53,050 bases of DNA from Bacteroidota bacterium (lineage in GTDB: Bacteria > Bacteroidota > Bacteroidia > M30B66): positions 1 through 53,050 of the forward strand of contig JAIXYK010000036.1 in the NCBI GenBank assembly GCA_027490225.1, given 5' to 3'. Below the pieces are notes generated by a model, which was not told the origin of the DNA, did no database searches, and saw only the letters and a list, made by a program, of their open reading frames with translations. Positions 1 through 53,050 of this stretch are shown here, piece after piece. The position numbers and the translations under genes are program-made. The number at the start of each line of letters is the position of its first letter. Within the stretch, counting starts at the first letter, position 1.

Positions 1-360
1 TCCTGTTGCTGTTCCGATACCAGTTGCTCCAGTTGTAGTATGAGTGATTGCAGTTAAAGCTGTATTGATACAAAGCGCTGGTGTGGCAGATGCTGTTCCA
101 GCTGTATTTGCAGGGGTAACAGTAATAGTTCCAGTTGCATTTACTGAACCACAACCACCTGTTAATGGAATGCTATAGTTAAATGTTCCTGATGCCGTTG
201 GTGTTCCGCTTATGGTAAGTACGTTTGCGGCCCATGCTGCTGTTACTCCAGCTGGAAGTCCTGTTGCTGTTCCGATACCAGTTGCTCCAGTTGTTGTTCT
301 TGTAATATTTGTTAAAGCAGTGTTTATACAAAGTGTTGGATTTGATGAAGCTGTGCCAGC
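1..360 (-). repeat. 258-bp tandem repeat inside the partial surface protein
   Basis: A unit of 258 bp (86 codons, so frame-preserving) occupies about 103-360 and starts again at about 1-102 before leaving the window. Positions 1-36 and 259-294 are identical over 36 bases, and the encoded units share the [12 protein letters not shown] core. Such close copies suggest recent duplication or homogenisation within the gene, and more units probably follow outside the window. Confidence 0.8.
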
Positions 361-1062
361 AGTCATGTTTGTAAAAGCTGCAACCGCACCATTGAATGTA
401 AAATTGTTGATAGAGAAGGTTGTACCTCCTGCACTTGCACCCCAAACATATAGACGAAATGTAATATTTGAAGTAATATTCTGAAAAGAAGCGGCGGATA
501 AACTAAATGTTGCGCCTGTTGTTGAAGTTGAGGTGTTAATATTCGCACCGTATGCGTCTACATTTGAACGTAGCGCCAAATTGATGGTACCAGTGGATAT
601 TTGGGAGGTATAAACCAAACTTGTGAAATCAATCTCAAAGCATGAATTCGGCGTAATAGAAAACTCGAAAAAGTCGTTGGCAGAGATTGCATTCGCCAAT
701 GAAGTCGAATTTGCACCAGTTACATTGTAACGATCATTAGCTCCACTAGCTGAAAGACCGCTTCCTCGCGCAATTCCGGTTGAAGAGATATTGGCATTCA
801 GTGTTTGCCCCGTAGCATAAGGATTTGCAGTGATGCTAGTTCCGGTAATCGGGTTGGTAAAAATAGACTGAGCGAAGCCACTTTCGCATAAAACAACGAA
901 AAGCAAGATAACCCAACTTCGAAAAATCAAGTTACTAAAATTAAAAAAATGTTTAACTTTTTGTTGACTTTTAAAGTTGATTCCTTTTAACTCTTTCGAA
1001 TCAGCATTTTTCGAAGTGTTGGATAAAGAAATATTTGTTTGAGCAATGTATAGTTTTCTCAT
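1..1062 (-). CDS. Large secreted surface protein with Ig-like repeats, N-terminal part only
   Basis: This reading frame opens at ATG 1062-1060 and runs without a stop through the left edge, so only the first 354 residues are visible. A hydrophobic stretch (about residues 49-60) followed by GFAQ looks like a signal peptide cleaved near residue 65, but the region before it is unusually long (about 48 residues). A TTG at codon 45 would give an ordinary short leader. After the leader comes a beta-rich region of about 150 residues, then Ig-like units of 86 residues carrying the motifs ALCINTALT and [12 protein letters not shown]. It lies first in a row of three minus-strand giant surface proteins, so T9SS secretion is likely, but the C-terminal sorting domain is outside the window. 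The exact ligand or role cannot be told. Confidence 0.8.
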
Positions 1063-1443
1063 ATTAGAGATTATCGGTTGGCGATTCTAACGAAGAAGAC
1101 ATATTGAGGTTACTTCAAATTATTTGTAATTGCCGAACGTATATGGAAGAATTCAATAGATTTTGTTTGATTAAAAGAAAATCAATTGCACTTTTTAATA
1201 CTTCAGAAAGCTAAATTGCTAGGTATTTAGGTATTTGTTAATTAAAACAAAAACATCATTTTGCTATTATTCTAATGCAAGAAAAAAATGCATTTAGAAT
1301 TATTTCATGTAAAAAGCCGCACCAAAACATAACTTTTTTTGGGCTTTTTTTTGAATAATATCCTTTCAATTATTAAGAGAAGGTTTTTAAAAAACTAATA
1401 AATCTTTCTAATATTTACTTTGAATTTAATTCGCTTGTAAATG
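1063..1443. other. Intergenic region, mostly empty; possible second terminator hairpin at 1311-1349
   Basis: No convincing gene is seen here. The right-hand flank of the partial surface-protein gene contains TACGTTCG on the minus strand (1134-1141), a one-mismatch relative of the Bacteroidota -7 element TAnnTTTG, 72 bases before the ATG. A weak hairpin with arms AAAAAGCC (1311-1318) and GGCTTTTT (1342-1349) and a long loop is flanked by T runs. It could be a back-up terminator, but the pairing is AT-rich and may be chance. Confidence 0.35.
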
Positions 1444-1474
1444 AAAAATGCACACTCTAAGAATGTGCATTTTT
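1444..1474 (-). terminator. Hairpin terminator of the 2310-residue surface protein gene
   Basis: Arms AAAAATGCACA (1444-1454) and TGTGCATTTTT (1464-1474) form an 11-bp perfect stem with a 9-base loop, and the stem ends in T runs on both strands. It lies about 97 bases after the stop codon of the minus-strand gene that ends at 1571 and has no other gene to serve nearby. Confidence 0.7.
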
Positions 1475-1570
1475 GAGGCATTTAAATAAATTGATTGCTT
1501 TTTATCTTATAAAAAATTTATAAAAGTTTTTTAAGCTAATGTTGAATATCAACTAAAAATAATTTAAATT

Positions 1571-4500
1571 TTAGTAATAGAATTTTCTAAATATAGAATG
1601 TGTCCCTAAACTAAATTTAATGATATAATTCCCTTTGCTTAAATTGCCTAAAGTGATTATTCCGCTCCATGTTTTTGACACATTAGAAACTGTTTGGTCA
1701 TATACTAATCTTCCTGCACCATCAAAAACTGTTATTGTAGCATTTTCAGCTTGAATTGGAATGTTAATAACTGAGAAGCTAACTGATGTTGCTTCACTAT
1801 TAACCGCAAATTGCGATAGTTGAAGTTTATCTGCTCCTTCAAATTTAACAGGAATCCATTCGCTAAAAGTAAATTTGCCATCAAAATCAACTTGTTTTAA
1901 GCGGTAATAATTAATTCCCAATTCTGGGTTTTCGTCTGGAAGTGTATAATTTAAATAAGTATTACTATTTCCAGCACCATCAACTTTTCCTATTTTAATT
2001 GCATTTTTGGTATCTAAACTTCGTTCTATTTCAAAGTAATGATTGTTTATTTCTGAAGCAGTAGACCAGTTTAAAACAACTTCATTTTCAGCTGCATCCG
2101 CTGTAAATGTTAATAACTCTATTGGCAATGGTGTTCCATTTCCTATTCCAGTAAACTCGCTAAAGGTTGTAATTCCATTCCAAGAAAGAGCTTTAGTAGA
2201 AACATTCACACCACCCGAACCAATCATAGCATTGGAAGCACTTTCAATGCAACTTTGCCAACCTCCACCATTATATTTAGCAGGAAACAATGTTCCTTCA
2301 GAACCAAATATATCACTCGCCGCATAATTATATACTACATTGTAATTTGGATTTGAAATACCTGTTGGTTCAATGCTCCAGTAACGTCCTAAATAATTAG
2401 TACTCGTAACGATTGCAGGATGTGTTGATACATTTATCTTAGCAGTTAAAGTTGCGTTACTTAAAGAACCTGCATTTAAGGTTAATTGAAAAGGTGTATA
2501 ATCGTTTAAATCGCCAATTGGAAATTCATAAGTACTTCCTAAGCTATTTACTCGATGAATAATTGAACCATTATCAGCTCCATCCCAAGCAATAACGTAA
2601 GTATTATTTCCCCCACCCGAGACTGTTCCATTTAATCCAATAGTTCCTAAAGTTAAGTTGAAGTTGTTTAAGTCTATTAAACCATTTACTAACTTTAAAT
2701 CGTTCAAAATTTGAATATTATTATTCAATCTTAAAGCTATTCCATTATTATTATCTATTTCCACATTATAGAAACTCTGACCTGATGGGCAGTTTATGTT
2801 TTGCAAGGTTGTTCCATTAAAAACTATACTAGCATTGCCATCATCAACATCCGTTTCTAATGAGCTATTTACAAAATTTCCTTTTATCTGAATTCTACCA
2901 TCTAATGTTGAATTATTTCCATCATTAAAATCTATCCGCCCCCCAGGGTTTATTGATAAATTTCCATTAACAAAAATATTTGTAGCTGCATTTTCTTTTT
3001 TGAATAATGCATTTCCAACTCCCGCAGAAGTTCCTGTTAACGCTAAATTATTACAACTAAATTGAGCATTGTCCTCCACTTCAAGTGTTACGATTCCTGT
3101 ACCCGCAGATTTTGTAATAACTACATCACCAGTTACATTTAGTCCTCCACCTGACACAATTGATAAATATGGAGATACACTTGAATTGGAAGTTAAACTC
3201 AAACTTAAACAAGATTCTATACCAGTAATTTCACAAATATTATTAGCTGTGTTATTAAAAATAACAGATGTTGCAGCAGTTGGTACTTGACCATTTGACC
3301 AATTTAAACAATTGTTCCAATCAGAATTAACGTTACCAGTCCATAATCCAGCAGTTCCGCCAAATCCAAAGTTTGAAATTGTAATTGGCGCACTTGTATT
3401 GCTGCAACCATTTGTGGTGTTAACAGTAACTGAATATGCTTGACTTGAGGTAGCAACAGTGGCCTGAGGATTTGGTATCGAAACATTGCTTATTCCGACA
3501 GCAGGAGACCAAGTGTATGTTGATACGCTTAGTCCATTCGTAATTGTTGTTGAAAGTTGAGCAGCAGAGCCATTACAAACAGTTTGATCAGTTCCTAATG
3601 AGATAATTGGTGCAGGTTTTACTGGCACTGTTACCACATAATTTTGATCGCAGCCATTATTAGTTACCACATAGTTATATGCAACATTTATTAGAGCCCC
3701 CGTAGTATTATCTAATGCTTCATTTGGATCTGAAAATTGTGCTGTTGTAATCGCTGAATTACTTATTCCAGAAACGGCTGGTCTTGTCCAAGTAAATGTA
3801 GCTCCTGATAATGAACTTGTTGGAGTATAATTAAACGCTTCATTTCCACAAACAGCAGGAGGAGTTAAAGTGCTGCTTAAATCAGGTATTGCATTTACTG
3901 TAATTGGCAAAGGGGAAGATGGAGTAGTACATCCAAAACCATTTGTAGCGTTTACTACATAGAAAGTGTTTACAATAGGACTTACGTTTACAGGATCAGA
4001 CGCAGTAGATGTATAGCCTGCTGGCGCTGAAATCCAACTGTAATTGTATTTATTGCAAACACCTGTTAAAGAAACATTATCTATCGCCCAGTATCTATCA
4101 GCAGCAGTTGTTGTGTAACGGAACCTAATATAAAAAACTGGTTGACCAATATATGCATTAAGATTTACTACAGAATTTACAAATCCGGTAGGAGTTCCTT
4201 GTGTGGTAGTAAAACTTGTTACAGTTGTCCAAGTTGAGTTATTTAAAGAAACCTGCACACTTGCTGTACCATTTCCTATGGTCTCAAAATAATGGAAAAA
4301 ATCAAGACTCAAAGTAGAATATCCTGTAGTATTCAATACAGGTGACCTTAAATTTGTGGTTGTTGTAGTTCCAGCCTGAGCCTCGCTATTACTCATATAG
4401 AACTGAGTATTGTTATTAGAACTAAAATTTATAGAATTGTAAGAATAATTATCTGGACGTAAAGTCCAAGTTGCATTTGCGGTTGTACCTCCTGAAGAAA

Positions 4501-7500
4501 AATTTTGCCTTACCCAATTATTAATTGTCCCGTTAAATCTTTCTCTAAGCAACACACCATTGTATGATGATACTGAAGAATATAAATTAACTGATTCACC
4601 AATACATATTTGATCATCTGAAGCGCTTGTTAGCACTGAACCTGTAAATACATAAGGATTTATATCAATAAATATTGTATCACTTTCGGCCAGGCAACCA
4701 CCTACTGCAGGTCTAGTATTCCAAACTGCATAATTACCAGGGGTAGAAGATGAAATATTGATTACTCCTGTTGACGTACTTACGAAATTTAAACCTGCCG
4801 TTGAAGAAAAAGTTCCAGCAGCAGCGCCAGGCGCAAAAATAGGTGCCGGGTTTATAGCAGAAACAAACTGACATAAATCCGTCCCGATTGCATAACTAAA
4901 ATCCGTAGAAGGTACTTGAGTTATAACAATGGTTGCAGTTGCATTAACATCTGCACATGCTCCTACTGTAGTAACAGTATTTCTGATTGTATAAGTACCT
5001 GGAGTAGTGGCAGATAAATCAATTAATCCAGTGGCTGTATTTAAAAATATTACAGCAGGGTTAGTACATGAAAAAACTCCTGCAACGGAAGCTCCTGTCA
5101 TCAGGGCAACAGGATCAGCTTCTGAACTACAATAAGGAGTTGTAGGATAAGAAAAAGTAGCAGTAGGAGCTGCGTTTATTGAAACTGTAACAGGTTCAAT
5201 ATCTTCACAAGACCCAACTGTGCTTTTAATATAATAAATTCCTGAAGCAGAAACAGCATTAGGCGTTGACAATGTTGTTGTAGCTGCCGCATTGGTCCAA
5301 TAAGTTAATGTTCCACCTCCTGTACTTCCAGCAGTTACTGCTGGTAATGTTAAATTCACATTTCCAGCACATACAGTTTGATTGGTAATATTTAAAACTG
5401 GAGTTGTTGCAACTGTAATTGTTACTGTTGCAGACATCTGAACTGAACAAGTAGAAATATTACCAGTGGCTAAAACATTGTATGTAGTTGATGTTGATAA
5501 AGTACCCAAAGGAAAATTTATTGTGCCTCCTGTTCCTGCCACGGGGTCTCCAACCGCAGCATTTGTTGCATTATTTCTCAATTGATAACTTACACCTACT
5601 TGAGAACCGGGTAAATTAATGGAAGTAGAACCATTTACACAAACACTTGAATTAACAGCCACAGGTGTTAAATCAGAAGGTAAAGCGCTTGGAGTAACAT
5701 TATAAGTATCAGTTGTTGTGCAACCAAAACCATCTGTAAGGGTTAATGTATAAACTCCTGAATGTATACCACTTGCTGAATTAGTAACTAATGGATTCAT
5801 GTCTGTTGAAGTAAATCCGTTTGGTCCTGTCCAAGCATATTCATAAGGACTTGCACCTCCTATTGGATTTGATTCAAGAATCAATGGACTTCCTTGGCAA
5901 ATTCCAGATCCTGAAGGTCCAGGATTTACACTTAATGCAACAGGAGAAAGTGTACCAAAAGAAATATCATCTAATCCAAAGTCATTACCTCCTAAAACAG
6001 TATTTAAATTTACAATAGAAAGATTTGCAGTGGATGAAAATCCAGAATTCCAAGAGCCATAAAAACGAACCCAATTATATGGTCCTGCATTATTTGTAAA
6101 TCCAATAGGTAAAAATGCAATTGAGCCTACCTGATTACCATTGATTGAAAATCTTAAAACTGCTGGATTTCCGTTATTTACACTAACTCCCCATGCTGAA
6201 AAATAGTATGTAGTATTTGGTTGCACAGTAATATTATTTTGACTCCAAACAGTAGCACTTACTGCAGGACTACCATTTACTATCATAAAGTTTCCACCAC
6301 CAGGAGTATGGTTAGAACCATAAAACAAATTATGAACTGTATTTGGATTAGGAACAACTGCATATGTGCCTTCTGGGTACATTTCAGTTTGACCAGCACC
6401 ATCGGTCACATAATTATATACTGTTGTAAATCCTGTGTTTCCAGCATCGAATTTACCATTTGTTACCAGTTCTGATGCTACACCAATTGAAGTTGAAGCA
6501 TAACAGCCATTTGCATTGGTGGCTGTAAGTGAATACTGACCTGCTATATCTGCATTTATAAAAGAAGTTGTTGCAGTTGTATTCCAGAGAAAAGTGCTGA
6601 AACCAGGACTAGCAGTTAGAATAACAAAACCATTATTATCGCAGTAATCAGCATCAATTGAAACAGAAGGCGGATTTACAACCGAAATTGGGAAATTTGC
6701 AGAGAAAACGCCATTTCCGCAAGCATTTACTCCTCTTACAGTGATATTACCTGAAGTAGCGACATTTGTAAAATTAGCAGTAACTGCAGCCGTTGAACCA
6801 GAAAATGTACAACCAGTTCCAGAATAGCTCCAAGAATAACTTAAAGCATTTGCAATAGCAGGAACGCTAAACGCAAATCCATTTTGTCCTCTACAAACCG
6901 TTGAAGGCCCTGTTATTGTTCCGGGAGTAGCAGGTAATTGGTTAATCGTTATTGCCCTATTTGCTGACACTGTTCCATTTCCACAAACATTTGTACCTCT
7001 CACAGTTAAATTACCTGAAGTAGCATTGTTTGCAAAATTTCCCGTTGTAGACAATGAACTTGCTGTAGGAGTAAAACCAACACCAGAATATGCCCAAGTG
7101 TAACTAGTAGCATTGGCAATTGATGCTACAGAAATTGCAACTCCTGATTGGCCTTGACAAACTGAAGTAACAGATGAAATAGCTCCCGCCGCTGAAGGTA
7201 GTGGTGTAACTGTAATTGGAAATGTTGAAGATAAAGGACCATTACCACATGTATTTACTCCTCTTACTGTTAGGTTCCCAGAAGTAGCAGATGCAGAAAA
7301 ACCCGCAGTAATAGCAGCGGTAGATCCTGAACCTGTGAATCCTGTTCCTGAATAAGCCCAGGTATAAGTTGTGGCATTTGCGATTGAAGGTATTGAAAAA
7401 GCGACACCTGTTTGACTAACACAAACGCCAGAGGTTCCTAAAATTGTTCCAGGGGCCACAGGCAAAGGATTCACTGTAATATTTTTAGATGCTGTTGCTG

Positions 7501-8503
7501 TACCACAACTTCCTCCAGTAGAAGTCAAAGTTAATGTGGCCGAGCCACTATAACCAGCGGGAGGAGTCCAGGTTGAATTTAAATTGTTTGCGTTAGGATT
7601 AAATGTACCTCCTGCCGAACAAGACCAAGTACCTCCAGTGGCAGCACCACCGACTGAACCTCCTAAAGCTGCAGATGTTGTATTTTCGCAAATTGCAGCT
7701 AGTGCACTTCCTGCATTTGCAGTAGCAGTTGCGCAGGAAGTAACAGTAATATCATCTAGTCTTATGGCATCTCTTGTTGCTGCAGTTTGTGCAGGTGCTT
7801 CATAGTAAAGCCATCTGATTTGAACCACCGCTTGATTTTCACATGCCGCTGGTAATGCTATATTTGTAAAATTAGTGGAAGTAGCATCACTAGAGCCGTT
7901 GCTTGTATATGTTCCAGAACCTAATGTTGTAAAAATTCCAGAAGTACCTATCCGGTATTGAAGTGACAACATCATAGAACGCGTAGTTCCGGCAGTTTGG
8001 TCATCTACCAAATAATTTACTAAGATTGAACTTCTTCCAGTAGTGTTTAAAGCTAAGCATAATGAACCGGTGCGATTAAATGTTGCAGCAGTTGTAGCTA
8101 AGAATCCAAATCCATTTGCGCCTAAGTTGCTTAGACCTGAAGTAGTTGCTGTTCCACTTGCAACAAGGGCCTGATCACCTGATGGAACAGCAGTTGAATT
8201 AGTTGAAATGTTATCAGCTTCAGTAGACCAACCCCTCAAACTTGTTGGGTAAGTTGTACTAGTTGCTGTTTGTGTTGTAAAAGAAAAATTAGCACTTAAG
8301 TTGTGCGCTGCGGGATTTGTTTGTGCAGAAAGTGAACTTAAATTTCCTAATACTAATGATGAAAAAACTAAAAAAAGCAAACTAAAAAAGTTTGCATCTT
8401 TTAAATTCATTTTTTTTAATACCAATTTTGAATTATCTGAAATATCATTAATAAACTTCTGCTTTCTTGTAAACAGCAAGTTGATTAGGTGTATATGTTT
8501 CAT
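1571..8503 (-). CDS. T9SS-secreted giant multidomain surface protein (2310 aa)
   Basis: A leader ends at SSLSAQ (about residue 61). Translation may start at ATG 8503 or at the second ATG at 8410 (Met32), which would give a conventional signal peptide. The order of parts is: a beta-sandwich region ending RLDDITVTSC (about 70-255), Ig-like repeats, three PKD-like units of about 88 residues (about 344-610), a jelly-roll-like module from VTNGKFDAGNTGF to GNDFGLDDISF (about 675-856), many Ig-like units, and a MAM-like module ending YWAIDNVSLTG. After a fibronectin-like stretch starting LPIELLTFTA comes a T9SS C-terminal sorting domain (last 80 residues, with LSKGNYIIKF). The sorting domain implies export by T9SS and covalent or lipid anchoring at the cell surface. 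An adhesin or matrix role is inference. A terminator follows at 1444-1474. Confidence 0.85.
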   Translation of the reverse strand: MKHIHLINLLFTRKQKFINDISDNSKLVLKKMNLKDANFFSLLFLVFSSLVLGNLSSLSAQTNPAAHNLSANFSFTTQTATSTTYPTSLRGWSTEADNISTNSTAVPSGDQALVASGTATTSGLSNLGANGFGFLATTAATFNRTGSLCLALNTTGRSSILVNYLVDDQTAGTTRSMMLSLQYRIGTSGIFTTLGSGTYTSNGSSDATSTNFTNIALPAACENQAVVQIRWLYYEAPAQTAATRDAIRLDDITVTSCATATANAGSALAAICENTTSAALGGSVGGAATGGTWSCSAGGTFNPNANNLNSTWTPPAGYSGSATLTLTSTGGSCGTATASKNITVNPLPVAPGTILGTSGVCVSQTGVAFSIPSIANATTYTWAYSGTGFTGSGSTAAITAGFSASATSGNLTVRGVNTCGNGPLSSTFPITVTPLPSAAGAISSVTSVCQGQSGVAISVASIANATSYTWAYSGVGFTPTASSLSTTGNFANNATSGNLTVRGTNVCGNGTVSANRAITINQLPATPGTITGPSTVCRGQNGFAFSVPAIANALSYSWSYSGTGCTFSGSTAAVTANFTNVATSGNITVRGVNACGNGVFSANFPISVVNPPSVSIDADYCDNNGFVILTASPGFSTFLWNTTATTSFINADIAGQYSLTATNANGCYASTSIGVASELVTNGKFDAGNTGFTTVYNYVTDGAGQTEMYPEGTYAVVPNPNTVHNLFYGSNHTPGGGNFMIVNGSPAVSATVWSQNNITVQPNTTYYFSAWGVSVNNGNPAVLRFSINGNQVGSIAFLPIGFTNNAGPYNWVRFYGSWNSGFSSTANLSIVNLNTVLGGNDFGLDDISFGTLSPVALSVNPGPSGSGICQGSPLILESNPIGGASPYEYAWTGPNGFTSTDMNPLVTNSASGIHSGVYTLTLTDGFGCTTTDTYNVTPSALPSDLTPVAVNSSVCVNGSTSINLPGSQVGVSYQLRNNATNAAVGDPVAGTGGTINFPLGTLSTSTTYNVLATGNISTCSVQMSATVTITVATTPVLNITNQTVCAGNVNLTLPAVTAGSTGGGTLTYWTNAAATTTLSTPNAVSASGIYYIKSTVGSCEDIEPVTVSINAAPTATFSYPTTPYCSSEADPVALMTGASVAGVFSCTNPAVIFLNTATGLIDLSATTPGTYTIRNTVTTVGACADVNATATIVITQVPSTDFSYAIGTDLCQFVSAINPAPIFAPGAAAGTFSSTAGLNFVSTSTGVINISSSTPGNYAVWNTRPAVGGCLAESDTIFIDINPYVFTGSVLTSASDDQICIGESVNLYSSVSSYNGVLLRERFNGTINNWVRQNFSSGGTTANATWTLRPDNYSYNSINFSSNNNTQFYMSNSEAQAGTTTTTNLRSPVLNTTGYSTLSLDFFHYFETIGNGTASVQVSLNNSTWTTVTSFTTTQGTPTGFVNSVVNLNAYIGQPVFYIRFRYTTTAADRYWAIDNVSLTGVCNKYNYSWISAPAGYTSTASDPVNVSPIVNTFYVVNATNGFGCTTPSSPLPITVNAIPDLSSTLTPPAVCGNEAFNYTPTSSLSGATFTWTRPAVSGISNSAITTAQFSDPNEALDNTTGALINVAYNYVVTNNGCDQNYVVTVPVKPAPIISLGTDQTVCNGSAAQLSTTITNGLSVSTYTWSPAVGISNVSIPNPQATVATSSQAYSVTVNTTNGCSNTSAPITISNFGFGGTAGLWTGNVNSDWNNCLNWSNGQVPTAATSVIFNNTANNICEITGIESCLSLSLTSNSSVSPYLSIVSGGGLNVTGDVVITKSAGTGIVTLEVEDNAQFSCNNLALTGTSAGVGNALFKKENAATNIFVNGNLSINPGGRIDFNDGNNSTLDGRIQIKGNFVNSSLETDVDDGNASIVFNGTTLQNINCPSGQSFYNVEIDNNNGIALRLNNNIQILNDLKLVNGLIDLNNFNLTLGTIGLNGTVSGGGNNTYVIAWDGADNGSIIHRVNSLGSTYEFPIGDLNDYTPFQLTLNAGSLSNATLTAKINVSTHPAIVTSTNYLGRYWSIEPTGISNPNYNVVYNYAASDIFGSEGTLFPAKYNGGGWQSCIESASNAMIGSGGVNVSTKALSWNGITTFSEFTGIGNGTPLPIELLTFTADAAENEVVLNWSTASEINNHYFEIERSLDTKNAIKIGKVDGAGNSNTYLNYTLPDENPELGINYYRLKQVDFDGKFTFSEWIPVKFEGADKLQLSQFAVNSEATSVSFSVINIPIQAENATITVFDGAGRLVYDQTVSNVSKTWSGIITLGNLSKGNYIIKFSLGTHSIFRKFYY
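6670..7465 (-). repeat. Three tandem PKD-like units within the 2310-aa protein
   Basis: Three consecutive units of about 88 codons encode the pattern LPxxPGTI...VCxGQ...SIANATxYTWAYSGxGF...NATSGNLTVRG.N.CGNG. The DNA copies have diverged but remain clearly alignable. The three cysteines per unit recur at equivalent positions. They read as a rod-like stalk section of the adhesin. Confidence 0.7.
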
Positions 8504-8715
8504 TGCATTTGCGTGTTTTAAAACTATTTTATTGCTTAGGTTCTTAGGGGAACTTTTTTATCAATTTTTGTTTTAAGACGGTAGTAGTTAAAGTTTGCTT
8601 CTGGAAAAAATCTTTTTGGAATAAAATAATGCACTGTAAATCAGTCTCTAATAAGTATAGTAGACACTTTAATAAAATTAATAATTGTGATTTTTATTAT
8701 TTCTTAAATTAAAAT

Positions 8716-8745
8716 AACTACCTGCCCAATTAAGGACAGGTAGTT
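8716..8745 (-). terminator. Probable terminator of the 1529-residue surface protein gene
   Basis: Inverted repeat AACTACCTG (8716-8724) / CAGGTAGTT (8737-8745), with two further GC pairs inside the loop across one mismatch, lies 22 bases after the stop codon at 8767. On the minus strand it is followed by a T-rich, not pure T, tract, so termination strength is uncertain. Confidence 0.6.
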
Positions 8746-8766
8746 AGCTTAACTATAAACTAAAGA

Positions 8767-11700
8767 TTACTTTTTAACAATTTTCATTGTTTCTCTTGAG
8801 TTGTTTGTTTCTACTGTTAAGAAATAAACCCCGCTAGAAAGATTATTTAAGTTTAATGAAGTGCTTACTTCGCTTGAAGCTGTAACATTTAAAGTATGTG
8901 TAAATACTTGTTGACCTAAGTAGTTTGCAACTTTAATTGTAGCAGTTTTATCTAAATCTCCTGTAGATATTGCAACATTCACAAAATCAGAGAAAGGATT
9001 TGGATATACAGTACTAGAAGCAACTTCGTTAGCAGTTTGGTTATCATCTGAATGAGAAGCAAATTTAGCTACAGCATTTTGGCAGTTATTGCTCACAATG
9101 AAACCATCTACATCATAACCATCAGCAGTTCCTGAGAAAGAAGCTGGATTAGAACGATCTGTTACTCTTAAGTATTGAACAACACCTGCAGCAGATACAT
9201 CAATTCCACCATCTAAACAAAGATCTCCACCTGTACTTAACAATGTCCAAGGACCATTTTCGAATAATGAACCTTCTACCATTGCTTTTTCTGGGTAACC
9301 AGCACAAGATGGATTTCCGAAAGATGTTTCAACCATTTGAACATCAACACCAGGAGCATCGAATATTACAAAGTCAAATTTCACAACCAAAGAACCACCG
9401 AATCCAAGAGATACGAAGTTAACAGTATTGTTATTTTGAGGTACACCTAAAGCGTTTTCTTTAATTGTTCTAGGAGTAACAATTGGAGTTCCATTTTTAC
9501 GAGTAGTTGGGTAGTAAAATGCCTCTTGAGCTGAACCGAATACTAAATCAGTAGGAACTGGATTTAATTCTTCACCATGTAAACAAACTACACCGTCTAA
9601 GTCATATCCATCAACTAAACCATTGAAAGATTCAGGATTTGTCATATCAACAATCTTAACATATTGTGCCCAGTTTAAACCTTGTAAGTCAAAGTATGTA
9701 TTTTGGCAACCTTCACCTAAATATACCCAGTTACAACCATCTTGAGAAGCATAAGCTCTGATTTTTTCAGGGTAACGAGTACAGTTTTGGTTTCCACTAG
9801 GTAAGAAAGAAGTTTCAACTACATAGATATCATCACCTTCACCGTTTTTAATCGGATAAGCGAATTTCAATACGATTTCACCTGCAAATCCTAATGTTAC
9901 GAAATTGTAATCTTCTGGAGCAGTAGCAACATCACTCAATTGAGGAGCACCTAATGCATTGTCAGTATTTTGACGATCAGCTGCAACTGGAGTTAAGAAA
10001 TCGCTGCTTGGACCAGGGTTGTAGCTAATAACTTCAACTGGACTGCAACCTGCAACTGGAGGAGGGCAAGTTTCTACGAAAGAGATATCATCAATACCGA
10101 AGTCATTACCATTTTTAGTTAAGTCAATGTCATAGATGCTTAATCTCGCAGAACCTGTGTACTCAGCATTGTAAGTAGCAGTTACTTCAATCCATCCATT
10201 TCTACCAACTGTAGCATTGAATGTTCCAAATTCTACTGGAGAAGAAATTAAATCGTTAGGAGTAATTCTGAAGCTGAAACGTGCTGGTGCAGCTGGGAAA
10301 AGATTCTGAGTGTACATTGTGAAAACATACTCTCTACCTGCTGTTACGTCTACGTCTTGCGCCCATAATTCTTTTACTGATTGTGTATTACCATTCACGA
10401 TTAAGAATTTACCTGTACGACCAGTTCCTATAAATTGTGGGTGAAAGTTATTTGCGTTTGTTCCAACAGCAATTCTGTTTTCAGGAACCATCTCTGTGTT
10501 ACCAGCAATGTCAGCTGTGAAAGTGTAAGAAGAAGAGAAACCAGTGTTACCTGCTTCGAAATCTCCATTAGCAATTTTGTTAGTACCACAATCAGTTGGA
10601 TTTGAAACTGGAACAACTGTTAAGTTTAATGTTGTAACCATTGGACATCCGTTGGCACCTGTAGAATTCATTGTGTAAGTTCCACCTGTTGTTCTGTTCT
10701 GACCATTGAAAGCATAAGAATCACCTTCGTTGATTGTAACATTTAATGTTACTGATGAAGAAGTGTTGATTGTTAAGTTCAAAGTTGTAGTTAATGTACA
10801 ACCAGCTTCATTTTCTGATTCATATGTAAATGCTCCAGAAGAAGTATAAGTTTGACCGTTTAATGCCCATGTGTAAGAATCACAAGCAGTAGCAGAAACA
10901 CTTGCAGTTGTGTTTGCACCAACTTCAATTGCAACTTCAGTTAATGAAGCAGAAGCACAACCTTCGTCATTTGCACCTACAAATACTGTAGTAGACTCAG
11001 TTACTGGAACTGAAATAGAATTTCCAAAACCTAAAGCAACTAAACCAGCTGCATCAGCAAACCATTTTACATCACCAGCAGAAGCAACCGCGCTAACAGA
11101 AGCATTACCAGCACCACAACGGAAACCTGGAGTAGTTGAAGTAATAGTTGGTTTAGCATTGATTACAGCAGGAACTAATGTACGAGCTGAAGTACAACCT
11201 AAGTTAGAAGCTTCAACAAAGTAGTTAGTAGTTTGTTGTAAGTCGATAAGCGTGTAAATAGAACCAGTAGCAAGAGCTTGACCACCTTGAGCAGCAGCAA
11301 ACCATCTGATTGTTCCTGTAGCGTTAGCTTCTAAAGATAAAGTACCAGGACCGCAACGTTCTGCTGGAGCAGGAATAGTTACAACTGGAAGTGGATTAAC
11401 TGTGAAGGTAACTACATTACTAATACCTGATAAACAAGCACCTTGACGTGCGATACGACGGTATGAAGTTGTTGTATTGATAGTTGCAGGATCGAAAGAA
11501 GCACCATTAGCTCCTTCAATTACAAACCATTCGTTACCATCTGTTGTAGATTCCCAAATATATGTAGTTAAAGCGCCTGGATTATTCAAACCTTCATTTA
11601 AATTAGTTCCTACAATGTTTCCTGGATTTCCAGATGCACAGAAAGAAGAAGGTGAAGGTGAAGTTAATACGTTGTTAGCAACAGTGCCTTGAGAAGTAAT

Positions 11701-13356
11701 TGTAATAGTACAAACATTGCTATTTACAGAACAATCTCCACTTATAGCTTTACGACGGAAGTATGTTGTTGCATTTACTGCTCCTGGGTTGTAATTAGCT
11801 GAAGTAGCGCCATCGATAGGAGAGAAAGAAATGTTATCATCGCTTACTTCCCACTGGAAAGTGTATGATCCATTACCACCAGTTGGAGTAGAACCAACAA
11901 ATTCAGCAGCATCTAAAGAATTACAAGCAGAAGTTACTTGAGGGCAAGTAATAGAATTTCCAGCTAAAGCAGGTAAAACAGTTACATCAACTTGATCAGT
12001 TGCAGAACAAGTTACTGAAAAAGAAATATCATCTAAACCAAAGTCATTTCCACTTGTGATCAAGTTGTTATTAATAATTTTAATCTCTGCTTGAGTTGCA
12101 GAACCAGAATTCCAAACTGTAAAGAATGGAGACCATGTGTTTAAAGCATTTGGAGCTACAATTTCAGCACCTAATGCAATACCATTAATTTGGAAACGCA
12201 ATCTTGAAAGATTTCCTAAATTAATAGAAGCAATCCAAGTAGCGAAATTATAATTAGTGTTTGGTAATACTTCAACAGTTTGAGACCAAACTACCTGACC
12301 TAAAGTACTAGACCCATTGATTGCCATGTAGAAATCATCATTTTCTCCAGCAGCAAGACCTTTATTATGTCCTACACCTTTGAAAGCAGGGTGCATTTTA
12401 GTAACATTTGTATCAGTTCTATTAGCAACTACCGAATATTTACCTTCAGGATAAAGACCTGTTCCTGATGAATAACCACCTACAGCAAAACCAGCAACAT
12501 AAGCGTAATCAGAAGTAAAACCTACGTTTCTTTGATTAAAATCGCCATTGTTTACTAAGTCACCACTATTTACATAACCTGTTAAAGTATAAGTAGTGTT
12601 TACAGCAGGAGATGCCGTTGGATTAACTGCAAATGCACTGCTTAAACTTCCAGCCGGTGACCACTCATAAAAATCAGCTCCTGAACCTTCTAATTGCACA
12701 GAACCGCCAGTACAAACTGTTTTGTTAGGACCTGCATTTACGTTTACAATAGTGTTTTGAACTAAAGCTGTTGTAGAAGCGAAACATCCGTTGATATCTT
12801 GAGCTACTACTGTATAAAGACCAGAAGGAACACCCATTAAATCTTCAGACGTTGTTCCATTACTCCAGTTAAAAGAAGCAAATTCAGAAATGCCATCAGC
12901 TTGTGGATCAATTAACACAAGGTTAACATTTCCAGTTTCACCAGGGCAAGCATTTTGAACTAACGTTTTCAATCTGAATTGAGAAACTTTAACTTTTTCA
13001 GAAAATACAGTTTCACCACCGCAAGTTACTCTTACTTGGTATTCTCCAGCATTATCTGCGATGAAAGTTGATGCACCTGCATTTGCAGTGAATACACCAT
13101 TACGGAACCATGCAAAAGAAGGAGCACCAGAGCATCCTGTAACATTCGCTGTTAATGTAGTTGTTCCACCTGCGCATATTCTTAATGCACCTGAGATGGA
13201 AACCGAAGCCGCTGCCGGAGCAGAAATTGTTACATCTTCTCTAGAAGATGCGAATGTTTCTCCTTGGAAAAAGGCAAAAGCCATTACAAGGGAAAGTGCT
13301 TTAAAAGCTTTTAAGCACCCATTGATTGTTTGAACTGTTGTTCGATTTTGTTTCAT
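8767..13356 (-). CDS. T9SS-secreted surface protein with duplicated binding-like modules (1529 aa)
   Basis: I place the start at ATG 13356: it gives a signal peptide ending ETFAS, while the longer reading from TTG 13386 overlaps a promoter -7 element. Ig-like domains come first, then a module ending GNDFGLDDISF (about residues 270-460), several Ig-like and repeat units, and a second module of the same kind running from NGDFEAGNTGF to GNDFGIDDISF. Two tandem domains of about 150 residues follow, sharing YPEK, VETSF, VDGYD(L/V)DG and FVSLGFGG/FVTLGFAG. A T9SS type A sorting domain with YPNPFSDFVNV and SSGVYFLTVET closes the protein. It should be exported by T9SS and held on the surface. Arg is often CGT here, against mostly AGA in the 2310-aa neighbour, which hints at higher expression. 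Ligands are unknown. Confidence 0.87.
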   Translation of the reverse strand: MKQNRTTVQTINGCLKAFKALSLVMAFAFFQGETFASSREDVTISAPAAASVSISGALRICAGGTTTLTANVTGCSGAPSFAWFRNGVFTANAGASTFIADNAGEYQVRVTCGGETVFSEKVKVSQFRLKTLVQNACPGETGNVNLVLIDPQADGISEFASFNWSNGTTSEDLMGVPSGLYTVVAQDINGCFASTTALVQNTIVNVNAGPNKTVCTGGSVQLEGSGADFYEWSPAGSLSSAFAVNPTASPAVNTTYTLTGYVNSGDLVNNGDFNQRNVGFTSDYAYVAGFAVGGYSSGTGLYPEGKYSVVANRTDTNVTKMHPAFKGVGHNKGLAAGENDDFYMAINGSSTLGQVVWSQTVEVLPNTNYNFATWIASINLGNLSRLRFQINGIALGAEIVAPNALNTWSPFFTVWNSGSATQAEIKIINNNLITSGNDFGLDDISFSVTCSATDQVDVTVLPALAGNSITCPQVTSACNSLDAAEFVGSTPTGGNGSYTFQWEVSDDNISFSPIDGATSANYNPGAVNATTYFRRKAISGDCSVNSNVCTITITSQGTVANNVLTSPSPSSFCASGNPGNIVGTNLNEGLNNPGALTTYIWESTTDGNEWFVIEGANGASFDPATINTTTSYRRIARQGACLSGISNVVTFTVNPLPVVTIPAPAERCGPGTLSLEANATGTIRWFAAAQGGQALATGSIYTLIDLQQTTNYFVEASNLGCTSARTLVPAVINAKPTITSTTPGFRCGAGNASVSAVASAGDVKWFADAAGLVALGFGNSISVPVTESTTVFVGANDEGCASASLTEVAIEVGANTTASVSATACDSYTWALNGQTYTSSGAFTYESENEAGCTLTTTLNLTINTSSSVTLNVTINEGDSYAFNGQNRTTGGTYTMNSTGANGCPMVTTLNLTVVPVSNPTDCGTNKIANGDFEAGNTGFSSSYTFTADIAGNTEMVPENRIAVGTNANNFHPQFIGTGRTGKFLIVNGNTQSVKELWAQDVDVTAGREYVFTMYTQNLFPAAPARFSFRITPNDLISSPVEFGTFNATVGRNGWIEVTATYNAEYTGSARLSIYDIDLTKNGNDFGIDDISFVETCPPPVAGCSPVEVISYNPGPSSDFLTPVAADRQNTDNALGAPQLSDVATAPEDYNFVTLGFAGEIVLKFAYPIKNGEGDDIYVVETSFLPSGNQNCTRYPEKIRAYASQDGCNWVYLGEGCQNTYFDLQGLNWAQYVKIVDMTNPESFNGLVDGYDLDGVVCLHGEELNPVPTDLVFGSAQEAFYYPTTRKNGTPIVTPRTIKENALGVPQNNNTVNFVSLGFGGSLVVKFDFVIFDAPGVDVQMVETSFGNPSCAGYPEKAMVEGSLFENGPWTLLSTGGDLCLDGGIDVSAAGVVQYLRVTDRSNPASFSGTADGYDVDGFIVSNNCQNAVAKFASHSDDNQTANEVASSTVYPNPFSDFVNVAISTGDLDKTATIKVANYLGQQVFTHTLNVTASSEVSTSLNLNNLSSGVYFLTVETNNSRETMKIVKK

Positions 13357-13383
13357 AAGAACAATTGTTAAGATTAGGTTTTG

Positions 13384-13391
13384 CAAATTTA
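13384..13391 (-). promoter_or_regulatory. Promoter -7 element TAAATTTG of the 1529-aa surface protein gene
   Basis: Minus-strand TAAATTTG matches the Bacteroidota sigma-ABfr consensus TAnnTTTG exactly, 28 bases before ATG 13356. The -33 region is T-rich without a perfect TTTG. The match makes a TTG start at 13386 implausible, since that codon would lie inside the promoter. Confidence 0.6.
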
Positions 13392-13759
13392 TACAGATTC
13401 GATGTAAGAAAAGTTACATTTGTGTTAAGTTTTTTTTCTGTTTTCTTAAACCTATATTAATTATTAACAATAATTACATGTTATACATCTGTTTATCAAT
13501 TACTTAGACGGACTGTTGATAACTTTGCGAATTTTCAAATCCCCGCAAAAATGAGTACAAATACCTATGTTTTTATAAGTTTTAAACTGATTTTAAACTT
13601 GAAAACAAATCAAATTCGGCAACATTATGTTCTCAAAACGTCAAATTAAGGTCAAAAAAAGGCATAGGGATCTTAAAAATTACAGATTACCCAAACAATC
13701 TTACATAGACTAAGACAAATCCGACAAAAACAGTTAATGTTGCTGATAAATTCTAACAC
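13392..13759. other. Divergent intergenic region between two secreted protein genes
   Basis: About 370 bases of AT-rich DNA separate the promoter of the minus-strand surface protein from the plus-strand gene at 13760. It contains no reading frame or hairpin I can support. A weak -7-like TAATGTTG about 20 bases before ATG 13760 might serve the plus-strand gene. Confidence 0.4.
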
Positions 13760-15001
13760 ATGAAAAAAACGCTACTTATTGCATTTTCAGGATGTACTGT
13801 ACTACTTGCAACAGTTCTGACAAATAATGATGTGCATTCTAATGGAGGAGGAGCTCCTGCCGGTTATACTGGCTCACCCTTAGAAAACAATAATAGAACT
13901 TGTTCAAGTGCTAACGGCGGCTGCCATAGCGGAGGAGGAGCTAGTTTTCAAATAGGATTAATTACTTCAAATGTTCCGGAATGCGGTTACATCGCAGGAC
14001 AAACATATTCAATAACAGTTTACATTACTTCGGCTAATAGAACTAAATTTGGTTTTAGTATATCCCCTCAATTGACAAACGGAAATACCGGAGGCAGCAT
14101 GATTGCCTCTTCAGGCACACAATTAAACGGAGGAGGCAGGTATTTAACGCACACAAGTGCTGGAACTTCAGAAACTGGTACCAATGAAAGAACTTGGACT
14201 TTTGACTGGGTAGCTCCAGCTGCAGGATCTGGAGATGTTACATTTTATGCTGCTTTAAATGCAACTAATAGCAACAGCGCAAATTCGGGTGACTTGATTT
14301 TTAATTCTACTTTAACAATATTTGAAGGACTACCTCCGGAAGCACCTCAGATTACTGGCAATAATTCATTGTGTGAAGGAAATCCAATAACAATTTCAAC
14401 AAATTACCTTTCTGGAATTGTTTGGCAACCAGGAGGAGAAACAACACAAGAAATCCAAGTTTCCGCAAGTGGAACTTATTCTGTGGAAGTAACAACGGCA
14501 TGCGGAAATGCCACCTCTCTTCCCTTTGAAGTTACAATTGGAACCATTCCATCTACACCAAGCATTAGTACAAATAGTTTTGGAAACCTTCAAAGTTCTG
14601 TAATAGGCAACTTTACTTATAATTGGTATTTAGATGGTGCTTTAGTCGCAACAACAGATTCGGCTTCATACTCACCGCAAAGCTCTGGTGAATATACTTT
14701 GAGTATTACATCTTTGGAAAACTGTTCAAGTTCTTTTTCAGCTCCGTTTACTGTAAATGGTGTTAGTATTTTAAAAATAGATGGAAAGAAATTTGAAATT
14801 TATCCAAATCCATCTAATGGCGTTTTCAACATAATTGTAAAAGAATCCCAATCTGAATTAATAATTACTGATTTAACTGGAAAACTAATTGCTAAGCAGA
14901 AATTGTGGAGTGGAATAAATCTTATTGACCTGAAAGTGAATAAGGGCTTATATGTTTTGCGTTACCAGAATGAGAATTATAGAGTTATTATTGGAGATTA
15001 A
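13760..15001 (+). CDS. Choice-of-anchor V (Reeler-like) protein with T9SS sorting domain
   Basis: The 413-residue product has a signal peptide (about residues 1-27) and then YTGSP...C...CHSGGG, the opening signature of the choice-of-anchor V family, which has a Reeler-like beta sandwich. That domain spans about residues 55-195 and includes TFDWVAPAAGSG and VTFYAALNATN. One or two Ig/PKD-like domains follow (about 196-330), and a T9SS type A sorting domain (about 335-413) has EIYPNPSNGVFNI and NKGLYVLRYQN. In relatives, as I recall, the N-terminal cysteines form CxxCH, a possible haem c site. Here six residues separate the two cysteines (CSSANGGCH). It is transcribed divergently from the large surface gene and converges on the next one. 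Its role at the surface is unknown. Confidence 0.82.
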   Translation: MKKTLLIAFSGCTVLLATVLTNNDVHSNGGGAPAGYTGSPLENNNRTCSSANGGCHSGGGASFQIGLITSNVPECGYIAGQTYSITVYITSANRTKFGFSISPQLTNGNTGGSMIASSGTQLNGGGRYLTHTSAGTSETGTNERTWTFDWVAPAAGSGDVTFYAALNATNSNSANSGDLIFNSTLTIFEGLPPEAPQITGNNSLCEGNPITISTNYLSGIVWQPGGETTQEIQVSASGTYSVEVTTACGNATSLPFEVTIGTIPSTPSISTNSFGNLQSSVIGNFTYNWYLDGALVATTDSASYSPQSSGEYTLSITSLENCSSSFSAPFTVNGVSILKIDGKKFEIYPNPSNGVFNIIVKESQSELIITDLTGKLIAKQKLWSGINLIDLKVNKGLYVLRYQNENYRVIIGD

Positions 15002-15025
15002 TAATAAAAGGTTTAGCCATTTTAT

Positions 15026-15826
15026 TTAAAACCTATAACCAAGACTGAAATTTAGATTAGCTGTTGCGCCGCTGCTTGTAACACCAGGAATTGATGTAAA
15101 TACTCTTCTTGTTCCAACTCCAAAAGTTGTTGAAATAGCTAATTCTTTTGAAGGATTCCAAATAAAACCAAAAAAAAAAAAAAAAGAAAAGAAAGTAGTA
15201 TTTTCAATATATTGAGCTACTGGAAAATAAGGATCCATATAACCATAATTATTAGGCCTGTATTGGACCATTCCTGTCCTTATTGATGGACCAAGAACAA
15301 GGCTAACTTGGCCTTGCCCAGTTGGGTAAAACAACAAATCGAATCCACTATAAAAAATATTTCTAACTCTTCCGTTATTCCCACCATTGTTTATCTTACT
15401 GGTTCCATTTAAGTTAATACTAAAAGGTATCCTTATTCCAAGTTTACGGCTTTTACCAACTAATCGCTCGAAACCTAAAGTAACATTTTGAAAAAGCAAA
15501 TCACCAGCATTCATATAAATAATATTGCTTTTCAATTCAGATGGATCCATTTTCGAATTATTACTTACATAAGAAGGCTTTTCATTATACATCAAATTAA
15601 ACTTGTCAATAGCGCCGCTTTCATAATTTATTAAAGCTACATCTTCTATATCTAATGTATATACTGGGCCATTTAAATTTGAAAACCTTTTATACAAAAT
15701 ATCTTTACTACCTACTTCTGTTACTTTAGCTTCGATTTTAGAACCATCTCTCATAGTAATTACATCCTGAGAAAAAGAAATTAAACTGCAGAATAGCAGC
15801 ATTAGAGCAAGGGATAATTTTTTCAT
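15026..15826 (-). CDS. Putative small outer-membrane beta-barrel protein
   Basis: The 266-residue protein has a signal peptide (about 1-19, ending ISFSQ). A periplasmic-looking N-terminal domain of a kind common in Bacteroidota follows, with ITMRDGSKIEAKVTEVG and ALINYESG. From about residue 105 there are alternating beta strands ending in NLNFSLGYRF, the usual terminal aromatic of an outer-membrane barrel. A run of 16 T on the coding strand encodes part of FFSFFFFFFGFIW in the barrel. The frame is intact across it. The gene sits between the choice-of-anchor V gene, on which it converges with a 24-base gap, and the M43 protease gene. I cannot name a substrate. A one-mismatch -7 element TATATTCG lies at 15846-15853. 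Confidence 0.65.
   Translation of the reverse strand: MKKLSLALMLLFCSLISFSQDVITMRDGSKIEAKVTEVGSKDILYKRFSNLNGPVYTLDIEDVALINYESGAIDKFNLMYNEKPSYVSNNSKMDPSELKSNIIYMNAGDLLFQNVTLGFERLVGKSRKLGIRIPFSINLNGTSKINNGGNNGRVRNIFYSGFDLLFYPTGQGQVSLVLGPSIRTGMVQYRPNNYGYMDPYFPVAQYIENTTFFSFFFFFGFIWNPSKELAISTTFGVGTRRVFTSIPGVTSSGATANLNFSLGYRF
15170..15185. repeat. A16 homopolymer tract inside a coding region
   Basis: Sixteen consecutive A on the plus strand (T on the coding strand) lie inside the barrel region of the small outer-membrane protein gene. Gain or loss of one base would shift the frame and truncate the last third. The length could also be a sequencing artefact. Confidence 0.85.
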
Positions 15827-15870
15827 AGCAATTCTTTTAACGTATCGAATATAAAATTATTATAATGAAA

Positions 15871-15893
15871 AAACCCCGCAAAAAGCAGGGTTT
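15871..15893 (-). terminator. Terminator after the 731-aa M43 protease gene
   Basis: Arms AAACCCCGC (15871-15879) and GCAGGGTTT (15885-15893) pair with one C-A mismatch around a loop of five A. On the minus strand a T run follows directly (15865-15870 side). It lies 23 bases beyond the stop codon at 15916. Confidence 0.75.
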
Positions 15894-15915
15894 AATTAGT
15901 TAGTTGTTATTAGAG

Positions 15916-18111
15916 TTAATTTTTCGTTATTTTTTTAACTATCGTTTTTCCATCTATCTCAAGTCGAACAGTATACATTCCTTGAGTCAATTGATTCATA
16001 TCGATGCTAATGCTTTGATTTCCTTCACCAACTTTACCATTATATGAAGGCAAAACAAGCTTACCTAACAAGTCATAGACCTTTACAGAAACATCAGAAG
16101 CTTTTGAAGTTGTAAAATTAATATTTGTAAGCCCTTGAGTAGGATTTGGGAAAATACTTAAAGAAAGGGCTTCAGCATTATCGTTGATTCCAAGAGAAGT
16201 TCCAATTTTAAAATCATCAATATATAGATTGTTACTTCCTTCAGCACCTGCTTTAAATTCAAACATAATTCTAACATTTTCTTTATTAGCTGCAAGACTT
16301 AGAGATGCAGCAAAATCTTCAAACTGGTTAGGGCTATTAGGAACAAATTCAGAAGTAAACAATCCAGAAGTTATTAGATTAGTTCCTGACCATGATTTAA
16401 TTAATCTCCAACTCTGGCCACAATTTATAGAATAATAAACACTTAACATATCTGCAGGAACTCCTCCTCTTTCTGCTGCGGCTACTCTAAATGTCATAGC
16501 TGGAGATGGGATACCTACCAAAGAATAAGCAGGAGAAACAATTCTATCTGCTTCACTATCAACATTGTTGTAATTACGCATTCTTAGGCCGCTGGTTCCT
16601 CCAAACGCCGAAAACTGCGCCCATTCCCACTTATTAATTCTATTATCTGGATTGAAAACTATCCAAGAATTAAAATCTTGTGGTTCATTATAATCTTCCC
16701 AATACTGACCATTAACAGATTGTTGTTCAGCAGCATCTGGGAATACACGAATTGTATTATCATAATTTACTGCACTAGCACCAGCGCTATTACTTGCAGT
16801 TAATGAATAATCGTAAACACCTGCAGAATTATATGTAATTGTTGGTGTTGCTGCAGAGGAAGAAGATGGAGTTCCTCCTTCAAATGACCATTGTTGAGTG
16901 AATGTTGTAGTATTGTAAATTGACTCATCAAAACGAATACTTCCGCCTTCACAAACCATCGTAGGTGTTGAACAATTATTAAAAGACCCTGTACATGCAG
17001 TTGTTATTGCACTTTCTGCAATTGGAGAGCATGTAATTGGATTTGCAATATCCTCGTCTCTGGTTCCTGTAAATGCCAAATTTTCATCTGAAATAATGAA
17101 GTATCTAAAATTTGCAAATACACCATTCATAATTGCTTTTTGCCCTTGAGTAAACATTGCCATACAAGCGTCATCAGAATAATCCATGTAGTTTTCAAAC
17201 ATCTCACCACAAGCAAGTTCAGTATTGCAAGTCGCTGTATCTCCACCAGAAACTACCAAAGGAATGTATGGGAAATCAGAATAACAAATACCATAGTTCG
17301 GTCCGTATGCTGGAGGGGTATCCTCTACTCCATCGCTTCCGCAATCAGCATCACCCCAAATGTGTCTTAGACCAAGCCAGTGACCAGCTTCGTGAGTCAT
17401 AGTTCTTCCAAGTCTAGCGCCAAATTGACCATTTGTAGCTGTACCAATACTACCAATACAGTCATGTCTAATAACTAGTCCATCAGTTGAAAGTAAACCT
17501 CCAGCAGGAAACTGTGCGTATCCTAAAACTTCACCTCCAACACCATCTAATGTACCAATGGATTTAACAACCCATACATTTAGGTATCTAAAAGAATCCC
17601 AGTGGCTTACAGTTTTTATCCCATTTTGGTTTGAGGCTTCATTCGTTTTAGAAGAATATACCCTTAAAATACCATCAGTGCAATTTCCTTGAGGATCTTT
17701 AGTAGCCAACCTAAACTCAATTTCACAATCAGCGGCAGCTGCAGCATGACAAGCTGGAACTTGAGAAAAATCAGGATTTGTTAGTGAAAAATCTTTATTC
17801 AATTTTACTAATTGATCTAGAATTTGTGCCTTAGAAATATTCTCAGGTCCACCTTCGTGAACAACGTGAAAAACAACAGGAATAATTCTTTTTGTACCTG
17901 AACGTTGAGAACTTTGATTCTGAGCAACATAGTTTTCAATTTTTGCTTGCTGTTCTTGATATTTAACAGCTAATTCAGGGTGTTTCTGGAAGTCCTGATT
18001 CATTGATTCTACAGCATAGCATTTTTTAGGTGCTTTACTATTTTGAGCAATTCCGTTTCCAGCAAGGAAAACAAAACTAAGGGCTACAATAGAAGGTAAA
18101 ATTCTTTTCAT
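15916..18111 (-). CDS. Secreted M43 (pappalysin/cytophagalysin) zinc metalloprotease with PKD and T9SS domains
   Basis: The 731-residue protein begins with a signal peptide ending GNGIAQ (residue 22) and a propeptide-like stretch. The catalytic domain (about 70-350) carries the metzincin zinc site HEAGHWLGLRH (about residues 239-249), followed by WGD and a cysteine-containing loop. The Met-turn region is NYMDYSDDACMAMF. A PKD domain (about 385-465) and a jelly-roll-like region (about 470-640, ending NNLYIDDFKIGTS) follow. The T9SS type A sorting domain is the last 75 residues, with SIFPNPTQGLTNI and LTQGMYTVRLE. The enzyme is expected to act outside the cell or on its surface, degrading proteins or processing surface proteins. 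A second M43 enzyme lies at 30781. It has its own promoter and terminator. Confidence 0.92.
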   Translation of the reverse strand: MKRILPSIVALSFVFLAGNGIAQNSKAPKKCYAVESMNQDFQKHPELAVKYQEQQAKIENYVAQNQSSQRSGTKRIIPVVFHVVHEGGPENISKAQILDQLVKLNKDFSLTNPDFSQVPACHAAAAADCEIEFRLATKDPQGNCTDGILRVYSSKTNEASNQNGIKTVSHWDSFRYLNVWVVKSIGTLDGVGGEVLGYAQFPAGGLLSTDGLVIRHDCIGSIGTATNGQFGARLGRTMTHEAGHWLGLRHIWGDADCGSDGVEDTPPAYGPNYGICYSDFPYIPLVVSGGDTATCNTELACGEMFENYMDYSDDACMAMFTQGQKAIMNGVFANFRYFIISDENLAFTGTRDEDIANPITCSPIAESAITTACTGSFNNCSTPTMVCEGGSIRFDESIYNTTTFTQQWSFEGGTPSSSSAATPTITYNSAGVYDYSLTASNSAGASAVNYDNTIRVFPDAAEQQSVNGQYWEDYNEPQDFNSWIVFNPDNRINKWEWAQFSAFGGTSGLRMRNYNNVDSEADRIVSPAYSLVGIPSPAMTFRVAAAERGGVPADMLSVYYSINCGQSWRLIKSWSGTNLITSGLFTSEFVPNSPNQFEDFAASLSLAANKENVRIMFEFKAGAEGSNNLYIDDFKIGTSLGINDNAEALSLSIFPNPTQGLTNINFTTSKASDVSVKVYDLLGKLVLPSYNGKVGEGNQSISIDMNQLTQGMYTVRLEIDGKTIVKKITKN

Positions 18112-18205
18112 TTTTATAATTTCAATAAGTAAACATTAAAAGTGTGCAATTATAATATATAATCTCTAGGTTACTGCAATATTAAGTAATCAAGATTTTA
18201 CAAAG

Positions 18206-18237
18206 CAAATCTATACATAGAAACTTTAAGAAGCAAG
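18206..18237 (-). promoter_or_regulatory. Promoter of the 731-aa M43 protease gene
   Basis: Minus-strand TAGATTTG (18206-18213) matches TAnnTTTG exactly, and CTTG (18234-18237) lies 20 bases upstream as an imperfect -33 box. The expected transcript would have a leader of roughly 90 bases before ATG 18111. The promoter starts at the 3' end of the comEC-like gene. Confidence 0.5.
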
Positions 18238-20034
18238 AACACATTTTCTAATATATCGGAAATAATATCTCCGAGAAGGGATGGCCTTACTTAAATCAAC
18301 TACATTGATTTTCTTTTTGTCTATATTTGATTTATTAGCTAATTGTAATATTCTGTTATCTAGGTGCTTAGGATTTCTAAAATTCCAAAAATCAAAAACA
18401 AAAAAATTATTTTTTTTAAAAACTATTGCCTGGGTTTTATTTCCAGTTGAAACAACAAAATACTTAGTTTTTATAGCATTACAAAACAATTCTGTCGTTT
18501 GCACAATAGAAAGCATAAGAAATGCAAACAACACTAATTTCAACTTTAAAATGTTGAACCTTATAAATAAAGTTGAAAAGATAAAAATTACAATAGCAAA
18601 GCATATTGCGATATACTTTGAAATAAAAATATGATGAATTGTTGCTAATGGAAGTGAACTAACAAAGTGAGCAAAAGAGTTCATTACGAAAATTCCAAAC
18701 TCAAGAAACTTTACAAGACAAAATCCTAAATAAGGGACACTTCCTAATAGCATAGCAGAAACACCTAAATAAGTCAATGCAGTGGATAATGGGACAGCTA
18801 TTAAATTAGCTACAAGAAAATAAACTGGGAATGTTCCAAAATAGAACAAACACAATGGTGAAGTCGCTACTTGAGCAACCAAAGAAAGGGAAGATGCCTT
18901 TATAATATTTCTTGTTAACCAATTTCTATAATTATTTCCAAAATCAAGAAATGGTTTAAAAGCAAAAATAGACCAAACTGCTATGTAAGAAAGTTGGAAA
19001 CCAAGTTGTTTCCAAACATCAGCATCATAAATCAACATAAAAAATGCCGCAGAAGCTAACAAATTGAAATTAGTAATTCTTAGTTTATAAACAGACGCAA
19101 CAACAATAAAAGAACACATTGCAGTAGCCCTTAATACAGAAGGAGACAAACCTGTAAGGACAGCATAAAACCATAGGAAAGTTAAAACTAAAAACACAAA
19201 TAACAAACTTGGTAATATTCTTTTAAAAGGCTTAAGCAAAAACAAGAAGGCTACATACAGTAATCCAACATGAAGTCCAGAAACTGCCAAAATATGAACT
19301 ATTCCACTTTGAGTATAATCCTGAATTAATTGTTTATCTAAATCTGACTTTGCACCTAAAATTAAAGCAGAGATAACAGCAAGTTCATCCTTGTTAATGT
19401 TATGTCTTTTAATGCTGTTAATGCACTTATTTCTTGTTTGAATCGCAAATTTGTTCAAACTAATCTCATCATTTTTAAAAATACATATCCTGCTTACATT
19501 GGTTTTAACATAATAATCAATTCCAATAGTGTGGAGATATTCATTGTAGTCGAAAATTAAAGGTAAACGATTAATAGCTGGTTTAGTAATTGAATCATAC
19601 AATAAAAAGTAATCACCAACACCCAAAACTAAATTTATACCTGAATCTATTTCAATTCTTGACTTACCAATAGCTTTTTCCCAAGTTCCATTTTGAAAAG
19701 TTCCAATAATTTTCGCATCAAGAATAACCTTCTCGTTTTTAAGAGTTGGTTCTGGAAGAACCTTAACTATATGATATGCTCCTGAGAAATTTTTAGTTTT
19801 TCTTTTCTGAACATTAAAATTTAGCATTCCGCTAACAAAAATGAATGCAAATAAGATAGCACTCAACAAAGTTTTTTGTTTAACAAAGAGCAGTAAACAA
19901 ATTAAAAAGAGAAGGAATACAAAAAAAACTAAAGTAGGAAATTGAATGGTTTCTGAAAAAATATTCCCAACAAAAAAGAGTAATAGAATTCTTGAAATCG
20001 GTTGAATTGACCACCTAATAAATGAATCAGCCAT
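18226..20034 (-). CDS. comEC: ComEC/Rec2-family DNA uptake channel protein
   Basis: The 602-residue membrane protein matches ComEC, which moves single-stranded DNA across the inner membrane during natural transformation. An N-terminal block of membrane segments and a soluble DUF4131-like domain (about residues 70-200) precede the Competence domain. That domain contains ISALILGAKSDL and the family signature SGIVHILAVSGLHVGLLY (about 245-262), followed by many membrane helices. The C-terminal metallo-beta-lactamase domain of Bacillus-type ComEC is absent; only about 80 residues follow the last helix, as is common in Bacteroidota. I chose ATG 20034 over the TTG at 20058, which sits against the upstream terminator. 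A functional competence system cannot be inferred from this gene alone. Confidence 0.87.
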   Translation of the reverse strand: MADSFIRWSIQPISRILLLFFVGNIFSETIQFPTLVFFVFLLFLICLLLFVKQKTLLSAILFAFIFVSGMLNFNVQKRKTKNFSGAYHIVKVLPEPTLKNEKVILDAKIIGTFQNGTWEKAIGKSRIEIDSGINLVLGVGDYFLLYDSITKPAINRLPLIFDYNEYLHTIGIDYYVKTNVSRICIFKNDEISLNKFAIQTRNKCINSIKRHNINKDELAVISALILGAKSDLDKQLIQDYTQSGIVHILAVSGLHVGLLYVAFLFLLKPFKRILPSLLFVFLVLTFLWFYAVLTGLSPSVLRATAMCSFIVVASVYKLRITNFNLLASAAFFMLIYDADVWKQLGFQLSYIAVWSIFAFKPFLDFGNNYRNWLTRNIIKASSLSLVAQVATSPLCLFYFGTFPVYFLVANLIAVPLSTALTYLGVSAMLLGSVPYLGFCLVKFLEFGIFVMNSFAHFVSSLPLATIHHIFISKYIAICFAIVIFIFSTLFIRFNILKLKLVLFAFLMLSIVQTTELFCNAIKTKYFVVSTGNKTQAIVFKKNNFFVFDFWNFRNPKHLDNRILQLANKSNIDKKKINVVDLSKAIPSRRYYFRYIRKCVLAS

Positions 20035-20058
20035 AAAATAGAAATGGCTAAAAAACAA

Positions 20059-20083
20059 AATAGCCCCGAAATTCGGGGCTATT
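20059..20083 (-). terminator. Strong terminator of the SprB-like/PorP/OmpA operon
   Basis: AATAGCCCCGAA (20059-20070) and TTCGGGGCTATT (20072-20083) form a 12-bp perfect inverted repeat. On the minus strand it is followed by a T-rich tract. It lies 34 bases past the stop of the OmpA-family gene and just before the comEC start, so it separates the two transcription units. Confidence 0.9.
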
Positions 20084-20116
20084 TATACATTTATAAACGT
20101 TTATTAAACGTTTAAA

Positions 20117-22039
20117 CTATTTGATTACTTTGAATACTGTTCTCCTATTAGTTTGATGTTGTTCTTCTGTACAGCTTTCGCAAATACAAGTTTCTTTAGG
20201 TTGAGATTCTCCGTAACCTTTGTAAGTTAATCTTTTAGGATCAATGTCTCTTAATGTGCAATATTTAACTACAGATTTTGCTCTGTTTTCAGATAATTTT
20301 TGGTTGTAATCATCTTGACCTCGACAGTCTGTATGAGAGCCTAATTCAATTTTAATATCTGGATTATCATTCAAAAGTTTAACAAGATTATCCAAAATAG
20401 GCATAGCATCAGGACGAATATCCCATTTATTATAATCATAATAAATATCACCTAGTCCGTATTCAATGCCACCAACTGCAGGTTCTAATTCAATAAATTT
20501 AGATTCATCACAAGTTACAATAATAGAAGAACATGGAATTCCTTTAGTAGAAACTTCAATAGCATTTGTAAAGAATTGCTTACTCTTAGCATTGATAGAA
20601 TAATCTGCTTCTCCAGCTAATCTAAAGCTTGCAATACCATTATCATTTGTAACAGCGCTATCTTGAACGCCAGTTGCTTTATTCTGAACGTATACAGTAG
20701 CCTTTCCGTAAGGTTTATTTGTTCCCTTTTCTCTTACACAAACTTGCACTGGAATAATTGGATCTTTGTACACAACTTCGTACATCTGGTCTTGAGAAGC
20801 AAGAGCGCTTTCAGCAGAGCCTCTAGAAGAAGATAGATTTCCTATTTTTCCATCATCACTTAACACAAAAGAAAAATCATCTTTATTTGAATTAATGGGT
20901 GACTTCATGTTTGTAGGTTGTGCCCAAGAAGATCCATCTTTTTTAGTAAAGAAAACATCTAAGCCACCCATACCAGCATGACCGTCTGAAGAAAAATAGA
21001 GTTTTTCATTGAACCCAAATACAGGAGCTACTTCACGTCCAGCTGTATTTACCATAGCACCTAAATTAGTAGGCTCTCCCCATTTTGAACCATCCCAAAG
21101 GCAAACATATATATCACTTTGACCGTATCCACCGGGACGATCTGAAGAGAAGAACAACATTTTACCGTCTTTGCTTAAATTAGGATGACTGTTTGAATAT
21201 TCATCGCTGTTAAAAGGAAAATCTTCAATGTTAGTCCATTCGCCTTCTAAGAAAACTGCTTTGAGGATTCTTAAAGTAGATTCATTTTTCTTGTTTTTCT
21301 TTAGTTTACCTTTAGATTCATTTGTCCTAGTGAAATACATTGTTTGAGCATCTGCAGAGAAAGTTGCATATGCATCATGATACTCAGTATTTACACCACC
21401 TTTAAGCGCTTCCGGAGAAGACCATTTTCCAGTGGATTGATCTTTTTTACTATAATATAAATCTAAGAAAGAAGCTCCATTAAATTTGTCTCTTAATGCT
21501 TTCCCTTCAACAGGAACATCAGCTGAAAAAACATATCCAAAATTATAAGGAGCAGCACCAAAAGAAGATGACAAACCACTTAATTCAATTTTCTTGATTG
21601 TGTAAGCACAAGTGTCTAAAGTGTTATCAAACATCTTCGGATTTGCACAAGCTTCAATTAAACTTTTCGTAATTTTATCTTCAGGCATTTTTGCCGCATA
21701 AGATTCGAAAGCTTTCTTTGCTTCTGCGTATTTGCCACTTTGCATTAATACCTTTCCATAATTAAAGAAATTAATAGCTGGAGCTGCAGTATCAGCAATT
21801 ACTTCTTTATAAATTGGCTCTGCTTTCAAAGGATTATTCATCAATCTATAAGAATCGGCCAATTTCTGTTTAGCAACAGTTAATGGCTTTTTCTCGATTG
21901 CCTTGTTATATAAAGGAACAGCATCAGCATATGCTTCAGCATCAAACTTGGTGTTTCCTTTATTTACAAAATAATTTGCACCGCAACCTGCTAAAAAAAG
22001 GCTGGCACTTAATAAAAGTATAGGGTATGTTTTTTTCAT
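20117..22039 (-). CDS. PorE-like lipoprotein: TPR, beta-propeller, and OmpA peptidoglycan-binding domain
   Basis: The 640-residue product has a lipoprotein signal with lipobox LAGC (Cys19). TPR-like helices follow (about 25-140), then a PD40/WD40-like beta-propeller (about 165-420) with motifs such as YFTRTNESKG, LFFSSDRPGGYGQSDIY and LYFSSDGHAGMGGLDVF. A carboxypeptidase-regulatory-like domain is at about 425-510, and a C-terminal OmpA domain (about 525-640) contains SHTDCRGQDDYNQKLSENRA with the usual peptidoglycan-binding Asp and Arg. This is the architecture of PorE, an outer-membrane-associated T9SS component that binds peptidoglycan, and of many paralogues paired with PorP/SprF. Here it is the last gene of the operon with a PorP/SprF protein and a type B secreted protein. 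It is probably a dedicated anchoring partner, but it might be the core PorE. Confidence 0.85.
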   Translation of the reverse strand: MKKTYPILLLSASLFLAGCGANYFVNKGNTKFDAEAYADAVPLYNKAIEKKPLTVAKQKLADSYRLMNNPLKAEPIYKEVIADTAAPAINFFNYGKVLMQSGKYAEAKKAFESYAAKMPEDKITKSLIEACANPKMFDNTLDTCAYTIKKIELSGLSSSFGAAPYNFGYVFSADVPVEGKALRDKFNGASFLDLYYSKKDQSTGKWSSPEALKGGVNTEYHDAYATFSADAQTMYFTRTNESKGKLKKNKKNESTLRILKAVFLEGEWTNIEDFPFNSDEYSNSHPNLSKDGKMLFFSSDRPGGYGQSDIYVCLWDGSKWGEPTNLGAMVNTAGREVAPVFGFNEKLYFSSDGHAGMGGLDVFFTKKDGSSWAQPTNMKSPINSNKDDFSFVLSDDGKIGNLSSSRGSAESALASQDQMYEVVYKDPIIPVQVCVREKGTNKPYGKATVYVQNKATGVQDSAVTNDNGIASFRLAGEADYSINAKSKQFFTNAIEVSTKGIPCSSIIVTCDESKFIELEPAVGGIEYGLGDIYYDYNKWDIRPDAMPILDNLVKLLNDNPDIKIELGSHTDCRGQDDYNQKLSENRAKSVVKYCTLRDIDPKRLTYKGYGESQPKETCICESCTEEQHQTNRRTVFKVIK

Positions 22040-22064
22040 TTTGCTTATCTCTAGGTCCCTTTTA

Positions 22065-22982
22065 TTAGAAGTAACGTGGATGTTTAATTTTAACTAATTT
22101 TTGAGTAAAGTCATACCCTAACATGATTTCATGAGAGCCATTTTGGTAAGTTCTTATACCAGTTGTAGTTGCATCAAAAGCATATCCGACTCTGAGTTGT
22201 TGAGTAATTTGAAACTCAGCCATCATTACAAATGCAGCTTTCGTTCTCCATGAAACGCCTAACCAAAATCTATCATTAAATAAAAAATGAGCATTAACAT
22301 CTGCTTGGATTGGAGCAGCGGCTTGGTACTTAACTAAAACAGAAGGCTTAAACTTTACAAAGCCACTGGAAGTTACATTAAGAACATAACCTGCATTTAA
22401 GAAATAATGTCTTCTTAATCCTGCATCAGAATTTAAATTACGTCGCTCATCAATTGATAACATGTTGTGAGACGATAAACCAACATATGCTTTAGGAGTG
22501 TAATAATAAACTCCAAGATTAACACGAGGTATCCAAAAACTTTGATTTCCTTGATATAAAGGGTCTGATAAGTCAACATTCTCCAAGCCATTAGCATTGA
22601 ATGTCTCGTTTCTAATACCAGCTCTTACACCAAAAGCTAAACGATGATCTTTGTCGTTTAACTTAATGTAATAAGAGTAATTAGCAGCAATCTCATTTGT
22701 GGCTAATAATCCTGTAGCATCATTAATGAACTGAAATCCGAGACCCATATTTTTCCCTTTAATTGGACCATCCACTGCTAACATGTTAGAACGTGGAGCC
22801 CCAGGAAATGAAACCCATTGTGAACGGTGCAAGGCTGTGGCACCCCAGTAGTCATGACTTCCTGCATAAGCGGGATTCAGAAACAGTCCATTGAACATAT
22901 ATTGACTCACTTGCAATTCTTGTTGGGATTTCCCTACGACTGCAAGCATCAATAAACTTATCATTGTAGCTATTCTCTTCAT
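22065..22982 (-). CDS. PorP/SprF-family outer-membrane protein
   Basis: The 305-residue protein has a signal peptide ending GKSQQ and the family opening QVSQYMFNGLFLNPAYAGSHDYWGA, split by short gaps. WGATALHRSQWVSFPGAP and a beta-barrel body ending in YDFTQKLVKIKHPRYF follow. Length and motifs fit the PorP/SprF family (TIGR03519 type). SprF in Flavobacterium johnsoniae is needed to export and surface-attach SprB, and SprF-like proteins are generally paired with proteins carrying type B sorting domains. The gene lies 32 bases after the giant SprB-repeat gene and 25 bases before the OmpA-family gene, which supports service to that partner. Confidence 0.92.
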   Translation of the reverse strand: MKRIATMISLLMLAVVGKSQQELQVSQYMFNGLFLNPAYAGSHDYWGATALHRSQWVSFPGAPRSNMLAVDGPIKGKNMGLGFQFINDATGLLATNEIAANYSYYIKLNDKDHRLAFGVRAGIRNETFNANGLENVDLSDPLYQGNQSFWIPRVNLGVYYYTPKAYVGLSSHNMLSIDERRNLNSDAGLRRHYFLNAGYVLNVTSSGFVKFKPSVLVKYQAAAPIQADVNAHFLFNDRFWLGVSWRTKAAFVMMAEFQITQQLRVGYAFDATTTGIRTYQNGSHEIMLGYDFTQKLVKIKHPRYF

Positions 22983-23014
22983 TTGTTATTGTTTTTGGTT
23001 GAGAGCGTTATTTA

Positions 23015-26000
23015 TTATTTTCTTAAATCAAAGTATCCTTTAATATTTTCTTTAGTTGAATCATTTAATTCAACAACGATGTAATACGTACCATCAGGTA
23101 AAACGTTACCATCATTCGAAATTCCTGTCCAATCGTTGGTATAAGCACCTTTGCTATATACTAAAGAGCCCCAACGGTTCCATATTATTATTTTATTATT
23201 TGGATATCCTTGGATTCCTTTTATTACAAATACATCATTAAATCCATCACCATTTGGAGTAAATCCGTTTGGAAGGGTAATATCACCCGGCTCTTTTAAT
23301 GAAATTGCACCATTTGCAAAACATCCGTTTGCGTCAGTAACTGTAACGTAATAGTTTCCTGCAGTAAGGTTAGATATATCTTCAGATGTTGAGCCATTTG
23401 ACCAGGAGTAGGTATAATCAGGTGTTCCATCAGAAACTGTTAAATTAATTGAACCATCGTTACCACCTTTCTTAGAAATATTAAAGTCATCAAAAATAAT
23501 AGGGCTAATTAATGATAAAGATGGGCCTGATATTCCTATCAAAGTAATTGTTGTTGTTGAAGTACAACCATCATTAGTAGTACCTGTTAAAGTATACGTG
23601 CCTGGATCAATTGCTAAAATTGAAATAGTAGTATCACCGGTTGACCAAGCAAATGAATTAAAGCCATTAGCAGGAGTTGCGGTTAAAGTAACTTGAATAG
23701 GTTGATTAGTACAAACGAGTGTATCTTTATCAGAAGAAATATCAATTGGAACGATAGGTTTAATTGAAATATTAACAGGCAGAGATGTTGACACACATCC
23801 TTCAGGTGAAGTGTAAGTTACAGTATAACCACCAGCTGTATTAGTATTAAACCCATTTAAATTAGCTCCTAGTATAGCAATGTTATTCAAATTCCATTGG
23901 TTTCCTGTATTGTAAGAGCTAACTAAGGTTATAGATTCATTTTCACAAATTGAAATTGGTCCAGCAGGAGATATTACTGGAACTTGAGGAATTGGAGCTA
24001 CAATAAGTGTTAAAGTATCTGAAGCTGAGCACCCGTCTTGAGTTACAGTAAGAATATAATCACCAGCATCACAAGCTTGAATAGATGGACTATTTCCTGA
24101 ACCTAAACCACTCCATGTTACCCCCGTTGAAGATAAAGCTCCCAATGTTGCGCAAGTTCCTTGGCATACGATATTATCGTCTGCATTTTGAATTGAAGCG
24201 TTAGGAATTGGATTAACTACTACTTCAATAGTATCTGAATAAGCAGGACATTGACCTGAAGTTAAAGCCACATAATATTGACCAGAAGTAGTAACTAAAA
24301 TTTGATTAACATTTAAAAGCCCATTGCTCCATTCAACAAAATTCCCTGTAGAAGCAGTTAAAACTAAACTTTCTCCTTCACAAAAAGTTGTAGGACCTTG
24401 AGGAGTAATAGTAGGTGCATTTTGAGGAACTACAACATTGATAGTGAGCGTATCAGTATCTAAACATCCATTTGAATTTGTAGTTGTAACAAATATATCT
24501 GTTGTTACATTAACAACCACAGTTGCTTCAAAAGCATTAGTTGCTCCTACAAAGGCAGAAGAAGGTCCCCATTGGTATGTTGCCGTAGAAAGGTTCTCAA
24601 CAGCAAATTGCAAAGTATCGTTTGCACAAACTATTAAGTCTTGACCTAAATCAGCAATTGCTGTAGGATTCACTGTTACTGTAAGCGTATCAATATCAGT
24701 TCCACATGCGTTTGTTCCAGTAACTGTATAAACTGTAGTTTCTGGAGGGGTTGATGTTGGACTAGAAATTATAGTACCAGAAAGACCAATTGAAGGACTC
24801 CAAACATAATTTGTAGCGCCAGTAGCCTGTAATTGAGTTGTTTCTCCTTTGCAAATTGTTACATCATTTCCGGCAGCAACAACAGGTACTGATAAAACAT
24901 TAATGTTTAAAGTATCTGAAGTTGCAGCGCAATTAAATTGGTTTGTAAAAGTAACTGCGTATCCACCACTTGTACTAACTGTTATGCTCTGATTGAATTG
25001 GTCTGGACCAGTAATATTCCAAACATTATTAGTTTGATAACTAGAAGTTAAAACTACGTCATCACCACTGCATAAAGTTAAAGGACCATTGGCAGTTATA
25101 ACAGGTTGAACTGGTACTGGATTAGCCTGAACTACAGCTGAAGGAATTGGGAAATTCCCAGGACAAGTTGGATCACCAATAGAAATCAATGAAATAAGTG
25201 TAAATGTTGTGGTAGCTGTTGGATTAATAGATGTACTATAAGTATTACCTGCGAAATTCAAAACTGGAATAGTTGATGTACCATCAGAATAAGAAAAATT
25301 AAATGGTGCGGTTCCAGTTAAATCGATAGTCAGTGTTACCGGTTCTCCAACACAGATTGTATCATTAGAAACACTGATTGAAGCAGATGGCGCATTTGAA
25401 TTTAATATAGTAGCAGAATCAGTTGAGACGCAAGATCCAGCAGTTACAGTTACAGTATAAGTTCCAGCTGGAACATTTGATATATCCTCATCAGTTGAGC
25501 TAAATGAATTAGGACCTGACCACAGAAAAGTAGGGAGTCCGATAATAGTACCCACAGTTAAATTGATACTACCAGCTGGTGCACCGCAAGTTGCGTTGGT
25601 TACTGAGAATGATAAAGCTGGTTGATCTGAATTTGTTACCTCAACAGTTAAAGTAGCTTCGCAATTGTCATCATCAGTAACTTCTACAGTATATGAACCA
25701 GCAGAAACACCAGATAAATCTTCAGTAGCAACATTAGAAACTCCTGGACCATTCCAAACATAAGTGAAAGGACTATTTCCACCAGAAACAGTAAGATCGA
25801 TTGCCCCAGTTGAACTTCCACAATTAGATTCAGTAGTATCTGCAGAAAGCGTTATAGCGGGAGATCCTGGAACAACAAAAGTACCTTGAACTTCGCAACC
25901 TGAATCATCAGTAACTGTTAGGTCGAAACTTCCGGCACACAAATTAGCAATATTTGATACACTTGCACCATTGCTCCAATCATAAGAAAAAGGTTCGTCG

Positions 26001-29000
26001 CCACCTGTAACAGTTATTGAAATTGCTCCATTACATTGTCCACAAGTTGCAGGTGTTATAGCTGAGGTTAAAGTTGGAGCTGGAGTAGAGATGATTGTGA
26101 AAGTTTGAGTAACCTCACAACCTGCGTTATCAGTAATTGTTACTTCACAATCACCTGCTGGCAAATTACTAGCAGAATTGCCTGTTGTACCATTACACCA
26201 CTCATAAACAAACGGCTCAGTTCCTCCAACAATCACTAGAGAAACAGCTCCATTATCTAGGCCACATGATGCATTAGTTATAGTTGGTGTAACTGTAAAA
26301 TTATTTGAATTTGTAATAGTAATGGTTGCAGAATCAGCACATAAACCAACTAAGTCAGTAACTACAACTGTATAATCGCCTGCTGCTAAAGCAGTTTGAT
26401 CTTCATCAGTTTCAATTACACCAATACCAGTCCAGAAGTAACTGTATGTACCAGAGCCTCCAGAAACAGAAATATCTATTCCTCCATTTGCTGTATTACA
26501 CGCAGCATTTGTTTGAGTAAAAGTAATTTCAGGAGCGTTTCCATTAGTAATAACAAATTGTCCATTAACTTCACAACCCGCAGAATCAGTAACAATCACA
26601 GAATAATTACCAGCTGCAATACTATTGATATCTTCGGTTGTAAGTGTATTTGACCATAAAAAAGTATAAGGAGCAATACCACCATTAATGGATAAATCAA
26701 TTGCACCATCAGAGTTTCCGCAAGATGCATTGGTTTGATTAGCAGTTAATATTGGAACTCCAGAATTTAATAAATCTGTTGAACCATTTGCTTCGCAACC
26801 ATTGGCATCTGTAACGGTAAGTTCATAATTTCCACTTCCAACATTAACTACAGAAGAAGAATCAGAAGTATTTCCTGTCCAAACAAAATTAAATGGAGCA
26901 ATTCCTCCTGTAAGATTTGCAGTTATCGATCCATTATCTAGGTTACAAGAAGGTTGAACAACTTCGAAAGATATTACAGGAGCATTCTGATTTAAGATAC
27001 ATGCCTGGGCAGAAACCTCGCATCCATTGGCATCAACAACATTAACATTATAACATCCAAATGCCAAAGATGAAAGGTCTTGGTTGTTAGAAATAGTATC
27101 CCCTTCAAAAGTCCAATAGTAAGTGTAGTTTGGAGAACCGCCATTTACAGTAAGATCGATGGCTCCTGTGCTAGTTGAACATTGTGTATTCGTTACTGAT
27201 GTAGATAAAGTAGGTAAATTTGGATAAACTAATACTGATGTATCAAGTAAAGTGCAACCTGCACCATCAATAGCTTCAAGAATATAAGTACCTGCAGCTA
27301 AATTTTCTAAATTATCTGCATTAGAAAAATCACTTCCATTGAAAGTCCAATTGTAAATAATTGGATTTGTTGCATCAGTAATATTAACAGATACACTACC
27401 AGTATCGTTTCCGCAAGTAGGATTTATTGAGACACTAGAAATAGTCGGTTGAATACTAGGAAGTATCTCATAAGTGGCAGATACAGAGCAATTAGCACCA
27501 TCACTCACTAAAACTGAGTATTCACCGGGAGCTAGGTTAATTTGGTCTTCAACAATTGAAAAATTATCCCAAAGAACTGATATTGGTTGAGTTCCACCAG
27601 TTATAGTAATATCAATCAAACCATTATCTTGACCACATGATGTATTAACCACAGTGGCAGATAATTCTGGTGCCTGATTTAAATTCACAGTAACAGTATC
27701 ATTTAGAGTGCAAGTTGTTTCAGTATTTAAAATTATTACTGAGTATTGCCCAGCAGCTAATCCAGAAATATCCTCCGTAGTTTCATTAAAACCATTAGGA
27801 CCAGACCAAACGAAAGTGTAATCATTAGAAGCTGGTGTCATTGTAAGGTTAATAGCACCATCATTTATTGAGCAAGAACTATTTGTAATTGCATAAGATG
27901 AAACAGGTTGATTTCCAATTAAGATGGTAACCTGAGTAGTAGAAGAACAAGAAGTATCTGCAGAATCTCTAACCACAACTGTATATTCTCCTATTGCTAA
28001 ATTAGAAATATCTTCTGTTGATTGAGAATTAGACCATTCAAAAATATATGCACCTGATCCACCATCTACTGTTAAATTGATACTACCATCATTATTACCG
28101 CAAGTTGCATCAACTTTTGTAGTTGTTAATGAAATGTTTGGTAAAGGAGCAATTGTAGTTATTACAGTATCAGTACAATTTGCGTCATCTGTAATAATTA
28201 CTTGATAAGTGCCAGAAGAGAGGTTTGAAACCGATTGTGTAAAATCTGTAATATTTGGTGACCAGCTAAATGTAAAAGGTTGAGCACCGCCGTTATTATC
28301 AAACAACACATTAATTTCTCCTGAGTTTGGTGAAGAACAAGTTGGATTCACAACCTCGGATGTTGCATTGAATTGATTTGAATTTATAATTGTTGCAGTA
28401 ATAATCACTTCACAATTTGCGTCTGAAATTGTATCTGTATAGACTCCAAAAGGAACATTTATTAAATCTTCTGTTGTTGCACCATTACTCCAGCTGTGTG
28501 TAATTGTTCCCGTACCTCCAGTAACAACAACATCAATAGCCCCAACACTTTGAGCACATAAAGAAGGTGTTACATCAAAAGTTACAACTGGAGCATTTTG
28601 ATTTAATACAGTTGCTGAACCATTAACGACACAAGTAGTTCCACCATCTGTAATTTGAACGGAATAAGTTCCTGATGCTAAATTAGATATATCTTGTGTT
28701 GTTTCATTATCATTATCCCAAAGATAAGTTACAGGACCTGTAGTATCAGAAACTGATAAATTTATAGCGCCATTTTGATTTCCACAAGCAGCGTTTGTGA
28801 TACTAAATGAAAATGTAGGTTGATTAGAATTGATAATGGTAAAAGTGCTATCGTCAGCACAGCCATTTGTATCTGTTGCTGTGAGCGTATAGGCACCCGC
28901 TGCCAAATTTGAAATATCTTCAGTAGTTGAATTTTCAGACCACAAATAAGTAAATGGACTAGCATCACCTGAAACAGAGGCGTCTATGCTTCCTACACTT

Positions 29001-30583
29001 TGACCGCAAAGCGTGTTTGTAACCGTTCCTGTTACAATAGGGCTAGGCAAAGTTGTTACAGTTGTTGAATCTGAGGTTTGGCAAACTCCCGGTGAAGAAG
29101 TATATACTATATTATATGTTGTAAGCGGTAAAGTGTTAGAGATTATTCCGGAAGCACTAACTATTTCAGCTCCATCATTAGGAATAGGACTAAAAGAAAA
29201 TGTTCCTCCGAAAGCAAATCCTGTAGCAACAATTGGGCTTCCTGAAGTTGAATTTGCACAGAAAGGGTTTATAGTAAATTCAACCACATCTACAGAATCA
29301 ACTAAAACTGTAGTCGTAGAACTAGCCGTGCAATTCGGGCCTTCAACAGTATATCTTATTACGTAGGTTCCTTGAATTTGTGTATTAGAAATAACACCTG
29401 TTGAAGGGTTTATTGTAGCGTCTACATTAGATGCTGAATCAATTGAAAAAACTCCACCAGTTAAAAATTGTGGAGCTAAAACAGGAATTTGAGATTGTGT
29501 TCCACAAAAAGGATTGTAAGAAAAATCAGTAACAGGTCTAGGAGCAGTTTGTAAAGTAAATACACCTAAACTACTATTAGCCCCGCAATTTGTAGGGAAA
29601 TTATCTGTGATTCCAATTAATTGATAGATTCCTGGTTCTGCTGTATTGAAACGGTAAACATTTGAATTAGGGCCAAAAGGCACGCCTACATCATTTACAG
29701 TTATTGCGTTTAAGCCATCATATGAATAAAAAATATCAAAAGGAGCCACTCCTCCTTCTATTATAACTCCAACTTGAGCAGAGTCTCCTTCGCAAATAAT
29801 AACTGTTGTGTCGGAAGTAGTTACTAATGCATCATTAACAAAATAACCTAAATAAGTAAAGATTGGCGTATTTACTGTAATACAAACAGGAACAGAAGAT
29901 GTAACACAGCTGTTTGAACCTGTAACTTGTGTATAGTAACAACCAGAAGCAACAACACCAATAAAAGGATTTGTATTTGTTCCACCAACACTATTGTTAT
30001 ACCAAGCATTTCCAGTTGGAGCGCTTGAAGTTAAAAATGTTGTTGCAGAACCGAAACAAAAATCTGTAGGTCCATTAATAGTTACTGTTGGAATTGGCGG
30101 AGCAATTTCTGTTTTGATTGTTAAATCTGTTCCATTATCAGTTCCTATTATTGCCTCATCAGAACTAATAACTCTTATTCTATAACCAGAAAAGAAGGGA
30201 GTTCCATTTGGAATTAGTGCAAAAATAGATGCAGCATTTACAATACCAGCTTGGCTTAATGTCCCGATATCTGTCGGAGAAGCAAAACTTCCACTTCCAT
30301 CAGATAGTTGTGCAGTAAAAACATTACCTGGAGCAAAGACAGCTCCTGTAGTTGTAAAGTTAACTACAACTGTAGAATTTGCACAAAACAGTCCTGAAAT
30401 AGGAAGGGTAACTATTGAACCACTCTGAATTGATTCTGGATTCGGTGAATAGTTTTCTTTGGAATTAAGTAGTAGCTCTGTTGTTACGTGATTATTTGAA
30501 CCAGCAAATGAAGACGTTGCATTAAGGGCCACTAAAAAGAAAGAACCAAGGAAAATTAAAGCTGAGTAAAAGCTTCGTTTCAT
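23015..30583 (-). CDS. Giant SprB-repeat surface protein with gliding-motility (type B) sorting domain (2522 aa)
   Basis: The protein has a signal peptide (about 1-27) and Ig-like domains to about residue 520. Sixteen consecutive SprB repeats of about 75 residues then run to about residue 1720, each with the pattern C...GxIxLxVxGG..PFTYxWSNGxxTEDISNLxAGxYxVxVTDxxGC broken by variation. PKD/Ig-like domains follow to about 2350, then one last SprB repeat. The C-terminal domain (about 2437-2522) has LPNGFTPNGDGFND and WNRWGSLVY, and is of the type B class (CHU_C, TIGR04131). Relatives such as SprB are filaments moved by the gliding machinery, but non-gliding adhesins share the same layout. It heads an operon with PorP/SprF and PorE-like genes and has a promoter at 30607. 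Confidence 0.92.
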   Translation of the reverse strand: MKRSFYSALIFLGSFFLVALNATSSFAGSNNHVTTELLLNSKENYSPNPESIQSGSIVTLPISGLFCANSTVVVNFTTTGAVFAPGNVFTAQLSDGSGSFASPTDIGTLSQAGIVNAASIFALIPNGTPFFSGYRIRVISSDEAIIGTDNGTDLTIKTEIAPPIPTVTINGPTDFCFGSATTFLTSSAPTGNAWYNNSVGGTNTNPFIGVVASGCYYTQVTGSNSCVTSSVPVCITVNTPIFTYLGYFVNDALVTTSDTTVIICEGDSAQVGVIIEGGVAPFDIFYSYDGLNAITVNDVGVPFGPNSNVYRFNTAEPGIYQLIGITDNFPTNCGANSSLGVFTLQTAPRPVTDFSYNPFCGTQSQIPVLAPQFLTGGVFSIDSASNVDATINPSTGVISNTQIQGTYVIRYTVEGPNCTASSTTTVLVDSVDVVEFTINPFCANSTSGSPIVATGFAFGGTFSFSPIPNDGAEIVSASGIISNTLPLTTYNIVYTSSPGVCQTSDSTTVTTLPSPIVTGTVTNTLCGQSVGSIDASVSGDASPFTYLWSENSTTEDISNLAAGAYTLTATDTNGCADDSTFTIINSNQPTFSFSITNAACGNQNGAINLSVSDTTGPVTYLWDNDNETTQDISNLASGTYSVQITDGGTTCVVNGSATVLNQNAPVVTFDVTPSLCAQSVGAIDVVVTGGTGTITHSWSNGATTEDLINVPFGVYTDTISDANCEVIITATIINSNQFNATSEVVNPTCSSPNSGEINVLFDNNGGAQPFTFSWSPNITDFTQSVSNLSSGTYQVIITDDANCTDTVITTIAPLPNISLTTTKVDATCGNNDGSINLTVDGGSGAYIFEWSNSQSTEDISNLAIGEYTVVVRDSADTSCSSTTQVTILIGNQPVSSYAITNSSCSINDGAINLTMTPASNDYTFVWSGPNGFNETTEDISGLAAGQYSVIILNTETTCTLNDTVTVNLNQAPELSATVVNTSCGQDNGLIDITITGGTQPISVLWDNFSIVEDQINLAPGEYSVLVSDGANCSVSATYEILPSIQPTISSVSINPTCGNDTGSVSVNITDATNPIIYNWTFNGSDFSNADNLENLAAGTYILEAIDGAGCTLLDTSVLVYPNLPTLSTSVTNTQCSTSTGAIDLTVNGGSPNYTYYWTFEGDTISNNQDLSSLAFGCYNVNVVDANGCEVSAQACILNQNAPVISFEVVQPSCNLDNGSITANLTGGIAPFNFVWTGNTSDSSSVVNVGSGNYELTVTDANGCEANGSTDLLNSGVPILTANQTNASCGNSDGAIDLSINGGIAPYTFLWSNTLTTEDINSIAAGNYSVIVTDSAGCEVNGQFVITNGNAPEITFTQTNAACNTANGGIDISVSGGSGTYSYFWTGIGVIETDEDQTALAAGDYTVVVTDLVGLCADSATITITNSNNFTVTPTITNASCGLDNGAVSLVIVGGTEPFVYEWCNGTTGNSASNLPAGDCEVTITDNAGCEVTQTFTIISTPAPTLTSAITPATCGQCNGAISITVTGGDEPFSYDWSNGASVSNIANLCAGSFDLTVTDDSGCEVQGTFVVPGSPAITLSADTTESNCGSSTGAIDLTVSGGNSPFTYVWNGPGVSNVATEDLSGVSAGSYTVEVTDDDNCEATLTVEVTNSDQPALSFSVTNATCGAPAGSINLTVGTIIGLPTFLWSGPNSFSSTDEDISNVPAGTYTVTVTAGSCVSTDSATILNSNAPSASISVSNDTICVGEPVTLTIDLTGTAPFNFSYSDGTSTIPVLNFAGNTYSTSINPTATTTFTLISLISIGDPTCPGNFPIPSAVVQANPVPVQPVITANGPLTLCSGDDVVLTSSYQTNNVWNITGPDQFNQSITVSTSGGYAVTFTNQFNCAATSDTLNINVLSVPVVAAGNDVTICKGETTQLQATGATNYVWSPSIGLSGTIISSPTSTPPETTVYTVTGTNACGTDIDTLTVTVNPTAIADLGQDLIVCANDTLQFAVENLSTATYQWGPSSAFVGATNAFEATVVVNVTTDIFVTTTNSNGCLDTDTLTINVVVPQNAPTITPQGPTTFCEGESLVLTASTGNFVEWSNGLLNVNQILVTTSGQYYVALTSGQCPAYSDTIEVVVNPIPNASIQNADDNIVCQGTCATLGALSSTGVTWSGLGSGNSPSIQACDAGDYILTVTQDGCSASDTLTLIVAPIPQVPVISPAGPISICENESITLVSSYNTGNQWNLNNIAILGANLNGFNTNTAGGYTVTYTSPEGCVSTSLPVNISIKPIVPIDISSDKDTLVCTNQPIQVTLTATPANGFNSFAWSTGDTTISILAIDPGTYTLTGTTNDGCTSTTTITLIGISGPSLSLISPIIFDDFNISKKGGNDGSINLTVSDGTPDYTYSWSNGSTSEDISNLTAGNYYVTVTDANGCFANGAISLKEPGDITLPNGFTPNGDGFNDVFVIKGIQGYPNNKIIIWNRWGSLVYSKGAYTNDWTGISNDGNVLPDGTYYIVVELNDSTKENIKGYFDLRK
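25410..29025 (-). repeat. Array of 16 SprB repeats
   Basis: Sixteen consecutive coding repeats with a period of about 225 bp each encode a SprB-repeat fold with a cysteine pair: a Cys near the start (for example CGNNDGSINL) and one at the end (DANGC). The copies are divergent in DNA, so the array looks old and stable rather than newly expanded. A seventeenth repeat stands alone at about 23320-23475. Confidence 0.8.
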
Positions 30584-30606
30584 ACTTATATAGATTATGC
30601 GATGGG

Positions 30607-30614
30607 CAAAAATA
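30607..30614 (-). promoter_or_regulatory. Promoter -7 element of the SprB-like operon
   Basis: Minus-strand TATTTTTG matches TAnnTTTG exactly, 24 bases before ATG 30583. The -33 region is a T run without a clean TTTG box. The spacing predicts a leader of about 15-20 bases. Together with the hairpin at 20059 it bounds a three-gene transcript. Confidence 0.55.
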
Positions 30615-30780
30615 AACAGATTGAACTTATAAAAAAAAGAATGTTTCTATGTTAATGAGCTATTTTAAATTTTTTATTAAATTCTGATTATTAAGTTATT
30701 ATGTATGATATTCACCAAGTTTTTAACAATTTTTTTAAAGTATGCATAAAAAATGATGGTAAAGATTGAATATAAACTGC

Positions 30781-32073
30781 TTAAAACTTCGTAAATCTGT
30801 TGAAGTATACGCCGCTTTGAGAATTTAACTGGATAAAATAGGATCCTGGAGCTAACTCATTGACTACTAAATCAATTTTTGAGTTATTATTATTGATTTT
30901 CATGCTTTGGACTATTTTACCGCAAAAATCAAAAATTGTAATTTCTCCAGTAAGGTTAGATAGTCCGTGTTTTAAAGTTAGTATATCGTTTGCGGGATTA
31001 GGATACACATTTATTTTAGGAGATAGTGTTGAAATAATTGGTGTAGAAAGAAGAAGATCAGATCTAAAATTCTCAACAACGAATCTCATTGCTTCGACTT
31101 GTTGTTTTGAAAACATATTTAAGCAATTTTCATTTGAATAATCCATGTAATTTTCAATCATATCTGGTAAATCATCAACTCCCTCATTACAAGAATTCAT
31201 AGCATAATCGCAAGTTTGTTGGTTTGCTGCGGCAGAAATTGGAGTATCATTAATCCCATCATCAACTAAACATCCATCTTCACCTTGTCCAGGGTCTCCC
31301 CAAGTATGCCTTAATCCAAGATAATGTCCAACCTCATGTACCAACGTTCTTCCCTTATTTACAGACTCGAAAGTTCCTGTGGCATTGGGAATACTTCCAA
31401 AAACTTCATAATGTATAACTACCCCATCATATTGTGATTCTGAAGCCCCGCTTCCAGCTGGCCAATTAGGAGCTGAATTGGGTGGCGTCGCAAAACCGAG
31501 AATAACAGGAACATTTAAAATTGGGATTGAAAGATTGCAAACCCAAATATTTAGGTATTGATCTGTTGGCCAAGCATCGGCACCACCATTTGCTTCTGAT
31601 TTCATTACATCTAAGTTTGTAAGGCTAAAAAAAGAAGTAACATCAGTTTGTTTTTTAATAATTCCATTTGTAGGTAAACCTGTAGGGTCAAATTGTGCAA
31701 GATAAAATTCTATCCCAGTAGCAGAGGCGACTGGTTTAAAAATTTCTCTTGTTAGGTTTGTATCTGGGTTTAGTCTTGCATAATCTTGATTAAGAATATC
31801 AATTTGAGCTCTTACCAAAGAGTCTGTCAAATTTTGATTTTCTGTTTTATATAAAACATGTACAACAACAGGAATTCGAATTGTTTCAAAGTCTCTTTGT
31901 GGATTGTCATTTAAGTTCGATAGCATAAAATTGTAAGTACTATCGATATCATTCTTAAATGAAGGATTTAATGAATTTCTATATTCAATATATTTATCTG
32001 TGTAACATCTATTTACTTGAGCTGAAATAATTGATGAAATAAATAAAGTCGATAAGAGTAAAATTCTACACAT
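30781..32073 (-). CDS. Secreted M43 zinc metalloprotease with T9SS sorting domain
   Basis: The 430-residue protein has a signal peptide ending IISAQ and an M43 (pappalysin/cytophagalysin) catalytic domain. Its zinc site is HEVGHYLGLRH (about residues 244-254), then TWGDPGQGEDGC and NDTP, with the Met-turn NYMDYSNENCLNMF. A T9SS type A sorting domain occupies the last 80 residues (KINVYPNPANDILTL, APGSYFIQLN). No PKD domain is present, so it is a compact version of the 731-residue enzyme at 15916. It is predicted to be an extracellular protease. It lies 48 bases downstream of the phytoene desaturase gene on the same strand, perhaps with a weak promoter of its own (TATTTTTC just upstream, one mismatch). 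Confidence 0.92.
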   Translation of the reverse strand: MCRILLLSTLFISSIISAQVNRCYTDKYIEYRNSLNPSFKNDIDSTYNFMLSNLNDNPQRDFETIRIPVVVHVLYKTENQNLTDSLVRAQIDILNQDYARLNPDTNLTREIFKPVASATGIEFYLAQFDPTGLPTNGIIKKQTDVTSFFSLTNLDVMKSEANGGADAWPTDQYLNIWVCNLSIPILNVPVILGFATPPNSAPNWPAGSGASESQYDGVVIHYEVFGSIPNATGTFESVNKGRTLVHEVGHYLGLRHTWGDPGQGEDGCLVDDGINDTPISAAANQQTCDYAMNSCNEGVDDLPDMIENYMDYSNENCLNMFSKQQVEAMRFVVENFRSDLLLSTPIISTLSPKINVYPNPANDILTLKHGLSNLTGEITIFDFCGKIVQSMKINNNNSKIDLVVNELAPGSYFIQLNSQSGVYFNRFTKF

Positions 32074-32121
32074 ATTTTTTTTGGGAAAAATACAATATTA
32101 TCTTTTTACATTAATAAAATT

Positions 32122-33597
32122 TTAAAGAGGAAACTCTTTTATTACTTCTTTTGCAACGACTTGACCTGATATTAAAGAAGGCGGAACACCGGGTCCTGGA
32201 ACAGTTAACTGGCCTGCATAAAATAAGTTTTTTATTTTTTTACTTTTACAAGAAGGTTTAAGAATAGCTGTTTGAAAAAGTGTATTAGCTAAACCATAAG
32301 CATTACCTTTAAATGCTCCATAATCATTTACAAAATCTCTATATGCAAAAGAGCGTTTAAACACTATGTGAGACTTTATATCGGAAGATGTGTACTTTTC
32401 AAGTCTTTCCATAACCATTTCGAAATACTTTTCTTTTATTTCATCTGTATCGACTAAACCAGCAGCTACTGGAATCAAAATAAAAACATTTTCACCTCCA
32501 TCGGGAGCACCTGAAACATCGGTTTTTGTAGTAAGCGACAGGTAAAATAATGGGTCACTTGGCCATTGAGGATTTGAATAGATTTCGTCTGCATGAATTT
32601 CAAAATCTGTATCAAAAAAGAGTGTATGGTGAGGTAATCCTTCAATTTTTTTATTTAATCCAATATAATATAATAAGCTAGAAGGAGCCATTTTTCGGGA
32701 ATCCCAGTATTTATCTGAATAAGAACGATATTTTTCGGGAATTAGCTTAGTTTCAGTATGGTGATAATCTGCTGAAGAAATAATTACATCTGCATTAAAT
32801 ACTTTATTTAGGGTTTTAACTTGAGTTATATTTTTATCATTAATTTCAAGTTCCACAATTTCTGAGTTAAATTCAAATTTAACACCTTGTTCAAGTGCTA
32901 ATTTATGCATAGCATCAACAATCCTATACATTCCTCCTTCAGGATACCATGTACCAAGTGCCATATCGGCGTAATTCATTAAGCTATATAATGCTGGCGT
33001 ATCTTTGGAAAGTGCACCTAAAAACAAAACTGGAAATTCAAGAATTTGCAATAACCTCTTATTATTTGTGATTTTTCTAACATGGTTTGCCATGCTCTTG
33101 AATACATCCAATTTAATAACACCAGTAAGCAATTCAAGGTCAGCAAACTCTCTTAAACTCCGTCCAGGTTTGTAAACTAAACTATTTACACCAACATTAT
33201 ATTTATACTCAGCTTCCTTCAAAAATGTCTTTAATCTTTCACCACTTCCTTTATCATATGAATCAAATAAATTCAAAAGTTGTTGCATATCTGCAGGCAA
33301 TTCTGTTTTCTCATTATTATTCCAAACAACAGCGTATGAAGGATCTAATCTTATGAGTTTATAATAGTCGGAAGGTTTTTTACCAAAAAGCGCAAAATAC
33401 TTTTCAAAAACATCAGGCATCCAATACCAACTTGGCCCCATATCGAAAGTAAAACCATTTGCCTCAAATTTACGCGCTCTTCCGCCAGCTTGGTTATGTT
33501 TTTCAATAATTGTTACTTCGTAACCTTTATTAGACAAACAAGTTGCCGTTGAAAGGCCAGAAAATCCAGCACCAATTACAATTGCAGATTTAGACAT
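32122..33597 (-). CDS. crtI: Phytoene desaturase (CrtI type)
   Basis: The 491-residue protein has the FAD-binding Rossmann motif GAGFSGLSTATCLSNKGYEV near its N-terminus, followed by EKHNQAGGRA. The CrtI-type GPSWYWMPDVFEKYF segment comes next, and the C-terminal family motif is YAGQLTVPGPGVPPSLISGQ. CrtI uses FAD to desaturate phytoene toward lycopene in carotenoid synthesis at the membrane. In many Flavobacteria crtI is followed closely by crtB (phytoene synthase); here the next gene on the strand is an M43 protease and no crtB or cyclase is in the window. It could desaturate a related C30 or C40 substrate, but the CrtI call is well supported by motifs. Confidence 0.9.
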   Translation of the reverse strand: MSKSAIVIGAGFSGLSTATCLSNKGYEVTIIEKHNQAGGRARKFEANGFTFDMGPSWYWMPDVFEKYFALFGKKPSDYYKLIRLDPSYAVVWNNNEKTELPADMQQLLNLFDSYDKGSGERLKTFLKEAEYKYNVGVNSLVYKPGRSLREFADLELLTGVIKLDVFKSMANHVRKITNNKRLLQILEFPVLFLGALSKDTPALYSLMNYADMALGTWYPEGGMYRIVDAMHKLALEQGVKFEFNSEIVELEINDKNITQVKTLNKVFNADVIISSADYHHTETKLIPEKYRSYSDKYWDSRKMAPSSLLYYIGLNKKIEGLPHHTLFFDTDFEIHADEIYSNPQWPSDPLFYLSLTTKTDVSGAPDGGENVFILIPVAAGLVDTDEIKEKYFEMVMERLEKYTSSDIKSHIVFKRSFAYRDFVNDYGAFKGNAYGLANTLFQTAILKPSCKSKKIKNLFYAGQLTVPGPGVPPSLISGQVVAKEVIKEFPL

Positions 33598-33605
33598 TTA
33601 TGAAT

Positions 33606-33613
33606 TATATTTG
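33606..33613 (+). promoter_or_regulatory. Possible promoter of the 85-aa hypothetical gene
   Basis: TATATTTG matches TAnnTTTG exactly on the plus strand, about 70 bases before ATG 33683. Only a poor -33 box (ATTG, spacing 21) is present, so this is tentative. Confidence 0.4.
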
Positions 33614-33682
33614 CGATTAATTTAAGAATTTAAAACAATTATTATTGATTTTTGTTTTTATTTTTTTCTAATAAATATTACC

Positions 33683-33940
33683 ATGATTTTTCCGGTTTTT
33701 AGAAAGTATTCAGACAATTTAACTTATTTTAGAATTGATAGTGAAACTGAATTTACTGAATTAAAGAGGCTGGGAAATTATTTCAGTAAAACAGCAAATA
33801 CTGCAAAAATATACACTGATAAAGTTTATATAAAAGATTTAATTGATTGCAATTTTCCTGGAATTCAAAAAGCAACATTTGAAACTTATCAATACATGAA
33901 GTTAAAATGGGAAAAAGAACTTATTTTATTTCCAGTTTAA
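33683..33940 (+). CDS. Small conserved hypothetical protein (85 aa)
   Basis: The reading frame is short but has a clean ATG, no overlap with a longer gene, and a possible promoter upstream. The product starts FPVFRKYSDNLTYFRI and has charged, mixed alpha/beta composition with no signal peptide or membrane segment, so it is probably cytoplasmic. I recall similar short proteins with the opening PVFRKY in other Flavobacteria, which supports reality, but no function is known to me. It is divergent from crtI and converges on the acyltransferase gene with an 11-base gap. Confidence 0.65.
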   Translation: MIFPVFRKYSDNLTYFRIDSETEFTELKRLGNYFSKTANTAKIYTDKVYIKDLIDCNFPGIQKATFETYQYMKLKWEKELILFPV

Positions 33941-33942
33941 TA

Positions 33943-33970
33943 AAATAATAATTAATATAAATTATTATTT
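33943..33970. terminator. Possible bidirectional AT-rich terminator
   Basis: Inverted repeat AAATAATAAT (33943-33952) / ATTATTATTT (33961-33970) lies between two converging genes and overlaps the end of the acyltransferase gene. The stem is all A-T, so it would be weak. Confidence 0.3.
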
Positions 33971-35109
33971 ATTTTATTAACCAAAGGATTTGAATAGATT
34001 TCTAAGAAACATTTTTGTAGCATATCATCTTCAGCCTCAAAGTGCAAAAGTTGTTGATTCATATGCCTTTTAAAATCTTCTAATTCAATTTCAGAGTATT
34101 TATTAATGTAATTATTAGTTTTATTTAATAAATCATAGGCAATATAATTATTAGGAAACAATTGATAGTTTTTAATTATTTGCAAATCGATTAAATTAGC
34201 TACACCTTTAATTATTTCATTTTTATTTGTATTCAAAAATAAATCATTTAAATCTGATTTATCTATAGCTTTTCCAAAAGTAAATTGCACTCTGCCTTTC
34301 GGAAGTGCTATTCCGTTTTTCATGCTATTTAAATCCTCACCTGGAAGTTTTTCATATTTACCATTTATTAATTTATTATAATTTTCCCAAGCTTTTGCAC
34401 CAGCGCATGGTTCGAATTCATAAGAAATACTAACGGGTAAAATATTTAAATCAGCAAATGCATCTATATTTAATCGTTCGGCTGCAATTGCGAACATTTT
34501 GATGAGACCTGCATGGGTTTGATCAATACCATTTTTTGTGCGCCCTTCTCTTTGGGCAATCCAAACAGAAATATTCTCAGAAATAATAGATTCACGAATA
34601 TATGCAGAGAGTCGCATTGAGAAATCGTACGCCTGACGTGCATGAACATCCCGATGTACAATAAAATTTTTATTCAATTTAACCAGGTCTTGAATCCAAG
34701 GTTTTTGAAGTAAATTATTTCCAATTGCAATTCGTGTTGTAGGTATTTGTTCAATGAAGAATAAATAATTCAAAAAGGCGGAATCAAGCACAATATCTCT
34801 ATGATTTGAGATAAATAAGTAAGCTTTATCTTTTGCAATGTTTTCAATCCCCTTCGATTTTAATCCTTTTGTTGAAGCCCTAATTATGGCGCTAACAGCA
34901 TGAGAAATAATTTTTCCTTGAAATTCATCAACTGATTCAATGTTTCTTAATGTATCAATTGTAGATTCAGGATTACTTGCTGGGAAAATATACCGCAACG
35001 CTGTATGAAATGAGGGTTGAGTTAGCAGACGCTCTATGGCTTCTTTAACTTCCTCATCTTTAAAAGGACGTATTTCATCAAAGTTTAATTTCTTTTCTTC
35101 TGCTAACAT
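33952..35109 (-). CDS. PlsB/PlsC-like acyltransferase
   Basis: The 385-residue protein contains the acyltransferase motif NHRDIVLDSAF (the NHxxxxD site, here around residues 102-108) and downstream HRDVHARQAYDFSMRL. A WIAQREGRTKNG segment resembles the glycerol-3-phosphate acyltransferase motif with its conserved Gly-Arg. Homologues are annotated as 1-acyl-sn-glycerol-3-phosphate or glycerol acyltransferases. No clear membrane helix or signal is seen, so it probably acts at the inner face of the cytoplasmic membrane, transferring an acyl chain to a lipid. It is the last of a three-gene unit with a polysaccharide deacetylase (41-base gap) and a GT117 transferase. Its exact acceptor is not readable. 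Confidence 0.82.
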   Translation of the reverse strand: MLAEEKKLNFDEIRPFKDEEVKEAIERLLTQPSFHTALRYIFPASNPESTIDTLRNIESVDEFQGKIISHAVSAIIRASTKGLKSKGIENIAKDKAYLFISNHRDIVLDSAFLNYLFFIEQIPTTRIAIGNNLLQKPWIQDLVKLNKNFIVHRDVHARQAYDFSMRLSAYIRESIISENISVWIAQREGRTKNGIDQTHAGLIKMFAIAAERLNIDAFADLNILPVSISYEFEPCAGAKAWENYNKLINGKYEKLPGEDLNSMKNGIALPKGRVQFTFGKAIDKSDLNDLFLNTNKNEIIKGVANLIDLQIIKNYQLFPNNYIAYDLLNKTNNYINKYSEIELEDFKRHMNQQLLHFEAEDDMLQKCFLEIYSNPLVNKINNNLY

Positions 35110-35150
35110 TCAGTGCAAGTAAGTAAGTTTTCGCTGAATACCAAAAAATA

Positions 35151-35777
35151 TTAATTAAATTGTATTGGAATACTTTTATAACCATTCTCTTTGAGGTATT
35201 CTAAAACAATTGGAAGCGCAATTTTTAATCGAGGAAATGCCTTTTCTGAGTCATGAAAAGTAATAATAGAGCCATTTCTTAAATACTTTTTTACAAAATG
35301 AGCACAATCTTCACCAGAATATTTATCGCTATAATCATAACTTAAAACATCCCAAAAAATAATATTGAAATGTTTTCTTAATTTATAAAATTGAGAAAAT
35401 TTGATTTTCCCATAAGGTGGGCGAAACAAATTTGTTTTTAATAAGCTTTGACATTTATTTATATCGTCAAAAAAAGCCTGATTTTTATTTACAAAATTTT
35501 TATTATGCGAATAAGAATGATTTCCTATTGCATTTCCTTTTTCAATAACATTCTTTAAAACTGAGGTATGAGCGTCTACGTTTTTACCGATACAAAAGAA
35601 AGTAGCTTTTTGCTTATATATTTCTAGTTGACTTAGCACCCATTCAGTAATGACAGGATGGGGGCCATCATCAAAAGTAAGGTAAACAATTTTCTCCCCT
35701 CCATTTATCCTCCAAAAGCTTCCTAGGAAAAACCATCTCAAAAAGGCTGCAGGTTGAATAAATGGAGGTTCGCTCAC
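35151..35777 (-). CDS. Polysaccharide deacetylase (NodB homology domain)
   Basis: The 208-residue protein is a compact NodB-type deacetylase, a metal-dependent enzyme of carbohydrate esterase family 4 that removes acetyl groups from N-acetylglucosamine units. Motif 1 is TFDDGPHP (Asp pair), motif 2 is GNHSYSH (metal ligands), motif 3 is FRPPYGK, and later FWDVLSYDYSD and ITFHDSEKA carry the remaining catalytic His and Asp. There is no obvious cleavable signal peptide, only a short hydrophobic N-terminus. The start is unusual: the TAA stop of the upstream gene is followed in the same frame by TAT, TTT and then GTG, which I take as the start. That spacing suggests translational coupling to the GT117 gene. 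Confidence 0.85.
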   Translation of the reverse strand: MSEPPFIQPAAFLRWFFLGSFWRINGGEKIVYLTFDDGPHPVITEWVLSQLEIYKQKATFFCIGKNVDAHTSVLKNVIEKGNAIGNHSYSHNKNFVNKNQAFFDDINKCQSLLKTNLFRPPYGKIKFSQFYKLRKHFNIIFWDVLSYDYSDKYSGEDCAHFVKKYLRNGSIITFHDSEKAFPRLKIALPIVLEYLKENGYKSIPIQFN

Positions 35778-35783
35778 AAAATA

Positions 35784-38700
35784 TTATTGTTGAGAAGCTT
35801 CTAAAGTTCCACCTGAAGTTCCTGAATATTTCATTTCTAAAACGCCAAAACGCTTTTGAAGATCTGCTGATAATTCAGTCCTTGAATTTCTCCTCGCTAT
35901 GTCTGAAATAAATTTAAAAATCGACATATTTCTTTGGATTTCGCCATCAAAATCTTTAATGATAGCTGGCTTTTGACCGAAATACCAAGTCAATTCTTGT
36001 TCAACAATATCTGCATATCGTTTCATGATTTTATCTGCCTTATCATTTTTGCTGCACTGATAGTAGTCTTCAGCTAATTGAACAACGAAGAAATTATATG
36101 GAACATTTTTTTCTGGGAGCACTTCAAATGCTTTGTCTAAAACTTTAACTGCAGAATCTTTTTTTCCTTCAGAAATTAAAGCCGACGCCAGTCTGTCGAA
36201 ATTGCTTCGAAGATTCATGGTCATTCTTTGATTATTCTCATCCATGTAAACTTCGTTCTTGTCTACTCCACCCCATTTAAATTTGTTCATGATATTATCG
36301 TACATAATTCCGGAAGCTACTCTTCCGAAATTTTGACCATTTGAAGGTGGATTTTGAACAGGAACCAATCGATAAGCTAATCCTTCTAATTGGAAATAGT
36401 CTTGCAAACCTAAGAAACTATCATCACCAACAGTAATTGCAAAATAAACTGGTCTTTTCCAGTTGTTAGTAGCTAAAAGATCTAAAATCATTAAATCAGC
36501 TTTTAAAATGTAATTTCTATCTATGGTGAAATTGATAGATTTAACAATCCGATTTGCTAACTCTGGAGCGACAGTTCCGTTTTTAATTACCTCAGCGGAG
36601 TCAACAGGAATGCTGAAGTTTTTAGAAGGGAAATATTCGAAATTTCTTTCACCATATTTAAATTTAGTTGAAGGATCGTCGCTTTCAACAAATTTCATCA
36701 TTTCTCTAATATCTTGGAAACCATCAAGATTTTCATCATAAATTAAAATCTGGTCGCGTCTTCCTTGACGATATTTATCTTGTGTCAGAGAAATAGGCAC
36801 TGCATCAGAATCATAAGCTTTACGTTTGATTTGATCTATGTACCAGTCAGTATTTAATAAACTTAGGTTTACAACTCGAATATCAGTTCTTATACCTTCT
36901 ACTTCTTGAGCGTACCACAAAGGGAAAGTATCATTATCTCCATTTGTAAACAATATGGCATTTTTTTGACAAGATTGTAGGTAATTGCTGGCATAATCTC
37001 TTGCAGTAAATCTTAAAGAACGGTCGTGGTCGTCCCAGCCACCTTTTGCCATTAAGCCGGGCACAGCAACAGTTGAAATTGCGATGACTGCAACAGCTAC
37101 AACATTTGCAGGTGCATATTTTCTAAAGAAATCGTAAAGTGAAGCAACGCCTAAACCAATCCAAATTGAAAAAGCATAAAATGAACCAGTGAAACCATAA
37201 TCACGCTCTCTAGGTTCATTTGTATATTGATTTAGAAATATAATAATTGCAATTCCTGTAAAAAAGTAAAACAACATTACAACTGAAAAGTCGCGCTTAG
37301 ACTTCATGAAGTGATAAACCATTCCAATCAATCCAAGAATCATTGGGAGAAAGAAAAATGAATTATTGGCTTTATTTCCTCCAATAGAAGCTGGCATATT
37401 TGATTGTGTGCCTAATCTACCATCGTCAAAGAATGAAATTCCGCTTTTCCAGCCGCCTTCTAAAGCAGGTTTCCCTTGCCCTTGAATATCATTTGTTCTT
37501 CCAACAAAGTTCCAAGCGAAATATCTGAAGTACATGAATCCTAATTGATATCCGAAGAAGAACTTGATATTTTCTCCAAATGTTGGTTTCTTTTTAGGGT
37601 CACCTTTTATGTTTGCCCAAGATTTATATCCTCTGATGTGTTGTGGTTGGCTACTCCACATTCTTGGAAAAATAGTACAATAAGCAGGGTCGTAAACTGG
37701 TTCTTCTGTATCCTTAGGAGTCGCTATTACTTCATATTTACCAGTTGTTTTATTAGGTGCGTAAACAGTGTTTCCCGGTTTGTATCGTTTACTCGCATCA
37801 GGGTGAAGCGGAGCATTATAATACTGACCATAAACCAAAGGGCGAGTTCCGTATTGTTCACGATTTAAATAAGAAAGTAATGTGAACACGTTTTCAGGGT
37901 TGTTTTCATCCATTGGTGTGTCTGCAGAAGAACGGATAAGAATCATTCCATAACTTGAATAACCTATCAGCATAACTGTAAAACATAACAAGGCAGTATT
38001 CCAAATTGCTTTGCCTTTTTTACGGGTATAATAAAGACCAAAAGCTACTAACGCAACTAATAATATAAAATAAAATATAGCGCCTGCTCCAAAAGGTAAC
38101 CCAAATGAATTGGTGAACAGCAATTCAAATTTAGCAGCAAAACCTACAATTCCTGGGATAATTCCAAATTGTACCAAACCTAGAATAAACATTCCAACAA
38201 GGAAGGTAATAAACAATCCCATTTTAGTTGGGCTGTATTTTTTGAAGTAATAAATGAAAGCAAGGGCAGGAATTGCCAATAAATTCAGTAAGTGGATACC
38301 AATAGATAAACCAAATAAGTAAGCAATTAAAACAATATATCTATCTGCAAAAGGCTCATCAGCTACTTCTTCCCATTTCAACATTGCCCAAAAAACGACT
38401 GCGGTAAAAAATGAAGATGTTGCATAAACCTCACCTTCAACTGCAGAAAACCAGAATGTATCAGAAAAAGTATATGCTAAAGCTCCAACGATTCCACAGC
38501 CTATTACTGCAATAGTATTTGCGCCAGTTAGCAATCCATCTTTCCCTAAAAACAATTTCTTAGCGATATGTGTAATGGTCCAAAACAGAAATAAAATAGT
38601 ACCAGCACTTGCTAAAGCGGAAAGCAAATTCATCATATAAGCAACTTTGGAAGTGTCGCCAAAAGCAAATAAAGTGGCAATTCTTCCCATAATCATGAAT

Positions 38701-38867
38701 AATGGTGCTCCTGGTGGATGTCCAATTTGCAGCTTGTAAGCAGTAGCAATGAACTCACCACAATCCCAGAAACTTGCTGTAGGTTCAACAGTTGTACCGT
38801 ATACAAAAAGGGCTATAGCGAATACTAGCCATCCAAAAATGTTATTTAGAAACTTATATTGTTTCAT
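35784..38867 (-). CDS. GT117 (DUF2723) multi-span membrane glycosyltransferase
   Basis: The 1027-residue protein has about a dozen membrane helices in its first 600 residues and a soluble C-terminal part with TPR-like helices (about 880-990). Near the N-terminus the sequence TASFWDCGEFIATAYKLQIG (about residues 29-48) has the acidic residues typical of DUF2723. This family is listed as glycosyltransferase family 117 and resembles protein O-mannosyltransferases, which use polyprenyl-phosphate sugars on the outer face of the inner membrane. A role in protein or envelope glycosylation is plausible but not proven by sequence. It is the first gene of a unit with a polysaccharide deacetylase and an acyltransferase. 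A one-mismatch promoter element (TATTTTCG, 38915-38922) lies 48 bases upstream. Confidence 0.85.
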   Translation of the reverse strand: MKQYKFLNNIFGWLVFAIALFVYGTTVEPTASFWDCGEFIATAYKLQIGHPPGAPLFMIMGRIATLFAFGDTSKVAYMMNLLSALASAGTILFLFWTITHIAKKLFLGKDGLLTGANTIAVIGCGIVGALAYTFSDTFWFSAVEGEVYATSSFFTAVVFWAMLKWEEVADEPFADRYIVLIAYLFGLSIGIHLLNLLAIPALAFIYYFKKYSPTKMGLFITFLVGMFILGLVQFGIIPGIVGFAAKFELLFTNSFGLPFGAGAIFYFILLVALVAFGLYYTRKKGKAIWNTALLCFTVMLIGYSSYGMILIRSSADTPMDENNPENVFTLLSYLNREQYGTRPLVYGQYYNAPLHPDASKRYKPGNTVYAPNKTTGKYEVIATPKDTEEPVYDPAYCTIFPRMWSSQPQHIRGYKSWANIKGDPKKKPTFGENIKFFFGYQLGFMYFRYFAWNFVGRTNDIQGQGKPALEGGWKSGISFFDDGRLGTQSNMPASIGGNKANNSFFFLPMILGLIGMVYHFMKSKRDFSVVMLFYFFTGIAIIIFLNQYTNEPRERDYGFTGSFYAFSIWIGLGVASLYDFFRKYAPANVVAVAVIAISTVAVPGLMAKGGWDDHDRSLRFTARDYASNYLQSCQKNAILFTNGDNDTFPLWYAQEVEGIRTDIRVVNLSLLNTDWYIDQIKRKAYDSDAVPISLTQDKYRQGRRDQILIYDENLDGFQDIREMMKFVESDDPSTKFKYGERNFEYFPSKNFSIPVDSAEVIKNGTVAPELANRIVKSINFTIDRNYILKADLMILDLLATNNWKRPVYFAITVGDDSFLGLQDYFQLEGLAYRLVPVQNPPSNGQNFGRVASGIMYDNIMNKFKWGGVDKNEVYMDENNQRMTMNLRSNFDRLASALISEGKKDSAVKVLDKAFEVLPEKNVPYNFFVVQLAEDYYQCSKNDKADKIMKRYADIVEQELTWYFGQKPAIIKDFDGEIQRNMSIFKFISDIARRNSRTELSADLQKRFGVLEMKYSGTSGGTLEASQQ

Positions 38868-39055
38868 AGAAAATTATGATATAATTAGGTATGTATTTGT
38901 AAAATTAGCAGCGACGAAAATAAGAAACGCGATTGAATCACGGACATATAACTAAGAAAGTTTTCACAAAGTATATGAAATGACCGTTAACAAAAATAAA
39001 ATGGGCTTGAATATCAATGCTTTCAGAATTATTTTAACAATAATTGTTTGATAGA

Positions 39056-39085
39056 TTTGTAAATAAAATGCTTTTATTACTTTTG
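39056..39085 (+). promoter_or_regulatory. Promoter of tRNA-Gln
   Basis: TTTG (39056-39059), 18 bases, then TACTTTTG (39078-39085) match the Bacteroidota consensus TTTG-N19-TAnnTTTG with no mismatch in the boxes. The tRNA begins 11 bases further on. It is the best promoter match in the window. Confidence 0.8.
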
Positions 39086-39096
39086 CACCCGATTAA

Positions 39097-39169
39097 TGAC
39101 CGATGGTGTAACTGGCAACACGTCTGATTTTGGTTCAGAAGAGTCCAGGTTCGAAACCTGGTCGGTCAA
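39097..39169 (+). tRNA. tRNA-Gln (anticodon UUG)
   Basis: The 73-base sequence folds as a cloverleaf: acceptor TGACCGA pairs with TCGGTCA (39162-39168), and anticodon stem TCTGA/TCAGA encloses loop TTTTGGT with anticodon TTG. T stem CCAGG/CCTGG surrounds TTCGAAA. The discriminator base is A and CCA is not encoded. It has a clean promoter and a terminator 3 bases downstream. Confidence 0.95.
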
Positions 39170-39171
39170 CT

Positions 39172-39201
39172 AACCCTACTTTTTCTAAGTAGGGTTTTTT
39201 T
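39172..39201 (+). terminator. Terminator after tRNA-Gln
   Basis: AACCCTACTT (39172-39181) pairs perfectly with AAGTAGGGTT (39187-39196), loop TTTCT, and runs into seven T. It ends the tRNA transcript and lies 28 bases before the uvrB start, so uvrB needs its own promoter or read-through. Confidence 0.9.
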
Positions 39202-39228
39202 ATTTTTGTGCTTAAGTTTTCAAACGAT

Positions 39229-41247
39229 ATGGAATTTCAGCTTACCTCAGATTTTGAGCCAACAGGTGACCAACCTCAGGCCATTCAACAATTAAAGGAA
39301 GGCGTGCTAAGGAATGACAGAGCACAGGTATTACTAGGAGTTACAGGTTCAGGAAAGACGTTTACGGTTGCCAATGTTATAAAGGAAACAGGAAGACCAA
39401 CCTTAATACTTAGTCATAATAAGACATTAGCTGCGCAGTTATATCAAGAATTTAAGACGTTCTTTCCTAAAAATGCAGTAGAATATTTTGTTTCTTACTA
39501 TGATTACTATCAACCAGAGGCATATTTACCGTCTTCAAACACTTATATTGAAAAGGACTTATCAATAAATGAAGAAATTGAGAAGCTACGTTTAAGTACA
39601 GCCTCCTCGTTGCTTTCTGGAAGAAGAGATATTATTGTTGTTTCGTCTGTGAGCTGCATATATGGTATGGGAAATCCTGAAAATATTAAGAGCAATACCA
39701 TTACAGTTAAAAGGGGTGATATAATTAGCAGGAATCGTTTTTTACATTTATTGGTTGCGGCACTTTATTCTCGGACTGAGGCTGAATTTAAACATGGTAC
39801 ATTCCGCGTAAAAGGCGATACCGTTGACATATTTATTGGAAATGCAGATGTAGCTTACCGAGTTTATTTCTTCGGAGATGAAGTTGAATCGATTGAATGG
39901 ATTGACCCTGTAACAGCGAGTTTAATTGAAGAAGTGGAAGTAGTTACAATTTATCCTGCAACTATTTATGTGGCTGTAAAAGATAGCATTAAAGACGTTA
40001 TTTGGTTGATACAAGAAGATATGTTAAAACAAGTAGAATACTTTAAAAGCGAAGGAAAATACTTGGAAGCCAAAAGATTAGAAGACAGGGTGACGTATGA
40101 TTTAGAAATGATTCGTGAGTTAGGATATTGCAGTGGAATTGAGAATTATTCGAGGTATTTTGATGGTAGAGTGAAAGGAACAAGGCCTTTTTGTTTGTTA
40201 GATTATTTTCCAGACGACTTTTTAATGGTTATAGATGAAAGTCACGTTACGCTGCCTCAAATAAGAGCGATGTACGGAGGAGATTTATCTCGAAAGCAAA
40301 ATTTGGTTGAATTTGGTTTTCGTTTACCAGCTGCTTTGGATAATAGACCCTTGAAATTTGAGGAATTTTACAACTTAGCACATCAGATTATTTACGTTAG
40401 TGCGACTCCGGCAGATTATGAAATGCAGGAGGCTGGAGGAATTTTAGTTGAACAATTAATTAGACCAACAGGATTATTAGACCCAATAATTGAAGTAAGG
40501 CCGAGTCAAAATCAAATAGACGATTTGTTAGATGAAGTTGACCGTGTGATTAAGAAAGATGAAAGAGTATTGGTTACAACGCTTACTAAACGGATGGCGG
40601 AAGAATTAAGCAAATACATGTCTAAGTTGAATATACGTTGTCGTTACATTCATTCAGATGTTGATACAATGGAAAGAGTTGAGATTTTAGGAGATTTAAG
40701 ATTAGGGAAATTTGATGTTTTGATTGGAGTGAATTTGTTGCGCGAAGGATTGGATTTACCAGAAGTATCGTTGGTTGCAATTTTAGATGCTGATAAAGAA
40801 GGATTTTTACGTTCTGAGCGTTCTTTGGTTCAAACCGTGGGAAGAGCTGCGAGAAATGTGAATGGGAAGGTTGTGATGTATGCAGATAAGATGACAGAAT
40901 CGATGCGCAAAACCATTGAGGAAACAAATAGACGCAGAGAAACACAGACTAAGTATAATATTGAACACAACATAACTCCAACTCAAATTGTAAAATCTCA
41001 TGATTCAATATTTGCGCGCTCTGCTGGAGGAACAAAAAGTCCAACATCAAAAGCTTATGTTGAAAATGTTTCTGTAAATCTGGCAGCAGATCCTGTGATG
41101 AAATACATGACCAAAGAGCAGATTCAAAAAAGCATTGCTCAAACGCGAAAATTGATGGAAAAAGCTGCTAAAGAACTTGATTTTATGGAAGCAGCAAGGT
41201 TGCGTGATGAATTGTTTGGATTAGAGAAATTATTGAAAGAGAAATAG
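39229..41247 (+). CDS. uvrB: UvrB, excinuclease ABC subunit B
   Basis: The 672-residue protein is the damage-verifying helicase of nucleotide excision repair. It receives DNA from UvrA and recruits UvrC. Visible features, in order, are the N-terminus FEPTGDQPQAI, Walker A GVTGSGKT, the beta-hairpin region YYDYYQPEAYLP, Walker B-like VIDESH, SATP, the helicase C-terminal region with VNLLREGLDLPEVSLVAILDADKEGFLRS split over two motifs, QTVGRAARN, and the C-terminal UVR motif MEAARLRDELFGLEKLL that binds UvrC. The length is normal for the family. The start is ATG 39229, which places the conserved FQLTSDFEP next to the start. A GTG at 39208 is in frame but less likely. Confidence 0.97.
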   Translation: MEFQLTSDFEPTGDQPQAIQQLKEGVLRNDRAQVLLGVTGSGKTFTVANVIKETGRPTLILSHNKTLAAQLYQEFKTFFPKNAVEYFVSYYDYYQPEAYLPSSNTYIEKDLSINEEIEKLRLSTASSLLSGRRDIIVVSSVSCIYGMGNPENIKSNTITVKRGDIISRNRFLHLLVAALYSRTEAEFKHGTFRVKGDTVDIFIGNADVAYRVYFFGDEVESIEWIDPVTASLIEEVEVVTIYPATIYVAVKDSIKDVIWLIQEDMLKQVEYFKSEGKYLEAKRLEDRVTYDLEMIRELGYCSGIENYSRYFDGRVKGTRPFCLLDYFPDDFLMVIDESHVTLPQIRAMYGGDLSRKQNLVEFGFRLPAALDNRPLKFEEFYNLAHQIIYVSATPADYEMQEAGGILVEQLIRPTGLLDPIIEVRPSQNQIDDLLDEVDRVIKKDERVLVTTLTKRMAEELSKYMSKLNIRCRYIHSDVDTMERVEILGDLRLGKFDVLIGVNLLREGLDLPEVSLVAILDADKEGFLRSERSLVQTVGRAARNVNGKVVMYADKMTESMRKTIEETNRRRETQTKYNIEHNITPTQIVKSHDSIFARSAGGTKSPTSKAYVENVSVNLAADPVMKYMTKEQIQKSIAQTRKLMEKAAKELDFMEAARLRDELFGLEKLLKEK

Positions 41248-41257
41248 CTTTTTTTAC

Positions 41258-41265
41258 TAATTTCG
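41258..41265 (+). promoter_or_regulatory. Probable -7 element of tRNA-Arg (TAATTTCG variant)
   Basis: TAATTTCG differs from TAnnTTTG at one position, yet lies 11 bases before the mature tRNA, the same distance as the perfect box of tRNA-Gln. A weak -33 (ATTG, 41232-41235) sits 22 bases upstream, inside the end of uvrB. Confidence 0.5.
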
Positions 41266-41276
41266 CACATCTAAAT

Positions 41277-41350
41277 GGCTCTGTAGTTCAATTGGATAGA
41301 ATGACAGTTTCCGGTACTGTTGGTTGGGGGTTCGAATCCCTCCAGGGTCA
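41277..41350 (+). tRNA. tRNA-Arg (anticodon CCG)
   Basis: Seventy-four bases fold as a cloverleaf. Acceptor GGCTCTG pairs with CAGGGTC (41343-41349) with two G-U pairs. Anticodon stem ACAGT/ACTGT holds loop TTCCGGT with anticodon CCG, reading the rare codon CGG. The T loop is TTCGAAT. The discriminator is A and CCA is not encoded. Confidence 0.93.
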
Positions 41351-41381
41351 CAAAAATTTGAAGCAAATGTAATGTGAGAGT

Positions 41382-44300
41382 TTACAACCTCACCCCTATA
41401 ATTGTGATGTCATCTACTTGATCAACATTGCCTTTCCAATTTGCAAATGAATCATATAATAAAACTCTTTGCTGTTCCATTGGCAATTCATGAATAGAAA
41501 GCAATAATTCCTTCAATTTTGATTTTTGGAACTTTCTGTCATCAGGCCCTCCAAACTGATCAGCGAAGCCATCTGTAATCAAATAGATTACATCTCCTTT
41601 TTCCATTTTAAAAGAATGGTTTGTGTAAGGATATCTATTTTCAGAAAAGCCCACAGGTTGCTTATCTGCTTTTGTTTCTATGAGAGTATTGCCATTTTTT
41701 ATTATCCATAATGGATTATTTGCACCTGCCCATTGAAGTTCGCCAGTTTCAACATCTAAAGCACATAAAGAAGCGTCCATTCCATCATAAATTTGGGTAG
41801 AATCATCTGCATTTTTCTTAAAATTTTCAACCACTAATTCTGCCACTTTATCCAAAATCTCTGATGGTTTTCTTTTTCCAAATTCAATTAATGATTTGTT
41901 TAATGCATTATGGCACATTACACTCACCATTGCTCCAGGAACACCATGGCCAGTGCAATCGCAAGCTGCAAAATATACTGTTTCAGAACCAATTGGACTT
42001 TCCATCCAATAAAAGTCTCCAGCCACAATATCTTTTGGAAGGTATAAAATAAATGATTCCTGAAGGTATTTCTTTACTACCCTAGGTGAAGGTAAAATAG
42101 TAGCTTGTATTTTCTTGGCGTACTCGATACTACTCAGAATTTCACGATTTTTTAATTCCACCGTTTTCTTTTCCATCTGCAATTCTGAAGTACGACTTTT
42201 TACTGTTACCTCTAATAATTCTTTATCTTTTCTTAGAATTGAAGTTCTCCATCTAAATAATACATAAATTGAAAATGCAGCAAAACCAACATAAAATAAA
42301 TATGCCCACCAGGTTCTATACCAAGGAGGCAATACGGTAAAAGTGTAAGAAATTGGTTCACTCCAATTTGAAGCTTCTTCAGTAGAAAGTCCTGTAAATT
42401 TTGCTCTAACTTTTAATGTATAAGTTCCTTCGAAAATGTTACCAAAAGTTGCAAATGTTTTAGAAGAAACTGGACTCCATTCGTCATCATATCCTTCTAA
42501 AAAATACTGGTACTTTATTAAACTAGATTTTGAAGGATCTACAGCCAGAAAATCAACCGTAATGCTGTTATTCTTATAAGGAAGTACTAGATTCTGCGGT
42601 ACATTATAAAACAAACCGAGACCATTAAATTGGATATCGCCAAACTTATCTTTCCATTGTTCTCTTTGCTCAGCAGTAAGTGGCTTTCCAAAAATAGATA
42701 TTTCTTCAGCAATGTTGGCTGGAGTATTTAATGTATCTTTTGAATTTCCATTTTCTATTAGGTTAGACCAAGCTATTGGGGTATTATTTATTTTAATATT
42801 TTGAATAAATACTTTAGGTTTTTTGGTATTGATATTTAATTTAGATAGGTCTAATCTTACCAAAGCTGTTTTATCGCTTCCTGTTCCTAGCCACACAATT
42901 CCATTTTTATCTTGAATCATGCAATTTTGGCCAACATTTACATCTTTTATTGAGAAGCCATTTTCTGTATTTAATATTTGAAGATTTTTAAGTTGCTCCT
43001 TTTTTGAAAAATCGGGATAATCAAAAATATTCACTCCAAAATTGGTTCCCAGCATCATACGACCGTCTTGTAATTGCAATATTTGGGTGATGAAATTATC
43101 AGATAAACCTTGCTCCGTAGAGATGGTTCTTATTGTAGCAGATTCTTTTTCTATATCGCTTATTATGTTGACTCCACCTTCATCTACTCCTACCCATATA
43201 TTTCCTTTTTTATCTTCTATTATGCAAAATATATTATCTCCGGAAAGTCCATTCTGCTTGTTATAATTGGTAAAAGTTTTTCCATCGAAACAAGATAATC
43301 CGCCACCATAAGAACCAAACCACATTCTCCCTTTAGAATCTTCAAAAATTGCCAATACCATATTTTTTGCAAGACCTTGTTCTTCGGTATAATTCGTAAA
43401 TGTTTTACCATTGAAACATGTAATTCCTTTATCGATAGATGAAATCCAGATATTACCCTTGCTGTCTCCCTTACAACCTAAAACAAAATTACTTGCCAAA
43501 CCCTGTTCTGCGGTGTAATTTGTAAAGGTCTTACCATCATAAAAACTAACACCTTTATCATCATCACCAAACCAGAGGCTCCCATTTTTATCTTGATAAA
43601 TAGAAGCAATTGTATTGCCTGACATACCATGGTTTGTGTTATAAGTTGTAAATGACTTTTCATCGAATTTAACAACTCCATTTGCAATGGTACCAAACCA
43701 AATATTGCCTTTACTATCTTCTTGAATACTTAAAAAATTATTATAGGGTAAGCCTTGATTGGTAGTATAATTGGTTACCGCAGCTCCATCGTACCTAATT
43801 ACTCCACCGCCGTAAGTAGAAAACCAAAGATTTCCAGCATTATCTTCCGCAATATCAAACACAGCATCATTTGATAGCCCTTGTTTTGTAGTAAACTTCG
43901 TAAACTTTTTTCCATCAAATCTCAAAACACCGTCTCCATCTGTTCCAAACCAAATATTACCATTCTTGTCCAGAATACTACAGAAAATAGATTCACCTAA
44001 AGTTTCTTTATCATCGTAGTAATTTGTAAATGCTCCATTTTTAAAACATGAAAATCCTTTTTCTAAGGTGCCAATCCACATTCCTCCTGTTTTGTCTTCG
44101 ATAATTGTTTTCACAAGATTATCAGGAAGTCCGTTGGAAGTAGAATAATTGGTAAATTTATTTCCATCCAACACAGAAATACCTCCTTCAGTACCTATCC
44201 AAATTCTTCCTTTGCTATCTAACTTTAAAGTTTGCACATTATTATTTACTAAACCTTGAGTGGTTGTATAATTGATGAATTTTTTTCCATCATATTTAGA

Positions 44301-44909
44301 GATTCCATTATCTTTTGAACCAAACCATAAATTACCTGTGCTGTCTAAAATAACTGAATAAAAGTTATTTGAAGTAAGACCATCTTTTGTAGTAAAGTTT
44401 GTAAACTTATGTCCATCAAATTTGGAAACACCACTTACTGTTGTGGCAAACCATAAATTTCCCTCTTTATCTTGACAAATAGAGAATACTTGATTGCTGC
44501 AAAGACCATGTGATGTATTGTAGTTAGTAAATGATTTACCATCATATTTAGAAATTCCAGCTCCTAAAGTTCCAAACCAAAGATTTCCGATATTGTCTTT
44601 AAAAGAGCATTGTACCACATCCATTGCTAATCCATCATCGGTAGTATAATTCTGCATTTTGCTAAAACCACCATGTTCACCAACACCTTCTTGAATAATG
44701 TAAGGCACAGGATTTCCCACATTTCTAACAATTGGTTTTCCAGCGTCAACTATTGTCGGAGGTTTTGGAGGAATTACTGGAACTATTTTTACTTTTTTCT
44801 CCTGTATAAATTCGACTAGTGTGCTTGAATTATCCTTGTAACTTTTCTGACAAGATTGCAAAACAATAAGTGTCAAAAAAAAGATAATGAATGGATTAAT
44901 TAATTTCAT
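41382..44909 (-). CDS. Sensor with two beta-propellers, Y_Y_Y domain and SpoIIE-type phosphatase
   Basis: The 1175-residue protein starts with a lipoprotein-like signal (LIVLQSC, Cys20). Then come about fourteen two-component-regulator-propeller blades (about 75-690), each of the form GNLWFGTxxxGxxxYDGKxFTNYTTxxGL with variation, enough for two seven-bladed propellers. A Y_Y_Y domain (about 790-870) has KYQYFLEGYDDEWSP. One membrane helix (WWAYLFYVGFAAFSIYVLF), a coiled coil and a PP2C/SpoIIE domain (about 960-1175) with GDFYWMES, ACDCTGHGVPGAMVS and DDITIIGVRL complete it. Normal hybrid systems of this build end in a histidine kinase; this one ends in a serine/threonine phosphatase, so it likely controls an anti-sigma or anti-anti-sigma switch. 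The signal sensed is unknown. Confidence 0.9.
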   Translation of the reverse strand: MKLINPFIIFFLTLIVLQSCQKSYKDNSSTLVEFIQEKKVKIVPVIPPKPPTIVDAGKPIVRNVGNPVPYIIQEGVGEHGGFSKMQNYTTDDGLAMDVVQCSFKDNIGNLWFGTLGAGISKYDGKSFTNYNTSHGLCSNQVFSICQDKEGNLWFATTVSGVSKFDGHKFTNFTTKDGLTSNNFYSVILDSTGNLWFGSKDNGISKYDGKKFINYTTTQGLVNNNVQTLKLDSKGRIWIGTEGGISVLDGNKFTNYSTSNGLPDNLVKTIIEDKTGGMWIGTLEKGFSCFKNGAFTNYYDDKETLGESIFCSILDKNGNIWFGTDGDGVLRFDGKKFTKFTTKQGLSNDAVFDIAEDNAGNLWFSTYGGGVIRYDGAAVTNYTTNQGLPYNNFLSIQEDSKGNIWFGTIANGVVKFDEKSFTTYNTNHGMSGNTIASIYQDKNGSLWFGDDDKGVSFYDGKTFTNYTAEQGLASNFVLGCKGDSKGNIWISSIDKGITCFNGKTFTNYTEEQGLAKNMVLAIFEDSKGRMWFGSYGGGLSCFDGKTFTNYNKQNGLSGDNIFCIIEDKKGNIWVGVDEGGVNIISDIEKESATIRTISTEQGLSDNFITQILQLQDGRMMLGTNFGVNIFDYPDFSKKEQLKNLQILNTENGFSIKDVNVGQNCMIQDKNGIVWLGTGSDKTALVRLDLSKLNINTKKPKVFIQNIKINNTPIAWSNLIENGNSKDTLNTPANIAEEISIFGKPLTAEQREQWKDKFGDIQFNGLGLFYNVPQNLVLPYKNNSITVDFLAVDPSKSSLIKYQYFLEGYDDEWSPVSSKTFATFGNIFEGTYTLKVRAKFTGLSTEEASNWSEPISYTFTVLPPWYRTWWAYLFYVGFAAFSIYVLFRWRTSILRKDKELLEVTVKSRTSELQMEKKTVELKNREILSSIEYAKKIQATILPSPRVVKKYLQESFILYLPKDIVAGDFYWMESPIGSETVYFAACDCTGHGVPGAMVSVMCHNALNKSLIEFGKRKPSEILDKVAELVVENFKKNADDSTQIYDGMDASLCALDVETGELQWAGANNPLWIIKNGNTLIETKADKQPVGFSENRYPYTNHSFKMEKGDVIYLITDGFADQFGGPDDRKFQKSKLKELLLSIHELPMEQQRVLLYDSFANWKGNVDQVDDITIIGVRL

Positions 44910-45056
44910 TCTAAATTAAATCTTTGTAAATATTCAATAAATAATAGGAATAAAATAATTAATGACTAAAATAATTTGAACAACCTTATGTCACTGTTTA
45001 TTTCATTTCCCGAAATATGTTACTTTACGAATATCTGATTTACTTTTACCCATTAA

Positions 45057-46298
45057 TTGAAAACACAATTTCACATATTAATTATTGGTTTGGTTTGGCC
45101 TGAACCACATTCATCTGCCGCAGGAAGCAGGATGCTAAAGCTTATACAATTGTTTGTTTCTAAACATTGGAAGGTTACATTTTGCTCAGCAGCAGCAAAA
45201 AGTGAGTACAGTGCAAACCTTGTTTCTATTGGGGTAGATGAAATACACATCGAATTGAATAACGCTAGTTTTGATGACTTTATTAAAGAGCTAAATCCCA
45301 CGGTAGTTGTTTTTGATCGCTTTATGATTGAAGAGCAGTACAGTTGGAGAGTAGCAGAAAATTGCCCTCATGCCATTAGAATATTGGATACCGAAGACTT
45401 GCATTTTTTGAGAAACGCAAGACATTCAGCCCTCAAAGAAAATAGAAAAATTAGTGAATTTGATATAAAGAACGATTCTGCAAAAAGAGAGATTGCGGCT
45501 ATTTTCCGAAGCGATTTATCATTAATTATTTCACAATATGAAATGAATTTATTAGAAGAATCATTTAAAGTTGATTCTTCAATTACTCATTATTTACCTT
45601 TTTCTTTTTCACCAATTAATCATAAAAATACTGAAAGTTGGAAATCATTTGAGGAGAGAGCCGACTTCGTTAGCATTGGAAATTTTTTACATCCACCAAA
45701 TGCAGATGTTGTAAAACAATTAAAAACCCAAATTTGGCCATTAATACGAAAGCAATTACCGAGTGTAAAAATGCATATTTATGGCTCATATATTACGCAA
45801 CAGTATATGAAAATGCATGATGAAAAGACAGGATTTATGGTGCATGGAAGAGCTGAAAGTGCCTTAGAAGTTTTAGGAAATGCAAGAGTTTGTTTAGCTC
45901 CAATTAGATTTGGTGCAGGATTAAAAGGAAAATTAGCAGAGGCAATGTTATCAGGAACGCCATCTGTGACTACTTCCATTGGTGCTGAAGCAATGCATGA
46001 TTCCTTGGATTGGAACGGTTTTATAGTAGATGAACCAGAACAGTTTGCAGCTGCTGCGGTTCAACTATATTCTGAAAAAGCAAATTGGGTAAAGGCCCAG
46101 GAAAATGGAATTAAAATTATCAACCAACTTTTTTCTACAGGCCAGGAAGAATCATTATTTATCTCCAAAATTTATAATTTGATAGCGCATTTAGAAAGTC
46201 ACAGACTCAATAATTTTTTCGGCTCCATACTCACACAAAATTCTGTTAATGCCGTGAAATATATGTCGCGCTGGATAGAAGAGAAAAATAAAATGTAA
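45057..46298 (+). CDS. Group 1 (GT4-like) glycosyltransferase with a TTG start
   Basis: The 413-residue protein has a GT-B fold pattern. The N-terminal ILIIGLVWPEPHSSAAGSRM begins the first Rossmann half. SIGNFLHPPNADVVKQL opens the second half, and APIRFGAGLKGKLAEAMLSG with EAM forms the nucleotide-sugar site. It probably transfers a sugar in surface polysaccharide or glycolipid synthesis in the cytoplasm. An in-frame TAA sits directly before TTG 45057, and the first internal ATG would cut into the conserved N-terminus, so TTG is the start. A near-consensus -7 (TACTTTTA, 45041-45048) lies just upstream. It is divergent from the propeller phosphatase gene and converges on the tolC-like gene with a 14-base gap. 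Confidence 0.85.
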   Translation: MKTQFHILIIGLVWPEPHSSAAGSRMLKLIQLFVSKHWKVTFCSAAAKSEYSANLVSIGVDEIHIELNNASFDDFIKELNPTVVVFDRFMIEEQYSWRVAENCPHAIRILDTEDLHFLRNARHSALKENRKISEFDIKNDSAKREIAAIFRSDLSLIISQYEMNLLEESFKVDSSITHYLPFSFSPINHKNTESWKSFEERADFVSIGNFLHPPNADVVKQLKTQIWPLIRKQLPSVKMHIYGSYITQQYMKMHDEKTGFMVHGRAESALEVLGNARVCLAPIRFGAGLKGKLAEAMLSGTPSVTTSIGAEAMHDSLDWNGFIVDEPEQFAAAAVQLYSEKANWVKAQENGIKIINQLFSTGQEESLFISKIYNLIAHLESHRLNNFFGSILTQNSVNAVKYMSRWIEEKNKM

Positions 46299-46312
46299 AC
46301 ACTTAAAGAATT

Positions 46313-47758
46313 TTATTCCTTAAAAAGCTTTTCGTTCTTCTCGAAATCGTATAGTGTTAGTCGACGTAGTCTATAATAAGCAACCCAAAAGTCTCTCAGC
46401 GTATTCACATAAGTTATCAATGCTTGATCTTTCTCGTTTTGAGCTATTAACAAGTTTGTAATATCTACCGTACCGATTCTGTAACGATTTCTAGCCACTT
46501 CATATCTTTTTTGCGCTATAGTATCAGCCTTTGCTGATATTTCTAAGCTAGAACGTAACTGAAGAAACTGTAATGCAGCGGCAAAAACTTCCTGCTCCAA
46601 GTTGTTTTGATTGTTGATATTTTGCTCCTGCTGCGCTTCTAAATTGTACTGTGCTGATTTTTGTTGGGCTCGATTCATACCCATTGAAGTAATAGGTATA
46701 GAGAAATTAATTCCTGCGAATTGCGATTCTAAAGGATTTTGATTGGCAGCATCGAACGTTGCTCCTGTTTGATTTAAACCATAGCTAATGTTCATATCGG
46801 CTGAGAATCTTCTGCTCAATTGGGCTTCTTTGAGATTTCGTTTAGCTTGATTTTCGTTCATTTGCCAAATCAACAAATCGCTTCGGTTACTTTTTGCCTC
46901 AGAAACAGCTAAATTAGGGTCAGGACGAACATTTGGAATCACTAGAGGAGGAAGCACTTCATTGCTTTTAATTGGTTTGCCAATTAATAATTGAAGTTGC
47001 CTTTCAGTTAATACATTTCTCAATTTCTGTTGCTCTACCTCATTACGTGCATTTGTATAGCTCAATTCTACTTGCAAGAGTTCATTTTCTGCAATTTTAC
47101 CAACTCCAAATCTTCCTTTAGCAATTTTATAAATGGTATCATTAATTGCTTGATTAAATTCTGCATTCTTAAGTTGTAAATAAGCTGTATATAAATCAAA
47201 ATAACGTTGTGTAATGCTGATGGAAAGGTCTTCAAGATTTTCAATTTGCTGACGAGAAGCCATGCTCATTTGTAGCTTGTCTTGTTTCCATTGCCATTTT
47301 AAACTATTGAATCGGAATAGTGGTTGAGAAAGGTTAATCGACAATAAATTTGATTGGTAAAAAGTGGAATTCACACCTGTGAAGATATCTCCTCTGCTTA
47401 ATCCACTGCCAACAGTTAACCTTCCTCCGGTAGCAAGTATATTTTGGTTTACTGATAAAAATCCGCTCGAAAATGCTTGTTGAATAGGTGAAAATATAAA
47501 AGACCCATCAGGTTGAAAGTTCTGGTTGATTCGTTTGGTATATCCAGGAGCTGAACCCGTAAGGCCCATTTGTGGCAATCTGCTTGCCCTTGCGGCTTTA
47601 AATTGCCATTGGTTACTTTGGTAAGCAGCGCGTATCTGTTTGCCAATTGGGCTTACCTCCTGCCCCAGCCTAATTGCATCTTGAAGGCTTAGCATATTTT
47701 GCCCGCTAAGAAAATAAAATTGAAAGCATGTAAAAATTAAAAGGAGTGATTTACTCAT
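46313..47758 (-). CDS. TolC-family outer-membrane efflux protein
   Basis: The 481-residue protein has a signal peptide (ending FLSGQ) and the long helical pattern of the outer-membrane efflux family. LSLQDAIRLGQEVSP opens it, and repeated amphipathic helices such as LEDLSISITQRYFDLYTAYLQ and QKRYEVARNRYRIGTVDITN are typical of both halves of TolC. It forms the outer-membrane duct of a tripartite exporter. It overlaps the start of the preceding permease gene by 8 bases, so it is translationally coupled and is the last gene of an adaptor-permease-TolC unit. Confidence 0.9.
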   Translation of the reverse strand: MSKSLLLIFTCFQFYFLSGQNMLSLQDAIRLGQEVSPIGKQIRAAYQSNQWQFKAARASRLPQMGLTGSAPGYTKRINQNFQPDGSFIFSPIQQAFSSGFLSVNQNILATGGRLTVGSGLSRGDIFTGVNSTFYQSNLLSINLSQPLFRFNSLKWQWKQDKLQMSMASRQQIENLEDLSISITQRYFDLYTAYLQLKNAEFNQAINDTIYKIAKGRFGVGKIAENELLQVELSYTNARNEVEQQKLRNVLTERQLQLLIGKPIKSNEVLPPLVIPNVRPDPNLAVSEAKSNRSDLLIWQMNENQAKRNLKEAQLSRRFSADMNISYGLNQTGATFDAANQNPLESQFAGINFSIPITSMGMNRAQQKSAQYNLEAQQEQNINNQNNLEQEVFAAALQFLQLRSSLEISAKADTIAQKRYEVARNRYRIGTVDITNLLIAQNEKDQALITYVNTLRDFWVAYYRLRRLTLYDFEKNEKLFKE

Positions 47759-49100
47759 AGCGAAGAGATTCTATTGGACTTTGATTGGAGGCTCGTCGTG
47801 CGGGAAAAATTCCAAACAAAAGACCAACCGACACGGAAACAAAAAAGGCTAACATTACTGAAGCACCAGAAATAATGGTTTGAATACCTGCAATTTTTTC
47901 AATACCAAGACTAATGGTTATACCTAATAAAATTCCAATTAAACCACCACTTACACTGATCATAACTGCTTCAGAAATAAACTGGGAAACAATATCTCTT
48001 CTTTGTGCTCCAATAGAAAGGCGCAAGCCTATTTCTTTGGTTCTTTCTAAAACAGAAGCGAGCATAATATTCATAATACCAATTCCACCAACTAAAAGAG
48101 AAATTCCGGCAATAACTGCCAAAACAATATTGAATAATTTTCTGGTTTTTTGCTCTTGTTTAAGCAGTAATTCGGGTACTACAATTTCGTAATCATCAAC
48201 ATCATTATGTCTTCGTTTGAGCATTTTTCCAATCAGTTCAACCGCTCCTTCAATATGTTTACTGTCATTCACATTTACCAACATTCTATCAATTTGATGG
48301 TAATTTTCTTTCTTTTTTTCTGGTTGTGGATTTTCTTCGTTTTCTGATTGTTCGTTTGCAACTTTTATATCAGTAATGGTAACATTCGCTCTATTATAAA
48401 AACGCATTAACATGCTATTAATCGGAATATAAACTTCTGTATTTACATTCCTTATTGATAATTTCTGAGCAATAGATTGGGATACATCTCTTGTTTCCAG
48501 CACGCCAATAATGGTGAGCCAAACGCCTCCACATTTTATCTTTTGCCCAATTGGTTCTGTTTTAGAAAACAATTTTGCTTTGATTCCTCTGCCTATTATG
48601 CAAACCGGATCAGAATTACTGTGCTGTTCTTTTGTAAACGATTGACCTTCATCAATCCTTAAATTATTTGTTTCGAAATAGTGATTGGTTATTCCGATAA
48701 TTTTTCCTGAAGTTGTTAAACCTTCTCCATAAAATAACATTTCAGACTCGATCTCAGGGCTCACAAAATTTACTTCGGGAATTGAAAGTTGAATATTTTC
48801 TGCATCTGCTAAAGATAAACCTGGACTGAATCTACCTTTTTCTTTATTTGCTTTAGAATTCGGGTCCTCATCCAAGGGACCATCCTTTTGTATTACAGAT
48901 TTAATTACAATATTATTGGAACCAATTTGTTTGATTTGCTGAATGATTTCATTTTCGGTTCCAGCTCCAATGGCCAACATAGAAATTACAGCCGCTACTC
49001 CGAAAATAATTCCCAGGGAAGTTAAAATTGCACGAAATCTATTGGCGAATAATGCTTCAGCACCTAGCTTAAAATTAAAGATAAATCTTTCCAATTCCAT
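47751..49100 (-). CDS. MacB/FtsX-type ABC transporter permease
   Basis: The 449-residue protein has an N-terminal membrane helix after FRAILTSLGIIFGVAAVISM, then a periplasmic MacB core domain (about 55-310). Three C-terminal helices follow with GGIGIMNIMLASVLERTKEIGLR (in two parts), the FtsX coupling motif that meets the ATPase, and the end PARRASNQSPIESLRYE. MacB relatives in enteric bacteria carry their ATPase domain fused at the N-terminus; this form lacks it and needs a separate ATPase subunit. The start is ATG 49100 or GTG 49106 just after the upstream stop. Export substrates could be peptides, lipids or antibiotics; none can be inferred. Confidence 0.9.
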   Translation of the reverse strand: MELERFIFNFKLGAEALFANRFRAILTSLGIIFGVAAVISMLAIGAGTENEIIQQIKQIGSNNIVIKSVIQKDGPLDEDPNSKANKEKGRFSPGLSLADAENIQLSIPEVNFVSPEIESEMLFYGEGLTTSGKIIGITNHYFETNNLRIDEGQSFTKEQHSNSDPVCIIGRGIKAKLFSKTEPIGQKIKCGGVWLTIIGVLETRDVSQSIAQKLSIRNVNTEVYIPINSMLMRFYNRANVTITDIKVANEQSENEENPQPEKKKENYHQIDRMLVNVNDSKHIEGAVELIGKMLKRRHNDVDDYEIVVPELLLKQEQKTRKLFNIVLAVIAGISLLVGGIGIMNIMLASVLERTKEIGLRLSIGAQRRDIVSQFISEAVMISVSGGLIGILLGITISLGIEKIAGIQTIISGASVMLAFFVSVSVGLLFGIFPARRASNQSPIESLRYE

Positions 49101-49109
49101 GGGCACTTT

Positions 49110-50507
49110 TTATTCGTCTATAGTTATCATCATACCACCACCACTTTCGTCTTGCTTTTTACTCGACACGGTGGAATTTTTGATATGTTTTTGTAATAAT
49201 TCCTGTTCTTTTTTATCTATAAATGGCGCAGGCATTTTTAATGTTGCATCAGCTGGAATAAATTCTACACCCGAAGTATCCGCAGGAGTGGTAAGGTAAA
49301 CTACATTTTCCTTTTTCAACCCAGCATAAACCAAAGCACTTACATCATTTACAGCACCTACTTTCACTTCCTGTTTTTTAAATCCTCCACCCTCTTTGAC
49401 CCAAACGTAGGAGCGTTTTTTCTCTGTGGTTACCGCCTCCAGCGGAACAGAAAGTATATTTTTATATTCTTCAACATGAATGGTATTGCTGGTAGTCATC
49501 GAAGGCCGTAAATCAGGATCGTTCGTCAAGATATCAATAACAACTTCAAACACCTTGGAGTCCTGATTTGGTCTTTGTTCACCGATATTAGCGACTTGCA
49601 CAACAACACCTTTTAGAATTTTTTGTTGCTCTGCATCTAGTTTACTTGTAACAGCCTGACCAACTTTAATTTTTCTGATATCTACTTCATTTACATAAGT
49701 TATTACTTGCATTTCGCGTAAATCAGGAAGTGTAGCAACAGCCGATTCCCATGGATTTACTGAGCTACCTACGCCTTTTTTCTTTCCATTCCAATTCTTC
49801 ACATAAATTACCATTCCATCTTTTGGAGCCTTAATTTCCATCATATCCATTAAACTGCTCACGCGGTTTAAGCTATTCTGGGCCTTCTGCATATCAGCAT
49901 TAATAATGGCAACTTTGGTAGCACATTGTTCTACTTTTGTTTTATAATTATCTGTTTTTTGCTGGAAATTTCTTTCTGCTTTTTCAAGCGCCAATTGCTT
50001 TTGACGAATCACTGCTGGCGCTTCAAATGCACTTTGCTCCAATTCTAACTTGGCTTCTTCTTTTGCAGATTTTAAGTTCAACAACTCATCTCTTGCATCT
50101 CTTAAGGTTATCGAAGTATCTAACTTAGCTTGCTTGAGTTCTGAATTTTTCTTATCCAATTCAAGAGTTACTTCTGATAGCCTTGTCATGAGTGGTGTTT
50201 TGTCTAAAGAAGCTACAAAATCTCCCTCCTTTACAACACTTCCTTCTGCAATTAAGTCTTGAATTTTCGTACCATTCCAGAGATTTGCGGCCTGCATTTC
50301 CGCTCCGGGTGCATCAATATCAGTTTGATTTTTAGCTTTTATTTCGCCAGTGGTTACAATATTAATTTCAAAATCACCTTGCTTAACTTCTGCAAAAATT
50401 GCTTCCTTTTCAGAAGCACCTTTATTACTTAAAAGTAAAAAAAACAGAGCTGTAGCAACTATAACATATACAATAACAAACGGGCGTGATAGTAATCGTT
50501 TTTTCAT
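49110..50507 (-). CDS. HlyD/MacA-type periplasmic adaptor of an exporter
   Basis: The 465-residue adaptor has an N-terminal membrane anchor (FVIVYVIVATALFFLLL) and a barrel-sandwich segment with FEINIVTTGEIKAKNQTDI. A long alpha-helical hairpin (about 110-240) has LELDKKNSELKQAKLDTSI and ends near SSLMDMMEIKAPKDG. Beta-barrel and membrane-proximal parts containing RKIKVGQAVTSKLDAEQ and SVPLEAVTTEKKRSYVWVKE follow. It bridges the inner-membrane permease to the TolC duct. The start ATG 50507 gives a proper anchor; the TTG at 50579 lies within a promoter element. It is the first gene of the exporter operon. No ATPase gene follows. Confidence 0.9.
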   Translation of the reverse strand: MKKRLLSRPFVIVYVIVATALFFLLLSNKGASEKEAIFAEVKQGDFEINIVTTGEIKAKNQTDIDAPGAEMQAANLWNGTKIQDLIAEGSVVKEGDFVASLDKTPLMTRLSEVTLELDKKNSELKQAKLDTSITLRDARDELLNLKSAKEEAKLELEQSAFEAPAVIRQKQLALEKAERNFQQKTDNYKTKVEQCATKVAIINADMQKAQNSLNRVSSLMDMMEIKAPKDGMVIYVKNWNGKKKGVGSSVNPWESAVATLPDLREMQVITYVNEVDIRKIKVGQAVTSKLDAEQQKILKGVVVQVANIGEQRPNQDSKVFEVVIDILTNDPDLRPSMTTSNTIHVEEYKNILSVPLEAVTTEKKRSYVWVKEGGGFKKQEVKVGAVNDVSALVYAGLKKENVVYLTTPADTSGVEFIPADATLKMPAPFIDKKEQELLQKHIKNSTVSSKKQDESGGGMMITIDE

Positions 50508-50576
50508 ATTCAAAAAATCAAACGAAAGAAATAAATGTTTCGTATAAAACACTTTATTCTCCCGTTGCTTAAAAGT

Positions 50577-50584
50577 CAAAAGTA
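50577..50584 (-). promoter_or_regulatory. Promoter -7 element of the exporter operon
   Basis: Minus-strand TACTTTTG is an exact TAnnTTTG match, 69 bases before ATG 50507, identical to the tRNA-Gln box. No clear -33 TTTG is seen at the right distance. Confidence 0.5.
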
Positions 50585-50618
50585 AATAGATTTAATTGTA
50601 AATTCATTTAAAATAAAA

Positions 50619-50646
50619 AAGGGCAAAACATTGCTGCTTTGCCCTT
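50619..50646 (-). terminator. Terminator after the DUF4139 gene
   Basis: AAGGGCAAA (50619-50627) and TTTGCCCTT (50638-50646) form a 9-bp stem with a 10-base loop, followed on the minus strand by six T. It lies 17 bases past the stop at 50664, between that gene and the exporter promoter. Confidence 0.88.
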
Positions 50647-50663
50647 ACTTTCTTCTATTTCTA

Positions 50664-52277
50664 TTATTGCTCCTGCACTACTTTTCCTTTAGGATATTTA
50701 ACTGAATAACTCAATTTAATTTTTTGAGATTCATTTGGTTTTATTTTAAAATTCCACAACAATTTTCCATATTCTTCCGAGTACTCTGCTCCTTGTTTAT
50801 CTAAGAGCTCCACTTCTATTTCAGTTCTTTTTGAAATTGGTATCTGGTCTAAAACTTCAATATCTATTGCAGTGGATTTGTTATTTCTGATAATAATTTC
50901 ATACACGTAAGTATCTTTCTGTGCATCGGTGAGTATTTTCTTAGAAGCTTTATCTACAATCTTGTTTCTCCTCACCACAATTCTTTCATCTCTTCCTAAA
51001 GAAATCAACAAAGTATCGCTAGAAACTTGAGGATTCAAAAGGGTTTGACCGATATACATATCATCAAAGAATATGTTTGCTTGCCCAGCTAAAAGATTAT
51101 ACTTTCCATAATCGGTAATTTTAGCAAGTAAAAATGCACTTTGGTCTAACTTCGGAACTGCGTGGTATTTATAAGTTGCTGGAACATTATATGTTTGAAT
51201 TGCACAAATATGTTCTTTCCCATCCGATGGAATATTTTGTTTTATATCAATTTCAAATTCCACATTAATATCATTTTCGTTCACATTTACTTGATAATTT
51301 GAAGCTTCATCACCCCATTTAAAATCCTTTTCTGCGATAGCTTTTTTTTCCATTTGCATCATATTCATTGCAGGAGCATTTGATAAATAAGCATCATTTC
51401 TAACTGCATACGTTATGTAATCTATAAACTTAGGGCTCATAATCGGCCTGTTGTTGTTTTGACTTGGATTTGCGCTCGAAATCGTAATTCTTACATCTTT
51501 CCAATCATAACCAGTTTTTTGGTAAATCTTTGCCTTGTAAAAAATATTTACAGGTTGTGAAATATTTGCCACCTTAATGTCATACATGGGTGCCCAACTA
51601 GCTTGTGTAACTAAATATGAAGGTCTAATTGTAATTACACCACCCGTTTCAGAAGAAAAGCTCAATACAATCTCCTTTGCTGGGTCAATCTTCTTTACAC
51701 CCATTTCATTCAATTGTTGTTCAAACTTATTTCTTTTCTCTGCAAGCTTATTTTCTCTAATCGTTAAATCGAAAAGTTTCTTTTTCAAATCCATTAACCT
51801 ACTTCTGTAAAAATCCGACAAAGTAATTAAGTCAGCTGGTTTCATGCCTTCTTTCTCACTTCCCAACTTTATGTTGTTCTGAATCAATTCTGACTCTCCC
51901 GTGTAAACCAGTTTCTGTTCATTAATCCATTGAAGATCCAAATCAAATGTTTTTAAGGAATCTTTTAATCTGTCCGATTTAGGATCTTTCGGTGCAGCAT
52001 TTTCCGCTAAAAAATAATTAATTCGTGTTGTAGCAGAAAGTAACGTAGCGCTTCCTTTTACCCCAACTTGCAAGCTATTATCTACCATAAATGTAGAAAT
52101 GTTAGGAATTACCACATCCGAATTTCCCTTTGGAATGGTTACAGTTAGCACCCTCGTTTCTTTTGCCTGATTGCGGTAAACCGTAACTTCTGTAATTTTT
52201 GAAGTTGTTGGAATTTCATCTGCCGAAGCAAAAAAACCACAACACAATAACTGAATCAATACACTAATTCTTCTCAT
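50664..52277 (-). CDS. MuiA-type DUF4139/DUF4140 protein
   Basis: The 537-residue protein has a signal peptide (about 1-19, ending FFASA) and an N-terminal DUF4140 segment (about 25-125) starting ITEVTVYRNQAKETRV. A coiled coil follows (about 150-210), then a C-terminal DUF4139 domain (about 215-537) with RPSYLVTQASWAPMYDIKVA and IYQKTGYDWKDVRITISSANP. This family is annotated as mucoidy inhibitor MuiA, named from an Azotobacter vinelandii locus affecting alginate production; its biochemical role in Bacteroidota is not known. The product is exported to the periplasm or surface. It has its own terminator and appears to be a single-gene unit. Confidence 0.88.
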   Translation of the reverse strand: MRRISVLIQLLCCGFFASADEIPTTSKITEVTVYRNQAKETRVLTVTIPKGNSDVVIPNISTFMVDNSLQVGVKGSATLLSATTRINYFLAENAAPKDPKSDRLKDSLKTFDLDLQWINEQKLVYTGESELIQNNIKLGSEKEGMKPADLITLSDFYRSRLMDLKKKLFDLTIRENKLAEKRNKFEQQLNEMGVKKIDPAKEIVLSFSSETGGVITIRPSYLVTQASWAPMYDIKVANISQPVNIFYKAKIYQKTGYDWKDVRITISSANPSQNNNRPIMSPKFIDYITYAVRNDAYLSNAPAMNMMQMEKKAIAEKDFKWGDEASNYQVNVNENDINVEFEIDIKQNIPSDGKEHICAIQTYNVPATYKYHAVPKLDQSAFLLAKITDYGKYNLLAGQANIFFDDMYIGQTLLNPQVSSDTLLISLGRDERIVVRRNKIVDKASKKILTDAQKDTYVYEIIIRNNKSTAIDIEVLDQIPISKRTEIEVELLDKQGAEYSEEYGKLLWNFKIKPNESQKIKLSYSVKYPKGKVVQEQ

Positions 52278-52410
52278 AATTTGATTGTTTTAAATTGAAC
52301 TAATTTGGAGTGGCACAAACCCATTTGTTGCTAAACCACGGCTGCCGTTTATGTAAGCAAACTAAAAAAGTTCATAAAGTAACAAATTAGTTTTTAGCTA
52401 TGCTATTTTT
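52278..52410. other. Intergenic stretch before the structured element
   Basis: No gene is visible. The stretch upstream of the DUF4139 start is AT-rich and lacks a clean TAnnTTTG element. The GC-richer piece with ACCACGGCTGCCGTTTATG (about 52335-52353) looks out of place in its surroundings but is too short to assign. Confidence 0.35.
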
Positions 52411-52533
52411 GGGCGCCTGCCGCTACTCAAAATCCTTCAAAATTGTATGCTATCGTATAGCGGCACCCCGCTTTTCGCTGCAATCTTTTTTTCGTTCCTC
52501 AAAAAAGGATTTTCGCTGCAATCGGTGGCGCTT
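52411..52533. other. Structured intergenic element (three-stem fold, candidate repeat or ncRNA)
   Basis: The outer stem pairs GGGCGCC (52411-52417) with GGCGCTT (52527-52533), two of the seven pairs being G-T. A second stem pairs TGCCGCTA (52418-52425) perfectly with TAGCGGCA (52458-52465). A third hairpin pairs ATCTTTTTTT (about 52483-52492) with AAAAAAGGAT (52501-52510). Two direct copies of TTTTCGCTGCAATC (52472-52485, 52510-52523) flank that hairpin. GC content is well above the surroundings. I recall similar TTTCGCTGCAATC/CTTTTTTTCGTTCCTC elements recurring between genes in Bacteroidota, but this is from memory and only one copy is in the window. Strand and function are unknown. Confidence 0.6.
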
Positions 52534-52560
52534 AACATCCTCCTAAATTTTAAAATAACC

Positions 52561-52585
52561 AAAAAAGGCGCCCTTGTGAGGCGCC
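52561..52585 (-). terminator. Terminator of the right-edge secreted protein gene
   Basis: GGCGCC (52567-52572) and GGCGCC (52580-52585) pair around a 7-base loop, followed on the minus strand by six T (52566-52561). It lies 28 bases past the stop at 52614. Confidence 0.82.
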
Positions 52586-52613
52586 CGCATGGTTAGGTTA
52601 ATTGAATTAAATT

Positions 52614-53050
52614 TTATTTCGTTTTGCTAAACTTAGCCGTGCTTCTTTTCTGATTTCCTTCTAAGGTAATCTGATAAAGTCCTGCAGCAAGGTTGTTTAA
52701 GTTCACCTGAATGGTTTGTTGACCTTGTGCTCCGTTTAATATTTCTGTGTGAACCAATCTCCCTGATGCATCGAAAATAGACAATTTGTTAAATCCGATT
52801 TTCTGGTTGATTTGTACATTTAAAATATCACGTGTTGGATTTGGATAGATAATAAATCCAGAAGCGCTTTCTTCAGTTGCAATACCAACGGTTGATTCTT
52901 GTGTTACTGAGAAGCTTGTGCTTGTTTGGAAAATACAAGTTGCACCACTCATTTTTAACATCAACTCATATACACCTGGTTCAGTAACGTTTAATGCGAT
53001 TTCAGTCCCTGTTCCAGCCAATTGACCGTTTAAGTACCACTCGTAAGACA
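52614..53050 (-). CDS. C-terminal part of a T9SS-secreted protein
   Basis: The frame enters from the right edge and reads SYEWYLNGQLAGTGTEIAL, the end of an Ig/PKD-like domain. The T9SS type A sorting domain follows: GFIIYPNPTRDILNVQINQ, ASGRLVHTEI and LAAGLYQITLEGNQKRSTAKF. About 145 residues are visible and the start lies outside the window. The sorting domain means export through T9SS and surface attachment or release. What precedes it, and so the activity, cannot be told. Confidence 0.88.
   Translation of the reverse strand, partial: SYEWYLNGQLAGTGTEIALNVTEPGVYELMLKMSGATCIFQTSTSFSVTQESTVGIATEESASGFIIYPNPTRDILNVQINQKIGFNKLSIFDASGRLVHTEILNGAQGQQTIQVNLNNLAAGLYQITLEGNQKRSTAKFSKTK

Follow-up and report, generated by a model that had tools for sequence, protein, structure and literature searches.

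A larger three-way-junction unit and repeat-like behavior of the Flavo-1 family in Bacteroidota

The window, which is the whole analyzed stretch of 53,050 nucleotides from a Bacteroidota bacterium (contig JAIXYK010000036.1), contains a 123-base intergenic element (52411-52533) for which a sequence-only reading had described three nested stems, two direct repeats, and the layout of a three-way junction. The question raised by this locus is whether the layout is real and, if so, whether the element is a structured RNA or a mobile DNA repeat. The element lies between two minus-strand genes; one, running from 52614 to the end of the window, encodes a protein with a type IX secretion sorting domain, and the other (50664-52277) a DUF4140/DUF4139 protein. 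No reading frame of at least 60 codons spans it, in agreement with the sequence-only reading.

The window element and the family Flavo-1

An Rfam scan returned Flavo-1 (RF01705) as the sole match at this spot. The match runs along the minus strand from 52534 to 52460 with an E value of 1.1e-8, and its score of 52.9 bits exceeds the cmscan gathering threshold of 42 bits. The Flavo-1 model has the same P2 core as the window copy, and the hairpin that Flavo-1 requires, in which a pair of direct repeats base-pair on either side of internal loops, is found in this copy. Judged by its sequence, the window element is a copy of the known family Flavo-1. The sequence-only reading had proposed a comparison with Rfam, and the comparison thus leads to an already named family, whose reading strand is the minus strand rather than the plus strand on which the stems had been described. 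Flavo-1 was defined computationally in 2010 by Weinberg et al., who considered it probably an RNA and non-cis-regulatory (PMC2864571), and it has been listed as one of the most abundant sRNA families in bacteria (PMC9029176). Despite the 2010 definition, no function of Flavo-1 was found in the literature searched, which is consistent with the statement in the sequence-only reading that the function of such elements is unsettled (PMC2864571, PMC9723704). The Rfam model of Flavo-1 is one hairpin of 76 nt, classed as an sRNA, whereas the data presented here describe a larger unit with repeat-like behavior. P1, a hypervariable P3, and a defined 3' end are newly added here to the one-arm model of Rfam (Table 1).

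Table 1. Features of the Flavo-1 copy in the window and of its immediate surroundings
Feature	Position	Strand	Basis
Complete Flavo-1 unit, P1 - P2 - P3 - P1' - CCAAAAA	52406..52531	-	Ends set by comparison with other copies
RF01705 Flavo-1 match, P2 and immediate flanks only	52460..52534	-	cmscan
P1, 5' arm, minus-strand GCGCC	52527..52531	-	Pairs with 52413-52417; pairing kept in other copies
P1', 3' arm, minus-strand GGCGC	52413..52417	-	Complement of a copy's own P1 present in most other copies
P2, core hairpin of Flavo-1, with two purine-rich 3x3 internal loops	52466..52526	-	Rfam structure; central 2 bp covary
Direct repeat GATTGCAGCGAAAA, first in element order, 5' side of P2	52510..52523	-	Sequence
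Direct repeat GATTGCAGCGAAAA, second in element order, 3' side of P2	52472..52485	-	Sequence
P3, hypervariable hairpin with 8-bp perfect stem TGCCGCTA/TAGCGGCA and 32-nt loop	52418..52465	-	Sequence
3' end CCAAAAA, conserved terminal motif	52406..52412	-	CC(A/T)AA after P1' in most copies
Intrinsic terminator of the upstream sorting-domain gene, separate from the element	52566..52586	-	Sequence

All three stems and both direct repeats described earlier are present in the sequence. The 8-bp perfect stem adjacent to the outer stem was confirmed, with its arms at 52418-52425 and 52458-52465, and the exact 14-nt direct repeats read TTTTCGCTGCAATC on the plus strand (52472-52485 and 52510-52523). 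The outer stem, which had been given as 7 bp, also exists (52411-52417 with 52527-52533); however, the length conserved in other copies is 5 bp, the inner GCGCC/GGCGC on the plus strand (52413-52417 with 52527-52531), and the outermost two of the seven read as G-T when taken from the plus strand and as A-C when taken from the minus strand. The element also extends slightly beyond 52411-52533, to position 52406. The stem of the nearby terminator (52566-52586) repeats AGGCGCCC and could in principle pair with positions 52411-52418 of the element (GGGCGCCT).

Architecture and covariation of the complete unit

The architecture was derived from about 200 compared copies and consists of P1 (5 bp, strongly covarying), the P2 core, P3, and a 3' CCAAA. 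The P1 arms of 52 copies were located via anchors independent of complementarity; of the two variable P1 pairs, one is formed in 48 and the other in 49 of these copies, compared with maxima of 36 and 32 in 2,000 shuffles. The two central pairs of P2 also covary (GC/GC, GT/AC, AC/GT, and AT/AT). The shuffles leave shared ancestry in place, but several different combinations are found in distant phyla. An independent set of 114 copies was examined for the complement of each copy's own P1 followed by two pyrimidines, which was present within 130 nt in 93 copies, whereas the P1 of other copies gave 3.5%. Most of the remaining copies have the P1 complement with a different next base or a longer P3. 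Located between P2 and P1', P3 comes as 79 distinct sequences in this set, and in 56 of the 65 cases of testable length its fold is better than that of 95% of shuffles. Since this covariation extends across copies, the three-way junction read from the window is the conserved form of the family and not a peculiarity of one copy.

Folding energy alone would not settle the reality of the fold, because its departure from shuffles is modest (z of -1.7 for the plus strand, -2.4 for the minus strand, and -2.4 with DNA parameters) and the predicted minimum-energy folds contain P1 and the remainder only in parts. A chance fold in GC-richer intergenic DNA, to which energies only 1.7 to 2.4 standard deviations below shuffles would be no obstacle, is practically ruled out because the same layout belongs to an established family, with a significant family match and compensatory changes in all three stems. 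The sequence-only reading had named a single copy with neither covariation nor a transcript as the mark of such a fold, and about 30 copies with covarying stems were found instead.

The unit also varies in form. In g25, a related genus of the same class, a shorter form without a clear P3 predominates, and a form lacking P3 is also present in the window's own genome. In Aquimarina (L252, L274, L286, L291, L302, L304, L313, L317, and L322), the hairpin tips CGACCTTAGGAG and CGACGATAGGAG are reused among the copies of one genome, on different arms and in P2 as well as P3, as though the hairpins were modules that can be exchanged. Spirochaete copies (L315, L334, L337, and L367; L259, L337, and L349) carry lineage-specific tails directly after the element, like AAAATTCCGAATCGGAGTAAAATTATAAAT, and AAAAGTAAACGCCGATGCC, which perhaps represent an extended element.

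Copy number, spread, and genomic context

The window's own genome contains about 30 clear Flavo-1 copies, of which the window copy is the only full match to the 123 bases. Flavo-1 was found in 18 of 40 relatives and in 58 of 59 g25 genomes, with 0 to at least 54 copies per g25 genome, the g25 counts resting on a limited number of candidates scored in each. Named genomes scanned with a sequence pattern yielded at least 120 stretches from many Bacteroidota (Flavobacterium, Aquimarina, Kaistella, Epilithonimonas, and others) and also from metagenome-assembled genomes of Spirochaetota. The recurrence in Bacteroidota stated in the sequence-only reading is thus borne out, and the distribution reaches beyond that phylum. 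A search of plasmid and phage collections with one Flavo-1 variant gave zero matches, although low-complexity filtering may hide some, and Flavo-1 is rare on viral contigs, with three carrying it.

Whole units are found at unrelated sites. In the own genome, five copies share the entire unit of about 165 bp, including one particular long P3, and their flanks are unrelated and their ends sharp, which is the pattern expected of a non-autonomous repeat. Presence and absence also vary at a fixed position: in one orthologous spacer of g25, bounded by the same two genes, Flavo-1 is present in 11 of 30 genomes (9 by pattern and 2 by Rfam), and some of the spacers in element-free genomes are only 152 to 280 bp long. 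No base-for-base empty site was obtained from such orthologous presence/absence spacers, where the intergenic DNA is too diverged or rearranged, and a rearrangement of the left flank affects the 95% identical pair G003 and G008. Flavo-1 lacks the terminal inverted repeats of a classical MITE, since its ends read TGCC... and ...CCAAA, with only P1 complementary, and no target-site duplication was evident. Some copies occupy orthologous places across species, where the arms of their hairpins may have been exchanged for others that still pair; this suggests that individual copies are under selection.

The orientation of copies is independent of the flanking genes, which counts against a cis-acting mRNA element. 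With genes taken as the longest ORF, 24 copies between tandem genes are sense and 29 antisense, and a further 25 copies lie between convergent genes and 14 between divergent genes.

A probable dispersed repeat and its alternatives

Between the two options of the sequence-only reading, a mobile repeat and a structured RNA, the evidence leans to the former. On the present analysis, Flavo-1 is probably, though by no means certainly, a non-autonomous dispersed DNA repeat that is copied in trans and behaves like REPIN, BOX, and ERIC. The negative results on empty sites, target-site duplication, and neighboring genes count against it, as do the signs of selection on individual copies. We infer mobility as the cause of the dispersal, with a single-stranded intermediate and a trans-acting enzyme. 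The multiplied unit would be the three-way junction in full, beginning just before P1 and ending with the 3' CCAAA. A strand exposed as single-stranded DNA, for which the replication fork is the most plausible place, would fold into the junction, and an enzyme supplied in trans would recognize the unit by its ends and its conserved P2 core and insert a copy into AT-rich intergenic DNA. If pairing rather than sequence is what is recognized, as proposed here, the hairpin arms may drift yet remain paired. ERIC and BOX are structured intergenic bacterial repeats of about 100 to 170 bp with a patchy copy number and are not known to have a transposase. Flavo-1 is similar to them by description in all of these respects but differs in having a conserved three-way junction and replaceable hairpins.

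A considerably less probable explanation is a multicopy structured RNA, in keeping with the sRNA type assigned by Rfam, the copies of which would be transcribed and act, for example, via a protein bound to P2. Rfam membership, the very strong covariation, and the retention of pairing at orthologous sites while arm sequences change are all consistent with an RNA. The preference for G-T over A-C at the central pairs of P2 (13 versus 2) is as well; this preference points to folding of the Rfam strand as a single strand, which may be DNA or RNA. The apical arms of P2 are uninformative in this respect because of a conserved C-A position there. In the P3 arms, however, G-T pairs (1.7%; A-C, 1.0%) are scarcer than in the tRNA acceptor stems encoded in the DNA of the same genomes (9.7% G-T). 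The only transcriptome paper discussing Flavo-1 in the literature searched, an RNA sequencing study of F. psychrophilum, points both ways, in that several Flavo-1 matches coincide with 5' transcribed regions, whereas the matches are indifferently sense or antisense to transcripts, with no consistent strand, and many lie outside transcribed regions (PMC9723704). The missing strand coupling to neighboring genes and the wide range of copy number among congeners, down to zero, also argue against an RNA function, and no promoter-like site was found near the window copy in a scan with the sigma-70 consensus alone. The pair counts and the indifference to gene strand together lean toward single-stranded DNA without proving it.

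The orientation of copies relative to replication bears on another explanation, an unlikely one, in which Flavo-1 would be a DNA element serving the host in replication or chromosome structure, selected and oriented so that a fork, nucleoid, or repair protein reads the folded strand. In near-complete g25 genomes, Flavo-1 orientation splits by replichore. With strands assigned by GC skew at third codon positions, 107 of 141 copies in six g25 genomes are on the C-rich strand, with the same sign in all six; one-sided p values for single genomes are 0.0004 to 0.03 in five of the six, and a pooled p value overstates the bias because copies shared between genomes are nonindependent. In four of the six, the orientation of rRNA and ribosomal-protein (S10) genes indicates that the copies on the C-rich strand are head-on to replication. 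This bias and the rarity of Flavo-1 on plasmids and phages count in favor of the dispersed repeat and would also fit a host function, as would the maintenance of its structure by compensatory changes. Against both explanations, the window's own genome shows the opposite sign by GC skew at fourfold sites, with 22 of 30 copies on the G-rich strand (two-sided p of about 0.02), and the bias in G017 (14 of 19 copies) is nonsignificant, so a single replication rule fails. The patchy copy number, which falls to zero in one congeneric genome, also argues against a host function. The replication-strand bias is thus supported in one genus and is unexplained as a general rule.

If Flavo-1 is a dispersed repeat, Y1 transposases would be the obvious candidates for the trans-acting enzyme. 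Short dispersed intergenic hairpins in many copies, non-autonomous in their movement, are also features of REP and REPIN sequences with their RAYTs, and a REP sequence moved by a Y1 (RAYT/TnpA-REP) transposase would account for the dispersal of Flavo-1; Bacteroidetes transposases of subclass 2.6 have been reported with atypical structures (PMC6006769). However, Flavo-1 is not a short tagged hairpin and does not routinely flank Y1 genes. A PF01797 search in nine genomes found 13 Y1 genes, and most of these have simple palindromes of their own, distinct from Flavo-1, in their flanks; Flavo-1 lies near only two of them (in G000 and G008), on one side only, with weak subclass-2.6-like matches included. 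Three genomes with Flavo-1, G017 (27 copies), G023 (9 copies), and G006 (7 copies), have no PF01797 match. Mobilization by a Y1 enzyme was therefore rejected as very improbable, even though the one Y1 gene of the own genome lies close to a Flavo-1 copy. That gene (L064; G000:C62:89062-89406) is surrounded by its own REP, CCCCTTCGGGGT, at about 300 bp from the Flavo-1 copy. The Y1 genes in these Bacteroidota (L061-L073) each have distinct simple palindromes and together present a rich REP set.

Clustering of the ORFs around about 100 copies revealed no recurrent neighbor gene beyond orthologous loci, and no autonomous form, in which the hairpins would enclose a gene, was found in the DNA examined. 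Integron attC sites are single-strand hairpins with a variable apical structure, a likeness that Flavo-1 shares. An attC identity was rejected, as most copies end in CCAAA and have no shared AAC/GTT pair; the GTTAAGC beside the window copy is absent from others, and Flavo-1 copies are solitary rather than placed between cassettes.

The interpretation as a dispersed DNA repeat can be carried further, to a tentative proposal that Flavo-1 represents a new class of mobile structured DNA, misfiled as an sRNA, in which an enzyme not yet associated with Flavo-1 would act at the replication fork to move a junction with interchangeable hairpins in single-stranded form, with spread through Bacteroidota and Spirochaetota. 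Should Flavo-1 prove to be such a dispersed repeat of DNA, sRNA annotations in Bacteroidota would in many cases be misleading, and a transposition or replication-linked system would be awaiting its enzyme. P1, P3, and CCAAA, together with the unit ends and the strand bias, provide handles for a better covariance model, for junctions compared between strains, and for a pull-down probe.
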